From NCBI RefSeq assembly GCF_000146185.1, contig NC_012778.1:700001-764000 (forward strand): DNA of 64,000 nucleotides. The letters are read 5' to 3'. The notes under the pieces were generated by a model. The model made no database searches. It was not told where the DNA came from and saw only the letters and a list, made by a program, of their open reading frames with translations. The translations under genes were made by a program, and so were the position numbers. Origin of the DNA: [Eubacterium] eligens ATCC 27750. GTDB lineage: Bacteria > Bacillota > Clostridia > Lachnospirales > Lachnospiraceae. Position 1 is the stretch's first letter, and each line of letters begins with the position of its first letter. Below are positions 1 to 64,000 of this stretch, piece by piece.

Positions 1-2335
<2,335 letters not shown>

Positions 2336-2476
2336 AAGAGAAAAGGTTAAGACGGTTTGGATAGAACAAAGAGAGTTATTCTTAAGAGTAATCGGATGAA
2401 AAATATTTGCAAAGACAGATACGATATGATATATTTAATGTGCAGTTTTGAAGGAACAATCCTTCTCCTTAAAGAT

Positions 2477-2547
2477 AGGGGATTGGTCAAATGGTATGAT
2501 AGGGGTCTCCAAAACCTTTGGTGGGAGTTCGATTCTCTCATCCCCTG
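2477..2547 (+). tRNA. trnW: tRNA-Trp (anticodon CCA)
   Basis: A full 71-nt cloverleaf can be folded by hand: acceptor AGGGGAT/ATCCCCT, D stem GTCA/TGAT, anticodon stem GGGGT/ACCTT with loop CTCCAAA (anticodon CCA), T stem GGGAG/CTCTC with loop TTCGATT, and discriminator G as usual for bacterial tRNA-Trp. The 3' CCA is not encoded (CTA follows). It lies 141 bases after the 23S gene and before a terminator, so it is probably the last gene of the rRNA operon. Confidence 0.95.
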
Positions 2548-2553
2548 CTATTT

Positions 2554-2592
2554 AAAGGATTTAAGTTGAATTTCAGCTTGAATCCTTTTTTT
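2554..2592 (+). terminator. Rho-independent terminator of the rRNA-tRNA operon
   Basis: The stem AAAGGATTTAAGTTG / CAGCTTGAATCCTTT (a few G-U pairs) closes a short loop and runs into seven T residues. It follows tRNA-Trp by 6 bases. Confidence 0.9.
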
Positions 2593-2656
2593 GCATTTAA
2601 AAAGATTAATTACAAAGTTGCTAAAACTATATAATAATAATGATGAGGAGATAATC

Positions 2657-3157
2657 ATGAATGAATCTAAATATGAGCATATAGTACACCCATTTCCACC
2701 GTTGTATAACAGTGAATCAAGAATACTGATACTTGGAAGTCTGCCATCAGTTAAGTCAAGAGAGCAGATGTTTTTTTATGGACATCCGCAGAACAGATTC
2801 TGGAAAATGATTAGTGGAGTATTTGAAGAGACAGTTCCGCAGACGATAGAAGAAAAGAAGGCATTTATGTTAAAGCATAATATTGCATTGTGGGATACAA
2901 TATATAGCTGTGACATAATTGGTTCTAGTGACAGTAGTATTAAGAATGTTGTTCCAACAGATTTGAAAAGCATTATAGATAATTCTAAGATTGAAAAAGT
3001 AATATGTAATGGGAAAACATCAGGAAAATATTATGAAAAATATCAGATGAAATATCTGGGAATTAAACCAGATATTCTTCCCTCAACAAGTCCTGCAAAT
3101 GCTGCATATTCATTGGGGAAACTTGTTGAGATATGGAAGAAATCTATAATATATTAG
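2657..3157 (+). CDS. DNA-deoxyinosine (hypoxanthine-DNA) glycosylase, uracil-DNA glycosylase superfamily
   Basis: A 166-aa cytosolic base-excision repair enzyme predicted to remove hypoxanthine (deaminated adenine) from DNA. Seen: the N-terminal block RILILGSLPSVKSREQMFFY followed by GHPQNRFWKM, which is characteristic of the family-6 branch, and a C-terminal STSPANA segment (about residues 145-151) corresponding to the second UDG active-site motif. The reading frame opens earlier at a TTG (2591), but that lies in the terminator T-tract; the ATG at 2657 follows a good GAGGAG ribosome site and gives the usual family length. It stands alone between the rRNA operon and a regulator remnant. Family assignment is strong; the exact substrate is inferred. 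Confidence 0.85.
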   Translation: MNESKYEHIVHPFPPLYNSESRILILGSLPSVKSREQMFFYGHPQNRFWKMISGVFEETVPQTIEEKKAFMLKHNIALWDTIYSCDIIGSSDSSIKNVVPTDLKSIIDNSKIEKVICNGKTSGKYYEKYQMKYLGIKPDILPSTSPANAAYSLGKLVEIWKKSIIY

Positions 3158-3165
3158 ATTTTTAA

Positions 3166-3345
3166 TTATTTTTCAGGCTTAACAACATTAAGAGGCATCA
3201 TAAGATGATCTATAAGGATGCTGTAAGCTTTATCACCATTACCAGCTTTGAGATAATCAAAGTATTTCTTGTGTTCATCTAATGTACCAGTAATACGTCC
3301 ATCAACCTCAAGAGCTGACTGAGAAGTAAGTTTTATCAGATACAT
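3166..3345 (-). pseudogene. C-terminal remnant of a GntR-family (FCD domain) transcription regulator
   Basis: Read on the minus strand, 59 codons from an ATG at 3345 to a TAA at 3166 encode a helix-rich piece with the ending typical of FCD-domain GntR regulators: LDEHKKYFDYLKAGNGDKAY followed by SILIDHLM, matching the usual L-EH--I--AI--GD---A---M--H pattern. The frame stays open upstream to about 3420 but quickly loses similarity, and there is no DNA-binding domain. The lost 5' part is replaced by the promoter of the forward acetyltransferase gene. Best read as a decayed gene; an expressed orphan peptide is less likely. Confidence 0.5.
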
Positions 3346-3357
3346 TAGTCTTTTAAT

Positions 3358-3386
3358 TTGCCAATAAATAAATACTATGATATCAT
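3358..3386 (+). promoter_or_regulatory. Predicted vegetative promoter for the GNAT-hypB region
   Basis: TTGCCA (3358-3363) and TATCAT (3381-3386) are separated by exactly 17 bp, about 30 bp before the acetyltransferase start. Confidence 0.5.
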
Positions 3387-3416
3387 TAATTATTATGTAA
3401 TAAAGGAATGATTCAT

Positions 3417-3872
3417 ATGGATAATATTATTATAAGAAGCATGAAAGAAGAGGATTCTTCAGAAGTCCTTGAGATGATGAAGGTGTTTTATGCCTCACCA
3501 GCACTGCTTTCAGACCCTTCAGAGGATGTTATGAAAAGGGATATTGCAGATTGTCTTGGAGATAATCCGTTTATAGAGTGCTTTGTATTTGAGAATAACA
3601 CAGGTGTTATCATGGGTTATTCAATGGTTGCACACAGCTATTCTACTGAATGTGGTGGTAATTGTGTGTGGGTTGAAGATATATATATTAAGCCGGATTA
3701 CAGAGGAAAGAATATTGCAGGTGAGTTCTTTGAACATCTTGACAATATGTATGGAAAAGAAGCTGTCAGATTCAGACTTGAGGTTGAAGAGGAGAATGAA
3801 AGGGCAGTGAAAGCATATAAGAAGGCTGGATTTGAGAAGCTTGGTTATGTGCAGATGGCTAAGGATTACTAA
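3417..3872 (+). CDS. GNAT family N-acetyltransferase
   Basis: A 151-aa acyl-CoA-dependent acetyltransferase of unknown substrate. Seen: the N-terminal IIIRSMKEEDSSEVLEMM strand-helix, a central beta strand CVWVEDIYIKPDYRGKNIAG carrying the acetyl-CoA pyrophosphate-binding signature (R-G-K-N-I-A), and a C-terminal ENERAVKAYKKAGFEKLGY motif typical of the fold. An ATG at 3408 touches the AAAGGA ribosome site (3402-3407); the ATG at 3417 has correct spacing and is chosen. It sits 11 bases before the first hypB-like gene, so the two are probably co-transcribed. Confidence 0.85.
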   Translation: MDNIIIRSMKEEDSSEVLEMMKVFYASPALLSDPSEDVMKRDIADCLGDNPFIECFVFENNTGVIMGYSMVAHSYSTECGGNCVWVEDIYIKPDYRGKNIAGEFFEHLDNMYGKEAVRFRLEVEEENERAVKAYKKAGFEKLGYVQMAKDY

Positions 3873-3883
3873 TTGGAGTTGTT

Positions 3884-4594
3884 ATGAATAATAGTTATAA
3901 TGAAAGAAGCATGAAGATAATTGACCTTAAGAAAACTATCTTAGAGGACAATGATGCTGATGCTGACAGATTAAGAGAAGAGCTAAAGAAGAAAAATGTA
4001 TTCTATATGAATGTCATGTCAAGTCCCGGTTCGGGTAAGACTACAACTATTGTTGGTACAATTGAAAGACTTAGGAAACATTTTAATATAGGTGTGATGG
4101 AAGCTGATATTGATTCTGATGTTGATGCACTTACTGTTGCTAAGGCAGGAGTGTCAGCAGTACAGCTGCACACAGGCGGAATGTGTCATCTTGATGCTGA
4201 TATGTCAAGACAGGGAATGGCTGCGTTAGAAGCTGAAGCAGATAATGCACTTGATTTTATTATACTCGAGAACGTTGGTAATCTTGTGTGTCCGGCTGAG
4301 TTTGATACAGGCGCATGTCTTAATGTGGCAATTCTTTCAGTTCCGGAAGGAGATGATAAACCACTTAAGTATCCGCTTATGTTTGAGAAGTGTCAGGTTG
4401 TGATTATTAATAAGATTGATTCCATGCCGGCATTTGATTTTGATATGGATAGGGTTAAGAATAATATTGCAATGAGAAATCCGGAAGCAGTAGTTTTCCC
4501 TATTTCTGCAAGAACAGGAGAAGGAATGGATGCATGGTGCGAATGGCTAAAAGACAATGCAGCACAATATTTAGGAGAGAACCAGAATGGGTAA
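3884..4594 (+). CDS. hypB: HypB-type nickel-insertion GTPase (first of a tandem pair)
   Basis: A 236-aa SIMIBI-class GTPase of the HypB/UreG family, which delivers nickel to [NiFe]-hydrogenase. Seen: P-loop SSPGSGKTT (about residues 47-55), the ADIDSDVDA switch region, the GGMCHLDAD metal-site motif with adjacent Cys-His, the second metal Cys in NVGNLVCPAE, and NKID for guanine specificity. The N-terminal histidine-rich or CxxCGC nickel motif of some HypB proteins is absent. It overlaps the next, paralogous gene by 8 bases. No hydrogenase structural or other hyp gene is in the window, so the client is unknown. Confidence 0.88.
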   Translation: MNNSYNERSMKIIDLKKTILEDNDADADRLREELKKKNVFYMNVMSSPGSGKTTTIVGTIERLRKHFNIGVMEADIDSDVDALTVAKAGVSAVQLHTGGMCHLDADMSRQGMAALEAEADNALDFIILENVGNLVCPAEFDTGACLNVAILSVPEGDDKPLKYPLMFEKCQVVIINKIDSMPAFDFDMDRVKNNIAMRNPEAVVFPISARTGEGMDAWCEWLKDNAAQYLGENQNG

Positions 4595-5264
4595 TGTAAG
4601 AGTAATTGATGTACATCAGAGTGTTTATGCAGTTAATGATGAGATAGCTGCTAAGACAAGGGCAAGACTTAAGGAAGAGAAAACATTTATGGTTAATCTT
4701 ATGTCAAGTCCGGGAGCAGGTAAGACTACGACTCTGTTAAGAACAGCTAAGATGTTAGGAGACAGATACCGTATAGGAGTTATGGAAGCAGATATTGATT
4801 CTTCTGTTGATGCTGAGAAGATGGCGGCAGCAGGGATTACTTCAATTCAGGTGCATACAGGCGGAGAGTGTGCGATGGACGCTCATATGACTATGCAGGC
4901 GCTTGATGAATTTGATACAAAAGGTTTTGACCTTCTTGTTATGGAGAATGTCGGTAATCTAGTATGTCCGGCTGAGACAGACACAGGAGCATCGCGTAAT
5001 GTCGTTATTCTTTCGTATCCTGAGGGTGATGATAAGCCACTTAAATATCCTCTTATGTTCGAGGTGTGTCATGTAGTTCTTATCAATAAAATTGATACTA
5101 AAGAGTATTTTGATTTTGATGACGAAGCAGTTGTTGAAAGAATTCACGAAAGAAATCCATTAGCAAAGGTATTTTTCGTTTCAGCTAAGACTGGCGAAGG
5201 CTTTGAAGAATGGATAAGCTGGCTTGACAATAATATTAAGAAATGGATTGGAGGTACAGTCTGA
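4587..5264 (+). CDS. hypB: HypB-like GTPase (second of a tandem pair, altered metal site)
   Basis: A 225-aa paralogue of the preceding protein, colinear through P-loop SSPGAGKTT, ADIDSSVDA, NVGNLVCPAETDTG and NKID. The adjacent Cys-His of the metal site has become GGECAMDAH: Cys kept, His replaced by Ala. GTPase motifs are intact, so GTP hydrolysis is expected, but nickel handling may differ. Its start lies inside the upstream gene (8-base overlap), implying translational coupling. The pair may work as a heterodimer or serve different clients; this is inference. Confidence 0.85.
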   Translation: MGNVRVIDVHQSVYAVNDEIAAKTRARLKEEKTFMVNLMSSPGAGKTTTLLRTAKMLGDRYRIGVMEADIDSSVDAEKMAAAGITSIQVHTGGECAMDAHMTMQALDEFDTKGFDLLVMENVGNLVCPAETDTGASRNVVILSYPEGDDKPLKYPLMFEVCHVVLINKIDTKEYFDFDDEAVVERIHERNPLAKVFFVSAKTGEGFEEWISWLDNNIKKWIGGTV

Positions 5265-5425
5265 TGGTAGACAGTCGTAATTTTAAAAAACAGAATCAGA
5301 AAGGACAGGGGTTAAAGAAACATAAGTGGATTCCGCTTGTTGTTATCGTATTGCTTGCACTTATCCTTATTCTTGTACAGTATTTTATGCTTGATATTCT
5401 TGTAGCAGTTAATAGTGCAAAATAG
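5264..5425 (+). CDS. Small single-pass membrane protein of unknown function
   Basis: A 53-aa protein with a basic N-terminus (several K/R/Q in residues 5-22) followed by one strongly hydrophobic segment (about residues 24-43) and a short tail, suggesting an N-in membrane anchor. Its ATG overlaps the TGA of the second hypB-like gene (TGATG) with GGAGG 10 bases upstream, so it is translationally coupled. The frame can be extended 7 codons, but that start has no ribosome site. No family recognised. Confidence 0.6.
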   Translation: MVDSRNFKKQNQKGQGLKKHKWIPLVVIVLLALILILVQYFMLDILVAVNSAK

Positions 5426-5428
5426 TAA

Positions 5429-6235
5429 TCAGAGATTAAGAAATTCGGAAATATTTAATAATCCCCAGCCCTGCAGATTATCCGGCAGGGCTTTTTTAGT
5501 GCAGCAGGAATGAAGCCTTTTTTTAATATCTTTAGGAGACATGTCTTTTTTTGTCAGAACATTTGCAATTGCACCAGAAACAACCGGGGCAGACATGGAA
5601 GTTCCGCTTTTTACAGAATATCCGTTAGCAGAATTATTGCATGACCTGATATATGAACCATTTACAATAAGTTCTGGTTTTACTATACATTCACTGGTTG
5701 GACCTCTTCCTGAATAGAAATCTTTGCCATCCGTGGAACCAACTGTGATAATTTTCTTGCAGGTTCCGGGAATTGCAACAGTTTGTCGCCCCGGTCCTTC
5801 ATTTCCAGCGGCTGCGACAACAATAATATTATTGTCCCAGAGCTTTTCAATTGCTTTTTCAAGTGCAATGAGATTTTCCTTTTCGCCAAATGTGGTTGCA
5901 CCGAAGGATATATTGACAACTCTTATATTCAAATCCTTCTGATGGGAGATTATCCAGCCAGCGGCATCTAAAACATTTTCAATCCTGCCATTGCCAAGTC
6001 TGTCTAATACCTTGATTCCTGCGAGATTGGCAGCAGGGCAGATTCCTTTGATTCTGCCGTGGCTTGCATAGCCGCTGCCTGCGATAATTCCACTTACATG
6101 GGTGCCATGTCCACAGTCATCATAAGCATTTTTTCTGCCATTGACAAAATCCTTGAAAGCTACTATGCGGTTTTTGAAATCTATATGAGGATATATTCCT
6201 GAATCTATTACAGCAACAGTGATTAATTTATTCAT
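5429..6235 (-). CDS. Subtilisin-like serine protease (S8 family), compact and leaderless
   Basis: A 268-aa protease. Seen: catalytic Asp11 in AVIDSG, His43 in GHGTHVSG, oxyanion Asn in VAAAGNEG and Ser213 in GTSMSAP, in correct order and spacing. There is no signal peptide and no propeptide; the catalytic Asp is at residue 11, so the protein is probably cytoplasmic and active without processing, resembling intracellular subtilisins or stripped-down AprX-type proteases. It is convergent with the hypB operon, whose terminator lies in its last codons (residues about 246-256). The start has only a weak ribosome site. Confidence 0.9.
   Translation of the reverse strand: MNKLITVAVIDSGIYPHIDFKNRIVAFKDFVNGRKNAYDDCGHGTHVSGIIAGSGYASHGRIKGICPAANLAGIKVLDRLGNGRIENVLDAAGWIISHQKDLNIRVVNISFGATTFGEKENLIALEKAIEKLWDNNIIVVAAAGNEGPGRQTVAIPGTCKKIITVGSTDGKDFYSGRGPTSECIVKPELIVNGSYIRSCNNSANGYSVKSGTSMSAPVVSGAIANVLTKKDMSPKDIKKRLHSCCTKKALPDNLQGWGLLNISEFLNL
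5467..5497 (+). terminator. Terminator of the hypB operon, inside the 3' end of the opposing protease gene
   Basis: AGCCCTGC (5467-5474) and GCAGGGCT (5485-5492) form an 8-bp perfect stem with a 10-base loop followed by six T residues on the plus strand. It lies about 40 bases past the small membrane protein and within the last codons of the minus-strand S8 protease. Confidence 0.85.
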
Positions 6236-6334
6236 AATAATTATTTTCAGAACATAATATATATATTTTAGTATATTCAGATTGGGTGGTTTAGTGCGGT
6301 TATATTACAGGGATTAGATGTGACTAATTATTCA

Positions 6335-6363
6335 TTTACTTTCTTATAAAAAATTGATATAAT
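6335..6363 (+). promoter_or_regulatory. Predicted sigma-A promoter of the SDR gene
   Basis: TTTACT (6335-6340) and a perfect TATAAT (6358-6363) with a 17-bp spacer, 30 bases before the start codon. Confidence 0.7.
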
Positions 6364-6392
6364 TTAAATATTAAAAGTATGGAGGTATTTTA

Positions 6393-7154
6393 ATGAAACA
6401 GTTAAATGAAAAAGTTGCTATTGTAACAGGAGCAGGTCAGGGAATAGGTAAAGGAATTGCTCTTTGTCTTGCAAAAAGAGGGGTTAAGGTTATTGCAACG
6501 GGACGTAGAGCAGAGCCAATTGAGCAGACAATTGCAGAGATTAAGGAATTAGGTGGAGAAGGCTTCGCCATGACATGCGATTCAGCAGACAGAGCAAGAG
6601 TTGAAGAGGTTGTTAATGTTGCTGTAGAAAAGTATGGAACAGTTGATGTTGTAGTTAATAACGCACAGGCTATCGTTCCTTCTGCTCCAGTTGAAGAAAC
6701 TTCTTATGATAATATGCTTAAAGCATGGCAGAGTGGTGTAATCGGCTCTCTTAACTATATGCAGGCTGCATTCCCTTATATGAAGGAACAGCATGAAGGA
6801 AGAATTATTAACTTTGCTTCTGCAACAGGTATGTTTGGTATTGCAGGACAGTTAGCTTACGGTTCTAATAAAGAAGCTTTAAGAGGTATGACTAAGATTG
6901 CAGCTAAGGAATGGGGACAGTATGGTATCTGTGTTAATATCGTTCTTCCAGGAGCGGAATCACCAGCAGCTAAGGCATGGGCTGAGAAATTTCCAGAGGA
7001 ATATGCGAAGCAGGTTAACCTTAATCCTATGAAGCGTTTTGGTGATCCAGAGATAGATATTGCTCCTGTCATTGCATTTTTAGCAGGTCCGGATTCATGC
7101 TATTTCTCAGGACAGAGTGTGATTGTTGATGGTGCTAATTCTATAATGCCATAA
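6393..7154 (+). CDS. Short-chain dehydrogenase/reductase (SDR)
   Basis: A 253-aa NAD(P)-dependent oxidoreductase of classical SDR type. Seen: cofactor-binding TGAGQGIGKGIA (about residues 11-22), NNAQ in place of the usual NNAG, the catalytic Ser in INFASATG and YGSNK (YxxxK), and a FLAGPDSCYFSGQSVIVDGA C-terminal substrate-loop region. An Arg-containing segment after the second strand (ATGRRAEP) suggests NADP(H) rather than NAD(H). GGAGGT precedes the start. It is monocistronic; the substrate cannot be told from sequence. Confidence 0.85.
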   Translation: MKQLNEKVAIVTGAGQGIGKGIALCLAKRGVKVIATGRRAEPIEQTIAEIKELGGEGFAMTCDSADRARVEEVVNVAVEKYGTVDVVVNNAQAIVPSAPVEETSYDNMLKAWQSGVIGSLNYMQAAFPYMKEQHEGRIINFASATGMFGIAGQLAYGSNKEALRGMTKIAAKEWGQYGICVNIVLPGAESPAAKAWAEKFPEEYAKQVNLNPMKRFGDPEIDIAPVIAFLAGPDSCYFSGQSVIVDGANSIMP

Positions 7155-7178
7155 TGTCTATATACATATTGAAAAAAT

Positions 7179-7207
7179 TTGCTTTTTGGCGGTTCATGGA
7201 ATATAAT
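7179..7207 (+). promoter_or_regulatory. Predicted sigma-A promoter of the carbamate kinase gene
   Basis: TTGCTT (7179-7184) and TATAAT (7202-7207) with a 17-bp spacer, 39 bases before the start codon. Confidence 0.7.
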
Positions 7208-7246
7208 GTTTACATCAATAATAATCGTGTATGAGAGGTTTATGTT

Positions 7247-8185
7247 ATGGATAATAAGAGAATTGTAGTTGCCTTAGGAAGAAATGCATTTGGAAAGACA
7301 TTTCCAGAGCAGCAGCAGAATGTTAAGAAAGCAGCAGTGGCAATAGCTGATCTTGTAGAAGCTAAGTATCAGGTTGTTATTACACACAGTAACGGACCAC
7401 AGGTTGGGATGATTCAGACAGCAATGACTGAGTTCGCAAGACTTGATCCTGATGACAGAACAGTTGCTCCTATGTCTGTATGCGGAGCCATGAGTGAAGG
7501 TTATATTGGATATGATCTTCAGAATGCCATAAGAGAAGAGCTTATTAACAGAGGAATATATAAGACAGTTTCAACTATTATTACTCAGGTAAGAGTTGAT
7601 CCTTTTGACATTGCTTTCAGTGAACCATCTAAGGTTATTGGTAGATATATGTCTAAAGAAGAAGCTGATGCTGAAGAAGAGAAGGGAAATTATGTAGTTG
7701 AAGAAGAACCTGGTAAGTTCAGAAGAATAATTGCTTCACCTATGCCTATTGATATATATGAGATTGATGCTGTCAAGGCATTACTTGATGCAGATCAGGT
7801 TGTTATTGCAGCGGGCGGTGGCGGAATTCCTGTATTACAGCAAGGTTCACATCTTAAGGGCGCAAGTGCTATTATTGAAAAGGATTATACAGCTGCCAAG
7901 TTAGCAGAGCTTGTTGGAGCGGGAACATTACTTTTCCTTACAGCATATGATAAGCTTACTATAGGAAAGGGAACACCAGAGGAGAAGGTATTTGATACAG
8001 TTTCTGCATCAGATCTTCACCAGTATATTAAAGATGGACATTTCCCAGCAGTTACAACTTTCCCTAAGGTTGACGCATCTATCAGATTCGTAACAGCTGA
8101 TAAGGAAAGAAAGGCTGTTATTGCTAATCTTGAGAAGGCTAAGGAAGGTCTTGCAGGAAAGACTGGAACAACAATTACAGCGTAA
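7247..8185 (+). CDS. arcC: Carbamate kinase
   Basis: A 312-aa cytosolic enzyme interconverting carbamoyl phosphate plus ADP with ATP, carbamate and ammonia; the family normally ends arginine deiminase or agmatine/purine fermentation. Seen: N-terminal VVALGRNAFG, THSNGPQVG, the conserved AAGGGGIPV phosphate/nucleotide loop (about residues 185-193) and the EKDYTAAKLAEL helix, all typical of ArcC and colinear over the full length. No arginine deiminase or ornithine carbamoyltransferase gene is adjacent; it is a single-gene unit with its own promoter and terminator. Confidence 0.93.
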   Translation: MDNKRIVVALGRNAFGKTFPEQQQNVKKAAVAIADLVEAKYQVVITHSNGPQVGMIQTAMTEFARLDPDDRTVAPMSVCGAMSEGYIGYDLQNAIREELINRGIYKTVSTIITQVRVDPFDIAFSEPSKVIGRYMSKEEADAEEEKGNYVVEEEPGKFRRIIASPMPIDIYEIDAVKALLDADQVVIAAGGGGIPVLQQGSHLKGASAIIEKDYTAAKLAELVGAGTLLFLTAYDKLTIGKGTPEEKVFDTVSASDLHQYIKDGHFPAVTTFPKVDASIRFVTADKERKAVIANLEKAKEGLAGKTGTTITA

Positions 8186-8204
8186 TATTTTGAATATTAT
8201 ATGG

Positions 8205-8234
8205 AAGCACGGGCATTTTTGTCCGTGCTTTTTT
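8205..8234 (+). terminator. Terminator of the carbamate kinase gene
   Basis: AAGCACGG (8205-8212) pairs with CCGTGCTT (8223-8230) and is followed by a T-run. Confidence 0.9.
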
Positions 8235-8253
8235 GCGCCTGATTTTACCGTTC

Positions 8254-8300
8254 GCGACATAAAAACGACGGATTACGACGAAAAAACGACCGATTACGAC
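8254..8300 (+). repeat. Short direct repeats around ACGAC-SGATTACGAC
   Basis: Two near-identical copies of AAAACGACSGATTACGAC lie side by side with an extra CGACATAAAAACGAC half copy upstream, in the gap between the carbamate kinase terminator and the orphan gene at 8371. The purpose is not known; they could be an operator array. Confidence 0.5.
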
Positions 8301-8370
8301 ATGTTTAACACAAAGCGGGAAAAAGCTGATATACTTATGAAGTCGGAATAATAATCACGATTGGGGGAAA

Positions 8371-8724
8371 ATGCTGGTATTTAATATGTTTAACAAAAAG
8401 GATGAAATGTGTATATGCTTTGAAAGATATTTTCTGGCGATGGGGAATTCGCTTGAAGATTTCTGGAGTATTAATAAGAAGTACATGCAGGGATTTTCAA
8501 GAGAGGAGGATGAGGAATACATAGGAAAATGTAAGAAAGTTCTTATTGTTATGTCGAAGGAATTTATAACTGACATGTTGTCTTTATATTATATGGATGT
8601 GATAAGAAGTCTTAAAGAGCAGGGAGTCATAGAAGTAATGGCCATGATAGGAAATGATGTTAATCTGCCATCAAGATATGAATGGATTAATGATGCAGAT
8701 GTCAGCAGGATAGCTTTTTATTAA
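8371..8724 (+). CDS. Conserved-looking orphan protein of unknown function
   Basis: A 117-aa acidic, soluble-looking protein behind a GGGGGA ribosome site, with an internal strand-helix segment KVLIVMSKEFITDMLSLYY followed by VIEVMAMIGNDV. That alternation of a hydrophobic strand, a Ser and a helix is loosely reminiscent of part of a TIR or flavodoxin-like fold, but no catalytic residue can be assigned and I do not claim it. No transmembrane segment or signal peptide. It stands alone, after a short repeat array and before the ABC-F promoter. Confidence 0.6.
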   Translation: MLVFNMFNKKDEMCICFERYFLAMGNSLEDFWSINKKYMQGFSREEDEEYIGKCKKVLIVMSKEFITDMLSLYYMDVIRSLKEQGVIEVMAMIGNDVNLPSRYEWINDADVSRIAFY

Positions 8725-8731
8725 TATTTGC

Positions 8732-8760
8732 TTGCATTTATGTTCCAGAATCTCTATAAT
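8732..8760 (+). promoter_or_regulatory. Predicted sigma-A promoter of the ABC-F gene
   Basis: TTGCAT (8732-8737) and TATAAT (8755-8760) with a 17-bp spacer; 68 bases of leader precede the start codon. Confidence 0.65.
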
Positions 8761-8828
8761 CAACTTTGTATGATTATTTTTATAATAGATTATTATCTGT
8801 TATGCGTATTTTTTGGAGGAGATTATTA

Positions 8829-10466
8829 ATGATTAGTGCTAACAATGTAACACTTAGAATCGGTAAGAAGGCTCTTTTTGAAGATGTTAACATTAAGTTC
8901 ACAGAGGGTAACTGTTATGGACTTATTGGTGCGAATGGTGCCGGAAAGTCAACATTTTTAAAAATTCTTACAGGACAGATAGAACCTAGCAAGGGTGATG
9001 TTTCAATCACACCAGGTCAGAGATTATCTTTCTTAGAGCAGGATCACTTCAAGTATGATGAATATAATGTTCTTGATACAGTAATCATGGGTAATGACAG
9101 ACTTTACCAGATTATGAAAGAGAAAGAAGCTATATATGCCAAGGAAGATTTTACAGAGGAAGATGGTAACAAGGCAAGTGAGCTTGAGGCTGAGTTTGCA
9201 GATATGAATGGCTGGGAGGCTGAATCAGATGCTGCACAGCTTCTTAACGGACTTGGAATCGGAACAGATCTTCATTATAAGACAATGGCTGAGCTTAACG
9301 GTAGTGAGAAGGTGAAAGTTCTTCTTGCAAAGGCTTTATTTGGTAATCCTGATATTCTGCTTTTAGATGAGCCTACTAACCACCTTGATCTTGATGCGAT
9401 TGCATGGTTAGAAGAATTCCTTATTAATTTTGAGAATACTGTTATTGTTGTATCGCATGACAGATATTTCCTTAATAAAGTATGTACACAGATTGCAGAT
9501 ATTGATTATGCGAAGATTCAGCTCTATGCAGGTAATTATGATTTCTGGTATGAGTCAAGCCAGCTTATTATCAAGCAGATGAAGGAAGCTAATAAGAAGA
9601 AGGAAGAAAAGATTAAGGAATTACAGGACTTTATCCAGAGATTCTCTGCCAATGCTTCTAAGTCTAAGCAGGCTACTTCAAGAAAGAGAGCTCTTGAGAA
9701 GATTGAATTAGACGAGATTAAGCCATCAAGCAGAAAGTATCCATATATTGATTTCAGACCAGCAAGAGAGATTGGTAATGAAGTACTTACAGTAGAAGGA
9801 ATTTCTAAGACTATTGATGGTGTTAAGGTACTTGATAATGTATCATTTATTGTAAATCATGATGATAAGATAGCATTTGTTGGTTCTAATGAGCTTGCGA
9901 CAACTACACTTTTCAATATTATTACAGGCAACATGGAGCCTGATGAGGGAAGCTACAAATGGGGTGTTACAACTTCACAGGCTTATTTCCCTAAGGACAG
10001 TGCTGCAGAGTTTAACAGAGAAGATACTATTGTTGAATGGCTTACACAGTATTCACCAGATCCGGATCCTACTTATGTAAGAGGATTCCTTGGAAGAATG
10101 CTTTTTGCCGGAGATGACGGTGTTAAGAAGGTTAAGGTATTATCAGGTGGAGAGAAGGTAAGATGTCTTATATCCAAGATGATGATATGTGGAGCAAATG
10201 TATTAGTATTTGATGATCCTACTAACCACCTTGATATGGAGTCAATCACAGCTCTTAACAACGGACTTATTAAGTTCCCTGGAGTTACATTATTTACATC
10301 ACACGATCACCAGTTCATCCAGACAACTGCTAACCGTATTATGGAAATTGTTCCAAGCGGACAGCTTATTGATAAGATAACAACATACGATGAGTATCTT
10401 GCAAGCGATGAGATGGCAAGAAAGCGTCAGGGCTTTGCAGAAGCAGCTTCTGATGATGAAGATTAA
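8829..10466 (+). CDS. ABC-F family ATPase (YbiT-like) with a degenerate second ATP site
   Basis: A 545-aa cytosolic protein with two ABC domains and no membrane segments; ABC-F proteins act on the ribosome. The linker after domain 1 carries the QRFSANASKSKQATSRKRAL segment typical of YbiT-like members. Domain 1 has Walker A GANGAGKST and Walker B LLLDEPTNHLD but a weak signature LNGSEK. Domain 2 has an intact signature LSGGEK, but its Walker A reads VGSNELATTTLF (the essential Lys is missing) and its Walker B ends FDDPTNHLD (catalytic Glu to Asp). The first site (domain-1 Walker plus domain-2 signature) therefore looks competent and the other degenerate. The ATG at 8829 follows GGAGGA; the upstream in-frame start has no ribosome site. 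Confidence 0.9.
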   Translation: MISANNVTLRIGKKALFEDVNIKFTEGNCYGLIGANGAGKSTFLKILTGQIEPSKGDVSITPGQRLSFLEQDHFKYDEYNVLDTVIMGNDRLYQIMKEKEAIYAKEDFTEEDGNKASELEAEFADMNGWEAESDAAQLLNGLGIGTDLHYKTMAELNGSEKVKVLLAKALFGNPDILLLDEPTNHLDLDAIAWLEEFLINFENTVIVVSHDRYFLNKVCTQIADIDYAKIQLYAGNYDFWYESSQLIIKQMKEANKKKEEKIKELQDFIQRFSANASKSKQATSRKRALEKIELDEIKPSSRKYPYIDFRPAREIGNEVLTVEGISKTIDGVKVLDNVSFIVNHDDKIAFVGSNELATTTLFNIITGNMEPDEGSYKWGVTTSQAYFPKDSAAEFNREDTIVEWLTQYSPDPDPTYVRGFLGRMLFAGDDGVKKVKVLSGGEKVRCLISKMMICGANVLVFDDPTNHLDMESITALNNGLIKFPGVTLFTSHDHQFIQTTANRIMEIVPSGQLIDKITTYDEYLASDEMARKRQGFAEAASDDED

Positions 10467-10478
10467 TAAACAGCAATG

Positions 10479-10504
10479 GACAGCCGCACTTATGTGCGGC
10501 TGTC
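10479..10504 (+). other. Perfect 11-bp hairpin after the ABC-F gene
   Basis: GACAGCCGCAC / GTGCGGCTGTC with a TTAT loop lies 12 bases past the stop codon. It lacks a T-run, so it may be a 3'-end stabiliser or weak terminator rather than a classical one. Confidence 0.6.
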
Positions 10505-10549
10505 TGTGCGTATGAGCTGCGAGCAGAGTCAAGATGAGAATAAGAATGA

Positions 10550-10577
10550 TTGACAAATACTACACATTTGTTATACT
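10550..10577 (+). promoter_or_regulatory. Predicted sigma-A promoter of thiC
   Basis: A perfect TTGACA (10550-10555) and TATACT (10572-10577) with a 16-bp spacer; transcription would start about 10 bases before the riboswitch. Confidence 0.75.
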
Positions 10578-10594
10578 TATCACATATTATATTT

Positions 10595-10690
10595 GCAGGG
10601 GAGCATAAGGGCTGTGTAAGCAGTGGCTGCTGAGAGGGATTAAGTTCCGACCCATAACCTGATGTGGATAATGCCACCGTAGGGATTCTT
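10595..10690 (+). promoter_or_regulatory. TPP (thiamine pyrophosphate) riboswitch
   Basis: The conserved THI-box elements are present in order: GGGGAGC at the 5' side, GCTGAGAGGG, ACCC, and ACCTGATGTGGATAATGCCA followed by CCGTAGGGA. This matches the known TPP aptamer, which represses downstream thiamine genes when TPP is bound. About 95 bases separate it from the thiC start; a weak stem-loop (AGAGGGC / AGCTCTT) just after it could be part of the expression platform. Confidence 0.95.
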
Positions 10691-10785
10691 TAGAGGGCTT
10701 TTAGCTCTTCATTTGATTGTTTCGAAATCGGATTTCCACAAGGCTTATGATTTTCCTGTTAATTATCCAGAATGGAGGAATACAT

Positions 10786-12093
10786 ATGGAATACGCAACA
10801 CAGATGGATGCTGCAAGAAAAGGCATTGTTACTAAAGAAATGGAAATTGTTGCAAAGAAAGAAAATATAGATGTCGAGAGTTTAAGACAGCTTATAGCTA
10901 AGGGACAGGTTATCATTCCTGCCAATAAGAATCATAAATGTCTTGACCCTAACGGTATCGGTAATAAGTTAAGAACTAAGATTAATGTTAATCTTGGAAC
11001 TTCAAGAGACTGCGTGGATCTTGATATGGAGCTGGACAAGGTTAATAATGCTGTAAAGATGGGAGCAGAAGCTATCATGGATCTTTCTTCTTTCGGTGAT
11101 ACACAGAAATTCAGAAGAAAGCTGACAGCAGAATGTCCTGCAACAATAGGAACAGTTCCTATATATGATGCAGTTGTATATTATCATAAGGCACTTAAGG
11201 ATATCACAGCACAGGAGTGGCTTGATGTTGTAGAAATGCATGCTAAAGACGGCGTTGATTTCATGACTATACATTGTGGTATCAACAAGGCTACAGCTAA
11301 GAAGTTCAGAGCAGATAAGAGACTTATGAATATTGTATCAAGAGGCGGTTCTATCATATATGCATGGATGGAGATGACAGGAAATGAGAATCCGTTCTTT
11401 GAATATTATGACAGAGTGCTTGAGATATGCCGAGAATATGATGTTACAATGAGTCTTGGAGATGCGTGCAGACCGGGATGTATTATGGATGCATCAGATA
11501 TCTCACAGATTGAAGAGCTTGTTACACTTGGCGAGCTTACAAGAAGAGCATGGGAGAAGGATGTCCAGGTTATGGTTGAAGGACCAGGACATATGCCTCT
11601 TAACCAGATTAAGGCTAATATGGAGATTCAGCAGACAATATGCAAGGGAGCACCTTTCTATGTATTAGGACCTCTTGTTACTGATATAGCTCCAGGATAT
11701 GATCACATTACAGCAGCAATCGGTGGAGCTATCGCAGCTACTTACGGAGCTTCATTCCTCTGCTATGTAACACCTGCAGAACATTTAAGATTACCAGATC
11801 TTAATGATGTTAAGGAAGGAATTATTGCTTCTAAGATTGCAGCACATGCGGCTGATATTGCAAAGGGCGTACCGGGTGCAATGGACTGGGATTATAAGAT
11901 GGACAAGGCAAGAAAGGTTCTTGACTGGGAAGCAATGTTTGACGTTGCGATTGACCCTGAGAAGGCAAGAGCTTACAGAGCTTCATCTAAGCCTGAGAAG
12001 GAAGATACATGTTCTATGTGTGGTAATTTCTGTGCAGTAAAGAATATGAACAAGATTATGGAAGGCGAGATTGTAAGTATATTTGATGAGTAA
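10786..12093 (+). CDS. thiC: Phosphomethylpyrimidine synthase
   Basis: A 435-aa radical-SAM enzyme that converts aminoimidazole ribotide into hydroxymethylpyrimidine phosphate, the pyrimidine half of thiamine. Seen: KINVNLGTS near the N-terminus, [23 protein letters not shown], and the C-terminal [4Fe-4S] motif CSMCGNFC (about residues 407-414). It is the shorter clostridial form without the N-terminal extension. GGAGGA precedes the ATG at 10786. It is the only gene behind the TPP riboswitch here, followed directly by a terminator; no other thi gene is in the window. Confidence 0.96.
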
Positions 12094-12107
12094 TAGCATA
12101 TATGAAA

Positions 12108-12139
12108 GGGGTTGCCATGGTGGTGGCAGCTCTTTTTTT
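12108..12139 (+). terminator. Terminator of thiC
   Basis: GGGTTGCCA pairs with TGGCAGCTC (12124-12132, with G-U pairs) and is followed by seven T residues. Confidence 0.85.
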
Positions 12140-12155
12140 ATATAAAGAATGTGAT

Positions 12156-12184
12156 TTGCCATGAAACTGGATAAATGTTATAAT
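12156..12184 (+). promoter_or_regulatory. Predicted sigma-A promoter at the head of the ftsK-rpe gene run
   Basis: TTGCCA (12156-12161) and a perfect TATAAT (12179-12184) with a 17-bp spacer, 38 bases before ftsK. Confidence 0.7.
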
Positions 12185-12222
12185 TAAAAAATGTGAAAAT
12201 GCGATATTAAGGAGTGAACTTT

Positions 12223-15000
12223 ATGGCAAATACAGCCAGCAGGAATGGTAAAAAGACTACCACTCAGAGAAAGAAAACAAATACTTCAGGCAGGAAAAAG
12301 CAGCCGGCTAAGTCTAAGCAGCCAGTAAAGAATAAGCAGATTCAGGATAATCAGTTAAGGAATGATTGTATAATACTTTTTTCGATAGCATGTGCGATAA
12401 TACTTATACTTACGAATTTTAATCTTGCAGGGACATTGGGCAGAGGAATAAAATGGTTTATGTTTGGTGTTTTTGGCGTGATGGAATACATTTTTCCATT
12501 TGTACTTGCAGCAAGTGTTATTTTCTTAATGGTAAACAGGGATTTAATAAGAGTTGCAAGAATTAAGACCGTAGCGGTTTACGGACTTCTTATTGTATTA
12601 TGCGGAATGATTCAGTGTGTATATAATAAGCCGGCGGTTATGGAGAGTAATGTGGGAGAAGTATTTACATATTGTGCTGATTATAAGGCAGGAGGAGGAT
12701 TTTCAGGCGGCATATTATGTAAAGTACTGAGTCCGATAGGGGCTATTGGAACATTTGTAATATTAATGATACTTGCAATTATATGCATTGTTATTATCAC
12801 AGAAAAATCTTTTGTGTCAGGGCTTAAGAATGTAAGGAATAACAGCCAGAGAATGATGCAGGAGGCAAAAGAAGATTATTCGGCATACAGACAGCATTCT
12901 GCAAGCAGACATGAAAATGATATGTCAGATGAAGAGTATCATAGGCTAAGAGAAGAAGAGAGAGCTAAGGCAAGATTAAGAAAAATTGAAAAGAAAGAGA
13001 AACAGCTTGCTGAAAAGAAGGCAAGGGAAGAATATCTTGCCAATGCCAGAATGAATAATGTTGTAAGAGGCGTGACTTCTGATACACTTATAACAGGTGA
13101 TGTCCAGCCGGAGCCAGAGATAGATATACATGAAATTGAAGTTGACCGTGAAAGAAAAGATGAATATTCAGCCGATATATATGAGCCTGATAATAGAATG
13201 AAACCTGTTGATAAAGCACAGGTGATTGTTGATGACAGTGATGATTTGTTTGAGAATTTGTATTCGGATGATAAATCTGCTGACAGTGTTATGCCTGCAC
13301 AGTCTGTTCAGGAGATTCAGGATGATTATTATTCAGAAGAACTACAGTATCAAGAGGCAGATGCTTCTGACAGTATGATGGATAATTATTCGTATTCAGA
13401 ACCAGATGCGGATGAAGATGTATACGATATGCAGGAAGATGAAGCAGCAGATTATGCTGGAGATATTCAGGAAGAGCCAGAAGCTGATGTACAGGATAAT
13501 GTAATAACAGAAAGTTCTGTGCCTGAAAAGAAACCAAAGAAGGTATACAAGTTCCCACCGATAAGTTTATTAAAGAAAAATCCAGGGGCGGCATCCGGCG
13601 GAAAGGCTGAGTACAGAATGACCGCGCAGAGATTACAGGAGACTCTGCTTACTTTCGGAGTTAAAGTTACAATAACTGATATAAGCTGTGGACCTACAGT
13701 TACAAGATATGAGTTACAGCCGGAACAGGGGGTTAAGGTAAGCAAGATTGTATCTTTATCAGATGATATCAAGCTTAATCTGGCAGCCGCTGATATAAGA
13801 ATTGAAGCACCAATTCCAGGTAAGGCAGCTATAGGTATTGAAGTTCCTAATAAGGAAGCCGGAAGTGTATATTTCAGGGAACTGGTTGAGTCTAAGGAAT
13901 TTAAGGAAAGCCAGTCAGCGATATCATTCGGAGTTGGTAAGGATATTGCAGGAAAGACTATTATTGCAGATATTGCGAAGATGCCTCATATGCTTATTGC
14001 CGGAGCAACAGGTTCAGGTAAATCGGTATGTATCAACACAATTATTATGAGTATTCTTTATAAGGCAAGGCCGGAGGATGTAAGACTTATAATGGTTGAC
14101 CCTAAGGTTGTTGAGTTAAGTGTGTACAACGGAATACCACATCTGTTATTACCAGTTGTAACTGACCCTAAGAAGGCTGCGGGAGCGCTTAACTGGGCTG
14201 TTAATGAGATGACAGACAGATATAAGAAGTTTGCTGCTATGCAGGTTCGTAACATCAAGGGATATAATGATGTTGTTGTCAAGAAGAATAAGGAGGGCAT
14301 AGACCCTCCAATGGAGAAGCTTCCACAGATTGTCATTATCATAGATGAGCTTGCTGACCTTATGATGGTTGCACCGGGTGAGGTTGAAGATGCAATATGC
14401 CGTCTGGCTCAGCTTGCTAGAGCGGCCGGAATACATATGGTTATAGCAACGCAGAGACCTTCTGTTAATGTAGTAACAGGACTTATCAAGGCAAATATTC
14501 CGTCTAAGATAGCATTTGCAGTATCTTCGGGAATTGATTCAAGAGTTATCATTGATATGAATGGTGCTGAGAAGCTGCTTGGAAAGGGAGATATGCTCTA
14601 CTTCCCATCTAATCTTCCAAAGCCGCTGCGTGTTCAGGGCGCATTCGTATCTGATGAAGAGGTTGAAAATGTTGTATCTTTCCTTAAGGAGAATGCAGAG
14701 GAAGTATCTTATGATGAGAGTATTGCACAGGCTACTGTAAGTCAGGAGAGCATGCCTGGCAGCAGTAAAGGCGATGATGAGAGAGATTCACTTTTTGCTG
14801 ATGCAGGAAGATTTGTTATTGAGAATGAAAAAGGCTCAATAGGAAGTCTGCAGAGACATTTTAAGATAGGCTTTAACAGGGCAGGACGAATTATGGACCA
14901 GCTTGCTGATGCAAAGGTAGTAGGACCGGAGCTTGGAACTAAGCCAAGAAAGGTTGAGATGACAATGGAAGAGTTTGAAACACTTCTAAAGCAGCAGTAA
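12223..15000 (+). CDS. ftsK: FtsK/SpoIIIE family DNA translocase
   Basis: A 925-aa membrane-anchored DNA pump for chromosome segregation at the septum. Seen: a basic N-terminal tail (K/T/Q-rich, to about residue 45), about four transmembrane segments (roughly 50-200), a long acidic low-complexity linker (about 290-430), then the RecA-like motor with Walker [27 protein letters not shown], Walker [14 protein letters not shown] and ATQRPSVNV, and a C-terminal winged-helix gamma domain ([19 protein letters not shown]). The ATG at 12223 has AAGGAG at proper distance; the GTG at 12214 overlaps that site. First gene of a roughly 15-kb co-directional run. Confidence 0.95.
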
Positions 15001-15038
15001 TATAAGTAATATATACTATAAAATAAGGAGACTAATGT

Positions 15039-16532
15039 ATGAAGCTTTCAGAGATATTAAAAATATGTTCAGAAAATGAAACTGCAGACTTCAGATACAG
15101 TGTTGTATGCGGTGATACTGATGTGGATGTTACTGGAATTACATCTGATTCAAGAAAAATGCAGGATGGATATGCATTTGTATGCATTAAGGGTGCTGTT
15201 AGTGATGGGCATAAGTATATTGACCAGATTAAGGATAAGGCATCTGTAATTGTTGTTCTTGATGGCGAATACGAAGCCAAAGACTGCAAGGCAGCAGTTG
15301 TAAGCACAGATAACACAAGGCTTGCGCTTGCACTTATGTCGGCAGCAGTCTATGGCAATCCTGACAGGAAGCTGTTTACAATAGGAATAACAGGAACTAA
15401 GGGAAAGACAACAACCACTTATATGGTTAAAAATGTGCTTGAGGCATGCGGCATTAAGACTGGACTTATAGGAACAATTGAGACTATTATCGGGGATGAA
15501 GCGATTCCGGCACATAATACAACACCTGAATCAATAGAGATTCACCAGTCATTTGCAAAGATGGTAGACGCTGGCTGTAAAGCAGTTGTTATGGAGGTGT
15601 CTTCGCAGGGACTTAAGCTTGACAGAACAGCAGGTATTATGTTCGATATAGGAGTGTTTACTAATCTTGAGCCCGACCATATCGGACCTAATGAGCATGA
15701 GTCATTTGAGGATTATCTTAATTGTAAGGCTAAGTTATTCAAGCAGTGCAAGGTTGGTATCGTTAATGCTGATGATAAGCATACCCAGGATATCCTTAGG
15801 GGAGCAATATGTAAGGTTGAAAGCTATGGTATCGGAGATAATGCTGATATTAAGGCTGAAAATATTGAACTTTTACATGAACCGGGTAAAATTGGTCTTA
15901 CATATGACTGTACAGGACTTGTTAATATGAAGGTTGAACTTAATCTTCCGGGTAAGTTTTCTGTATACAATTCATTATGTGCAATAGCAATTACAAGGCA
16001 TTTCGATGTTGACGAAGAGGCACTTAAGGAAACTCTTAAGCATGTTAAGGTTAAGGGAAGAATTGAGCTTGTAAAGGTTTCAGATGATTTTACATTAATG
16101 ATAGATTATGCTCATAATGCAATGGCTTTAGAGAGTATACTTACAACTCTTAAGGAATATCACCCTCACAGACTTGTATGCCTGTTTGGATGTGGTGGTA
16201 ACCGCTCCAAGGAAAGAAGATATGAGATGGGCGAGGTTTCAGGAAAACTTGCTGACCTTACTATTATCACATCAGATAATCCAAGATTTGAAGAGCCGGA
16301 GGCAATTATAGAAGATATCAAGACAGGAATTGCTAAGACTACCGGAAAACATGTTGATATTACAGACAGAAAAGAAGCTATTAAGTATGCGATAGAACAT
16401 GGCGAACCGGGTGATATTATTGTTCTTGCGGGTAAAGGTCATGAGGATTATCAGGAGATTAAGGGTGTGAAGTATCCTATGGATGAGAGGGTGCTTATCA
16501 AAGAAGTGCTTGAAGAATTGAAGGGTAATTAA
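15039..16532 (+). CDS. murE: UDP-N-acetylmuramyl-tripeptide synthetase (MurE)
   Basis: A 497-aa cytosolic Mur ligase adding the third residue to the peptidoglycan precursor. Seen: ATP-binding GITGTKGKTTTTYM (about residues 112-125), EVSSQGLKLDR, a central-domain MIDYAHN and the C-terminal SDNPRFEEP motif; DNPR marks meso-diaminopimelate-adding enzymes rather than lysine-adding ones. Its TAA overlaps the priA ATG (TAATG). It is detached from the dcw cluster, which lies 14 kb downstream. Confidence 0.95.
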   Translation: MKLSEILKICSENETADFRYSVVCGDTDVDVTGITSDSRKMQDGYAFVCIKGAVSDGHKYIDQIKDKASVIVVLDGEYEAKDCKAAVVSTDNTRLALALMSAAVYGNPDRKLFTIGITGTKGKTTTTYMVKNVLEACGIKTGLIGTIETIIGDEAIPAHNTTPESIEIHQSFAKMVDAGCKAVVMEVSSQGLKLDRTAGIMFDIGVFTNLEPDHIGPNEHESFEDYLNCKAKLFKQCKVGIVNADDKHTQDILRGAICKVESYGIGDNADIKAENIELLHEPGKIGLTYDCTGLVNMKVELNLPGKFSVYNSLCAIAITRHFDVDEEALKETLKHVKVKGRIELVKVSDDFTLMIDYAHNAMALESILTTLKEYHPHRLVCLFGCGGNRSKERRYEMGEVSGKLADLTIITSDNPRFEEPEAIIEDIKTGIAKTTGKHVDITDRKEAIKYAIEHGEPGDIIVLAGKGHEDYQEIKGVKYPMDERVLIKEVLEELKGN

Positions 16533-18748
16533 TGTACGCAGATGTAATAATAGACATTTCACATGAACAGCTTGATAAGACATTCCAGTATGCAGTTCCG
16601 GATGAATTGGCGGATGTAATTGAACTGGGAATGTCAGTTGATATTCCTTTTGGAGCAGGAAACAGGCAGATAACAGGGTATGTTGTAGGTTTGGGAGACA
16701 AGGCGGCATATCCTGTTGAAAAGATAAAATATATTACAGGGATTACCGAGGGAAAGGTCACTGCAGTAAGCAGAATGTTAAAGCTTGCGGCTTGGCTGAA
16801 GCACAATTATGGATGTACCATGAATCAGGCAATTAAGACGGTTATTCCTGTAAAAGATAAGGTTAAACAGAAGGAAAAACGCTCGGTCAATCTTATTATT
16901 GACACGGCACAGGCGCAGAAGTATCTTGATGTATTTGCAAAGAAAAATGCAAAAGCAAGATACAGACTGTTAGAGGTACTGATTAAGGAACCTGTAATAG
17001 ATGAAAGCATTATTAAATCCAAGCTTAATATCACGGCACAGACGGTAAAAGCATTTGAAGATATGGGGATTGCCGAAGTCAGGTCAGAAGATATGTATAG
17101 GAATCCTGTAAGAAATGTTTCGGGAGAAAGAAAAAATATCGAGCTTAACAAGCAGCAAAAAAAAGCTGTGGATACAATAATAGCTGACTATGATAAGGGG
17201 GATTATAAGACATATCTGCTTCATGGTGTTACAGGAAGCGGAAAGACCGAGGTGTATCTTGCGGCAATTGAGCATGTCCTTAATCATGGAAGACAGGCAA
17301 TTGTGCTTATACCGGAGATTGCACTTACATTCCAGACTGTGCAGAGGTTTTACCACAGATTCGGGGATAAGGTATCTATTATGAATTCCCGTATGTCAAA
17401 GGGAGAACGTTATGACCAGTTTCTGCGGGCGCAGAGAGGTGATATAAGTGTAATGATTGGACCACGTTCAGCGTTGTTCACACCGTTTTCAAATATAGGA
17501 ATTATAATAATAGATGAAGAGCATGAAGGAGCTTACAAGTCAGAGACTGTTCCAAGATACCATGCAAGAGAGGTTGCATGCCATATGGCAAAGGAAGCAG
17601 GTGCTTCAGTGATACTTGGTTCTGCGACTCCTTCAATGGAAAGCTACTATGCGGCAATGAATGGACATATACAGCTTATTACACTTGACAGCCGCGCAGG
17701 AAGCGGAGAGCTTCCATCAGTTGATATTGTTGACCTGAGAGAAGAATTAAGGCTTGGAAACAGGACGATATTCAGCAACAGGTTAAGAGAACTGATGAGT
17801 GACAGACTTGCAAAGCATGAGCAGATAATGCTTTTCCTTAATAAGAGAGGCGTGGCTGGCTTTATATCATGCCGTTCATGCGGAAAGGTTATGAAATGCC
17901 CGCACTGTGATGTTTCACTTACGGAGCATGCTGATGGAAGGCTGATGTGTCATTACTGCGGATATACAACACCTAAGATAACTGTATGCCCTTCATGCGG
18001 TTCAAGGTATGTTTCGGGTTTCAGGGCAGGAACGGAAGGTGTTGAAGCACAGGTTAAGAAAACATTTCCACAGGCAAGAGTGCTAAGAATGGATATGGAC
18101 ACTACAAGAGGCAAGGATGGACATGAAAAGATTCTGTCGGAATTCGCCAATGGTAATGCGGATATTCTTATTGGAACTCAGATGATTGTTAAAGGACATG
18201 ATTTTCCAAATGTAACGCTTATGGGAGTGCTTGCGGCAGACATGTCACTTTATTCCAGTGATTACAGGGCTTCTGAGAGAACTTTCCAGCTTCTTACACA
18301 GGCGGCTGGAAGGGCAGGAAGAGCAGAAAAAAGCGGCAATGTAGTTATACAGACTTATACGCCGGAGCATTTTAGTATTGTTAGTGCGGCTAATCAGGAT
18401 TATAATGCTTTCTATGAGCAGGAAATTGCTTACAGAAAGCTGTGTGGATATCCGCCGGCGGATAATCTTATGAAGATTATGTTATCTTCACCAGATGAGA
18501 TGTTATTGACAAAGAGTGCAGCGTGGGTTAAAGCATTTGTGGATAACAACTGCAAGTATAAAGGACTTATGTGTATAGGTCCGGCAGATGCACCTATATA
18601 TAAGATTAAAGATGTGTATAGTAAGATAATCTATGTAAAACATAAAGACAGGGAAGTTCTTAACAGTATATATGAAAAGCTTGATGTTAATATTGTTGGA
18701 AATCAGGCTTTTAAGAATATTAATGTACAATACGATATTAATGGATGA
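16532..18748 (+). CDS. priA: Primosomal protein N' (PriA helicase)
   Basis: A 738-aa 3'-5' superfamily-2 helicase that restarts stalled replication forks. Seen: the N-terminal 3'-DNA-binding domain ([16 protein letters not shown]), Walker [16 protein letters not shown] box, GSATPSME, a zinc-binding insert with paired cysteines ([13 protein letters not shown] and [17 protein letters not shown]) and motifs V/VI ([22 protein letters not shown]). Start and stop both overlap or touch neighbours, consistent with one transcript. Confidence 0.96.
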
Positions 18749-18764
18749 TTGCGAGGAGGAATAT

Positions 18765-19238
18765 ATGGCAATAAGAAATATTAGAACACTTGGAGATGAT
18801 ATACTAAGAGCCAAGGCAAAAGAGATTACAGAGATGACACCAAGAATTGAAGAGCTTATTGATGATATGTTTGATACAATGTATGAGGCTAATGGTGTAG
18901 GTCTTGCAGCACCTCAGGTTGGAATCAGAAAGAGACTTGTTGTTATTGACTGTGGAGATGATCCTATTGTTCTTATCAATCCTGTTGTATTAGAGACAAG
19001 CGGAAGTCAGACAGGGCTTGAAGGATGCCTAAGTGTACCTGGAAAGACAGGTGAGGTTACAAGACCTAATTATGCCAAGGTTAAGGCTCTTAATGAGAAT
19101 ATGGAAGAGATTATAGTAGAAGGAGAGGAGCTTCTTGCAAGATGCCTTCTTCATGAGATTGACCATCTTGATGGTATAATGTATGTTGATAAAGTAGAAG
19201 GAGAACTTCTCTCTACAGATGACATTGAAGAAGAATAA
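18765..19238 (+). CDS. def: Peptide deformylase
   Basis: A 157-aa metal-dependent enzyme removing the formyl group from nascent proteins. All three motifs are present: [18 protein letters not shown] (metal Cys) and HEIDHLDG (two metal His, catalytic Glu). The ATG at 18765 follows GAGGAGGA; the longer frame would run back into priA. It sits directly before fmt, the usual def-fmt pair. Confidence 0.97.
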
Positions 19239-19258
19239 TTAATGAAAAGGGGAACAGA

Positions 19259-20206
19259 ATGCGAGTAGTATTTATGGGTACACCCGATTTTGCTGTAGGG
19301 ACACTTAAAGCAATAATCGAAGCAGGACATGATGTGGCAGCAGTTGTTACACAGCCTGATAAGCCAAGGGGAAGAAGCAAATCACTTGTTTTCTCTCCAG
19401 TTAAGGATGAAGCTGTGGCACATGGAATCACAGTGTTACAGCCGGAGAGAGCAAGAGATGAAGCATTTGTAGAAGAATTAAGAACATATAATGCAGATGT
19501 AATTGTTGTCGTTGCATTTGGACAGTTACTGCCGGCAAGTATTATTAACATGCCAAGATACGGCTGTATCAATGTTCATGCATCACTTCTTCCTAAGTAC
19601 AGAGGTGCATCGCCAATCCAGTGGGCAGTTATTGATGGCTGTGAGTATTCAGGTGTTACAACCATGAAGATGGATGAAGGCCTTGATACAGGAGATATCC
19701 TGATGGTTGAGAAGGTGAAGCTTGATGCTAAAGAGACGGGCGGAAGTCTTTTTGACAGATTAAGTGATGTCGGTGCGCATCTTTTGGTTAAGACACTTGA
19801 AGGACTTGAAGCTGGAACTATTACTCCTGTTAAGCAGGATGATTCAGAAAGCACTTATGTAAAAATGCTTCATAAGTCATTTGGTAAGATGGATTTCAAT
19901 AAGAGTGCAGCTGAACTTGAAAGACTTATAAGAGGACTTAATCCATGGCCTAGTGCATTTACTTATATAGACGGTAAGATGTTAAAGATATGGGATGCAG
20001 ATGTTGCAGATAATATCAGTGAAGTACAGACAGAAGAAGTTAAGCCGGGACAGGTTGTTACTGTAGGAAAGAACACATTTACAATAGCCTGTGGACAAGG
20101 TTACTTAGTTGTTAATGAGGTTCAGTTAGAAGGTAAGAAGAGAATGGACAGCGGTTCATTCTTAAGAGGCAACCAGTTAGAAGCAGGTGTAATGTTAGGA
20201 GAATAA
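19259..20206 (+). CDS. fmt: Methionyl-tRNA formyltransferase
   Basis: A 315-aa enzyme that formylates initiator Met-tRNA using 10-formyl-tetrahydrofolate. Seen: N-terminal RVVFMGTPDFAV, formyl-transfer motif INVHASLLPKYRGASPIQWA with the catalytic Asn-His and a following Asp region (DEGLDTGDIL), and the C-terminal OB-like domain (LIRGLNPWPSAFT). AAAAGGGG lies before the ATG. Confidence 0.97.
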   Translation: MRVVFMGTPDFAVGTLKAIIEAGHDVAAVVTQPDKPRGRSKSLVFSPVKDEAVAHGITVLQPERARDEAFVEELRTYNADVIVVVAFGQLLPASIINMPRYGCINVHASLLPKYRGASPIQWAVIDGCEYSGVTTMKMDEGLDTGDILMVEKVKLDAKETGGSLFDRLSDVGAHLLVKTLEGLEAGTITPVKQDDSESTYVKMLHKSFGKMDFNKSAAELERLIRGLNPWPSAFTYIDGKMLKIWDADVADNISEVQTEEVKPGQVVTVGKNTFTIACGQGYLVVNEVQLEGKKRMDSGSFLRGNQLEAGVMLGE

Positions 20207-20239
20207 GCAGAATCTTAAATGGTTCAGAAAAGAGGTATT

Positions 20240-20959
20240 ATGGTAGCTTTATATGGTTATTATGGATATGGATATTACTATGATCCAATGTACATTCTGA
20301 TAATAATATCATGTGTTATTGCACTGATAGCGCAGGTAAAGGTAAAAAGCACATTTAACAAGTATTCCAAGGTGTCATCTTCAAAAGGAATGACAGGCGC
20401 AATGGTCGCAGAGCAGCTCTTAAGAAGCCAGGGAATATATGATGTATCTATTCAGAGAGTATCAGGAAGCCTGACAGATAATTATAACCCAAGAAATAAG
20501 ACACTTAACCTGTCAGATTCTGTGTATAATTCAACATCTGTTGCTGCTATCGGAGTTGCAGCCCATGAAACAGGACATGCCATACAGCATGCTTATGGAT
20601 ATGGTCCATTAAGCTTCAGGACAGCGTTGTTTCCGTTAGCCAGTGTTGGTTCACAGGTATCATGGATACTTATTGTACTTGGACTTATATTTGGCTCAAC
20701 TAATATACTTATAGATATTGGTATTCTTATGTTCAGTCTGGCAGTACTTTTCCAGCTTGTAACATTACCGGTTGAGTTTAATGCTTCGGCAAGAGCATTA
20801 CAGCTTCTTGAATCAGAAGGATTCCTGTATGGAGATGAGAACAGACAGGCAAAAAAGGTGCTTTCAGCAGCAGCCATGACATATGTTGCGGCAGCAGCCA
20901 CAGCAATTTTACAGCTTTTAAGACTGATTTATTTATTTGGAGGAAGACGCCGTGACTGA
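20240..20959 (+). CDS. Membrane zinc metallopeptidase (putative neutral zinc peptidase family)
   Basis: A 239-aa integral membrane protease-like protein. Seen: a Tyr/Gly-rich N-terminus, a first transmembrane helix (about residues 12-30), the zinc motif HETGH in IGVAAHETGHAIQHA, and two or three further hydrophobic segments, with an EFNAS segment (about residues 180-185) that may give the third zinc ligand. It matches the zinc-peptidase family common in Firmicutes next to rsmB. The ATG at 20240 has AGAGG upstream; an in-frame ATG at 20219 has none. Substrate unknown. Confidence 0.85.
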   Translation: MVALYGYYGYGYYYDPMYILIIISCVIALIAQVKVKSTFNKYSKVSSSKGMTGAMVAEQLLRSQGIYDVSIQRVSGSLTDNYNPRNKTLNLSDSVYNSTSVAAIGVAAHETGHAIQHAYGYGPLSFRTALFPLASVGSQVSWILIVLGLIFGSTNILIDIGILMFSLAVLFQLVTLPVEFNASARALQLLESEGFLYGDENRQAKKVLSAAAMTYVAAAATAILQLLRLIYLFGGRRRD

Positions 20960-22256
20960 TTCGGTGAATTTAAGGGCAGTTGTACTGGATATACTTATGG
21001 AAATCAATGAGAAGGGTGAATTTTCACACCTTCTCATTAATAATGCACTGACAAAATACCAGTATCTTGATAAGAATAAGAGAGCATTTATAAGCAGGTT
21101 GTCTCTCGGAACTATTGAGAACAGGATTGAACTTGACTATATAATTGACCAGTATTCAAAGACTCCTGTAAGAAAGATGAAACCACTTATAAGAAATATA
21201 TGTGAAATGTCTGTATACCAGATAATATATATGGATAATATCCCTGATTCGGCAGTGTGCAATGAGGCTGTGAAGCTGGCTACAAAACGTGGATTCACAG
21301 GGCTTAAGGGGTTTGTGAACGGAGTCTTAAGAAACATTGCAAGAAATAAAGACAATATTTCATATCCTGACAGAAATAAGGATATTGAACAGTACCTTTC
21401 TGTAAAATACTCAATGCCATTATGGATAGTTAAAATGTGGCACAGTCAGCTTGGAATTGATATGACTGAGGAAATTCTAGCAGGCTTTAAGCAGGAGAAA
21501 AAGACTTATATAAGATGTAATACGGCAAAGGCTACGGTTGAAGAAATAAAGAAGATTCTTTCACAGGAAAGCGTATCTGTAGCAGAAGTTGAAGGTATAC
21601 AATATGCTTTAGAGATTAAGGACTATGATTATATAGCCGGACTTAAGAGTTTCAGGGATGGTCTGTACCAGATACAGGATATAAGCTCTATGACAGCAGG
21701 ATATATGACAGGATTCAAGGCTGGTGACACAGTAATTGATGTGTGTGCGGCACCGGGAGGAAAGAGCATTAATGCGGCGATAAGCGTTGGTGCTGATGGT
21801 AAGGTATATTCAAGGGATGTATCAGACTATAAGGCAGGGCTTATTGAAGAAAATGTATTAAGGCTCGGACTTAATAATATAGAAGTCCAGGTAAAAGATG
21901 CACTCGTAATGGATGAATCTATGAGAGAGAAGGCAGATGTTGTTATAGCAGACCTTCCATGCTCAGGACTTGGCGTTATGGGAAGAAAGCCTGATATCAG
22001 ATATAATATAACAGAGGACAAGCTTGTTTCATTAAAAGAGCTGCAGCAGAGCATACTTTCTGTAGTACAGGCATATGTTAAGCAGGGCGGTATAATGATG
22101 TACAGTACATGTACAATTAATTCAGAAGAGAATGAAGCCAATGCTGACTGGTTATGTAAAGAATATGGCTTTAAGAAGATAGAATACAGACAGATTCTGC
22201 CGGGAAAGAATGGCGGAACAGATGGGTTCTTTGTCGCAAAACTTAGGAGAGAATAG
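20952..22256 (+). CDS. rsmB: 16S rRNA m5C967 methyltransferase
   Basis: A 434-aa SAM-dependent RNA methyltransferase. Seen: an N-terminal NusB-like RNA-binding domain (about residues 1-135), then a Rossmann domain with VCAAPGGKS, the catalytic motif ADLPCSGLGVMGRKPDI and a second Cys in YSTCTINSEEN. Start chosen at GTG 20952, with GGAGGA 7 bases upstream; it overlaps the end of the metallopeptidase gene by 8 bases. Confidence 0.94.
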   Translation: MTDSVNLRAVVLDILMEINEKGEFSHLLINNALTKYQYLDKNKRAFISRLSLGTIENRIELDYIIDQYSKTPVRKMKPLIRNICEMSVYQIIYMDNIPDSAVCNEAVKLATKRGFTGLKGFVNGVLRNIARNKDNISYPDRNKDIEQYLSVKYSMPLWIVKMWHSQLGIDMTEEILAGFKQEKKTYIRCNTAKATVEEIKKILSQESVSVAEVEGIQYALEIKDYDYIAGLKSFRDGLYQIQDISSMTAGYMTGFKAGDTVIDVCAAPGGKSINAAISVGADGKVYSRDVSDYKAGLIEENVLRLGLNNIEVQVKDALVMDESMREKADVVIADLPCSGLGVMGRKPDIRYNITEDKLVSLKELQQSILSVVQAYVKQGGIMMYSTCTINSEENEANADWLCKEYGFKKIEYRQILPGKNGGTDGFFVAKLRRE

Positions 22257-22258
22257 AC

Positions 22259-23311
22259 ATGACAGATATTAAGTCACTTAATTATGACGAACTTGTAACA
22301 TATATGGCCGGACTTGGTGAGAAGAAGTTCAGGGCTGGGCAGCTATATCAGTGGATGCATGAAAAGCTGGCAGACAGCTTTGATGAATGTACCAATCTTT
22401 CCAATGCATTAAGGCAGAAGTTAAAGGAAACATCAGAATATGTATGTCTTGAGCCTGTCAGGGTACAGCATTCAAAGCTTGACGGAACAGAAAAATATCT
22501 GTTCAGATTATCAGATGGTAATTATGTTGAAAGCGTACTCATGAAATATCATCATGGTAATTCAGTGTGTATATCTTCACAGGTAGGCTGCCGTATGGGC
22601 TGCCGTTTCTGTGCATCTACACTTAATGGAAAAGTCAGGGATTTAAGACCATCTGAAATGCTTGACCAGATATACAGAATACAGAAGATTACAGGGGAGC
22701 GAGTAAGCAATGTTGTAGTTATGGGTTCAGGAGAGCCAATGGATAACTATGATAATCTTATTAAGTTCATAGAACTTCTCAATGACGAGAGGGGGCTTAA
22801 CATAAGCCAGCGTAATATTACTGTATCATCATGTGGAATAGTACCTAAGCTAAAGGAACTTGCTGACCTTAAGCTGCAGATTACTCTTGCTATTTCACTT
22901 CATGCTCCAAATGATGAACTAAGAAAGACAATGATGCCTATAGCTAATAAATATTCAATAGAAGAGATAATGGATGTATGCAGGTATTACATAGAATGTA
23001 CAGGCAGAAGAATCTCATTTGAATACAGTCTTGTTAAAGGCGTCAATGATTCAATGGAATGTGCAAAGCAGTTGATTGAACTTGTTAAGGGCATGAATTG
23101 CCATATTAATCTTATACCTGTTAATCCTATCAAGGAGCGTGATTATAAGCAGACAGGTAAGGAGGAAGTGTACGCATTTAAAAATAAACTTGAAAAGAAC
23201 GGAATAAATGTTACAATTAGAAGAGAAATGGGCAGAGATATTGATGGTGCCTGTGGACAGTTAAGGAATAAGTATATGGAGGATATCGATGAGAGCGACG
23301 GCGGTTACTGA
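22259..23311 (+). CDS. rlmN: 23S rRNA (A2503-C2) / tRNA (A37-C2) methyltransferase RlmN
   Basis: A 350-aa radical-SAM methyltransferase. Seen: N-terminal RAGQLYQWMHEK, the [4Fe-4S] motif CRMGCRFCAST, GSGEPMDNYDN, SLHAPNDELRKTMMPIANKY and a C-terminal RREMGRDIDGACGQL containing the second catalytic Cys. It is RlmN rather than Cfr by the overall pattern. It overlaps prpC by 23 bases. Confidence 0.96.
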   Translation: MTDIKSLNYDELVTYMAGLGEKKFRAGQLYQWMHEKLADSFDECTNLSNALRQKLKETSEYVCLEPVRVQHSKLDGTEKYLFRLSDGNYVESVLMKYHHGNSVCISSQVGCRMGCRFCASTLNGKVRDLRPSEMLDQIYRIQKITGERVSNVVVMGSGEPMDNYDNLIKFIELLNDERGLNISQRNITVSSCGIVPKLKELADLKLQITLAISLHAPNDELRKTMMPIANKYSIEEIMDVCRYYIECTGRRISFEYSLVKGVNDSMECAKQLIELVKGMNCHINLIPVNPIKERDYKQTGKEEVYAFKNKLEKNGINVTIRREMGRDIDGACGQLRNKYMEDIDESDGGY

Positions 23312-24008
23312 TATTGGCAAAACTCGTGCCGTTAATCAGGATTATGTATATACATCAGTTGACAGTATTGGATGTCTGCCTAATCTTTTTATTGTTGCAG
23401 ATGGAATGGGAGGACACAAGGCTGGGGATACAGCATCACGGTTTACTGTAGAGACTGTTAAAAGACTTATTTCTGAGTCAGATCAGACCGATGCAATATC
23501 GGTTATAAATCAGGCGGTAAAAGAAGTTAATACTCTGCTGATAGAAAAGGCATCTGAATCAGAAGAATATTATGGAATGGGAACAACACTGGTTATTGCA
23601 AGCATTTTTGATAATGCGTTAAGGGTTGCTAATGTAGGTGATAGCAGGTTGTATGTTATAGATGATAATATTACTCAGATAACACGAGACCATTCTTTAG
23701 TAGAAGAGATGGTGCTTGCTGGACAGTTAAGCAAGAGTGAAGCAAGAACACATGCAAAGAAGAATGTTATTACAAGGGCAATAGGAGGAGAAGAACAGGT
23801 AGAACCGGAAATGTTCTCTATAGATCTTAAAGCAGATAGTAAAATTCTTATGTGTTCGGATGGTCTTACTAATATGCTTGAGGATAATGATATCTTAAGC
23901 ATTGTGAAGAAACATGCCGATATACAAGAAGCAGCGAGAGAACTGGTTGCAAGAGCTAATGAGAATGGTGGGAAAGATAATATTTCAGTTATAATTGTAG
24001 AGCTGTAG
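23289..24008 (+). CDS. prpC: PP2C-type Ser/Thr phosphatase (PrpC/Stp)
   Basis: A 239-aa metal-dependent phosphatase that opposes the PASTA kinase. Seen: N-terminal TDIGKTRAVNQDY, VADGMGGHKAGD with the metal Asp, GTTLV, VGDSRLY, the late metal Asp in CSDGLT, and GGKDNISVI. GGAGGA precedes the ATG, which lies inside rlmN. It abuts the kinase gene (stop and next reading frame overlap). Confidence 0.95.
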   Translation: MRATAVTDIGKTRAVNQDYVYTSVDSIGCLPNLFIVADGMGGHKAGDTASRFTVETVKRLISESDQTDAISVINQAVKEVNTLLIEKASESEEYYGMGTTLVIASIFDNALRVANVGDSRLYVIDDNITQITRDHSLVEEMVLAGQLSKSEARTHAKKNVITRAIGGEEQVEPEMFSIDLKADSKILMCSDGLTNMLEDNDILSIVKKHADIQEAARELVARANENGGKDNISVIIVEL

Positions 24009-24025
24009 TGGAAGGAATAATATTT

Positions 24026-26017
24026 ATGTTAAGAAAAGGAATGTTTTTAGCAGACAGATATGAAATAATTGAGCAGATTGGTACAGGCGGAATGTCTGAT
24101 GTCTATAAAGCCAAGTGCCATAAGCTTAACAGATTTGTGGCTATTAAGGTTATGAAGTCGGAATTTAGTGAAGATAAAACATTTGTATCTAAATTCAGAG
24201 CAGAGGCACAGTCAGTTGCTGGATTTACACATCCTAATATTGTTAATGTATATGATGTAGGCGACGAGAATGGTATCTATTATATAGTTATGGAGCTTGT
24301 TGAGGGTATCACACTTAAGAAGTATATTGAAAAGCGTGGAAGAATACCGTTTAAAGAAGCTGTAAGTATTGCAATTCAGGTTGCTAATGGTCTGGATGCA
24401 GCACATAAGCATAATATTGTTCACAGGGATATCAAGCCACAGAATATTATTATATCTAAGGAAGGCAAGGTCAAGGTAACAGACTTTGGAATTGCCAAGG
24501 TTGCTTCATCTAGTACAATTAATTCGTCATCAACTATGGGTTCTGTCCATTACATTTCACCTGAACAGGCAAGAGGTGGATATTCTGATGCAAGGAGTGA
24601 TTTATACTCACTTGGTATTACTATATTTGAAATGCTTACAGGTACAGTGCCGTTTGATGGGGATTCTACAGTTGCAGTTGCAGTGCAGCATATTCAGGAT
24701 GAAATACCTGCACCTTCTACAGTCACTGATGATATACCGCTCAGCATAGACAGGATAGTACTTAAGCTTACGCAGAAAAAGCCGGATAGAAGATATCAGA
24801 CAGCGGCAGAACTTATTACTGATTTAAAGAAATCGCTTGTTATGCCAGATACAGATTTTGTTGTTATGGCACCTTTATATGGGGCATCAGGCTCAGCCGC
24901 AAAAGTAATGCCTGCTAATAATAATCCGGTTAAGGATGAAGAAGATAATTTATCAGATGACATGTTATCAGATGATGATTTTCTAGATGATTCGGAAGAT
25001 GAAGAAGATGATGAACAATCTAAGAATGAATTAGAAGATGATAGTGATGATTCTGATATTGACGATGAGAATAATGATAAGCTGGATCTGATTATGAAGA
25101 TAATAGGTATAGGAATAGCAGTTATTATTCTTATAGTAACTATATTCATAATTGTTAAACTTGTTGGAAGTACGAAATCTAATAAGCGTAATAATGAAAG
25201 CTCACAGACAACAGAAAGCTCTATAGAGCATACAAGTACATCAGCTGATGACAAGAATAAAGTTACAGTTCCAAAGGTAGAAGGAATGACAAAGGATGAG
25301 GCTATCAAGGCTCTTAATGAGGTTGGACTTGGATATCGTGCAGTGGTACAGAATTCTGATACAGTATCTGAAGGAACAGTTATTTCACAGGGAACAGCGG
25401 CTGGAAAGAAGGTTGCTAAAAATACACAGATAATTATTACAGTCAGTGGCGGTAAGGAAGTAAAGAATATTACAGTTCCATCTGTTACTGGAAAGACAGA
25501 GAGCGAAGCCAGAACTGCACTTGAGGCTGATGGTTTCGGAGTTGATGTTGATTATCAGTATAGCAGTACAGTTGAGAATGGTAAAGTAATCAAGGCATCA
25601 CCTTCAGGAAGCGTTGCGCAGGGCTCTACTATAACAATTACTGTAAGTCGAGGAAAAGAAATTAAGAATGTAACAATGGCTAATCTTGTTGGAATGACAG
25701 AAGGTCAGGCTAGGCAGTGGCTCCAGAATAATGGCCTTAATGTCGAGGTATTACCTGCAACAACGACTGGAACATTAGGAAATGTTATACATTGTAATTA
25801 TTCTGAAGGAACTTTAGTTCCAGAGGGAACAACAGTTACAATTACTGTAAGTAAAAAGCAGGAGCAAACAACAAAGACAACTGAAGCTGATAAGAATAAC
25901 AATACTAATCAGGGTGGCAGTTCGAATAATAATTCGAATGGAAACAATAATGCAAATGGAAATAATTCTAATTCGAATAATCAGCCCAATAATGCAGAAC
26001 AGAAGCCACAGAATTAA
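24026..26017 (+). CDS. prkC: PASTA-domain Ser/Thr protein kinase (PrkC/Stk)
   Basis: A 663-aa membrane sensor kinase. Seen: kinase domain (about residues 9-270) with GTGGMSDVYKA, VAIKVMK, HRDIKPQNI, DFGIAKV and SPEQARG; a very acidic linker (about 300-350); one transmembrane helix (about 357-380); three extracellular PASTA repeats (starting near 412, 481 and 550), which bind peptidoglycan fragments in this family; and an Asn/Ser-rich tail. The ATG at 24026 follows GGAAGGA; a GTG at 24008 is the alternative. Kinase and phosphatase adjacent to rsgA is a standard Firmicutes arrangement. Confidence 0.95.
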   Translation: MLRKGMFLADRYEIIEQIGTGGMSDVYKAKCHKLNRFVAIKVMKSEFSEDKTFVSKFRAEAQSVAGFTHPNIVNVYDVGDENGIYYIVMELVEGITLKKYIEKRGRIPFKEAVSIAIQVANGLDAAHKHNIVHRDIKPQNIIISKEGKVKVTDFGIAKVASSSTINSSSTMGSVHYISPEQARGGYSDARSDLYSLGITIFEMLTGTVPFDGDSTVAVAVQHIQDEIPAPSTVTDDIPLSIDRIVLKLTQKKPDRRYQTAAELITDLKKSLVMPDTDFVVMAPLYGASGSAAKVMPANNNPVKDEEDNLSDDMLSDDDFLDDSEDEEDDEQSKNELEDDSDDSDIDDENNDKLDLIMKIIGIGIAVIILIVTIFIIVKLVGSTKSNKRNNESSQTTESSIEHTSTSADDKNKVTVPKVEGMTKDEAIKALNEVGLGYRAVVQNSDTVSEGTVISQGTAAGKKVAKNTQIIITVSGGKEVKNITVPSVTGKTESEARTALEADGFGVDVDYQYSSTVENGKVIKASPSGSVAQGSTITITVSRGKEIKNVTMANLVGMTEGQARQWLQNNGLNVEVLPATTTGTLGNVIHCNYSEGTLVPEGTTVTITVSKKQEQTTKTTEADKNNNTNQGGSSNNNSNGNNNANGNNSNSNNQPNNAEQKPQN

Positions 26018-26035
26018 TCAGGTATAATTATTTAT

Positions 26036-26926
26036 ATGCAGGGAAAGATAATTAAAGGTATCGCTGGTTTCTACTATATACATGTAGAAGCCAGCGGTAT
26101 TTATGAATGTAAGGCAAAAGGAATATTCAGAAACCGACACATTAAACCACTGGTTGGTGATAATGTGGAGATTGAGGTTATTGATAAAGATAATTTCAAG
26201 GGAAATGTGGTGGACATCCTTCCAAGAAAGAACGAACTTATAAGACCAGCTTCTGCTAATATCGACCAGGCAATGGTTATATTTGCAGTAAAGACGCCAG
26301 AACCTAATTTTAATCTGCTTGATAAATTCATTCTTATGATGAATTATCAGGATGTTCCGACAGTTGTATGTTTCAATAAAGAAGAACTGGCTGATGATGA
26401 ATATAAGAATGAATTAAAGAAAAAGTATGAGGGGTGTGGATGTGAATGCATATTTATAAGTGCAAAGAATAATATTGGCATTGACAGGATAATGGAAGTA
26501 CTGAAAGGAAAGACAACAGTACTTGCAGGCCCTTCAGGAGTTGGCAAATCAACACTTACCAATCTGCTTATACCGGACATGGAAGAGCAGGGAGAAGTCA
26601 GCCAGACAGGAGAAGTAAGCAGGATAGGCCGAGGAAGGCATACTACAAGACATTCCGAGATATACAATGTATGCAAGGAAACATATATATGTGATACGCC
26701 GGGATTTACATCACTTAATCTTCCGGATGTTGAGAAAGAAGATTTAAGATTTTACTTTGAAGAGTTTGTACCATTTGAAGGAAAGTGCAGATTCAATGGA
26801 TGCATGCATGTAAGCGAACCGGGATGTGCGGTAAAACAGGCAGTTGAAAATGGAATTATTAATTATGACAGATACAAGTCATATACAGATATATTTGAAG
26901 AAATAAAGAACAAGAAGAAGTACTAG
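26036..26926 (+). CDS. rsgA: Ribosome small-subunit-dependent GTPase A
   Basis: A 296-aa circularly permuted GTPase for late 30S assembly. Seen: N-terminal OB-fold, then G motifs in permuted order: FNKEELAD (G4), SAKNNIGI (G5), GPSGVGKSTL (G1), GRGRHTTRH (G2), DTPGFTSL (G3), and a C-terminal zinc motif with C and H residues (CRFNGCMHVSEPGCAV). Confidence 0.95.
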   Translation: MQGKIIKGIAGFYYIHVEASGIYECKAKGIFRNRHIKPLVGDNVEIEVIDKDNFKGNVVDILPRKNELIRPASANIDQAMVIFAVKTPEPNFNLLDKFILMMNYQDVPTVVCFNKEELADDEYKNELKKKYEGCGCECIFISAKNNIGIDRIMEVLKGKTTVLAGPSGVGKSTLTNLLIPDMEEQGEVSQTGEVSRIGRGRHTTRHSEIYNVCKETYICDTPGFTSLNLPDVEKEDLRFYFEEFVPFEGKCRFNGCMHVSEPGCAVKQAVENGIINYDRYKSYTDIFEEIKNKKKY

Positions 26927-26956
26927 AAGTACTTGCAAACAGAAAGGTTGTTAAAT

Positions 26957-27625
26957 ATGAGTGATTTGAAAAAAATTTTGTCACCATCAATATTATCGGC
27001 AGACTTCAAGAAATTAGGAGAAGAGCTTGAAACAATTGATAAGGCAGGAGCTGAATATGTTCATGTAGATGTTATGGATGGACTTTTTGTAAAGAGTATT
27101 TCATTCGGAATGCCGGTTATTAAGTCAGCAAGAAGTGCAACTGACAAGGTTTTTGATGTACATCTTATGATTGAAGAGCCTATAAGATATATAGAAGACT
27201 TTGTTAAGGCAGGCGCTGATATAATTACAGTACATGTTGAAGCGTGTAAGGATGTTGTTGCTACATTAGAAAAGATTAAGGAATGTGGTGTAAAAGCAGC
27301 TATAACACTTAATCCTCCGACACCGGTATCAGCAATTGAGCCTTATCTTGATAAGGTAGATATGGTTCTTGTAATGAGCGTTAATCCGGGATTTGGGGGA
27401 CAGAAGTTTATACCGGAATCACTTGATAAAGTAAAAGAAATAAGAAGTTTATTAGATGCTAAAGGACTTGATACAGATATTGAGATTGATGGTGGGGTGA
27501 ATGCTGGAAATCTTGCATCAGTTCTTGAGGCAGGTGCTAATGTAATAGTAGCAGGTTCAGCAATATTTTCTGGAGATGTAGCTGATAATGTTAAGAAGTT
27601 TAAAGAAATAATGGGCGCGTGGTAA
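26957..27625 (+). CDS. rpe: Ribulose-phosphate 3-epimerase
   Basis: A 222-aa TIM-barrel enzyme of the pentose phosphate pathway. Seen: LSPSILSADF, HVDVMDGLFV, FDVHLMIEEP, SVNPGFGGQKF and EIDGGVNAGN, covering the metal ligands and phosphate site. The ATG at 26957 follows AAAGG; an in-frame upstream start begins in the rsgA end. Last gene of the ftsK run. Confidence 0.96.
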   Translation: MSDLKKILSPSILSADFKKLGEELETIDKAGAEYVHVDVMDGLFVKSISFGMPVIKSARSATDKVFDVHLMIEEPIRYIEDFVKAGADIITVHVEACKDVVATLEKIKECGVKAAITLNPPTPVSAIEPYLDKVDMVLVMSVNPGFGGQKFIPESLDKVKEIRSLLDAKGLDTDIEIDGGVNAGNLASVLEAGANVIVAGSAIFSGDVADNVKKFKEIMGAW

Positions 27626-27640
27626 AACCACACGCCCATT
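27610..27640. terminator. Bidirectional terminator hairpin between rpe and ychF
   Basis: A 13-bp stem with one mismatch (AATGGGCGCGTGG / CCACACGCCCATT) encloses a five-base loop containing the rpe stop codon. It sits between converging genes and could serve both; T-runs are weak on either side. Confidence 0.65.
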
Positions 27641-27644
27641 AATA

Positions 27645-28742
27645 TTATACATTGAATCTGAAAAGGATTACATCACCATCTTTAACGACATATTCTTTGC
27701 CTTCCATTCTTACAAGACCTTTCTCTTTGGCTCCATTATATGAACCACAGTCAAGTAAATCCTGATAGTAAACAACTTCTGCTTTAATAAAGCCTCTTTC
27801 AAAATCGCTGTGAATCTTTCCGGCAGCCTGCGGAGCTTTGGTTCCCTTAGTGATTGTCCATGCTCTGGTTTCGGTCTCGCCTGCTGTTAAGTAGCTGATA
27901 AGACCAAGAATACGGTAGCTTGCTGCAATAAGCTTATCAAGACCTGATGAACTTATACCAAGATCTTCAAGGAACATCTTCTTCTCATCATCATCTAATT
28001 CTGAGATTTCCTGTTCAATCTGCGCACAGATAACAAAAACTTCACAGTTATCCTTCTTAGAGTATTCTCTTACTCTTGCAACATATTCATTGTCAGCACC
28101 ATCATTAGCAAGGTCGTCCTCTGATACGTTAGCTGCGAAGATTACAGGCTTGGCTGTAAGAAGGTTGTATTCCTTTAAAAATGCTTCTTCATCTTCATCC
28201 TGACATTCAAAGTTCTTAGCTAAATTACCTTCCTCAAGGAATGCCTTAAGTCTTTCAAGAAGGTCACATTCTTTAGCAATATCTTTATTGTTATATGAAG
28301 CACGCTTCTGTTTAGCGAGTCTTCTGTCTAATACTTCAATATCTGAGAATATAAGTTCAAGGTTAATGGTTTCAATATCTCTTATAGGATCAATAGAGCC
28401 ATCAACATGAACGATGTTAGAATCCTCAAAGCATCTTACGACATGAACGATAGCATCAACCTCGCGGATGTTGGCAAGGAACTGGTTTCCAAGACCTTCA
28501 CCCTTAGATGCACCTTTAACAAGACCTGCAATATCTACGAATTCGATAACAGCAGGTGTTATCTTGGCTGAATTATATAAAGCGGCAAGCTTGTCAAGTC
28601 TGTCATCCGGAACTGCAACAACACCGACATTAGGGTCAATTGTACAGAAAGGATAGTTGGCTGACTCTGCTCCTGCCTTAGTAAGTGAATTAAAAAGGGT
28701 ACTTTTGCCGACATTAGGCAAACCCACGATACCAAGCTTCAT
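27645..28742 (-). CDS. ychF: YchF/Obg-like ATPase
   Basis: A 365-aa conserved nucleotide-binding protein that prefers ATP over GTP and associates with ribosomes. Seen: P-loop GLPNVGKST (residues 6-14), [16 protein letters not shown], a non-canonical specificity motif (AANVSED in place of NKxD), a coiled-coil insert and a C-terminal TGS domain. GAGGAG lies before its start. Confidence 0.95.
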
Positions 28743-28825
28743 AATAGAATCTCCTCATTAATTATTCTTATGATTATTCGTTCCGGAGTTCTTAAAATGT
28801 AAAAAAGAATCCAGTACAAAATCAT

Positions 28826-28854
28826 ATTATACAAAAAATTTCATTTAAAAACAA
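28826..28854 (-). promoter_or_regulatory. Predicted sigma-A promoter of ychF
   Basis: On the minus strand TTGTTT (28854-28849) and a perfect TATAAT (28831-28826) are 17 bp apart, about 84 bases before the ychF start. The rest of the 28743-29037 gap is very A/T-rich; apart from a short CAGTT/AACTG dyad near 28972 I see no further feature. Confidence 0.6.
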
Positions 28855-29015
28855 CATATAATTTGCTTATTAAAATAATATATATATAAGTATAAAAATA
28901 TATCTATATATTGTACTGAAGATGAGGATAAAACACTATATAAGCAATCAAAACAAGAAACGGAGAAAAAGACAGTTATTAACTGCCTTCTGACGTTAAA
29001 TAAACTAAAAAAGGA

Positions 29016-29043
29016 CTTGTAATTTAAACACTTTAAGTATAAA
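29016..29043 (+). promoter_or_regulatory. Predicted promoter of the mraZ/dcw cluster
   Basis: A TATAAA -10 (29038-29043) is preceded by CTTGTA/TTGTAA at about 29016-29022, a spacer of 15-16 bp. The MraZ boxes begin 10 bases further on. Confidence 0.45.
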
Positions 29044-29052
29044 ATTGACATT

Positions 29053-29089
29053 AAAGTGGTGGAAAGTGGAGCTTAATGGTAGAAAGTGG
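29053..29089 (+). promoter_or_regulatory. MraZ operator: four AAAGTGG-type boxes at 10-bp spacing
   Basis: AAAGTGG occurs at 29053, 29063 and 29083, and a degenerate TTAATGG at 29073, so four boxes stand in exact 10-bp register just before mraZ. Known MraZ sites are direct repeats of this kind (TGGGN in E. coli, AAAGTG[T/G] in mycoplasma), one per subunit of a ring. Autoregulation of the cluster is inferred. Confidence 0.85.
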
Positions 29090-29101
29090 GGTGCGATAGT
29101 T

Positions 29102-29539
29102 ATGTTGATGGGCGAATACAACCATACAATAGATGCTAAAGGCAGACTAATCGTACCAGCTAAGTTCCGTGAGGTTCTGGGAGATGAATTCGTGGTTACC
29201 AAAGGTCTTGATAACTGCCTGTTTGTCTATCCGAATGATGAATGGCAGAAATTCGAAGAAAAGTTACAGACATTACCACTTACCAATAAGAATGCAAGAC
29301 AGTTTACTAGATTCTTTCTTGCAGGTGCAGCAAGCGTAGAAGTGGATAAGCAGGGCAGAATACTTCTTCCATCAGTATTACGCGAGTTTGCAGGATTGGA
29401 AAAAGATGTAGTTTTAGTGGGCGTTGCAAGCAGAATTGAAATCTGGAGCAAAGACCGCTGGCTGCAGAGTATCAGTACCTATGATGATGATATGGATGAA
29501 GTAGCAGCTAATATGGAGAGTCTTGGATTTTCTATATAA
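29102..29539 (+). CDS. mraZ: Transcriptional regulator MraZ
   Basis: A 145-aa protein with two AbrB-like swapped-hairpin repeats (residues about 3-50 and 75-125) carrying the hallmark [13 protein letters not shown] and [13 protein letters not shown] motifs. It represses the division/cell-wall cluster by binding its own upstream boxes. The start MLMGEY matches family starts; the longer frame runs through the operator boxes. Confidence 0.96.
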
Positions 29540-29560
29540 TATGCAGACATGGGGTTTATT

Positions 29561-30496
29561 ATGGAATTTAAACACAAATCAGTTCTTTTGGAAGAAACAA
29601 TTGACAATCTGAATATTAAACCTGATGGAATCTATGTTGATGGAACACTTGGCGGTGCAGGACATTCATATCAGATAGCGAAAAGACTTACAGGTGGTGG
29701 CAGACTTATAGGTATAGATCAGGACGCGGACGCAATTGCGGCAGCGACAGAAAGACTTAAAGAATTTGAAGAACGCGTAACAATAGTAAGAAATAATTAT
29801 TGCAATATGGACAAGGTTCTTGATGAACTTGGAATTGATAAAGTAGATGGAATACTTCTTGATATAGGAGTTTCATCGTATCAGTTAGATACAGCAAGCA
29901 GAGGATTTACTTATAATGTAGATACTGCTCTTGATATGAGAATGGATCAGAGACAGGAGATGACAGCAAAGGATCTTGTTAATACATATAGTGAGATGGA
30001 ACTTTTCAGAATCATAAGGGATTATGGAGAGGACAGATTTGCCAAGAATATTGCTAAACACATAGTTGCGGCAAGAAAAGAAAAGCCGATAGAAACAACA
30101 TTTGAACTAAATGAGATTATAAAGGCTTCTATTCCGGCAAAGGTGAGGGCGACAGGCGGTCATCCATCAAAGAGAACATACCAGGCTATAAGAATTGAAC
30201 TTAACAGGGAATTAGATGTCTTAGAGAATTCAATTGATATGATGATAGACAGGCTTAATCCACAGGGGCGTTTATGTATCATAACATTCCATTCACTTGA
30301 GGACAGAATAGTTAAGGCAAGATTTAGAAACAATGAGAATCCATGTACATGTCCACCGGATTTCCCAGTATGTGTATGCGGAAAGAAATCAAAAGGAAAG
30401 GTTATAACAAGAAAACCTATAGTTCCCGGAGATGAAGAACTAAACGAGAATCAGAGGTCTAAAAGCTCTAAACTGAGGGTGTTTGAAAGAATATAA
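29561..30496 (+). CDS. rsmH: 16S rRNA (C1402-N4) methyltransferase
   Basis: A 311-aa SAM-dependent methyltransferase (formerly MraW). Seen: [10 protein letters not shown], the SAM loop [45 protein letters not shown] and [10 protein letters not shown]. The ATG at 29561 has GGGG at correct spacing. Confidence 0.96.
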
Positions 30497-30518
30497 AACT
30501 TTTATGGAGGGGAAAGTT

Positions 30519-31007
30519 TTGGAGAAGAGAAGAAATGTTGTAAATCACAGGACAACTGAATATCAGTATGGAAGTGCAGTAAGAAAGCTGCAGTCTGTTC
30601 CAGAAATACATACTTATGAGCATGAAAGAAGAATTGAGGAGCAGGAGCAGGAGAGAAGACAAAGAAGAAGAGAGATAAGAAGAAATAACAGGGTTAACCT
30701 TGTGTATACTACAGTACTTGCTATCTGTGCAACAGCAGTATTTGCAATCTGCTACCAGTATCTTAATCTCCAGTCAGACATTAAGACTAACAGTACTGCT
30801 GTAGTTGAACTTCAGAATCAGCTTAATTCACTTAAGGCAGAGAATAACAGCCATGAATCAGAGATTAATGCAGGAATTGATTATAATGCAATATATGATA
30901 CAGCTGTCAATGAACTTGGTATGGTATATCCAGGCAGAAGCCAGGTAATCGGTTACGATTCAAAGGAAAGTGAATATGTAAAGCAGTATAAGGATATCTC
31001 AAAATAA
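30519..31007 (+). CDS. ftsL: Cell-division protein FtsL-like
   Basis: A 162-aa bitopic protein: a long, very basic and Glu/Arg-rich cytoplasmic region (about residues 1-60), one transmembrane helix (about 63-83), and a coiled-coil-prone extracellular region (about 85-120). This topology and its place between rsmH and a PBP identify FtsL despite low sequence conservation. Start taken as TTG 30519, 6 bases after GGAGGGG; an ATG at 30504 overlaps that site. Confidence 0.8.
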   Translation: MEKRRNVVNHRTTEYQYGSAVRKLQSVPEIHTYEHERRIEEQEQERRQRRREIRRNNRVNLVYTTVLAICATAVFAICYQYLNLQSDIKTNSTAVVELQNQLNSLKAENNSHESEINAGIDYNAIYDTAVNELGMVYPGRSQVIGYDSKESEYVKQYKDISK

Positions 31008-31048
31008 CTAAAATGTGTGGCAGTGCGATATAAAGGATTGATAAATTT

Positions 31049-32977
31049 ATGGACAATACCAGTGAAGCAAGAAGAAAGAAAATGATGCGCAGGAAACGCG
31101 CAATGCTTAAGAGGACACACAGAAGAATTAATGTTACATTTATAATAGTATTTGTATTATTACTTGCACTTGGTGTAAGGATATTTATGATTAACTATAC
31201 ACATGGGGAGGAATATTCCCAGGCGGTGCTTAATCATCAGACATATACATCAACTACAATTCCTTATATGCGTGGTAATATTACTGCAAGTGACGGAACA
31301 GTTCTGGCATATAGTGAGAAGGTGTATAATCTGATACTTGATGTAAAGAGTGTGACATCAGAGGACGGAAAATATCTTAATAATACAATAGATGCATTGG
31401 TAAAATGTTTTGGTCTTGATAAAGATAATATAAAAAAAACAATCAATGATAATCCTTCAAGCCAGTATCAGAAGCTGCTTAAGGAGCTGACATCAGATGA
31501 AATAGCGGAATTTAACGAACTTAAGGCACAGAAGAACAGTAATATATACGGTGTCTGGTTTGAGGAAAGCTATGTGAGGAAATATCCGTTTAGTACTCTT
31601 GCATGTGATGTTATAGGCTTTGCTTCTAATGTAAATGGAGGAGAACTTGGTCTTGAAAGCCAGTATGACGATGAGCTTTCAGGAACAGACGGAGTTACAT
31701 ACAGCTATGTTGACGAAGACCTTAATGCAGTAGAAACGACAAAGGCAGCAGTTAACGGTAACAATATTATTACAACAATTGATTATAATGTGCAGTCCAT
31801 AATAGAGAAATATATGGCTGCATATAATCAGGAAAAACCATCTAAGAATACAGCAATTGTTGTTATGAATCCTAAGAATGGTGAGATTCTAGGAATGGCA
31901 AGCTATCCACAGTTTGACCTTAATAATCCCAGAAATCTTGCAAATGTATATTCTGAGGAGCAGCTTGCGTCAATGTCAGATACAGATGTAACCAATGCAT
32001 TGTATCAGTTATGGACTAATTATTGTGTATCAGAGTCATATGAGCCGGGTTCAACTTATAAGCCATTCACTATTGCTGCGGGTCTTGAAGAAGGCGTTGT
32101 GCATGATGGAGATACTTATGAATGTAAGGGATATGAGTATGTTGGTCCTGATATGATTAAATGCCACTCATATTCAACAACAGGAAGCCATGGTGTTCTT
32201 ACATTGTCGCAGTCATTGGAAAATTCATGTAATCCTTATATGATTAATATTGCAATAAAGCTTGGTAATGTCAGATTTGCACAGTATGAGAAAATGTTTG
32301 GATTTGGCGCAAAGACTGGTGTAGACCTTCCTGGTGAAGCTACGGGTATTATGTATGATGAGAATAAGATAACAACGATAGATGCTGCAACCAATTCATT
32401 TGGACAGAATGTTAATGTTAATATGATACAGATGCTGTCAGCGTATAGTTCTCTTATTAATGATGGCAAGTATTATCAGCCACATATAGTTAAGAGAATA
32501 GAATCAGCGAATGGAGAAGTTGTTAAAGAAAATTCACCTGTTCTTGTAAGACAGACTGTTACGGCTTCAACATCAAAGTATCTTAGAAAATATCTGGAAA
32601 ATACAGTAGAATTAGGAACAGCACATAAGGCGTATATAGAGGGGTATTCTATTGCAGGAAAGACTGGTACTGCACAGAAGATTCCAAGAGCTGACCTTAA
32701 GTGGGTTATCTCATTTATAGGGCATGCTCCGGCAGATGATCCTAAATTTGCAATATATATTGTTCTTGATGAACCTGATGGAACTACTGGTACATCGGGA
32801 AGTACATCAGATGCACTTATACTTGCAAAAGATATTATGACGGAGCTGCTGCCTTATATGAATGTGTATAAGGATACAGATGAGCCATATGTTGATCTGG
32901 GAAATGCACCGGAGGAATCAGGCGTTTCAGATGTTCCTGTTTCGGAACCGGCTGCAGCTACGACAGGCAGCAACTAA
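31049..32977 (+). CDS. ftsI: Class B penicillin-binding protein (FtsI/PBP2B type)
   Basis: A 642-aa transpeptidase that cross-links septal peptidoglycan. Seen: a basic cytoplasmic tail, one transmembrane anchor (about residues 29-48), a dimerisation/pedestal domain with RGNITASDGTVLAYS, then the transpeptidase domain with catalytic Ser335 in STYK, SCN, and KTG at 538-540 (KTGTAQK). The C-terminus has no PASTA domain. Confidence 0.93.
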   Translation: MDNTSEARRKKMMRRKRAMLKRTHRRINVTFIIVFVLLLALGVRIFMINYTHGEEYSQAVLNHQTYTSTTIPYMRGNITASDGTVLAYSEKVYNLILDVKSVTSEDGKYLNNTIDALVKCFGLDKDNIKKTINDNPSSQYQKLLKELTSDEIAEFNELKAQKNSNIYGVWFEESYVRKYPFSTLACDVIGFASNVNGGELGLESQYDDELSGTDGVTYSYVDEDLNAVETTKAAVNGNNIITTIDYNVQSIIEKYMAAYNQEKPSKNTAIVVMNPKNGEILGMASYPQFDLNNPRNLANVYSEEQLASMSDTDVTNALYQLWTNYCVSESYEPGSTYKPFTIAAGLEEGVVHDGDTYECKGYEYVGPDMIKCHSYSTTGSHGVLTLSQSLENSCNPYMINIAIKLGNVRFAQYEKMFGFGAKTGVDLPGEATGIMYDENKITTIDAATNSFGQNVNVNMIQMLSAYSSLINDGKYYQPHIVKRIESANGEVVKENSPVLVRQTVTASTSKYLRKYLENTVELGTAHKAYIEGYSIAGKTGTAQKIPRADLKWVISFIGHAPADDPKFAIYIVLDEPDGTTGTSGSTSDALILAKDIMTELLPYMNVYKDTDEPYVDLGNAPEESGVSDVPVSEPAAATTGSN

Positions 32978-32997
32978 AATTATGTAATAATAAGTAG

Positions 32998-33049
32998 AAT
33001 AACCCTGCTTTACTTCTCATAAAATGTAGAAGACTAAAGCGGGGTTATT
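32998..33049 (+). promoter_or_regulatory. Long hairpin between the two PBP genes, covering the second gene's ribosome site
   Basis: AATAACCCTGCTTTA (32998-33012) pairs with TAAAGCGGGGTTATT (33035-33049), 15 bp with one G-U, and the stem continues inside with CTTCT / AGAAG. The 3' arm contains the GGGG (33041-33044) that serves as the ribosome site for the start at 33055. It lacks a proper T-run, so translational control or a weak terminator are both possible. Confidence 0.75.
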
Positions 33050-33054
33050 TGTCA

Positions 33055-34821
33055 ATGAAGGATAATGACACATTTGGCTGGCTCAGCACCAGTCATAGAA
33101 AAAAGCTTGTGTTAATGATAGCTGCAATCCTTATGGTTTGTATTCTTGAATGCGTAAGGCTTGGCGTTATTATGACGGTAAAGTCAGAGTATTATATGCA
33201 AAAGGCTGATGAGCTGCATCAACGGGAGAGAAGAATTAAGGCAAAGAGAGGAAGGATTCTTGACAGAAATGGCGAAATACTTGCAGCTAATGAAGTGGTA
33301 TGTACAGTTTCTGTAATACATAGTCAGATAGAGGACGAAGATAAGGTTATAAAAGTGCTTGCAGGTGAACTTGATATGGATGTGGAGGAAGTGACTAAGA
33401 AAGTAAAAAAAGTATCCTCTATGGAATATATTAAGACAAATGTGGCAAAGGATATCGGAGATGCAATAAGGGAATACGACCTGCCGGGTGTAAAGATTGA
33501 CGAGGATTATAAGCGGGTATATCCGTATAATGAACTGGCTTCCAAAGTACTTGGCTTTACTGGTGCTGATAATCAGGGAATACTTGGGCTGGAAGCTAAA
33601 TATGACACATATCTGTCAGGTACTAATGGTCAGATTCTTACACTGTCTGATGCAGGGGGGATTGAGATAAAGGGCAGCCGGGAAGATCGTATTCTACCGG
33701 TTGACGGACAGGATCTGTATACAACGCTTGATGTTAATATACAGAAATATGCAACCCAGCTTGCATGGGAGACTATGGTAAAGAAAGAGGCAAAACAGGT
33801 AAGCATAATTGTAATGCGTCCGGATAATGGAGAGATACTTGCCATGGCAAATGTTCCGGAATACAATCTTAATTCTCCGTATGAGCTTAATTATGAGCCT
33901 GATGAGGAAGAGACACAGAAGGATAAGATGGATCTTCTTAATAATATGTGGCGGAATTTCTGCATAAATGATACATATGAACCAGGCTCAATATTTAAGA
34001 CGGTTACTGCAACAGCAGCACTTGAGACAGGCGTGGTGGGTTTAAATGATTCTTTCACATGTTCAGGTGCAACAGTTGTTTCTGACAGAAGAATAAGATG
34101 TCACAAAACAACAGGACATGGAACACAGGATTTTACACATACAGTGTATAATTCGTGTAATCCGGCATTTGTTGAATGGGGCAGAAGAGTCGGTACTGAT
34201 AATATGTATCTGTACATGGGTAAGCTTGGACTTCTTGCAAAGACAGGAATAGATCTGTCAGGAGAGGCAGGAACGATTATTCATAAGCAGGAAAATGTAG
34301 GTGCGGTTGAGCTTGCCACAATGTCATTCGGACAGTCTTTCCAGATAACACCCGTTCAGATGTTAAGGGCTGTCTCGGCAATTGTAAATGGTGGAAGACT
34401 TGTTACACCACATTTTGGCTTATACACAGGTTCATCAGATGGTTCAGTGGTAAATGAATTTGCATATTCAACACAGGATGAGGCAATATCATCCCAAACG
34501 AGTGAAACGATGAAAAAGATTCTTGAGGGTGTAGTGTCAGAAGGCGGAGGAACGAAAGCATATATTGACGGCTATTCAATAGGAGGAAAAACGGCAACAT
34601 CACAGAAGCTGCCAAGAGGTTCAGGAAAATATATTTCATCATTCATAGGTTTTGCTCCGGCTGATAATCCACAGGTTATAGCGATGTGCTTAATTGATGA
34701 ACCAACAGGCGTATATTATGGTGGAACGATTGCTGCTCCTGTTGTTAAGACACTGTATGAAAATATATTGCCGTATATTGGTATAGAAAGGTCAGTTCAA
34801 CTTGAAAAAAACGATGATTGA
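33055..34821 (+). CDS. Second class B penicillin-binding protein (SpoVD-like, no PASTA)
   Basis: A 588-aa membrane-anchored transpeptidase: N-terminal transmembrane helix (about residues 17-38), pedestal domain with RGRILDRNGEILAAN, catalytic Ser312 in SIFK, SCN in YNSCNPAF, and a third motif reading KTATSQK where the first PBP has KTGTAQK. The KTA form recurs, as far as I recall, in clostridial SpoVD-like proteins, so it need not mean inactivity. It takes the place mraY usually has. ATG 33055 versus TTG 33049 is not settled; both depend on the GGGG in the hairpin. Confidence 0.88.
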   Translation: MKDNDTFGWLSTSHRKKLVLMIAAILMVCILECVRLGVIMTVKSEYYMQKADELHQRERRIKAKRGRILDRNGEILAANEVVCTVSVIHSQIEDEDKVIKVLAGELDMDVEEVTKKVKKVSSMEYIKTNVAKDIGDAIREYDLPGVKIDEDYKRVYPYNELASKVLGFTGADNQGILGLEAKYDTYLSGTNGQILTLSDAGGIEIKGSREDRILPVDGQDLYTTLDVNIQKYATQLAWETMVKKEAKQVSIIVMRPDNGEILAMANVPEYNLNSPYELNYEPDEEETQKDKMDLLNNMWRNFCINDTYEPGSIFKTVTATAALETGVVGLNDSFTCSGATVVSDRRIRCHKTTGHGTQDFTHTVYNSCNPAFVEWGRRVGTDNMYLYMGKLGLLAKTGIDLSGEAGTIIHKQENVGAVELATMSFGQSFQITPVQMLRAVSAIVNGGRLVTPHFGLYTGSSDGSVVNEFAYSTQDEAISSQTSETMKKILEGVVSEGGGTKAYIDGYSIGGKTATSQKLPRGSGKYISSFIGFAPADNPQVIAMCLIDEPTGVYYGGTIAAPVVKTLYENILPYIGIERSVQLEKNDD

Positions 34822-34869
34822 TAGTAATATATTTTTGTATACATTTTGTATGAAAGGAAGTAAACGACG

Positions 34870-36222
34870 ATGGATTTAAAGAATAAGACAGTAATGGTCG
34901 TGGGAACAGGCATAAGCGGTATTGGAGCCGTTGACCTTTTGAATAAAGTTGGTGCTGACTGCATACTGTATGATGGCAATGAAAAGCTTGACAGACAGAA
35001 GGTGCAGGAGAAGTTAGGTGATAACAAGGCAGAGATTATCATCGGGGCATTTGATGAGGCACTTCTTTCGAAGATTGATCTGCTTGTAATAAGTCCGGGG
35101 GTTCCTATTGACAGTCCGATAGTGCTTACATTTAAGAATGCCGGTATCCCTGTATGGGGCGAGATTGAGCTTGCATATAATTATGATAAGGGTAAGATTA
35201 TTGCAATTACAGGAACTAACGGAAAGACAACAACTACAGCGCTTGTTGGACAGATAATTGCTGCATATAATGAGAAAACATTTGTCGTTGGTAATATAGG
35301 TAATTCATATACAGGTGAAGTGTTAAAGACAAGTGAGGATTCATATACAGTTGCTGAGATAAGCAGCTTCCAGTTAGAGACAGTACATGAATTCCATCCG
35401 ATTGTATCTGCAATTCTTAATATTACACCTGACCATCTTAACAGACACCATACAATGGAATGCTATGCATGGACCAAGGAAAGAATAAGTGAGAACCAGA
35501 CTAAGGCAGATACATGTGTGCTTAATCTTGAGGATAAGTATCTTACAGACTTTGCACCTGAGTGTAAGGCAAATGTTGTGTGGTTTTCGAGTGAAAGAAA
35601 GCCATCAGTCGGAGCATATGTTGATGGCGAGATGATTAAGTATACAGACGGAACTAATGATTACGACATGTTAAATGTCCATGACATGAATCTTTTAGGA
35701 AAGCATAACTATGAAAATGTATGCGCAGCAATTGCAATGACTAAGGCTGCCGGAATTCCTGATGATATTATAATAGAACAGGTTAAGAAATTTAAGGCTG
35801 TTGAACACAGAATTGAATATGTTGCAACAAAGAATGGCGTTGATTACTATAATGATTCCAAGGGAACTAACCCTGAGGCAGCAGTTAAGGCTATTGAAGC
35901 TATGGTTAAGCCTACAATTCTTATCGGCGGAGGTTATGATAAAGGCTCAGAATTCGACCTTTATGTAAAGGCATTTAAGGATAAGGTTAAGCTTCTTGTG
36001 CTTATAGGACAGACAAGTGCCAAGATTGCTGATACATGTAAGAAATATGGCTTTGAGAATATCGAATATGCCGATTCAATGGAACAGGTAGTAGATATAT
36101 GTGCTAAAAATGCGGTAAGTGGAGATGCGGTTCTTTTATCTCCTGCATGTGCAAGCTGGGGAATGTTCGATAACTACGAACAGAGAGGAAGAATATTCAA
36201 GGATCTTGTTAATAATCTGTAA
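34870..36222 (+). CDS. murD: UDP-N-acetylmuramoylalanine-D-glutamate ligase
   Basis: A 450-aa cytosolic Mur ligase adding D-Glu. Seen: N-terminal VVGTGISGIGAV nucleotide fold, VISPGVP, ATP loop ITGTNGKTTTTALVGQ, ISSFQLETV, NITPDHLNRH, NDSKGTNPEA and LSPACASWGMFDNYEQRG. GAAAGGAAG lies before the ATG. Confidence 0.97.
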   Translation: MDLKNKTVMVVGTGISGIGAVDLLNKVGADCILYDGNEKLDRQKVQEKLGDNKAEIIIGAFDEALLSKIDLLVISPGVPIDSPIVLTFKNAGIPVWGEIELAYNYDKGKIIAITGTNGKTTTTALVGQIIAAYNEKTFVVGNIGNSYTGEVLKTSEDSYTVAEISSFQLETVHEFHPIVSAILNITPDHLNRHHTMECYAWTKERISENQTKADTCVLNLEDKYLTDFAPECKANVVWFSSERKPSVGAYVDGEMIKYTDGTNDYDMLNVHDMNLLGKHNYENVCAAIAMTKAAGIPDDIIIEQVKKFKAVEHRIEYVATKNGVDYYNDSKGTNPEAAVKAIEAMVKPTILIGGGYDKGSEFDLYVKAFKDKVKLLVLIGQTSAKIADTCKKYGFENIEYADSMEQVVDICAKNAVSGDAVLLSPACASWGMFDNYEQRGRIFKDLVNNL

Positions 36223-36236
36223 AAAGGCGGTGCTAT

Positions 36237-37430
36237 ATGCCGGGGAATAATAGAAATAGAAGAAATAACAGAAATAAAAAAAAGAGAAAACAATATGGAT
36301 TTTACTTTGATTACACTCTTCTTTTTGTGCTTGTATTCATTGTTGGCTTTGGGCTTACAATGATTTACAGCACAAGCTCATATACAGCGCAGATTGAAGA
36401 GGGTGATCCGGAGTTTTATTTCAGAAAACAGCTTATATTTACTATAATAGGCTTTGTTTTAATGATAGTTGAAACGAAGATTTTAGATTATCATTATCTT
36501 AAGAAGCTTGCAGTTGTAATATACATAGGCGGACTTCTTTGCATGTTCCTTTTAAAGACTCCTCTTGGAATTACAAGAAATGGAGCTACCAGATGGATAA
36601 AGATTCCGGGACTGGGACAATTCCAGCCTGCGGAGCTTGTAAAGATTGGAACGATTGCCATGACCGCACTTCTTATAGTGAAAGCAGGGCAGAACATAAA
36701 GAAATTCAGGACTGTTATAGTGATATGTATAATAGCGGGTTTTGCACCGGCACTGCTTGTTTATGTGCTGTCTTCTAATATGAGCAGCGCACTTATTGTA
36801 GCACTTATCTCCGTTGTTATGACATTTGTGGCGTATCCGGGATATAAAATATATGTTGCACTGACGGGGCTGGCAGCGGTGGCTTTTAGCGCATTTTACT
36901 CATGGATAAAGAAGATGGCAGCGTCGGGAAATATGACTGGAAAATTCAGATTAAACCGTATACTTGTATGGCTTAATCCTGAGAAATACATTGATGATAA
37001 GGGATACCAGACAGTTCAGGCGTTATATGCCATAGGCTCAGGAGGTCTTTTTGGCAAGGGACTTGGCAAAAGTCTTCAGAAGCTTGGATATATCCCGGAA
37101 TCACAGAATGATATGATATTCTCTGTTATATGTGAGGAGTTGGGACTTTTTGGAGCATTCTGCCTGATTGCTCTGTTTATTGTAATGTTATGGAGAATTA
37201 ACCATATAGCACAGAATGCACCTGATTTGTTTGGTTCAATGCTTGCAACAGGAGTATTTGCACATATTGCCATACAGGTAATTCTGAATATAGCAGTAGT
37301 AACTAATACAATACCTAATACAGGAGTATCGCTTCCGTTTATAAGCTATGGAGGTACGGCGGCAGTATTTTTACTGCTTGAACTTGGGGTTGTATTTAAT
37401 ATAAGCAGTCAGATTAAGTTGGAAAGATAA
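36237..37430 (+). CDS. ftsW: SEDS peptidoglycan glycosyltransferase FtsW
   Basis: A 397-aa polytopic membrane protein (about 10 helices) that polymerises lipid II with its partner class B PBP. Seen: TMIYSTSSY after the first helix, GATRWIKIPGLGQFQPAELVKI, LNPEKYIDDKGYQ, GGLFGKGLGKSLQKLGYIPESQNDMIFSVICEE and the ending PFISYGGTA. The N-terminus is very Asn/Arg/Lys-rich. Its TAA overlaps the ftsQ start. Confidence 0.95.
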   Translation: MPGNNRNRRNNRNKKKRKQYGFYFDYTLLFVLVFIVGFGLTMIYSTSSYTAQIEEGDPEFYFRKQLIFTIIGFVLMIVETKILDYHYLKKLAVVIYIGGLLCMFLLKTPLGITRNGATRWIKIPGLGQFQPAELVKIGTIAMTALLIVKAGQNIKKFRTVIVICIIAGFAPALLVYVLSSNMSSALIVALISVVMTFVAYPGYKIYVALTGLAAVAFSAFYSWIKKMAASGNMTGKFRLNRILVWLNPEKYIDDKGYQTVQALYAIGSGGLFGKGLGKSLQKLGYIPESQNDMIFSVICEELGLFGAFCLIALFIVMLWRINHIAQNAPDLFGSMLATGVFAHIAIQVILNIAVVTNTIPNTGVSLPFISYGGTAAVFLLLELGVVFNISSQIKLER

Positions 37431-38185
37431 TGGGTAGTAAGAATAGAAACAGTGTAAACCAGAAGAAAAGACGGGGCAGAAAAAGAAAGAAAGTCCTTAT
37501 TATATTTGCAGTTATTGCAACTGTTGCCGGAACACTTTTTGGTGTTACATATAAGGTGTTTGAGGCTGACACAATAGAATTTGTGGGTTCAACTCATTAT
37601 TCGGATGAAGAACTTAAAAAATATATATTTGGTGGTGATTATGTTAATCTGCTATATTTCAAAATATTTGGACAAAAAGACACCAAAATACCATTTATCC
37701 AGAAATATGATGTTGAGACAGACTGGCCGGACAGGCTTTATGTAACAGTGTATGAAAAAGCAATAGTAGGTTATGTCAGGTATATGGGATGCAATATGTA
37801 TTTTGACAAAGATGGAATTGTTGTGGAAAGTTCTACGGATTTATATGAGAATGTTCCAGAGATAGACGGACTTAATTTTAACTCTATTGTTATTAATACA
37901 AAGCTTGATGCGGGTAATTCCGAGATATATAACACTATTCTGGATCTCACACAGAGCTTTGACAAATATGACATTAATGTGGACAAGGTGTATTTTGATT
38001 CTTCATATAATATCACATTGTACATGGGTGATGTTAAAGTGAGCCTTGGAAGCAGCAAGGATTTTACGGACAGATTATTTGAATTAAAGCAATTATCACC
38101 TAAGTTTGGGACGCTTAAAGGAACATTGTATCTTGATGATTATAATGGCGATGAAAGTTCTATAATTTTTAAACGCGAAAAGTAA
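37430..38185 (+). CDS. ftsQ: Cell-division protein FtsQ/DivIB
   Basis: A 251-aa bitopic protein: basic tail (about residues 1-24), one transmembrane helix (about 25-45), then a POTRA-type domain beginning EADTIEFVGSTHYSDEELKK and a beta domain. Start overlaps ftsW (TAATG). Position before ftsZ agrees. Confidence 0.88.
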   Translation: MGSKNRNSVNQKKRRGRKRKKVLIIFAVIATVAGTLFGVTYKVFEADTIEFVGSTHYSDEELKKYIFGGDYVNLLYFKIFGQKDTKIPFIQKYDVETDWPDRLYVTVYEKAIVGYVRYMGCNMYFDKDGIVVESSTDLYENVPEIDGLNFNSIVINTKLDAGNSEIYNTILDLTQSFDKYDINVDKVYFDSSYNITLYMGDVKVSLGSSKDFTDRLFELKQLSPKFGTLKGTLYLDDYNGDESSIIFKREK

Positions 38186-38193
38186 AAAAACGG

Positions 38194-38222
38194 TTGATAT
38201 TTTAGACGAAAGATAATAATAT
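38194..38222 (+). promoter_or_regulatory. Predicted extra promoter of ftsZ
   Basis: TTGATA (38194-38199) and TAATAT (38217-38222) with a 17-bp spacer in the 79-base ftsQ-ftsZ gap. Confidence 0.5.
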
Positions 38223-38264
38223 ATTATGTAGTGCAATTTTTAGATATTAAAGGAGGCAGCAACC

Positions 38265-39434
38265 TTGTTAGAGATAATGACTAATGACCAGGAGTCATCA
38301 GCAAAGATTATTGTTGTTGGTGTAGGTGGAGCAGGTAATAATGCAGTTAATAGAATGATAGATGAGAATATTAGTGGAGTAGAATTTATTGGTATTAATA
38401 CTGATAGTCAGGCACTTACATTATGTAAAGCTCCAACTGCTATTCAGATAGGCGAAAAGCTTACTAAAGGACTTGGTGCAGGAGCACAGCCGGAAATTGG
38501 TGAGAAGGCAGCAGAAGAGAATGTTGAAGAGCTTACACAGGCAATCAAGGGCGCTGATATGGTATTCGTTACATGTGGTATGGGTGGCGGAACCGGTACA
38601 GGAGCAGCTCCTGTAGTAGCTAAGATTTCTAAGGATATGGGAATTCTTACAGTAGGTGTTGTTACTAAGCCTTTTAAGTTCGAAGCAAGAACAAGAATGG
38701 CTAATGCTGAATCAGGTATTGAGAAGCTTAAGGAGAATGTAGATACACTTATCGTTATTCCTAATGATAAGCTTTTAGAGATAGTGGACAGAAGAACAAC
38801 TATGCCAGAGGCATTAAAGAAGGCTGATGAAGTGTTACAGCAGGCAGTTCAGGGAATTACAGACCTTATCAATGTACCAGGTCTTATCAACCTTGACTTT
38901 GCTGATGTTAAGACTGTTATGGTGGACAAGGGTGTTGCACATATCGGTATTGGTACAGCTACAGGTGATGACAAGGCTATTGAGGCTGTTAAGCAGGCTG
39001 TCACAAGCCCACTTCTTGAGACAACTATTGAGGGTGCATCACATGTTATTATTAACATTTCAGGTGATATCAGTCTTATCGAAGCTAACGAAGCTGCAAG
39101 TTATGTTCAGGAACTTGCTGGAGATAATGCTAATATTATTTTCGGTGCCATGTATGATGAGAGCGTTACAGATCAGGCTACAATCACTGTTATTGCAACA
39201 GGTCTTGAGGATGGTAATGTTAATAAGGCTATGGCAGGATTTGCAGGTATGGCACAGGCAACAAGACCTACTGTTAATGTAAAGCCACAGTATACATATA
39301 CACAGTCAGCTAGAACATCTTCTGTATCAAATGATGCTCCACTTCCAGGACTTAAGCAGCCATCACCTGTTACACCACAGGTTAAGGACAGAGGAATTAC
39401 AATTCCAACATTCTTACAGAAGAATAAAAAGTAA
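38265..39434 (+). CDS. ftsZ: Cell-division GTPase FtsZ
   Basis: A 389-aa tubulin homologue forming the Z ring. Seen: [14 protein letters not shown], tubulin signature [16 protein letters not shown]-like synergy loop with DFADVKTVM, and the conserved C-terminal peptide [13 protein letters not shown]. Start taken as TTG 38265, 8 bases after GGAGG; the next in-frame ATG (38277) is 20 bases away. Confidence 0.97.
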
Positions 39435-39455
39435 TAATTCAATATAAGTATATTT

Positions 39456-39486
39456 AACACCGTCAGTCTGCTGGCGGTGTTTTTTT
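39456..39486 (+). terminator. Terminator of the dcw cluster
   Basis: ACACCGTCAG (39457-39466) pairs with CTGGCGGTGT (39471-39480), followed by six T residues. Confidence 0.93.
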
Positions 39487-39501
39487 GTACCCACTCTGTT
39501 G

Positions 39502-39536
39502 TTTTGACAAATTTTGCATGGCATGTTGTATATAAT
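39502..39536 (+). promoter_or_regulatory. Spo0A-type promoter of spoIIGA-sigE with a 21-bp spacer
   Basis: TTGACA (39504-39509) and a perfect TATAAT (39531-39536) are 21 bp apart, too far for an ordinary sigma-A promoter. The -35 is embedded in TTTTGACAAA (39502-39511), which fits the reverse complement of the Spo0A box TTTGTCRAAA at all ten positions. The B. subtilis spoIIG promoter has the same design (about 22-bp spacer, Spo0A boxes over the -35). Confidence 0.75.
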
Positions 39537-39573
39537 TCCACCTGTAACAAGAAAACAGATTCAAAACAAGGAG

Positions 39574-40443
39574 GTGATAACGGATACGGTTATATATGCA
39601 GATGTTCTGTTTGGAATAAACTTCGTGGCAAACCTGTGTGTGCTGCTTATAACAGACTGGATTTTTAAATTTTCTGCCAGAATATCCAGAATGATTATTT
39701 CTGCCACTTTAGGAGCTGCATGGGCTGTCATGTGCGTGTGTATTCCACTAAGATTTGCAGTGCTTGGAAAGTTCATTACATATGGTCCGGTGACATTAAT
39801 CATGGCGATGATAATGCTTTCGGGTAATGAGGACTTTAAGCATAAAACATCAAAACAATTAAAGCTTTATATGAGAAAACTGTTGAAAGCAGCTGCCGGA
39901 ATGATATTTACGGCACTTTTTGCAGGTGGGATAATGCATTGGTTAAAGTACACATTTGCAGGGTATTTTATTCAAAATGTAATTCTGTCTGACAGTGAGC
40001 TTGTAATCTTTCTTACTGTGACGGTCATGGCTGTTGTCATGGTGCTTAAGGCACTTAAAACTATCAGGATAACGGATGGTTTAAAAAGACATATTGTGAT
40101 TGGCGTAGCAGAACGGGAATTTGAAATGGACGCAATAATCGATACAGGCAACAGCCTTGTTGATTATATTGGAAAAAGACCGGTTACAGTGGTAGAAAGA
40201 ACATATTTCAACGACATTCTCAGTGATATAGATAACTTACAGAAGCTTGGATATCATCTGATTCCATATAACAGTGTTGGAAGTTCAGGTGGGATGATGG
40301 AAATCATAACAGCAGATTATATACATATATACGAGGGAGAAAATGTTGTGAAAAGGGAGGATGCGGCTATAGGCATGTCTCCCAGGCAGATTAATAAGAA
40401 TGGGGATTATCATGCTCTTTTGGGGAAGGACATGATTATGTAG
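39574..40443 (+). CDS. spoIIGA: Pro-sigma-E processing protease SpoIIGA
   Basis: A membrane aspartic protease of about 285 aa that activates sigma-E in the mother cell. Seen: the family start TVIYADVLFGINFVANL, five hydrophobic helices in the N-terminal half, then a protease domain with the catalytic DTGNSL motif (MDAIIDTGNSLVDYIGK) and a late ALLGKDMIM. The start is unsettled. ATGs at 39514 and 39523 lie upstream of the predicted -10 and cannot be in the mRNA; a perfect AAGGAGGTGAT (39568-39578) is present, but the in-frame codons behind it are ATA, ACG, GAT, ACG, GTT. GTG 39574 is used as the earliest ordinary codon, though it overlaps the ribosome site. Followed by sigE, as usual. Confidence 0.85.
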   Translation: MITDTVIYADVLFGINFVANLCVLLITDWIFKFSARISRMIISATLGAAWAVMCVCIPLRFAVLGKFITYGPVTLIMAMIMLSGNEDFKHKTSKQLKLYMRKLLKAAAGMIFTALFAGGIMHWLKYTFAGYFIQNVILSDSELVIFLTVTVMAVVMVLKALKTIRITDGLKRHIVIGVAEREFEMDAIIDTGNSLVDYIGKRPVTVVERTYFNDILSDIDNLQKLGYHLIPYNSVGSSGGMMEIITADYIHIYEGENVVKREDAAIGMSPRQINKNGDYHALLGKDMIM

Positions 40444-40485
40444 AGGAATTGGAAGTTTGAAGAAAATAAAAGGATGGATAGAAAT

Positions 40486-41226
40486 ATGGTAGTAAAGGTT
40501 GCAATGGCGGATCATTTTCAGTTTAAGGTAATGCCTTCTATAAAGAATTTTTGTTTATTAAAGCAGGGCGATGTACATTATATAGGTGGAACAGATATAT
40601 TACCGGCACCACTTGGGGCAAGTGAGGAGCAGGATGCAATAGAAGCACTGGGGACAGCTTCTGATGCTGAAGCAAAGCACACTTTGATAGAACATAATTT
40701 AAGGCTTGTTGTATATATAGCAAAGAAATTTGATAATACAGGGGTTGGAGTAGAGGATTTAATATCAATAGGCACAATAGGGCTTATCAAGGCAATTAAT
40801 TCATATGACAAGGATAAAAATATCAAGCTTGCGACATATGCATCAAGGTGTATAGAAAATGAAATTCTTATGTATCTTAGAAGAAACAGTAAAATAAAGG
40901 CAGAAGTTTCAATAGACGAGCCATTAAATGTTGACTGGGATGGAAATGAGCTTCTGTTGTCAGATATTATAGGAACGGATGAGGATATTATATATAGGGA
41001 TATTGAAACAGAGGTTGAATGTAAAATGCTTAAAAGAGCTATAAACCAGCTGCCGGAGCGTGAAAGAATAATAGTTGATTTAAGATTTGGTTTAAGCTCA
41101 GAGGATGGAGAAGAAAAGACGCAGAAAGAGGTTGCAGATATGTTAGGAATTTCACAATCGTATATTTCAAGGCTCGAAAAGAAAATAATGCGTCAGTTAA
41201 GAAAAGAAATGGTCAAAAGTTGTTGA
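40486..41226 (+). CDS. sigE: RNA polymerase sporulation sigma factor sigma-E
   Basis: A 246-aa sigma-70 family protein, the first mother-cell-specific sigma factor, made as an inactive precursor. Seen: an N-terminal pro-sequence up to the VHYIGG segment where cleavage occurs in B. subtilis, region 2 with [12 protein letters not shown] and [55 protein letters not shown], and region 4 with [27 protein letters not shown] at 40469-40473 touches an ATG at 40474; ATG 40486 is preferred though its spacing is long. No sigG follows. Confidence 0.93.
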
Positions 41227-41251
41227 CATTTGCCCCTTCCTTATGGACAAT
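41223..41251 (+). promoter_or_regulatory. Possible promoter before the amidase-like gene
   Basis: A perfect TTGACA (41223-41228) overlaps the sigE stop codon, with GACAAT 17 bp downstream (41246-41251), 29 bases before the next start. Confidence 0.4.
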
Positions 41252-41280
41252 AGTACAAGAAATATTAATGGAGTACTATA

Positions 41281-42048
41281 ATGAGAGGTCATAAGACATT
41301 TAGAATTGATAAAATATTTGGTCTGGCTACTCTTGTCTGTATGCTGGTATTGGCTTTGATGGTTTATAATGATTTTTTTAAGTCAGTCAGTATAAGTACT
41401 GGTACAGAGAAAGAAACGCAGAATGAAACCAGAAATAATAACGGAATTGATAAAACAGAGAAAGAGAGTAAGCCTGCCAAAAACATAACTGTATGTCTGG
41501 ATGCTGCGAAAGGCGGAAAAGACATGGGGCTTAGTTCCAATGGAAAGAAAGAGAAGAATATAACTCTTGATATGGCTCTTGCTGTTAAAGAAAAGCTTGA
41601 TATACAAGGGATAAATGTTGTTCTTACAAGAACTTCTGATACAGATGTAACTGATGAAGCAAGAGTAAATACATGTAATAAATCATCAGCTAATATAGTT
41701 GTTTCTTTAAGAATGAATTCATACAATAACGATACTTCTGTATCGGGAGCAGAGAGTTATATTCATACTACAAAGCCTGTGGAGGCAGCAGAATTATCAA
41801 GAAAAATACTTGCAAGCCTTGAGAAATCGGTGGGTATCAAGAACCGTGGAGTAAAGGCTGGAACAGTTGCAGATGCAAAGGATAATTATTATATTAATGC
41901 CCATAGCAAATGTACAAGCACAATAATAGATATTGGCTTTATAACTAATGCATCAGATTTAAAGAAAGTAACAACTGATAAAGATAAGACAGCACAAGCC
42001 ATAGCAGATGGCATAACAGATTATTTAAAACAAGCGGGGTTATATTAA
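41281..42048 (+). CDS. Amidase_3-type protein (CwlD-like), zinc site lost
   Basis: A 255-aa protein with an N-terminal transmembrane/signal segment (about residues 12-32) and an extracytoplasmic N-acetylmuramoyl-L-alanine amidase fold. The fold landmarks align, but key residues are gone: the usual DPGHGG reads DAAKGG (zinc His to Lys), the usual SIHxNA reads SLRMNS (zinc His to Arg), and the catalytic Glu of VEIGF is Asp (IIDIGF). Only the Glu of KEKNITL remains. It is therefore probably inactive, yet full length and in frame, ending by overlap with lepA, so it looks maintained. It may bind peptidoglycan or act as a regulator; that is inference. Confidence 0.8.
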
Positions 42049-43862
42049 TGGCAGGAATTAATCAGAAGAACATAAGAAATTTTTGTATTATTGCACATAT
42101 TGATCATGGTAAGTCAACACTGGCTGACAGAATTATTGAAAAAACCGGACTTCTCACATCAAGAGAAATGCAGGAACAGATTTTAGATAACATGGATCTT
42201 GAAAGAGAAAGAGGAATTACAATTAAAGCACAGACAGTAAGAACTGTATATAAGGCATCAGATGGACAGGAGTATATATTTAATCTTATTGATACTCCGG
42301 GACATGTTGACTTTAATTATGAGGTTTCAAGAGCACTTGCTGCCTGTGACGGTGCTATACTTGTAGTAGATGCGGCACAGGGGATTGAAGCACAGACACT
42401 TGCTAATGTATATCTTGCATTAGACCATGATCTTGATGTATTTCCTGTAATTAATAAGATTGACCTTCCAAGTGCGGAGCCTGAAAGAGTTATAGAAGAG
42501 ATTGAGGATATTATAGGAATTGAGGCACAGGATGCGCCACTTATATCAGCCAAGAACGGAATTAATATTGAAGAGGTTCTTGAACAGATTGTAACTAAGA
42601 TTCCGGCACCATCAGGAGATGCATCTGCACCACTTTCAGCACTTATATTTGATTCGTTATATGATGCATATAAGGGTGTTATTATATTTGTAAGAATTAA
42701 AGAAGGTACTGTCAAGAAGGGTACTAAGATAAGAATGATGGCAACCGGAGCAGTAGAAGAGGTTGTTGAGGTTGGATACTTCGGTGCAGGCCGCTTTATC
42801 CCATGTGATGAGCTTACAGCAGGAATGGTTGGTTATATTACAGCAAGTATCAAGAATGTAAGAGATACAAGAGTCGGTGATACAGTTACTGACAATGACA
42901 GACCGTGTGAGCAGCCGCTTCCGGGTTACAAGAAAGTTAATCCTATGGTTTACTGTGGATTATATCCGGCAGATGGCGCCAAGTATCAGGATTTACGAGA
43001 TGCACTTGAAAAGCTGCAGCTTAATGACGCAGCCCTGCAGTTTGAGCCGGAGACATCTATTGCACTTGGATTTGGCTTCAGATGTGGATTCTTAGGACTT
43101 CTTCACTTAGAGATTATACAGGAACGACTTGAGAGAGAATATAATCTTGACCTTGTAACAACCGCACCGGGCGTTATATATAAGGTTCACAAGACGAATG
43201 GAGATGTAATTGACCTTACTAATCCGTCTAATATGCCGGACCCGTCTGAGATTGATTATATGGAAGAGCCTATGGTAAGTGCTGAGATTATGGTTACAAC
43301 TGAATTTGTCGGACCTATTATGAAGCTTTGCCAGGAAAGGCGTGGCATATATAATGGAATGGAATATATTGAGCAGACAAGAGCACTGCTTAAGTATGAC
43401 CTTCCTCTTAATGAGATTATATATGATTTCTTTGACGCGCTTAAATCCCGTTCAAGAGGTTATGCATCATTTGATTATGAGATGAAGGGCTATGAGCGCT
43501 CTAAGCTTGTCAAGCTTGATATTCTTATCAACAAAGAAGAAGTTGATGCACTTTCGTTCATTGTATTTGCAGGCAATGCTGAGGAGAGAGGTCGTAAAAT
43601 GTGCGAGAAGCTAAAGGAAGAGATTCCAAGACAGCAGTTTGAGATTCCGATTCAGGCAGCTATCGGAAGCAAGGTAATTGCGAGAGAAACTGTCAAGGCA
43701 CTCAGAAAAGATGTACTTGCAAAATGTTACGGTGGTGATATCTCAAGAAAGAAGAAACTTCTTGAGAAGCAGAAGGAAGGAAAGAAGCGTATGCGCCAGA
43801 TTGGTAATGTAGAGATTCCACAGAAGGCGTTTATGAGCGTATTAAAGTTAGATGATGAATAA
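42048..43862 (+). CDS. lepA: Elongation factor 4 (LepA)
   Basis: A 604-aa translational GTPase that back-translocates or remodels ribosomes. Seen: G1 [11 protein letters not shown]2 [11 protein letters not shown]3 DTPGHVDF, G4 [14 protein letters not shown]-like domains, and the LepA-specific C-terminal domain ending [31 protein letters not shown] in the usual positions. The start overlaps the amidase stop (TAATG). Confidence 0.97.
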
Positions 43863-45009
43863 AACATATGAAAAAGGGATATATATACATATCCCTTTTT
43901 GTGTACACAAATGTATATATTGTGATTTCCTGTCTGCTCCGGCTGGTGATGCTGTAAAATATGCATACACTAGGGCACTTATTAATGAAATCAGAAATAC
44001 AGCGGACAGGCAGGTAAAGGATAAGATAACATCCATATTCTTTGGCGGAGGTACTCCGTCTGTACTGCCTGATGGCTGTATAGCTGACATATTATCGGCT
44101 GTCAGGGATTGCTTTGATATTTCGGATGATGCCGAGATAACAATGGAATGTAATCCGGGAACTGTTAATGAAAGCAGGCTTTCAGAATACAGAGCCGCAG
44201 GAGTGAACAGGTTAAGCTTTGGCTTACAGTCTGCTGATAATAATGAATTAAAAATGCTTGGGCGAATACACACATTTGAACAGTTTGAAGAAAGCTTCAG
44301 ACTGGCAAGGGATGCAGGCTTTAATAATATTAATGTTGACCTTATGTCGGCTATTCCGGGGCAGACTGAAGCAACTCTTGAAAATACATTTGACAAGGTG
44401 ATGGCATTACAGCCGGAGCATATATCGGTGTATAGCCTTATTCTTGAGGAAGGCACTTATCTGGCTGATAATATTGATAAGTTTCCGCCGGTTCCTGATG
44501 AGGAAGAGGACAGGCGTATGTACCATATAACGAAGCAGATTCTTGAGAATGCAGGGTATGAAAGATACGAAATATCCAATTACAGCAGACCGGGCTTCGA
44601 ATGCAGGCATAATCTTCTGTATTGGAACAGAGGAGAGTATTATGGCTTTGGGTGTTCGGCAGCAGGATTTACAGGGAATGAGCGGTATTCTGACATAAGG
44701 GATGTCAGGGAGTATATAGAGCTTAACGGTGATATAGGAAAACTTCATGAAAATATTGAAATTCTGACGAAAGAAGATGCAATGGAAGAATTCATGTTTC
44801 TCGGCCTTAGAAAGGTGGCAGGAGTTGATGTGAAGGATTTTCAGAACAGGTTCGGAGTTTCAATTAATGATGTCTATGCGAAAGAAACAGAGCGGAATAT
44901 TAATAAAGGTCTTCTTGTAAAGCGGGGAGATATGTTAAGGCTTACTGAATATGGCATGGATATATGTAATACAGTGATGAGTGATTTTATATTAACTGAT
45001 GGAGATTAA
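43852..45009 (+). CDS. hemW: Radical-SAM heme chaperone HemW (coproporphyrinogen-oxidase-like)
   Basis: A 385-aa radical-SAM protein. Seen: [16 protein letters not shown] with the CxxxCxxC cluster (about residues 18-25), [38 protein letters not shown], and the C-terminal HemW domain ([16 protein letters not shown]). The LepA-HemW pair with an 11-base overlap is a standard arrangement and favours HemW over true HemN. Start is ATG 43852 or 43855. Confidence 0.92.
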
Positions 45010-45011
45010 GA

Positions 45012-45053
45012 AAAGCAGGTGGTAGTCTGATTGTAAAGATTGTCACCTGCTTT
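45012..45053. terminator. Hairpin between hemW and the convergent regulator
   Basis: AAAGCAGGTG (45012-45021) pairs with CACCTGCTTT (45044-45053). The T-run is short, so it is probably a modest bidirectional terminator. Confidence 0.6.
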
Positions 45054-45063
45054 AGTGTGTATA

Positions 45064-45849
45064 TCAGAAATTCTTAATGAGTTTTATGTACTGCTTAGGA
45101 GTCATTCCCATAAATGTCCTGAATTCTCTCTGGAAATGTGCCTGGTCTGAATAACCAGCACCTTCGATAAAGAAGCTGTTATCACGGTCAGGGTCAGCAA
45201 TTATGGCTGCAAGGACATTCTGGAATCTGTACATTTTGATAAAATCCTTCGCACCAATACCATAGACTTCGTTGTAAAGCCTTGATATATGTCTTACAGA
45301 ATATTCTGATTCTGCTGATAATTCTGCAACTGTGCCGGCACCTGAATATATAAGCCTGTTAAGTTTCTCAATATTTTCAGAAACAGGGCAGAAGGTCTTG
45401 CAATCTGTAACAAATGCTTTAAAAAGTCTAATTCTGTCTTTAAAGGAGGAAGAATTGTGAAAATCCTTTATTAGCTGCATTTCATACGATTGAGAGGCTG
45501 GCTCATAACGGAATATATTATCTGTAATGTTGACGGGATAAGTCTTAATATCACAGCCTTTATTAAAGTAGCAGCCAGTGTTGTCGAATCTTATCCCGAA
45601 ATAATGGTCAAATTCTTTAAGAGACAGTGTTGTAAATATGTTCTGGCATCCGATACATATGAATTCAGATATGTCATTATTATCGTTGTAACATATTATC
45701 CATTCTGTAGTGGATGATGGAATAAATGAGATGTTAAGGATGGTATTAGTTTTATCTGCTTCGTAAAAATGCATATGCTTAACTGCTTTTGTGTCTGTAA
45801 GAACATTTTTATGCATGTCAATTCCAAATGGCTGTATCATATGTTTCAT
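45064..45849 (-). CDS. AraC-family transcriptional regulator
   Basis: A 261-aa regulator with an N-terminal effector-type domain (about residues 1-150, cupin-like but without clear sugar-binding residues) and a C-terminal double helix-turn-helix (about 165-261): VAELSAESEYSVRHISRLYNEVYG and the second-helix motif GYSDQAHFQREFRTFMGMTPKQY, typical of AraC/XylS proteins. It is divergent from the ammonium transporter; a 20-bp palindrome lies between them. Whether it controls that gene is inference. Confidence 0.88.
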   Translation of the reverse strand: MKHMIQPFGIDMHKNVLTDTKAVKHMHFYEADKTNTILNISFIPSSTTEWIICYNDNNDISEFICIGCQNIFTTLSLKEFDHYFGIRFDNTGCYFNKGCDIKTYPVNITDNIFRYEPASQSYEMQLIKDFHNSSSFKDRIRLFKAFVTDCKTFCPVSENIEKLNRLIYSGAGTVAELSAESEYSVRHISRLYNEVYGIGAKDFIKMYRFQNVLAAIIADPDRDNSFFIEGAGYSDQAHFQREFRTFMGMTPKQYIKLIKNF

Positions 45850-45925
45850 AAATTGTCTCCTCTAAAAGTTTATTTATTAAAATAATATTAAGAAAAAATT
45901 AAAAAGTCAATAAAAATGTCCGATT

Positions 45926-45945
45926 TTTTCAATAATTATTGAAAA
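45926..45945. promoter_or_regulatory. Perfect 20-bp palindrome in the regulator-amt intergenic region
   Basis: TTTTCAATAATTATTGAAAA reads identically on both strands and covers where the -35 region of the amt promoter should be. A likely operator for a dimeric regulator. Confidence 0.7.
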
Positions 45946-45952
45946 TGGCGAG

Positions 45953-45958
45953 TATAAT
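45953..45958 (+). promoter_or_regulatory. Predicted -10 element of the amt gene
   Basis: A perfect TATAAT lies 7 bp downstream of the 20-bp palindrome. No good -35 is seen at the right distance (CAATAA at 45930-45935), suggesting an activator-dependent promoter. Confidence 0.5.
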
Positions 45959-45988
45959 GAACAACATGAATTGAACAGTGATGTACAC

Positions 45989-46033
45989 AAAGGCGTGTAA
46001 GCAGTTTGGGAAAACTGCCTACACGCCTTTTTT
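45989..46033 (+). terminator. Intrinsic terminator in the amt leader
   Basis: AAAGGCGTGTA-A-GCAGTTT pairs with AAACTGC-C-TACACGCCTTT: 18 bp with one internal mismatch, a short loop, then a run of six T residues. It begins about 25 bases after the expected start of transcription and ends 89 bases before the start codon, the layout of an attenuator. A second small hairpin (ATCAGGT / ACCTGAT, 46046-46064) follows. Confidence 0.8.
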
Positions 46034-46121
46034 GCATTCTGTTTAATCAGGTACAGAACCTGATCAACTCTGTTACCGGCAATTAAATTAAAAAGAATTT
46101 CTGATTAGGGAGGAAATGGTT

Positions 46122-47864
46122 ATGCAAGAGATTTTATCAGCGGTAGATGCCGAATTATTCGGTGTGTGGTTCCTTATAGGTGCAGCTCTTGTTTTCTGGA
46201 TGCAGGCAGGCTTTGCAATGGTAGAAACAGGATTCACAAGAGCAAAGAATTCAGGTAACATTATTATGAAGAATCTGATGGACTTCTGTATTGGTACAGT
46301 AATGTTCGTTCTTATTGGATTCAGTTTCTTATTAGGTGAGGATTTACTTGGTTTTATTGGAAAGCCTGGTTTTGATATCTTCACAGCTTACAAAGATTTT
46401 GATTTTTCTAGTTTCGTATTTAACTTAGTATTCTGTGCTACAACAGCTACTATTGTTTCAGGTGCCATGGCTGAGAGAACAAAGTTCTTATCATATTGTG
46501 TATACTCAGCAGTTATCTCAGCACTTATCTATCCAATAGAAGCTCACTGGATCTGGGGCGGGGGCTGGCTTGCACAGTTAGGCTTCCATGATTTTGCAGG
46601 TTCTTGTTGTATTCACATGGTTGGTGGTATTTCAGCTCTTATTGGTGCTAAGATTCTTGGACCTCGTATTGGTAAGTTTGAAAAGGATGCTAATGGTAAG
46701 GTTATAAAGGTAAATGCTTTCCCAGGACACAATATTCCACTTGGTGCACTTGGTGTATTTATTCTGTGGTTTGGCTGGTATGGATTTAACGGTGCAGCAG
46801 CAACAACAATTGAAGATTTAGGCTCTATTTTCCTTACAACAACAGTTGCTCCTGCAGTAGCTACAGTAACATGTATGATATTCACATGGATAAGATATGG
46901 TAAGCCTGATGTTTCAATGTGTTTAAATGCTTCACTTGCAGGTCTTGTTGGTATAACAGCTCCTTGTGATGTAACAGATGCATTTGGTGCAACAATGATA
47001 GGTATTGTTTCTGGTCTTTTAGTAGTATTCGGCGTATGGCTTCTTGACTACAAGCTTCATGTTGATGATCCTGTAGGTGCTGTAGCAGTACATATGATGA
47101 ATGGTATCTGGGGTACAATTGCTGTTGGCCTTTTTGCAACAAGCTCAGCTCCGGGATATGCAATTGCTTTAGAAGGTGGTTCAATTAAGGGCGAAGGTCT
47201 TTTCTATGGCGGTGGATTCACACAGCTTGGACTTCAGTTATTAGGATTTGTATCAGTTGCAGCATGGGCAGTTGTATGCATGGTGATTGTGTTCACAGTA
47301 ATTAAGGCTACAATCGGACTCAGAGCTTCTAAGGAAGAAGAAATCAGAGGCCTTGATATTATGGAGCATGGCCTTTCAAGTGCTTATGCAGGATTTGAAT
47401 TCGGTGGTATGGACTTTGTTGACGGTGATGTTGATGTAATCGGTTCAGAATCAATGGAAGCTTCTGTACCTGCTCTTGTTAAGACATCTGATGCAGGTGA
47501 TGGCAAGAAGATTACCAAAGTTGAGATTCTTATGAAGCAGGAGAGATTCGAGAGATTCAAGAAGGCCATGAACGATATCGGAGTTACAGGTATGACAGTT
47601 ACACAGGTTCTTGGATGTGGTACACAGAAGGGTGCTCCTGAATATTACAGAGGTGTTCCAATGGATATCCAGCTTCTTCCTAAGACACAGGTTGAGATGG
47701 TAATATCTTCAGTTCCTGTAATGGATGTTATCAATGCTACAAGAAAGGCTCTCTATACAGGTCATATCGGTGATGGTAAGATTTTTGTATATGATGTTGA
47801 GGATGTAGTAAAGGTAAGAACCGGAGAATCAGGTTATGATGCACTTCAGGGTGAAGACGATTAA
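46122..47864 (+). CDS. amt: Ammonium transporter fused to a PII signalling domain (Amt-GlnK)
   Basis: A 580-aa fusion. Residues about 1-410 are an AmtB-type channel with 11 helices: FWMQAGFAMVETGFTRAKN, EAHWIWGGGWLAQLGFHDFAGSC, FILWFGWYGFNG and HMMNGIWGTIAVGL (the twin pore His region). After a Gly/Asp/Glu-rich linker (about 415-460) comes a complete PII domain (about 465-575): KKITKVEILMKQERFERFKK, VTQVLGCGTQKG, LLPKTQVEMVI, GHIGDGKIFVYDVEDVVKVRTGE. The T-loop apex reads YYRGVPMDI, lacking the Tyr that is uridylylated in enterobacterial PII. Free PII proteins block Amt; here the gate would be built in. ATG 46122 lies 8 bases after GGGAGG. Confidence 0.94.
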   Translation: MQEILSAVDAELFGVWFLIGAALVFWMQAGFAMVETGFTRAKNSGNIIMKNLMDFCIGTVMFVLIGFSFLLGEDLLGFIGKPGFDIFTAYKDFDFSSFVFNLVFCATTATIVSGAMAERTKFLSYCVYSAVISALIYPIEAHWIWGGGWLAQLGFHDFAGSCCIHMVGGISALIGAKILGPRIGKFEKDANGKVIKVNAFPGHNIPLGALGVFILWFGWYGFNGAAATTIEDLGSIFLTTTVAPAVATVTCMIFTWIRYGKPDVSMCLNASLAGLVGITAPCDVTDAFGATMIGIVSGLLVVFGVWLLDYKLHVDDPVGAVAVHMMNGIWGTIAVGLFATSSAPGYAIALEGGSIKGEGLFYGGGFTQLGLQLLGFVSVAAWAVVCMVIVFTVIKATIGLRASKEEEIRGLDIMEHGLSSAYAGFEFGGMDFVDGDVDVIGSESMEASVPALVKTSDAGDGKKITKVEILMKQERFERFKKAMNDIGVTGMTVTQVLGCGTQKGAPEYYRGVPMDIQLLPKTQVEMVISSVPVMDVINATRKALYTGHIGDGKIFVYDVEDVVKVRTGESGYDALQGEDD

Positions 47865-47916
47865 TATAATGATTTATTAATAAAATGTAGTAATAATAAG
47901 AATATGTAAATCGTGG

Positions 47917-47961
47917 AACTGGACTTTTCCGATGCTTGGACATTGGAAAAGTCCAGTTTTT
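47917..47961 (+). terminator. Terminator of the amt gene
   Basis: AACTGGACTTTTCC (47917-47930) pairs perfectly with GGAAAAGTCCAGTT (47945-47958) and ends in a T-run. Confidence 0.93.
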
Positions 47962-48017
47962 AATGGCATTGTATTGATTTTAATAATGAAATAAGCATGA
48001 AATCTCACATTTATGCC

Positions 48018-48046
48018 TTTACTTTTGGAGATAAAGATAATAAAAT
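48018..48046 (+). promoter_or_regulatory. Predicted promoter of nifJ
   Basis: TTTACT (48018-48023) and TAAAAT (48041-48046) with a 17-bp spacer. A second -10-like TATAAT stands at 48068. An 11-bp direct repeat ACATTTATGCC flanks this region (48007-48017 and 48100-48110). Confidence 0.5.
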
Positions 48047-48142
48047 ATTAAGTAATATGTAGGGACGTATAATGTATATCTGATTTTATTATGTCGGGTA
48101 CATTTATGCCGCCTAAATTTTCTTAAGGAGGAAATATTTATA

Positions 48143-51100
48143 ATGGCAAGACAGAAACAGTCAATGGATGGTAATACAGCCGCAGCTCATGTAGCTTATG
48201 CTTACACAGAAGTAGCTGGTATCTATCCTATCACACCTTCAAGTCCAATGGCTGATGTAGTTGATACATGGTCAGCTCAGGGACTGAAGAACATTTTTGG
48301 TAACACTGTTAAGGTAGTAGAGATGGAGTCAGAGGCAGGTGCTGCAGGTACAGTACATGGTTCTTTAGCAACTGGTGCTTTAACTACAACATTTACAGCT
48401 TCACAGGGTCTTCTTCTTATGATTCCTAACATGTACAAGATTGCTGGAGAGCAGCTTCCATGCGTATTTGATGTATCAGCTCGTACAGTATCTACACATG
48501 CTCTTAATATCTTTGGTGATCACTCAGATGTTTACGCCTGTCGTCAGACTGGTTTCGCTATGCTTTGCGAGACTAACCCACAGGAAGTTATGGATTTAAG
48601 CCCAGTTGCACATTGTGCAGCACTTGAAGGCAAGACTCCTTTCATTAACTTCTTCGATGGATTCCGTACATCACATGAGATTCAGAAGATTGAGAAGTGG
48701 GATTATGAAGATCTTAAGGATATGTGCCCAATGGATGCAGTTGATGAATTCAGAGCACATGCACTTAATCCTAACCACCCAGCAGCCCGTGGTTCACATG
48801 AGAATGGAGATATCTTCTTCCAGCATCGTGAAGCATGTAACTCATTATATGATGAGCTTCCGAATGTTGTTGAGAAGTACATGGGTAAGGTTAATGAGAA
48901 GCTTGGTACAGACTATGATCTCTTTAACTACTACGGAGCTCCAGATGCAGACAGAGTAATCGTTGCTATGGGTTCTATCAATGATGTAGCAGAAGAAGTT
49001 ATTGATTATTTAACAGCTAAGGGTGAGAAAGTCGGACTTGTTAAAGTAAGACTTTACCGTCCATGGTCATCTAAGCATCTTCTTAAGGTTATTCCTAAGA
49101 CAGTTAAGAAGATGGCAGTACTTGACAGAACTAAGGAGCCAGGTTCTCTTGGTGAGCCACTTTACCTTGATGTTGCAACTACTCTTCGTGAGGCAGGACT
49201 TAACGACATTGTATTAGTAGGCGGCAGATATGGTCTTGGTTCTAAGGATACACCACCTTCATCAGTATTTGCTATTTATAAGGAACTTGAGAAGGACGAG
49301 CCTAAGAGCAGATTTACAATCGGTATTGTTGATGATGTAACTAACTTAAGCTTACCAGAAGTTAAGCCAGCTCCAATTACATCAGCTCCTGGTACAGTTG
49401 AATGTAAGTTCTGGGGTCTTGGTGGAGATGGTACAGTTGGTGCTAACAAGAATTCTACTAAGATTATTGGTGACCACACAGATAAGTACATTCAGGCATA
49501 CTTCCAGTATGATTCTAAGAAGACAGGTGGTGTCACAATTTCTCATTTAAGATTTGGTGATAACCCAATTAAGAGTCCATACTATATCAATCAGGCAGAC
49601 TTCGTAGCATGCCATAACCCATCATATGTTATTAAGGGTTATAAGATGGTTCAGGATGTTAAGCCAGGCGGAATCTTTATGATTAACTGCCAGTGGTCTG
49701 ATGAAGAACTCAACCAGCATATGCCAGCAGAAGCTAAGCAGTATATCGCTAAGAACAATATCCAGCTTTATACTATCAATGCTATTGATAAGGCTATTGA
49801 AATTGGTATGGGTAAGAGAACTAACACAATCCTTCAGTCAGCTTTCTTCAAGCTCGCTAATGTAATGCCTATCGATAAGGCTGTTGATTACATGAAGCAG
49901 GCAGCTAAGAAGTCTTACTCTAAGAAGGGTGATGCAGTAGTAGAGATGAACTATAAGGCTATTGATGCCGGTGTTGATGCTGTACATAAGGTAGAAGTTC
50001 CAGCAGACTGGGCTACAGCTACTGATGATAAGAAGGCAGCAGACAGAACAGGTCGTCCAGCTACAGTTAAGATGGTTAACGAACTCCTTGATCCTATCGG
50101 ATTAATGGATGGTGACAGCCTTCCAGTATCTGCATTCAAGGATATCGCTGATGGTCAGTTTGAAACAGGTGCTTCTGCATATGAGAAGAGAGGAACAGCA
50201 GTTATGGTTCCAGAGTGGGATCCTACAGCCTGTGTTCAGTGTAACAGCTGTGCATTTGTATGTTCACATGCTACAATTCGTCCATTTATCCTTTCAACAG
50301 ATGAGGTAAATGCAGCACCTTCTAATATTAAGCTTGCAGATTCTAAGCATGCAATTGATAAGACAATGAAGTACACAATGTCAGTATCTCCATTAGATTG
50401 TATGGGATGTGGCGAGTGTGTTACTGTCTGCCCTAAGGCTGGAGAAGCTATTAAGATGGTTCCACAGGAATCTCAGGCAGACGAGCAGCCAGTATTCAAC
50501 TACTTAGTAGAGAATGTTGGTAAGAAGGAGATTACTCCTGCATTAGTTAATGGTCCTATCGGATCACAGTACAACCAGCCACTTCTTGAATTCTCAGGAT
50601 CATGTGCAGGTTGTGCAGAGACATCTTATGCAAGATTAATTACACAGTTATTCGGTGAGCAGATGTATATTTCTAACGCAACAGGTTGTTCTTCAATCTG
50701 GGGAAATCCAGCAGCTACATCACCTTATACAGTTAATAAGGATTCTAAGAAGGGACCAGCTTGGTCTAACTCACTTTTCGAGGATAATGCAGAGCATGGT
50801 TTCGGTATGTACTTAGGACAGAAGACTTTAAGAGATCAGCTTATTGCCCAGGTTGAGGAAATGGCTGCATCTGATAAGGCATCTGATGACTTCAAGGCAG
50901 CAGCAGCTAAGTACTTAGAGACAAAGAATGATACAAAGGCTAACACACCAGCAGCTGATGCTCTTATTGCAGAGTTAGAGAAGGCAGCTAAAGATGGTTG
51001 TCCAGTAGCTCCACAGATTTTAGCTAAGAAGAATTTCCTTGCTAAGAAGTCTGTATGGATCTTCGGTGGTGATGGATGGGCTTATGATATCGGTTTCGGT

Positions 51101-51703
51101 GGTCTTGATCATGTACTTGCTTCTGGTGAGAATGTTAATGTATTCGTATTCGATACAGAGATGTACTCTAATACAGGTGGACAGGCTTCTAAGGCTTCTA
51201 ACATCGGTGAGGTTTGCCAGTTCGCTGCAGCAGGTAAGGAAATCGGAAAGAAGAGCCTTTCAGAAATTGCTATGACATACGGTTATGTATATGTAGCACA
51301 GATTGCTCTTGGTGCTAACCCGGCTCAGGCTGTTAAGGTTATTCAGGAAGCAGAAAGCTACAATGGACCATCACTTATCATTGGTTATGCTCCTTGTGAA
51401 CTTCACGGTATTGCTAAGGGTGGTATGAACCACTGCCAGGATGAGATGAAGAAGGCTGTTAAGGCTGGTTACTGGAACCTCTTCTCATTCAACCCAGCAC
51501 TTAAGGCTGAAGGAAAGAATCCATTCACACTTACATCTAAGGAAGGTGATGGAACATATCAGGATTTCCTTAATAACGAGGCTCGTTACACAAGACTTGT
51601 TAAGCCATTCCCAGAAAGAGCAGAGAGACTCTTTGCTAAGTCTGAGGAAGTTGCTAAGGAAAGATATGATCACCTTACAAAGCTTGTTGAACTTTACAAG
51701 TAA
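48143..51703 (+). CDS. nifJ: Pyruvate:ferredoxin (flavodoxin) oxidoreductase
   Basis: A 1186-aa single-chain enzyme converting pyruvate and CoA to acetyl-CoA, CO2 and reduced ferredoxin, central to fermentation in strict anaerobes. Seen: N-terminal pyruvate domain (GIYPITPSSPMAD, RTVSTHALNIFGDHSDV), central gamma domain (FWGLGGDGTVGANKNS), the 2x[4Fe-4S] ferredoxin domain (CVQCNSCAFVC and CMGCGECVTVCPKAG, about residues 695-770), and the C-terminal TPP domain (GCSSIWG, FGGDGWAYDIGFGGLDH, NTGGQASKAS). Codon use is biased to a narrow set, as in strongly expressed genes. AAGGAGG precedes the ATG. Confidence 0.97.
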   Translation: MARQKQSMDGNTAAAHVAYAYTEVAGIYPITPSSPMADVVDTWSAQGLKNIFGNTVKVVEMESEAGAAGTVHGSLATGALTTTFTASQGLLLMIPNMYKIAGEQLPCVFDVSARTVSTHALNIFGDHSDVYACRQTGFAMLCETNPQEVMDLSPVAHCAALEGKTPFINFFDGFRTSHEIQKIEKWDYEDLKDMCPMDAVDEFRAHALNPNHPAARGSHENGDIFFQHREACNSLYDELPNVVEKYMGKVNEKLGTDYDLFNYYGAPDADRVIVAMGSINDVAEEVIDYLTAKGEKVGLVKVRLYRPWSSKHLLKVIPKTVKKMAVLDRTKEPGSLGEPLYLDVATTLREAGLNDIVLVGGRYGLGSKDTPPSSVFAIYKELEKDEPKSRFTIGIVDDVTNLSLPEVKPAPITSAPGTVECKFWGLGGDGTVGANKNSTKIIGDHTDKYIQAYFQYDSKKTGGVTISHLRFGDNPIKSPYYINQADFVACHNPSYVIKGYKMVQDVKPGGIFMINCQWSDEELNQHMPAEAKQYIAKNNIQLYTINAIDKAIEIGMGKRTNTILQSAFFKLANVMPIDKAVDYMKQAAKKSYSKKGDAVVEMNYKAIDAGVDAVHKVEVPADWATATDDKKAADRTGRPATVKMVNELLDPIGLMDGDSLPVSAFKDIADGQFETGASAYEKRGTAVMVPEWDPTACVQCNSCAFVCSHATIRPFILSTDEVNAAPSNIKLADSKHAIDKTMKYTMSVSPLDCMGCGECVTVCPKAGEAIKMVPQESQADEQPVFNYLVENVGKKEITPALVNGPIGSQYNQPLLEFSGSCAGCAETSYARLITQLFGEQMYISNATGCSSIWGNPAATSPYTVNKDSKKGPAWSNSLFEDNAEHGFGMYLGQKTLRDQLIAQVEEMAASDKASDDFKAAAAKYLETKNDTKANTPAADALIAELEKAAKDGCPVAPQILAKKNFLAKKSVWIFGGDGWAYDIGFGGLDHVLASGENVNVFVFDTEMYSNTGGQASKASNIGEVCQFAAAGKEIGKKSLSEIAMTYGYVYVAQIALGANPAQAVKVIQEAESYNGPSLIIGYAPCELHGIAKGGMNHCQDEMKKAVKAGYWNLFSFNPALKAEGKNPFTLTSKEGDGTYQDFLNNEARYTRLVKPFPERAERLFAKSEEVAKERYDHLTKLVELYK

Positions 51704-51734
51704 TTAATATACAGCTTAATAAAGTGTATGATTG

Positions 51735-51767
51735 CTCCCGCAGGGCTTGTTCCTGCGGGAGTTTTTT
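51735..51767 (+). terminator. Terminator of nifJ
   Basis: CTCCCGCAGG pairs perfectly with CCTGCGGGAG (51752-51761), loop 7, then six T residues. Confidence 0.95.
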
Positions 51768-51873
51768 GTGGTGGGGAGAAGATAGGAAAATTGTGGGAAG
51801 TAAGGGTGTAAAGTTAAACTTTTTGAGAGAGGGATTCGTATATATATGTAGAAGAAAAGAAAAGCTGTGGCGG

Positions 51874-52121
51874 ATTGGACATTGAAGCAGAGTGAAGGCA
51901 GGTTGAAGTCCAAAAGGAACGAGAAAGAGAGGCGGATTGGACGTTGACGCGGTTGGGAGACAGGTTGAAGTCCAAAAGGAACGAGAAAGAGAGGTAGATT
52001 GGACGTTGAAGCGGAGTGAGCCACGGAGGAAGTCCAAAAGGAGTGAGAAATAGAGGCGGATTGGACATTGACGCGGTGGAAGCCACGGAGGAAGTCCAAA
52101 AGGAACAAGAAAGAGTAACAG
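51874..52121 (+). repeat. 62-bp tandem repeat array A (4 units)
   Basis: Units begin at 51874, 51936, 51998 and 52060, an exact 62-bp period. Each has a 42-bp core opening ATTGGAC(A/G)TTGA and closing GAAGTCCAAAA, whose ends pair (TTGGAC / GTCCAA) into a hairpin, then a 20-bp linker close to GGAACGAGAAAGAGAGGCGG. Units 1-2 share one version of the core middle (CAGGTTGAAGTCC) and units 3-4 another (CCACGGAGGAAGTCC). All three minus-strand frames stay open through it, but as a consequence of the repeat. The same core is found at 60249-60620. Confidence 0.9.
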
Positions 52122-52159
52122 GCTGATCTATGAAACGGAGAGAAGATAGGAGGTATCTT

Positions 52160-52198
52160 ATGAAGAAGAAAGAATATAATGATACTTTATATAAATAA
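52160..52198 (+). CDS. Very short reading frame with a strong ribosome site (12 codons)
   Basis: GGAGGT (52149-52154) stands 5 bases before an ATG that opens MKKKEYNDTLYK and then stops. It lies between repeat array A and the promoter of the next gene. It could be a translated micro-peptide or the truncated start of a lost gene; no homology is claimed. Confidence 0.25.
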   Translation: MKKKEYNDTLYK

Positions 52199-52199
52199 C

Positions 52200-52228
52200 T
52201 TGATAATCAAACTAATATGTATTATAAT
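52200..52228 (+). promoter_or_regulatory. Predicted sigma-A promoter of the Pr6Pr-type gene
   Basis: TTGATA (52200-52205) and TATAAT (52223-52228) with a 17-bp spacer. The -35 overlaps the palindrome TTGATAATCAA, and a related GAAAATCAAA follows at 52231. Confidence 0.7.
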
Positions 52229-52257
52229 TTGAAAATCAAAATAATTGGAGGCTCAAA

Positions 52258-52992
52258 TTGAATACAAATATTATAAATAAGAAAAAGTTAATTACAAGTA
52301 TTATTTTTAAGGCAATATCGCTGATTGCTTCGGTGTATGGTCTTGTATTTACGATTGACAGTATTAAGTCATTCACATTTTTTACAACGCTGTCTAATGT
52401 GGCACTTGATATTGTACTTGCAGTATTTATTGTGCTTGATGTTATACTGCTCACTAAGGGAAAGGATTATAAGAACAATGGGTTGTACATACTCAAATTC
52501 CTTATGACTCTTTCAATTACACTGACATGTCTGGTGTATATGATTATTCTTGGACCAACTTCCGAGGACGGACTGATTGGTGCATATCTTAATAAATATG
52601 CAGGAAGTCTTGGGGTACATTTAATTGGTCCGGTATTTGCGATTGCAGATTTCCTTGTGTTTGATAAGGAATTTTCGGCAAAGAAAATATATGCAATATA
52701 TGCAGTTATTCCACCGCTTTGCTATGTTGCATTCGTATACATTCTGGCTGCATTGGGCGTAAGATGGTATGATACAATGACAGCACCTTATAACTTCCTT
52801 AATTATGCTGCACCAGCAGGCTGGTTTGGCTGGGATTTAAGCCAGATGGGGTCTGAATCACTAGGAATCGGAGTTGTGTATATGATTGTGGTTCTGTTGC
52901 TTATATTTATTGGAATTGGACTTTTATATCTTGCAATTAACGGAGCAGGCAGAGAAGCTAAGGCACAGAAAGCAGAACTTGTGAGCGAGTAA
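52258..52992 (+). CDS. Pr6Pr-type integral membrane protein
   Basis: A 244-aa protein with about six transmembrane helices. The pattern fits the Pr6Pr (FAR-17a/AIG1-like) family: FFTTLSN after helix 1, a helix pair ending LTCLVYMIILGP, HLIGPVFAIADFLVFD in the middle, a YAVIPPLCYVAFVYI helix and a YNFLNYAAPAGW segment before the last helix. Function in bacteria is not established. Start is TTG 52258, 9 bases after GGAGG. Confidence 0.7.
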   Translation: MNTNIINKKKLITSIIFKAISLIASVYGLVFTIDSIKSFTFFTTLSNVALDIVLAVFIVLDVILLTKGKDYKNNGLYILKFLMTLSITLTCLVYMIILGPTSEDGLIGAYLNKYAGSLGVHLIGPVFAIADFLVFDKEFSAKKIYAIYAVIPPLCYVAFVYILAALGVRWYDTMTAPYNFLNYAAPAGWFGWDLSQMGSESLGIGVVYMIVVLLLIFIGIGLLYLAINGAGREAKAQKAELVSE

Positions 52993-53072
52993 CCGGATAG
53001 AGGTATTGAAAATGTGACTTAGAAGTTGCGATATAGAAGAACGTACAATTTATAATAGAATATAGAAGGTTA

Positions 53073-53119
53073 AAAATGTCCGGCATGCGATTTAAAATGA
53101 ATTGCATGCCGGACATTTT
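53073..53119. terminator. Perfect 16-bp inverted repeat, probable terminator
   Basis: AAAATGTCCGGCATGC (53073-53088) and GCATGCCGGACATTTT (53104-53119) are perfect complements around a 15-base loop. It ends the Pr6Pr-type transcript and precedes the ABC exporter promoter. Confidence 0.75.
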
Positions 53120-53126
53120 ACATACT

Positions 53127-53154
53127 TTTTCATTGTCTTACTTTATGTTATAAT
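53127..53154 (+). promoter_or_regulatory. Predicted promoter of the ABC exporter gene
   Basis: A perfect TATAAT (53149-53154) with a weak -35 TTTTCA (53127-53132), spacer 16 bp. Confidence 0.5.
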
Positions 53155-53202
53155 ATCGGGCAGGAATTGAAGAAGATTAAATATAGAAAACAGGAGAAGA
53201 TT

Positions 53203-54939
53203 ATGAAAGAGAATCTTAAGAAGCTGGCTAAATACTATAAGCCGTATTTAGGCACATTTATACTTGACATGATACTGGCGATGATGTCAGCAGCGGTGGC
53301 ACTTGTGATACCACTTGTTGTAAGGTTCATTACATCAAAGGTCGCATATATGAGTGCCAATGAAGCACTTTCAAGAATTATGATTATTGTTGCGGTGCTG
53401 TTTGTGCTGGTGCTTATACAGTGGGGATGTAACTACTATATATCTAATTATGGGCATGTAATGGGCGCAAAGATTGAGTACGATATGAGGGCAGAGATAT
53501 TCAATCATTATCAGAAGCTGTCATATTCATTCTATGATGACCAGAAGGTTGGACAGTTATTATCAAGAATAACATCAGATTTGTTCGATATTACAGAGCT
53601 TTTGCATCATGGACCAGAGAATATAACTATTTCACTAATTAAGATAATTGGTGCATTATGCATATTAAGTTCGATTGACTTAAGACTTACGATTGCCGCA
53701 TTTGTGCTGATTCCTTTTATGCTTGTGTTCGCGTATGTGCTTAACAAGCGCATGAAGAGAGCATTTAAGAGAAACAGGGTAAGAATAGGTGAGATAAATG
53801 CACAGATAGAGGACAATCTGTCTGGAATAAGGGTCGTCAAGTCATTTGCAAATGAAGATATTGAATGTGAGAAATTTAAGAAAGGCAATGACTTGTTCCT
53901 TGAATCTAAGAGAGACAGCTATCATTATATGGGAATGTACAATGCGGGACTTACTGCATTTACAACAATGATAAATGTAATTGTAATTGCAGCAGGCGGT
54001 ATTGGAATTGCAAAGGGCTGGGTAAATATTACGGATTTCGTTACATTTTTACTGTATATAAATATATTTACGGAGCCGGTTAAGGTGCTTATTGATTTCA
54101 CAGAGCAGTTCCAGAATGGCTATTCGGGTTACGAAAGATTCTTAGAGATTCTTTCAGTAGAGCCGGAAATAGCTGATAAGCCTGACGCAAAGGAACTTAC
54201 TGATGTGAAGGGTGCAATAACATTTGAAAATGTGTCATTCAGATATAAGGACGGCGTGGACGAGGTGCTTTCGGGGGTTAATCTGTCAGTAAGACCGGGA
54301 GAATATGTTGCACTTGCAGGTCCTTCGGGAGTTGGAAAGACAACACTCTGCTCGCTTATTCCAAGATTTTATGAGGTGACGGGCGGTTCTATTAAGATTG
54401 ACGGAACAGATATCAAAGATGTTACGCTTAAAAGCCTGCGTGACCATATCGGAGTTGTACAGCAGGATGTGTATCTGTTTATGGGTACAATTAAAGAGAA
54501 TATAAGATATGGAAAGCCAGATGCTACAGACGAAGAAGTAATTCAAGCGGCAAAGCTTGCAAATGCGCATGATTTTATTATGAGCTTTGAGAACGGATAC
54601 GACACAGATATCGGACAGCGCGGAGTCAAATTGTCAGGCGGTCAGAAGCAGAGACTGTCAATTGCAAGAGTATTCTTAAAGAATCCGCCAATTCTTATAT
54701 TTGATGAGGCGACATCAGCACTTGATAATGAGAGTGAGCAGATTGTACAGGAATCACTTGAGAAGCTGGCTAAGAACAGAACCACATTTGTAATAGCACA
54801 CAGACTTACAACTATTGAAAATGCGGAGGAAATCCTGATGCTTACTGACGAGGGCATCAAGGAGAGAGGAACTCACGAAGAACTTATGAAGCTTGATGGT
54901 GAGTATGCAAGAATGGTTAAGATACATAGCAGAACATAA
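53203..54939 (+). CDS. ABC exporter half-transporter (permease-ATPase fusion)
   Basis: A 578-aa membrane exporter that would act as a dimer. Seen: six transmembrane helices (about residues 15-320), then an ATPase domain with Walker A GPSGVGKTT, Q-loop VVQQDVYLF, signature LSGGQKQRLSIAR, Walker B ILIFDEATS and H-loop IAHRLTT. All catalytic residues are intact. CAGGAG lies before the ATG at 53203; the longer frame has none. Substrate (lipid, peptide or drug) cannot be assigned. Only one half-transporter is present, suggesting a homodimer. Confidence 0.93.
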   Translation: MKENLKKLAKYYKPYLGTFILDMILAMMSAAVALVIPLVVRFITSKVAYMSANEALSRIMIIVAVLFVLVLIQWGCNYYISNYGHVMGAKIEYDMRAEIFNHYQKLSYSFYDDQKVGQLLSRITSDLFDITELLHHGPENITISLIKIIGALCILSSIDLRLTIAAFVLIPFMLVFAYVLNKRMKRAFKRNRVRIGEINAQIEDNLSGIRVVKSFANEDIECEKFKKGNDLFLESKRDSYHYMGMYNAGLTAFTTMINVIVIAAGGIGIAKGWVNITDFVTFLLYINIFTEPVKVLIDFTEQFQNGYSGYERFLEILSVEPEIADKPDAKELTDVKGAITFENVSFRYKDGVDEVLSGVNLSVRPGEYVALAGPSGVGKTTLCSLIPRFYEVTGGSIKIDGTDIKDVTLKSLRDHIGVVQQDVYLFMGTIKENIRYGKPDATDEEVIQAAKLANAHDFIMSFENGYDTDIGQRGVKLSGGQKQRLSIARVFLKNPPILIFDEATSALDNESEQIVQESLEKLAKNRTTFVIAHRLTTIENAEEILMLTDEGIKERGTHEELMKLDGEYARMVKIHSRT

Positions 54940-54947
54940 CATACCAG

Positions 54948-54976
54948 TTTACAATGTTTATATGCAATGCTATTAT
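54948..54976 (+). promoter_or_regulatory. Predicted promoter of the hem gene cluster
   Basis: TTTACA (54948-54953) and TATTAT (54971-54976) with a 17-bp spacer, 30 bases before hemB. Confidence 0.65.
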
Positions 54977-55006
54977 ATAGGAAACGTTGGAAGGAAGATG
55001 ATAATC

Positions 55007-55972
55007 ATGGACAGAACAAGAAGATTAAGAATGAATGCGACATTAAGAGATATGGTAAGAGAGAATCATGTAAGGGTGGACGAGCTTATATATCCTGTAT
55101 TTGTTACGGAGGAGAACGATGTAATACAGGAAGTGCCGTCAATGCCGGGAATATGTCAGTATTCGCTTGACCATGTTCTTGAAGAAATCGGACGTGCTGT
55201 AGAGGTTGGAATTAAGGGAATTCTGCTTTTTGGAATACCTGTACATAAAGATGAGGTCGGAAGTGAGGCGTATGACGAGAAAGGTGTTGTGTGCAGGGCA
55301 ATCCGCCTTATTAAGGATGCTTATCCAGAGCTTGTTATCATGGCTGATGTGTGCCTGTGTGAGTACACATCACATGGACACTGCGGACTTGTAAAAGATG
55401 GCGTTATATTAAATGATGAGACACTGCCGCTTCTTGCAAAGGCGTCAGTTGCTTATGCAAAAGCGGGGGCAGATATAATTGCACCGAGTGACATGATGGA
55501 TAAGAGAGTTGAGGCAATCAGAAATGCACTTGATGAGGCAGGACTGGTTAATATTCCTATATGTTCATACAGTGCCAAATTTGCATCAGGATATTACGGA
55601 CCGTTCAGGGATGCCGCACATTCAGCACCGGAATTTGGTGACAGAAAGACATATCAGATGGATCCGGCTAATGGAAAAGAAGCGTTAAGGGAAGTTGAAG
55701 AAGACATATTAGAAGGTGCAGACATGATTATTGCAAAGCCGGCCCTCGGATATATGGACGTTATGAAAGAGATAGCGCTTAACTTCAATATTCCAATTGT
55801 CGCTTATAATGTAAGCGGTGAGTACGCGATGGTTAAGGCAGCAGCAATGAATGGCTGGATTGATGAGAAGAAGATTGTAATGGAGAATATGACAGGCTTT
55901 AAGAGAGCCGGAGCTAAGATGATAATTACATATCATGCTATAGATGTGGCAAAATGGTTAAAGGAAGAGTAA
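55007..55972 (+). CDS. hemB: Porphobilinogen synthase (delta-aminolevulinate dehydratase)
   Basis: A 321-aa cytosolic enzyme joining two 5-aminolevulinate molecules. Seen: RRLRMNATLRDMVRE, the zinc-binding Cys cluster DVCLCEYTSHGHCG (zinc rather than magnesium type), catalytic Lys in CSYSAKFASGYYGPFRDA and in IAKPALGYMD. ATG 55007 lies 9 bases after AAGGAAG; an ATG at 54998 touches that site. Confidence 0.97.
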   Translation: MDRTRRLRMNATLRDMVRENHVRVDELIYPVFVTEENDVIQEVPSMPGICQYSLDHVLEEIGRAVEVGIKGILLFGIPVHKDEVGSEAYDEKGVVCRAIRLIKDAYPELVIMADVCLCEYTSHGHCGLVKDGVILNDETLPLLAKASVAYAKAGADIIAPSDMMDKRVEAIRNALDEAGLVNIPICSYSAKFASGYYGPFRDAAHSAPEFGDRKTYQMDPANGKEALREVEEDILEGADMIIAKPALGYMDVMKEIALNFNIPIVAYNVSGEYAMVKAAAMNGWIDEKKIVMENMTGFKRAGAKMIITYHAIDVAKWLKEE

Positions 55973-56013
55973 CATTTTTAGCAGTATTAAATTAAGCAGG
56001 AGGAGCTGGTTTT

Positions 56014-57288
56014 ATGAATGAAGAGATGTCAAATGATTTATATGAGAGAGCAGTAAAACATATGCCGGGTGGTGTAAACAGCCCTGTCAGGGCATACAAG
56101 GCAGTTGACAGAGTGCCAAGATTCATAGCTTCTGCCAAGGGAGACAGAATTACTGATGTAGATGGGAATGAAATGATTGACTACATATGTTCATGGGGAC
56201 CGGGAATATTAGGCCATGCACATGACAGAGTAATTGCAAAGGTTAAGGAAGCTGCGGAAGCAGGCCTTACATATGGTGCACCAACCAAGAGAGAAGTTGA
56301 GATGGCAGAGCTTATATATGAGCTTATTCCTACAATGGAGGTGAGCCGTCTTGTAAGTTCAGGAACAGAAGCCGTTATGAGCGCAATCCGTGTGGCAAGA
56401 GGCTACACCAGAAGAGATAAGATAATTAAGTTCAGAGGCTGTTATCATGGACATTCTGACGGACTTTTAGTAAAAGCCGGTTCAGCAGCACTTACAACAT
56501 CAGTTCCGGACAGTGCAGGAGTTCCTGCGGATTACACTAAGAATACACTTGTAGCAGAGTACAATGACTGCGATTCTGTGAAAGAGCTTTTTGATAACAA
56601 TAAAGATGAAATAGCTGCGGTAATAGTCGAACCAGTTGCAGCTAACATGGGAGTTGTGCTTCCAAGACATGGATTTCTTGAATTCTTAAGAGACATAACT
56701 AAGGAAAATGGAAGTCTTCTTATATTTGATGAGGTAATAACAGGCTTCAGACTTTCAATTGGCGGAGCACAGGAGTACTTTAACATAAAGCCAGATCTTA
56801 CAACTCTTGGAAAGATTGTAGGTGGGGGTATGCCAGTCGGCGCATATGGCGGACGAGCTGACATTATGCGAATGGTAAGTCCTGACGGTCCTGTATATCA
56901 GGCAGGAACATTGTCAGGCAATCCAATTGCAACAGCAGCAGGCTTAGAGACTTTAAGAATCTTAAGAGATAATAAGGACATATACGACAGACTTGAGACT
57001 AAGACAAAGCGTATTGCTGACAGTGTAAGAAAATGTGGAGCCGGAAGGGTATCGGTTAATCAGATTGGTTCACTTATGAGTATATTCTTTACACCAGATG
57101 CAGTTGAAGATTATGACAGTGCAGTAAAGTCAGACACTAAGAAGTATGCAGAATACTTTGGACATATGCTTGATAACGGAATATACATTGCACCATCACA
57201 GTTTGAGGCAATGTTCGTATCAGACGCACACACTAATGAGGATATCAACCGTACAATAGAGGTTATGGAAGAATTCTTCAGGAAATAA
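56014..57288 (+). CDS. hemL: Glutamate-1-semialdehyde 2,1-aminomutase
   Basis: A 424-aa PLP enzyme producing 5-aminolevulinate by the C5 pathway. Seen: MPGGVNSPVRAYKAV, SSGTEAVMSAIRVARGYTRRDKI, KFRGCYHGHSD, FDEVITGFR and the PLP Lys in TTLGKIVGGGMPVGAYGG. AGGAGGAG precedes the ATG. Confidence 0.97.
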   Translation: MNEEMSNDLYERAVKHMPGGVNSPVRAYKAVDRVPRFIASAKGDRITDVDGNEMIDYICSWGPGILGHAHDRVIAKVKEAAEAGLTYGAPTKREVEMAELIYELIPTMEVSRLVSSGTEAVMSAIRVARGYTRRDKIIKFRGCYHGHSDGLLVKAGSAALTTSVPDSAGVPADYTKNTLVAEYNDCDSVKELFDNNKDEIAAVIVEPVAANMGVVLPRHGFLEFLRDITKENGSLLIFDEVITGFRLSIGGAQEYFNIKPDLTTLGKIVGGGMPVGAYGGRADIMRMVSPDGPVYQAGTLSGNPIATAAGLETLRILRDNKDIYDRLETKTKRIADSVRKCGAGRVSVNQIGSLMSIFFTPDAVEDYDSAVKSDTKKYAEYFGHMLDNGIYIAPSQFEAMFVSDAHTNEDINRTIEVMEEFFRK

Positions 57289-57312
57289 TTCGGATAATAA
57301 GTGGGAATACAG

Positions 57313-58530
57313 ATGCAGTTAGGATATGTAGGAATTAATTATAAGAATACAGACCTTTCAGTAAGGGACAAGATTACATTCACAGACAGCGGGATAGCAG
57401 ACTTTATGCAACAGGCAGAGGAAGCAGGTGTGAAACAGTGCATGTGCCTTTCAACATGCAACAGATGCGAAGTGTTTTATTTGTATGAGGATGAAACATT
57501 TGTACAAGTAATGTCCGATTTATTCAATGATTATTTTGGACTTACTGATACTAAATTAGCCGGTGTCAAATGTGGTGAAGAAGCACTGGTATATCTGTTT
57601 TGCATAGCCGCCGGACTTGAAAGCATGGTGCTTGGAGAGGATCAGATACTAGGCCAGTTAAAGGATGCGGCAGACCTTTCAAGAACGCTTGGACACAGCG
57701 GGAAAGAACTTAATTATATAGTAAGAGAAGCGGTAAGCTGTGCAAAGCGGATTAAGACAGAGTACAAGGTAAGTGAAAAACCAGTATCTGTATGCTATGT
57801 CGGTATTCAGGAGTTAGACAGAGTATGTGGTATATCAGGAAAGCACGCGCTTGTTATAGGAAGCGGCAAAACAGCAGCTCTTGCCATAAGATATCTGGCA
57901 GAATATGGCGCTGATGTAACAGTGTGTTCAAGAACTTATCAGCATGCGAAGGCGTTGCTTAAGGAGTTTTCACAGATTGAGGTTATTGCATATGATAAGA
58001 AAACAGAAGCACTTAAAAGCAGTGATATAGTTGTCTCAGCGACTTCATCACCTCATCTGGTGATTAAATGTGCTGAATTATCAGGGGGTAAAAAGATGAC
58101 ACTTCTTGATCTTGCTGCACCAAGAGATATAGAAAAATCGGCAGGTGACATTTTTGGAGTTACTCTTATTGACCTTGACAGGATAGGTGGGATTGTGAAG
58201 TCTAATCAGAATGAGAGGGCACATTTGTTAAAAGAAAGCCAGTGCGTGATTGATGAATATATAGCGGAAACAAAGAAATGGCTCACATCAAGCAGAATGG
58301 ATACAACTATCCAGTCGCTTGGCAAAAAATGTGATGAGATAGTACAGGATAGCTATGATTATCTTAACCGCAAGATTGACCTTTCAGACCATGACAGGGT
58401 AATCTTAAAGAAGATTCTTAAGTCGTCATTACACAGATTGTTAAAAGAACCGATTGAAGAATTGAAAAATGTGGAAGAAAATGAACAGCAGCAGTATAAA
58501 GACATGGTGGAGAGACTGTTTGGCTTGTAG
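57313..58530 (+). CDS. hemA: Glutamyl-tRNA reductase
   Basis: A 405-aa NADPH-dependent enzyme, first step of C5 tetrapyrrole synthesis. Seen: LSTCNRCEVFY with the catalytic Cys, GLESMVLGEDQILGQLKDA, the NADPH fold VIGSGKTAALA, a VVSATSSPH segment and a C-terminal dimerisation helix. ATG 57313 preferred (family start MQLGYVGINYKNTDLSVRDK); GTG 57301 is the alternative. Its gap to hemC is 8 bases. Confidence 0.94.
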   Translation: MQLGYVGINYKNTDLSVRDKITFTDSGIADFMQQAEEAGVKQCMCLSTCNRCEVFYLYEDETFVQVMSDLFNDYFGLTDTKLAGVKCGEEALVYLFCIAAGLESMVLGEDQILGQLKDAADLSRTLGHSGKELNYIVREAVSCAKRIKTEYKVSEKPVSVCYVGIQELDRVCGISGKHALVIGSGKTAALAIRYLAEYGADVTVCSRTYQHAKALLKEFSQIEVIAYDKKTEALKSSDIVVSATSSPHLVIKCAELSGGKKMTLLDLAAPRDIEKSAGDIFGVTLIDLDRIGGIVKSNQNERAHLLKESQCVIDEYIAETKKWLTSSRMDTTIQSLGKKCDEIVQDSYDYLNRKIDLSDHDRVILKKILKSSLHRLLKEPIEELKNVEENEQQQYKDMVERLFGL

Positions 58531-58538
58531 GGAGGATT

Positions 58539-59426
58539 ATGCATTACAGAATAGGAACGAGAGGTTCGAAGCTGGCACTTGTCCAGTCGGAATATGTTAA
58601 GAGAAGAATGGAAGAGGCGTATCCTGAGGATACATTTGAACTTGTTATAATTAAGACAACAGGCGACAAGGTTACGGATAAGCCACTTGCTGCGATTGGA
58701 ACTAAGGGGTTTTTTGTAAAGGAGATTGAGGAAGCGCTTCTTTCAGGCAGCATTGATATGGCGGTTCACAGCATGAAGGATATGCCGGCTGAATGTGCGG
58801 CTGGACTTACATTTGCAAAGGCGTGGAAACGAGAGGATTGCAGAGATGTACTTATATTAAAGACTGCAGGAAGTTTTTCAGAACTTCCTTCTGGTGCGGT
58901 TATAGGTACTGGGAGCCTCAGGCGTGCATGCCAGCTTGCAATGCTGCGTCCTGATATCCAGTTTACTGCTATCAGGGGAAATGTTGATACAAGAATTAAC
59001 AAACTTATGGACGATTCATACGGACTTGATGGAATTGTGCTTGCGGCAGCAGGACTTAACAGACTTGGCAGATCATCTGAGATAACAGAGTATCTTGACC
59101 CGGAGGTCGTTATTCCGGCACCGGCACAGGGAGTTCTTGCGATTGAGACTGCAGAGGTGAATACAGAACTTCTTGATAAGATAAATGCTTTGTCAGATGA
59201 TAATTCTGATAGAGAAGCTGTTGCTGAAAGAACATTTTTAAGATTAACAGGCGGCGGCTGTCATGCCCCGGTTGGCGCACACTGTGTGACAAAGGATAAC
59301 GGTGACCTTCGAATGGTTGTGTTATTTGGTAATGATGATTGCAGCAGGATTCTTAGAATTGAGGTTACAGGAACTGACAGCGAGGCGGTTGGCCACGAAG
59401 CAGCCCGTATGCTTGGATTGGAGTAG
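58539..59426 (+). CDS. hemC: Porphobilinogen deaminase (hydroxymethylbilane synthase)
   Basis: A 295-aa enzyme polymerising four porphobilinogens. Seen: RIGTRGSKLALVQ, FVKEIEEALL, DMAVHSMKDMPA, GTGSLRRACQL, RGNVDTRI, PAPAQGVLAIE and the dipyrromethane-cofactor Cys in GGGCHAPVGAH. Confidence 0.97.
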   Translation: MHYRIGTRGSKLALVQSEYVKRRMEEAYPEDTFELVIIKTTGDKVTDKPLAAIGTKGFFVKEIEEALLSGSIDMAVHSMKDMPAECAAGLTFAKAWKREDCRDVLILKTAGSFSELPSGAVIGTGSLRRACQLAMLRPDIQFTAIRGNVDTRINKLMDDSYGLDGIVLAAAGLNRLGRSSEITEYLDPEVVIPAPAQGVLAIETAEVNTELLDKINALSDDNSDREAVAERTFLRLTGGGCHAPVGAHCVTKDNGDLRMVVLFGNDDCSRILRIEVTGTDSEAVGHEAARMLGLE

Positions 59427-59429
59427 ATT

Positions 59430-60260
59430 GTGGGTAAATACATATATACATATATTGAAAACGGACAGATGTACGATAAAAGCCCTTCCTTTGCAGAATT
59501 ACTTGCAAAGGAGGGGCTTTCCTGCGAAAAAATAGTGACTGGCAGGATTGGTTATATTCGTGTGGAGAATCTTTTGGAAAAGATAAAAGATGCACAGTGG
59601 CTTGTGTTTACAAGTAAAAATGCTGTGGCTGGGTTTGCTTATAATATGGGGAAGATGGCTTGTGAAGGCGAGCCGGATTGTGATGGTGTGTTGAATGGAG
59701 ACAGTGTTGAAGCTTTTGGTGTGAGGAGCGGGTTTCCTGACGGTATTAAGATTGCGGTAGTCGGCAATAAAACTAAAGAAGCTCTAAGAACGGCATGCGG
59801 TTTTGAGGCAGACTTTGTATCATATAAATCTACAGGCTTGGAACTTGGAAGGAGTCTGATGAATATTGCAGCCGGCAAGATTGTATATCTGTGTGCCGAA
59901 GTCACAAGCGGTTCACTTGAGGAAGCTATGAAGGAGTATGAAAACTTAATTAAGATTCCAGTATATAGGAATGAATATGTTGATACATATGCAGAGTACG
60001 AAATGAAAGATATCAGTGATGTCTCAGGAATAGCTGTTACCAGTGGCAGCAGCGGTGAGAGAATAAAATGGCTGATTGACAGGCTTGGTGAGTCAGGTGA
60101 AGTCCCAGTGTTCAGCATTGGCCCTGCCTGCAGCAGAAAGCTTTTTGAGGCGGGCGTGAAAAAGAATAGGATAATTGAAGCTTGTGAGCATAGCTATAGC
60201 GGGCTGGTGGAAGCGATTAAGAAGTCAGCGGGGAAGCCGGAAGCGGGAATTGGACGTTAG
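59430..60260 (+). CDS. hemD: Uroporphyrinogen-III synthase, C-terminus formed by a repeat unit
   Basis: A 276-aa enzyme closing hydroxymethylbilane with ring-D inversion. Sequence conservation in the family is low; the evidence is the place after hemC plus the two-domain pattern, with LVFTSKNAVAGF, VVGNKTKEALR, VYRNEYVD, GIAVTSGSSGERI and a final IGPACSRKLFEAG. Start GTG 59430, 3 bases after hemC. The last 10 codons (about 60231-60260, GKPEAGIGR and the TAG) consist of repeat-array sequence: a linker followed by the first bases of unit B1, so the original end was replaced or extended. Confidence 0.85.
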   Translation: MGKYIYTYIENGQMYDKSPSFAELLAKEGLSCEKIVTGRIGYIRVENLLEKIKDAQWLVFTSKNAVAGFAYNMGKMACEGEPDCDGVLNGDSVEAFGVRSGFPDGIKIAVVGNKTKEALRTACGFEADFVSYKSTGLELGRSLMNIAAGKIVYLCAEVTSGSLEEAMKEYENLIKIPVYRNEYVDTYAEYEMKDISDVSGIAVTSGSSGERIKWLIDRLGESGEVPVFSIGPACSRKLFEAGVKKNRIIEACEHSYSGLVEAIKKSAGKPEAGIGR

Positions 60261-60620
60261 AGCAGAGAGCGGCACGGATGAAGTCCAAAACTGGGAAGCC
60301 GGAAGCGGGAATTGGACGTTAGAGCAGAGTGAGGCACGGAAGAAGTCCAAAACTGGGAAGCCGGAGGAGTGGATTGGACGTTGAAGCAGAGTGAGGCAAG
60401 GAAGAAGTCCAAAACCGGGAAGCTGGAAGCGTGGATTGGACGTTGAAGCAGAGTGAGACACGGAGGAAGTCCAAAATCGGGAGTCCGGGAACGTGGATTG
60501 GACGTTAGAGCAGCAAAAGGCACGGAAGAAGTCCAAAACCGGGAAGCCGGAGAAGTGAATTGGACGTTAGAGCAGCGGAAGGCACGGAAGAAGTCCAAAA
60601 CTGGGAAGCCAGAAACGAGA
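60249..60620 (+). repeat. 62-bp tandem repeat array B (6 units)
   Basis: Units begin at 60249, 60311, 60373, 60435, 60497 and 60559, again exactly 62 bp apart. The 42-bp core (ATTGGACGTT-AGAGCAGAGTGAGGCACGGA-GAAGTCCAAAA, split here at hyphens) matches array A; the 20-bp linker is different and close to CTGGGAAGCCGGAAGCGGGA. A linker copy (60231-60248) precedes unit 1 inside hemD. Core ends TTGGAC/GTCCAA can pair within each unit. It fills the hemD-cysK gap. No protein gene is credible inside it. Confidence 0.92.
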
Positions 60621-60642
60621 ATAAAGAAAAATAAAAAAGTAC

Positions 60643-60671
60643 TGTACAAATCAGAATCATTGTCCTATAAT
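60643..60671 (+). promoter_or_regulatory. Predicted promoter of cysK
   Basis: TGTACA (60643-60648) and TATAAT (60666-60671), spacer 17 bp. Downstream stand an imperfect inverted repeat TGTTTATGTA / TACATAACA (60689-60714) and a TGTGG / CCACA hairpin (60742-60758), possible regulator sites in the leader. Confidence 0.6.
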
Positions 60672-60773
60672 AACATATAAAAATAGTATGTTTATGTACT
60701 GCATATACATAACACCTGATTCATGAATTGATATTAGAAAATGTGGAATAATACCACAAGAAAAGAGGATTGT

Positions 60774-61706
60774 ATGGGAAAGATATATAAATCAGCAGCA
60801 GATTTAATAGGTAACACACCACTTGTAGAAGTCGGACATATTGAAGAGAAGTTTGGACTTAAGGCAAGAGTACTTGTTAAGCTTGAATATTTTAATGCAA
60901 CAGGAAGCGTTAAGGACAGAGTTGCAAAGGCAATGATTGAAGATGCAGAGAAGAAAGGAATTCTTAAGCCGGGCGCAACAATTATTGAGCCTACATCAGG
61001 CAATACAGGAATCGGACTTGCTGCCATTGCAACAGCAAAGGGCTACAGAACAATAATAGTTCTTCCAGAGACTATGAGTGTCGAAAGAAGAAATATTATC
61101 AAGGCATATGGTGCAGAGATTGTACTTACTCCGGGTTATAAAGGAATGACAGGTGCTATTGCGAAGGCAGAAGAATTAAAGAATGAGATTGAAGGCAGCA
61201 TGATTGCAGGACAGTTTGTTAATCCTGCTAACCCGGATGCACACAGAAGAACAACTGGTCCAGAGATATGGAATGATACGGATGGAGAAGTTGACGCATT
61301 TGTTGCAGGTGTTGGTACAGGAGGAACAATTACAGGTGTTGGTGAATATCTTAAGTCTAAGAATGACAAGATTGAGATAATTGCAGTTGAGCCTGCAACT
61401 TCACCGGTACTTTCACAGGGCAAGCCAGGACCACATAAGATTCAGGGAATTGGAGCAGGTTTTGTTCCAGAAATTCTTAACACTAAGATATATGACAGCG
61501 TAGTTCCAATCGATAATGATGACGCATTCGAGTATGCCAGATTGATATCACACACAGAGGGAATTCTGGTTGGAATATCGGCAGGTGCAGCACTTTACGC
61601 AGCAATCGAGTGGGCTAAGAAACCAGAGAACGAAGGTAAGACAATCGTTGCACTGCTTCCAGACAGCGGCGACAGATATTACTCAACATCACTTTTTGAG
61701 AACTAA
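60774..61706 (+). CDS. cysK: Cysteine synthase A (O-acetylserine sulfhydrylase)
   Basis: A 310-aa PLP enzyme making cysteine from O-acetylserine and sulfide. Seen: DLIGNTPLVE, the PLP Lys in FNATGSVKDRVA, the PTSGNTGIGLA substrate loop, VGTGGTITGVGEYLK, and the C-terminal PDSGDRYYS. AAGAGGA lies before the ATG. Single-gene unit with its own promoter and terminator. Confidence 0.96.
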   Translation: MGKIYKSAADLIGNTPLVEVGHIEEKFGLKARVLVKLEYFNATGSVKDRVAKAMIEDAEKKGILKPGATIIEPTSGNTGIGLAAIATAKGYRTIIVLPETMSVERRNIIKAYGAEIVLTPGYKGMTGAIAKAEELKNEIEGSMIAGQFVNPANPDAHRRTTGPEIWNDTDGEVDAFVAGVGTGGTITGVGEYLKSKNDKIEIIAVEPATSPVLSQGKPGPHKIQGIGAGFVPEILNTKIYDSVVPIDNDDAFEYARLISHTEGILVGISAGAALYAAIEWAKKPENEGKTIVALLPDSGDRYYSTSLFEN

Positions 61707-61741
61707 TAGCAGAATAAATGTGTCAAATGTGGACATTCTAT

Positions 61742-61770
61742 AAGGGCAGGGCGTAAGTCCTGCCCTTTTC
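61742..61770 (+). terminator. Terminator of cysK
   Basis: AAGGGCAGG (61742-61750) pairs with CCTGCCCTT (61759-61767) and continues into TTC. Confidence 0.85.
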
Positions 61771-61845
61771 GTGCTTTGACAGGGTTAGTGAAATTGAGAG
61801 TTGATTCAGAGTGCGGTTGAAAATGTGCAGGTGAAAGGAGTAAGT

Positions 61846-63261
61846 ATGACTGATTTTACAACTAACATAGACATGAATGTCCGCATGATGAATGAAAAGT
61901 TAAGAGTGGACAGGAATTTTGACATTCTGCAAAGAGATGTATTAATAGGTGGGAAGAGAACACATTTTTATTTTATAGATGGATTCGTACAGGAAGAAAC
62001 AATTGAAAAACTGGTGCAGTTTTTTTATTCATTGAAAGAATCGGACATAAAGGATATAGATACATTCTTAGAAGTCGGAATGCCATATACAGAGATTGAA
62101 AAAAACGGACATTACGACGAGGTGGAGAAGGCATTTCTTTCAGGACAGACAGTCATGATAATAGATGGCTTTGATGAATGTATACTTATTGACTGCCGTA
62201 CTTATCCGATGCGTTCAGTTACAGAGCCTTACAAAGACAAGGTTCTGCGTGGCTCAAGAGACGGATTTGTTGAGACACTTGTGTGCAATGCGGCACTTTT
62301 AAGAAGAAGAATAAGGGATAGCCGCTTTTCAATGGAAATGTATACTGTAGGGGAACGCTCCAGGACAGATGTTGCTGTGTGCTATATTGATGATAAGGTT
62401 GATAAGAAGCTGCTTGAAAGAATTGAGAATCTGATAAGCAGCATAGAGGTTGAGGCGCTCACTATGAATATAGAGAGCCTTGCGGAATGTATGTTTAAGG
62501 GAAAATGGATTAATCCGTTTCCTAAGTATAAATATTCCGAAAGACCCGATACCGCTGCAGCAGCACTTTTTGATGGAAATATAGTTATTATGGTAGATAC
62601 ATCACCTGCAGTAATGATAATTCCAACAAATGTATTTGATATAATAGAAGAAGCAGATGATTTTAATTTTTCGCCAATGATAGGAACTTATATAAGACTG
62701 TCGAGGTTCTTCTTTACATTGCTTACGGTTTTTCTTACACCTGTATGGCTTTTGCTTGAGAGCAATCCACAGTGGGTGCCTGAATGGCTGAAATTCATAA
62801 CGATAAGTGAGAATATAACGGTTCCGGTTATATTGCAGCTTTTTATTCTTGAACTTGCAGTTGACGGGCTTAAGCTGGCGGCGGTCAATACGCCAGGAAT
62901 GCTGTCGACACCTTTGAGTATTCTTGCAGGTATTGTTGTGGGAGAATACGCTGTGGAGTCCGGGTGGTTTAATTCAGAATCGCTTCTTTATATGGCAGTT
63001 GTAACGGTTGGAACTTACTCACAGGCAAGTTTTGAGATGGGATATGCATTAAAATTCATAAGAATAGTCAATCTGATTCTGGTGCAGTTCTTTGGAAGAA
63101 TCGGACTTCTGGCAGGAGCCATATTTGCGATAGTGCTTGTATGCTTTAACAGGACAATATCAGGGAAAAGCTACATTTATCCGGTGATACCTTTTAACAG
63201 CCAGATGTTTAAAAGAAAAATTCTTCGGGTACGACTGCCACACAAAATAAAAAATAACTAG
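61846..63261 (+). CDS. spoVAF: Spore germination protein, GerA family (SpoVAF-like)
   Basis: A 471-aa membrane protein of the GerA/SpoVAF family. Seen: a soluble N-terminal half (about residues 1-265) with LRVDRNFDILQRD, HFYFIDGFVQEETI, LIDCRTYPMRSVTEP and VLRGSRDGFVETLVCNAALLRRRIRD, then about five transmembrane helices in the C-terminal half with LELAVDGLKLAAVNTPGM and VVTVGTYSQASFEMGYALKFIRI. The TYPxRxxxEP-RGSRDGFVE run and length are close to B. subtilis SpoVAF. AAAGGAG precedes ATG 61846. No spoVA or gerB/gerC genes are adjacent. Confidence 0.88.
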   Translation: MTDFTTNIDMNVRMMNEKLRVDRNFDILQRDVLIGGKRTHFYFIDGFVQEETIEKLVQFFYSLKESDIKDIDTFLEVGMPYTEIEKNGHYDEVEKAFLSGQTVMIIDGFDECILIDCRTYPMRSVTEPYKDKVLRGSRDGFVETLVCNAALLRRRIRDSRFSMEMYTVGERSRTDVAVCYIDDKVDKKLLERIENLISSIEVEALTMNIESLAECMFKGKWINPFPKYKYSERPDTAAAALFDGNIVIMVDTSPAVMIIPTNVFDIIEEADDFNFSPMIGTYIRLSRFFFTLLTVFLTPVWLLLESNPQWVPEWLKFITISENITVPVILQLFILELAVDGLKLAAVNTPGMLSTPLSILAGIVVGEYAVESGWFNSESLLYMAVVTVGTYSQASFEMGYALKFIRIVNLILVQFFGRIGLLAGAIFAIVLVCFNRTISGKSYIYPVIPFNSQMFKRKILRVRLPHKIKNN

Positions 63262-63315
63262 CAATATATGGCGTATTAAGTGTTAAAATATGACTTAACA
63301 CGCCATATATTGCTA
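63259..63315. terminator. Long inverted repeat ending the spoVAF-type gene
   Basis: TAGCAATATATGGCGT (63259-63274) and ACGCCATATATTGCTA (63300-63315) are perfect 16-base complements, extended inside by TTAAGT / ACTTAA. The stop codon opens the left arm, and the right arm contains the -35 of the hipBA promoter. Confidence 0.75.
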
Positions 63316-63352
63316 ATTAATTGCAAATGTGATACAATACAAAAAACATTTG
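63310..63352 (+). promoter_or_regulatory. hipBA promoter and candidate operator
   Basis: TTGCTA (63310-63315) and TACAAT (63333-63338), spacer 17 bp. An inverted pair CAAATGT (63324-63330) and ACATTTG (63346-63352) brackets the -10, a plausible HipB operator. A 9-bp ATATAAGAT tandem repeat follows to about 63380. Confidence 0.6.
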
Positions 63353-63402
63353 AATAAGATATATAAGATATATAAGATTTATGGATTTGGAGATGTTTAA
63401 TT

Positions 63403-63717
63403 ATGATTAGTGATTATGAGGAAGTTGTTATCAGGTTTAAGGCATATAGGATAAGTTATCCATTAACACAGAAAGAACTTTCGGATAAATCAGGCGTTTC
63501 ATTAAGAAGTATTACTCGGTTTGAAAGTGGAGAAGATATAAGTCTTGTTAATTTTATGAAATTAATGAATGCGATGGAGCTTATGAATAATTTCGTGAAT
63601 GTGATACCAGATATGAACAACCGGCCATCATCTTATTTGAAAAATGTTAAAACAAGGCAGAGAGCATCTGCAAAAAGAAAAGCAGATACTGGATTTAAAT
63701 GGGGGGAAGATGAATGA
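63403..63717 (+). CDS. hipB: HipB-type antitoxin, XRE-family helix-turn-helix
   Basis: A 104-aa DNA-binding protein: an XRE helix-turn-helix at about residues 12-65 (YPLTQKELSDKSGVSLRSITRFESG) followed by a basic tail (residues 78-98). Its TGA overlaps the hipA ATG (ATGA), the coupling typical of hipBA modules. HipB normally neutralises HipA and represses the operon. Confidence 0.85.
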   Translation: MISDYEEVVIRFKAYRISYPLTQKELSDKSGVSLRSITRFESGEDISLVNFMKLMNAMELMNNFVNVIPDMNNRPSSYLKNVKTRQRASAKRKADTGFKWGEDE

Positions 63718-64000
63718 TAAATACAGCGGAGGTAATGCTTTGGGGCACAAGAATTGGAATAATTCATATGAATGAAGCAAATGGGGTTGTTGCATTTGAA
63801 TATGATAAAGATTTTTTAAAGAGTAATATTGAGGTATCACCTATACATATGCCATTATCAGAAAGAGTGTATGAATTTCCGGAACTTGCAAGGACAGCAT
63901 TTCATGGAGCACCTGGATTGGTAGCGGATTCACTTCCAGATAAATTTGGTAATAAAATTATAGACAGATGGCTGGCTGAGCAGGGAAAATCAATTAGTGA
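63714..64000 (+). CDS. hipA: HipA-type Ser/Thr kinase toxin, 5' part only
   Basis: The first 95 codons are present; the rest lies beyond the window. Seen: MLWGTRIGIIHMNEANGVVAFEYDKDFL in the N-terminal barrel and LPDKFGNKIIDRWLAEQGKS, matching the HipA N-terminal domain (usually PDxxG-xxLLxxWLAxxG). HipA kinases phosphorylate targets such as glutamyl-tRNA synthetase in E. coli; the target here is unknown. The kinase active site is not in view. Confidence 0.85.
   Translation, partial: MINTAEVMLWGTRIGIIHMNEANGVVAFEYDKDFLKSNIEVSPIHMPLSERVYEFPELARTAFHGAPGLVADSLPDKFGNKIIDRWLAEQGKSIS

Follow-up and report, generated by a model that had tools for sequence, protein, structure and literature searches.

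The analyzed window is a 64-kb stretch (G000:C1:700001-764000) of the chromosome C1 (2,144,190 bases) of a genome, G000, of 2,831,389 bases. Array B lies between a hemD-like gene and cysK, and array A lies downstream of a 1186-aa gene, which we take to be nifJ, encoding pyruvate:ferredoxin oxidoreductase (Table 1). The array B units start at 60250, 60312, 60374, 60436, 60498, and 60560, at intervals of exactly 62 bp, and each of them is a 39-bp TTGGAC-N27-GTCCAA element followed by 23 bp. The first-pass annotation had described six units at a 62-bp step, which was confirmed by locating the units and by Tandem Repeats Finder (period 62, 6.3 copies, score 511); its division of the unit into 42 and 20 bp was corrected to 39 and 23 bp. 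Array A shares the geometry of array B, with four units of 39 + 23 bp, and a decayed stretch follows it up to approximately 52140.

The hemD-like gene ends within the first array B unit, which at window positions 60250-60260 supplies its final codons and its stop. In the relatives G017 and G011, the stop codon of this gene precedes the first TTGGAC. For cysK, translation may begin at an ATG at 60774.

Table 1. Coordinates of the arrays and neighbouring features in the window
Feature	Position	Strand	Remarks
Array A	51875..52099	+	four units, geometry as array B
Intrinsic-terminator-like hairpin between the 1186-aa (nifJ) gene and array A	51734..51768	+	from a scan; coordinates counted by hand
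hemD, uroporphyrinogen-III synthase-like	59430..60260	+	matches below curated cut-offs
Array B	60250..60598	+	six TTGGAC-N27-GTCCAA cores, five N23 linkers, 62-bp step; the purine-rich strand is +
Array B, whole repetitive extent including linker-like flanks	60231..60622	+	Tandem Repeats Finder
cysK, cysteine synthase A, on the downstream side of array B	60741..61706	+	longest frame

Copies, orientation, and turnover of the arrays

The pattern TTGGAC-N27-GTCCAA occurred 83 times in G000, compared to once for the pattern read backwards, which is far in excess of chance. A total of 23 arrays were found, 20 on the chromosome and three on the 627-kb replicon C2; these are the 18 arrays first collected plus those at C1:376k, C1:1961.8k, C2:345k, C2:537k, and C2:541k. 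The three C2 arrays, which came from the model search, rule out the chromosome-only distribution at which the exact pattern had hinted. In the other genomes of the genus, the exact pattern was counted 19 times in G017 (backwards control, 1) and 16 times in G011 (control, 2). The remaining 19 of 22 had it once at most. The search model was built from 62 units on sequence alone and scored 150 candidates per genome, so that further copies are possible. It gave at least 105 matches in G000, at least 26 in G017, at least 21 in G011, two in G019, and one weak match in G015 (E 0.045); at an E value of 0.05, 17 of the 22 genus genomes had none among the 150 candidates.

A DNA search over 41 genomes gave matches in four, every one of the same genus. 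With a stricter exact pattern, 21 stretches were retrieved from 84,980 species genomes. Eleven came from the relatives G017 and G011 (Eubacterium sp. AF22-9 and Eubacteriales bacterium S34M_St_44), and the other ten, being scattered and without arrayed matches, are taken for probable chance matches. No virus in IMG/VR was retrieved by an exact-pattern search, and blastn against PLSDB, from which records of G000 or near ones are possibly omitted, gave no plasmid match.

One lone TTGGAC-N27-GTCCAA site with an interior unrelated to the family was present in three genomes (C1:1911813, G019 C2:42788, and G011 C35:28504). It was considered as an ancestral operator; in G000, it lies between two convergent gene ends, and it was judged a chance match. 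Two lone exact sites without a family interior, C1:1911813 and G017 C66:688, were dropped before the counts.

The GC skew of the chromosome switches sign at 1.00-1.04 Mb and again over the contig start, and the purine-rich strand agreed with the local skew in all 23 own arrays. Purine content, from which the array strand was assigned, is itself biased along with the skew; yet units from both chromosome halves align one way. Judged from gene calls by a simple script, both neighbouring genes were co-oriented at 14 arrays; at the other nine, one or both were opposed and the skew was still followed. The 1760k array is antisense to both of its neighbours. In G017 and G011 together, 16 of 17 loci agreed with the skew, the exception being G017 C66:688. 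The lone site of G000, C1:1911813, likewise opposes its local skew, and neither of the two has a family-like interior. The purine content was 80% in the interiors and 72% in the linkers, compared to 51-60% on the positive-skew strand in sampled stretches. At six of the 23 arrays, a terminator-like hairpin belonging to the upstream gene precedes the repeat; some arrays are inside probable operons, e.g., directly after thiS; the 1391k array sits between a stop codon and a ribosome-binding site.

The arrays turn over among close relatives. At hemD-cysK, G000 has six units, G017 four, G011 a single core (spacing 21), and G008 none. At the nifJ locus, there are four units in G000, one in G019, and none in G017, G008, and G013; near the start of L099 (G011 C36), an insertion-sequence-like end cuts the array of this locus close to the contig end. 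The 1373k, 1389k, and 1391k arrays were missing from all five relatives (G017, G011, G019, G008, and G013). The 2090k array was missing from G017, G011, and G019, where both flanks sit together; its flanks match different contigs in G008 and G013. Flank identities at the compared empty and filled sites were 74 to 100%. In the empty 1391k allele, the stop codon almost directly abuts the ribosome-binding site. At the four arrays compared, the flanks were changed on both sides, and no clear target-site duplication was seen by eye.

The additional 1.47 kb at 1389k also contains a 282-aa gene (L075:5689-6537, + strand; C1:1389688-1390533), which thus belongs to the same insertion as the array. Proteins 30-43% identical to its product occur in six other genus genomes. 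It was rejected as a mobiliser, being absent from G017 and G011 and having zero NCBIfam matches.

The first-pass annotation had also suggested a small mobile element; dispersal of the repeat across the genome is evident, and no mobiliser was found among the candidates considered, the Y1 transposase and the 282-aa protein. Since the arrays within one genome are far from identical, recent copying of resident arrays does not account for the new sites; a gain by recombination with array-carrying strains is possible. Some of the arrays missing from G017 may be assembly losses, since several G017 arrays stop at contig ends. The repeat is absent from 17 of 22 genus genomes and single arrays are missing from close relatives, so that a function cannot be essential at a given place. 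These observations are best read as an intergenic repeat family that is confined to this lineage and turns over rapidly.

Conservation of half-sites and spacing

The strictest part of the repeat is not a 42-bp core, but the inverted half-sites in the arrangement TTGGAC-N27-GTCCAA-N23-TTGGAC. What is conserved is an alternation of inverted half-sites (TTGGACNT), the distances between which are fixed at 29 and 33 bp, with a twofold axis every 31 bp in the arrays, about three helical turns. The spacings were counted in 36 clusters of G000, G017, and G011. Clusters were assembled from exact half-sites, and units were taken up when 10 or more of their 12 letters matched, which leaves decayed parts under-represented. 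Between neighbouring exact half-sites, the linker spacing was 29 in all 102 cases. The core spacing was 33 in 110 of 120 cases, with exceptions of 32 (six cases), 44 (three), and 30 (one); loci common to the three genomes are non-independent in both counts. The core and linker spacings differed with a Fisher p value of 0.002 when units were treated as independent. Since the linker spacing is invariant and the core spacing is not, the constraint is strictest on the two half-sites that stand 29 bp apart, which does not agree with a core-and-linker division. Nineteen more neighbour pairs had the same direction, 18 at 62 bp with a mutated half-site between them and one at 9 bp.

In the neighbour-joining tree of 69 own units, 11 substitutions fell in the 12 half-site columns, compared to 224 in the 27 interior columns and 230 in the 23 linker columns; the tree contains only units followed by the next one at exactly 62 bp, and length change is therefore judged from the spacing counts alone. 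Over 18 arrays, the half-site divergence was 2.9% within and 3.0% between arrays, values that are capped because a unit needed 10 or more of the 12 half-site letters to be collected. The interiors diverged by 24% within and 44% between arrays, and the linkers by 56% between arrays. The consensus, the divergence, and the tree exclude units in which more than two of the 12 half-site letters deviated or the purine content was below 52% on both strands. In 89 own units (the lone site C1:1911813 included), the half-site columns together with T7, T8, A31, A32, A39, A40, and A61 were nearly fixed; the remaining columns were much freer and purine-rich. The half-sites are not fully symmetric, in that position 6 is free and its counterpart, position 32, is nearly always A. 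The arrays at C2 537k, C2 541k, and G011 C34 kept the 33/29 steps with interiors that are very different by eye; C2 537k and G011 C34 have one core of 32 each. At C1:1961829-1962028 and C2:345156-345334, three cores are extended by 11 bp (spacing 44) with similar inserted letters, and this extension is about one helical turn.

The linkers had been called locus-specific, and capture of 20 bp of local sequence had been proposed. Compared by eye, they instead form one loose family, the types of which recur across loci and mix within single arrays. This recurrence argues against capture, and the corresponding sites of array-less relatives do not hold the linker as old local DNA. The suggested length constraint with phased binding is supported by the spacing, which is fixed despite heavy substitution, but the spacings of 32, 30, and 21 do not fit strict phasing. 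Variable periods at other loci, which were to count against the phasing idea, were seen rarely, in 10 of 120 core spacings and in the one lone G011 core at 21.

Compensating insertions and deletions were considered as proof of length selection, and the claim was dropped because the test was not above shuffles. TTGGAC was not enriched outside the arrays (62 observed vs 66.9 expected in 216 kb), which rules out the half-site as a DNA-uptake-like word. Higher-order patterns of 124 and 186 bp were noticed by eye within arrays.

Possible roles of the arrays

We tentatively favour, at somewhat less than an even chance, a fast-turnover intergenic repeat that may be kept as a spaced DNA array for a putative binding protein. 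This protein, possibly dimeric or else of a wrapping or bridging type, would read pairs of half-sites on double-stranded DNA, and selection on the half-sites and their spacing would arise from such reading. Double-stranded DNA is suggested since the spacing is kept where the sequence is not, since the long core variant adds approximately one helical turn, and since RNA loops require no fixed length. BIMEs serve gyrase or IHF, and arrays of 2-10 units may by analogy provide a cooperative platform between genes. Array length would change through unequal exchange that adds or removes whole units, as the 124- and 186-bp patterns suggest. The leading strand's strong purine bias would reflect a further constraint, distinct from the first. 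The core spacings of 32 (six cases) and 30 (one) and the G011 hemD-cysK spacing of 21 speak against strict helical phasing. The incomplete symmetry of the half-sites, the compensating-indel result that did not exceed shuffles, and the dispensability of the arrays at given places also count against the binding reading. A more specific version, which we consider rather doubtful, is an architectural protein that would read the inverted TTGGAC half-sites along the 31-bp axes and form a regular wrap or filament, the fork-oriented arrays thereby marking or insulating intergenic places in a direction-dependent manner.

The main rival is a selfish dispersed repeat (MITE- or REP-like), the arrays of which would spread, multiply, and disappear with no benefit to the host, and in which the half-sites and their spacing are recognised by a mobilising enzyme such as a transposase, recombinase, or nuclease; we regard it as a real possibility, though not a probable one. 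The absence of the 1373k, 1389k, and 1391k arrays from five relatives and of the 2090k array from three is what such an element would leave, as is the varying unit number at hemD-cysK (6/4/1/0) and nifJ (4 in G000, 1 in G019). Insertion into the single-stranded lagging-strand template would account for an orientation that follows the GC skew at every one of the 23 arrays. Moreover, an enzyme copying the unit and needing its geometry could leave the same marks as a binding protein. However, a search that covered one family, the Y1 transposase (PF01797), found no cognate enzyme, and no clear target-site duplication was recognised by eye. The arrays within one genome differ by 44-56% in their free positions and hence are no recent mutual copies, and the invariant N23 linkers between units are not obviously needed by a mobiliser. 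A neutral satellite, i.e., a functionless product of tandem duplication and gene conversion with a period inherited from one ancestral unit, is already disfavoured and seems very improbable. Although the 124- and 186-bp patterns suggest unequal exchange and the arrays are dispensable at several loci, drift should strike half-sites like interiors, and 11 substitutions in 12 columns stand against 454 in 50 columns. Furthermore, none of the 102 linkers had changed in length.

An element acting at the RNA level appears unlikely. Here, the purine strand would be transcribed and the TTGGAC/GTCCAA arms would pair into successive hairpins whose purine loops are unstructured, acting as an mRNA stabiliser, attenuator, or protein sponge. 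The arrays in probable operons (after thiS, and from stop codon to ribosome-binding site at 1391k) are consistent with this, and the eight-pair stem is 99% pairable. Position 5 changes from C to T in 8 of 89 own units with a G-U pair retained, a change that may also stem from CpG context. Of 16 two-unit RNAs (z -0.01 to -3.45), six reached z <= -2; the 16 fold shapes differed from each other, and palindromic arms alone would yield such z values and folds. No compensatory arm change was found in 62 units, a number not above shuffles; the 62 are a subset of 73 units less than 86% alike, from 128 collected, with 11 doubtful ones excluded. In a wider list of 158 units, which holds a few out-of-register duplicates, a paired change in both arms occurred once, at C1:1352609 (ATGGAC...GTCCAT), a unit kept out of the 62 by the purine filter. 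This change fits a DNA site with dyad symmetry and a hairpin in RNA or in a single strand equally well. The sRNA array proposed by the first-pass annotation is not borne out as stated, given zero covariation in the 62 units, with one paired double change outside the set, and the lack of a single common fold. Loop and linker lengths would also be expected to be free in an RNA, yet the linker is invariant; six of 23 arrays lie past a terminator-like hairpin, and the 1760k array would be transcribed antisense to both neighbours. At the gathering threshold, Rfam matched only an LSU rRNA and a tRNA in the window, and neither array A nor array B.

The strict spacing and the replication-direction bias make the putative array reader directly testable in a cultivable gut commensal, with any two units as bait. 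L. eligens strains may also be distinguishable by the arrays, used as a set of variable-number markers.

Comparison with known repeat families

The intergenic repeats compared are conserved as palindromes or modules, whereas the half-site spacing of the TTGGAC arrays is stricter than their sequence, and every array found tracks the replication direction. TTGGAC arrays were not described in the literature searched, most subscription papers being outside its scope, so that an earlier mention is possible; the comparison drew on PMC2817692, PMC3049150, PMC12306157, PMC2267715, and PMC3733652.

The known families closest to the TTGGAC arrays are REP/BIME and BOX elements. REP/BIME elements (E. coli BIME-2 and relatives) are intergenic, multicopy, alternating palindromes with regular spacing and variable unit number (PMC2817692). 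The TTGGAC arrays resemble them in being intergenic, in having many copies per genome, and in their regularly alternating orientation and variable unit number. However, they have 6-bp arms with 23- and 27-bp spacers in place of a compact 20-40-bp palindrome, the terminal GTAG or CGTC tag is missing from the unit consensus, and their orientation tracks GC skew in 23 of 23 cases. A RAYT/REP link was rejected, since the Y1 transposase did not co-occur with the arrays. PF01797, a model that includes ordinary IS200 enzymes and does not separate RAYT from IS200, matched in 13 of 22 genus genomes, ten of them without any unit, and did not match in G011, where the unit model gave at least 21 matches.

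BOX elements of Streptococcus pneumoniae are intergenic and modular, with a middle module repeated in tandem a variable number of times, and they lie on the leading strand in just 60.8% of cases (PMC3049150). The TTGGAC arrays are likewise intergenic with a tandem part of variable number. In contrast, end modules like boxA or boxC were not recognised by eye, the outer flanks being array-specific save for linker-like ends, and the fixed inverted half-site geometry does not appear in the consulted part of the BOX description (PMC3049150). CRISPR loci share the regular period (62 bp here) and the alternation of palindromic-ended parts with variable stretches. They consist of near-identical repeats and unique spacers, whereas in the 23 scattered TTGGAC arrays neither part is wholly conserved and the variable stretches are interrelated; no cas genes were recognised by eye in the starts of the proteins flanking the arrays. 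Minisatellite or VNTR loci, such as the mycobacterial MIRU, are dispersed intergenic tandem repeats whose copy number varies between strains. Unlike these, the TTGGAC arrays are constrained at the half-sites and their spacing, not over the whole unit.

G008 and G001 were scanned over 400 kb apiece for comparable arrays, which gave zero tandem repeats of period 58-66; as a positive control, the same scan recovered 15 of the 18 own array loci. G001, which has no TTGGAC arrays, carries other repeats on its C2. At L213:13920-14229, there is a tandem repeat of period 78 with four copies and a palindromic A/T-rich part. At L220:2213-2392 and 3325-3498, two tandem pairs of a 91-98-bp repeat with the common sequence CAAACTAAGCAAGTTGCC represent another repeat family of the genus.
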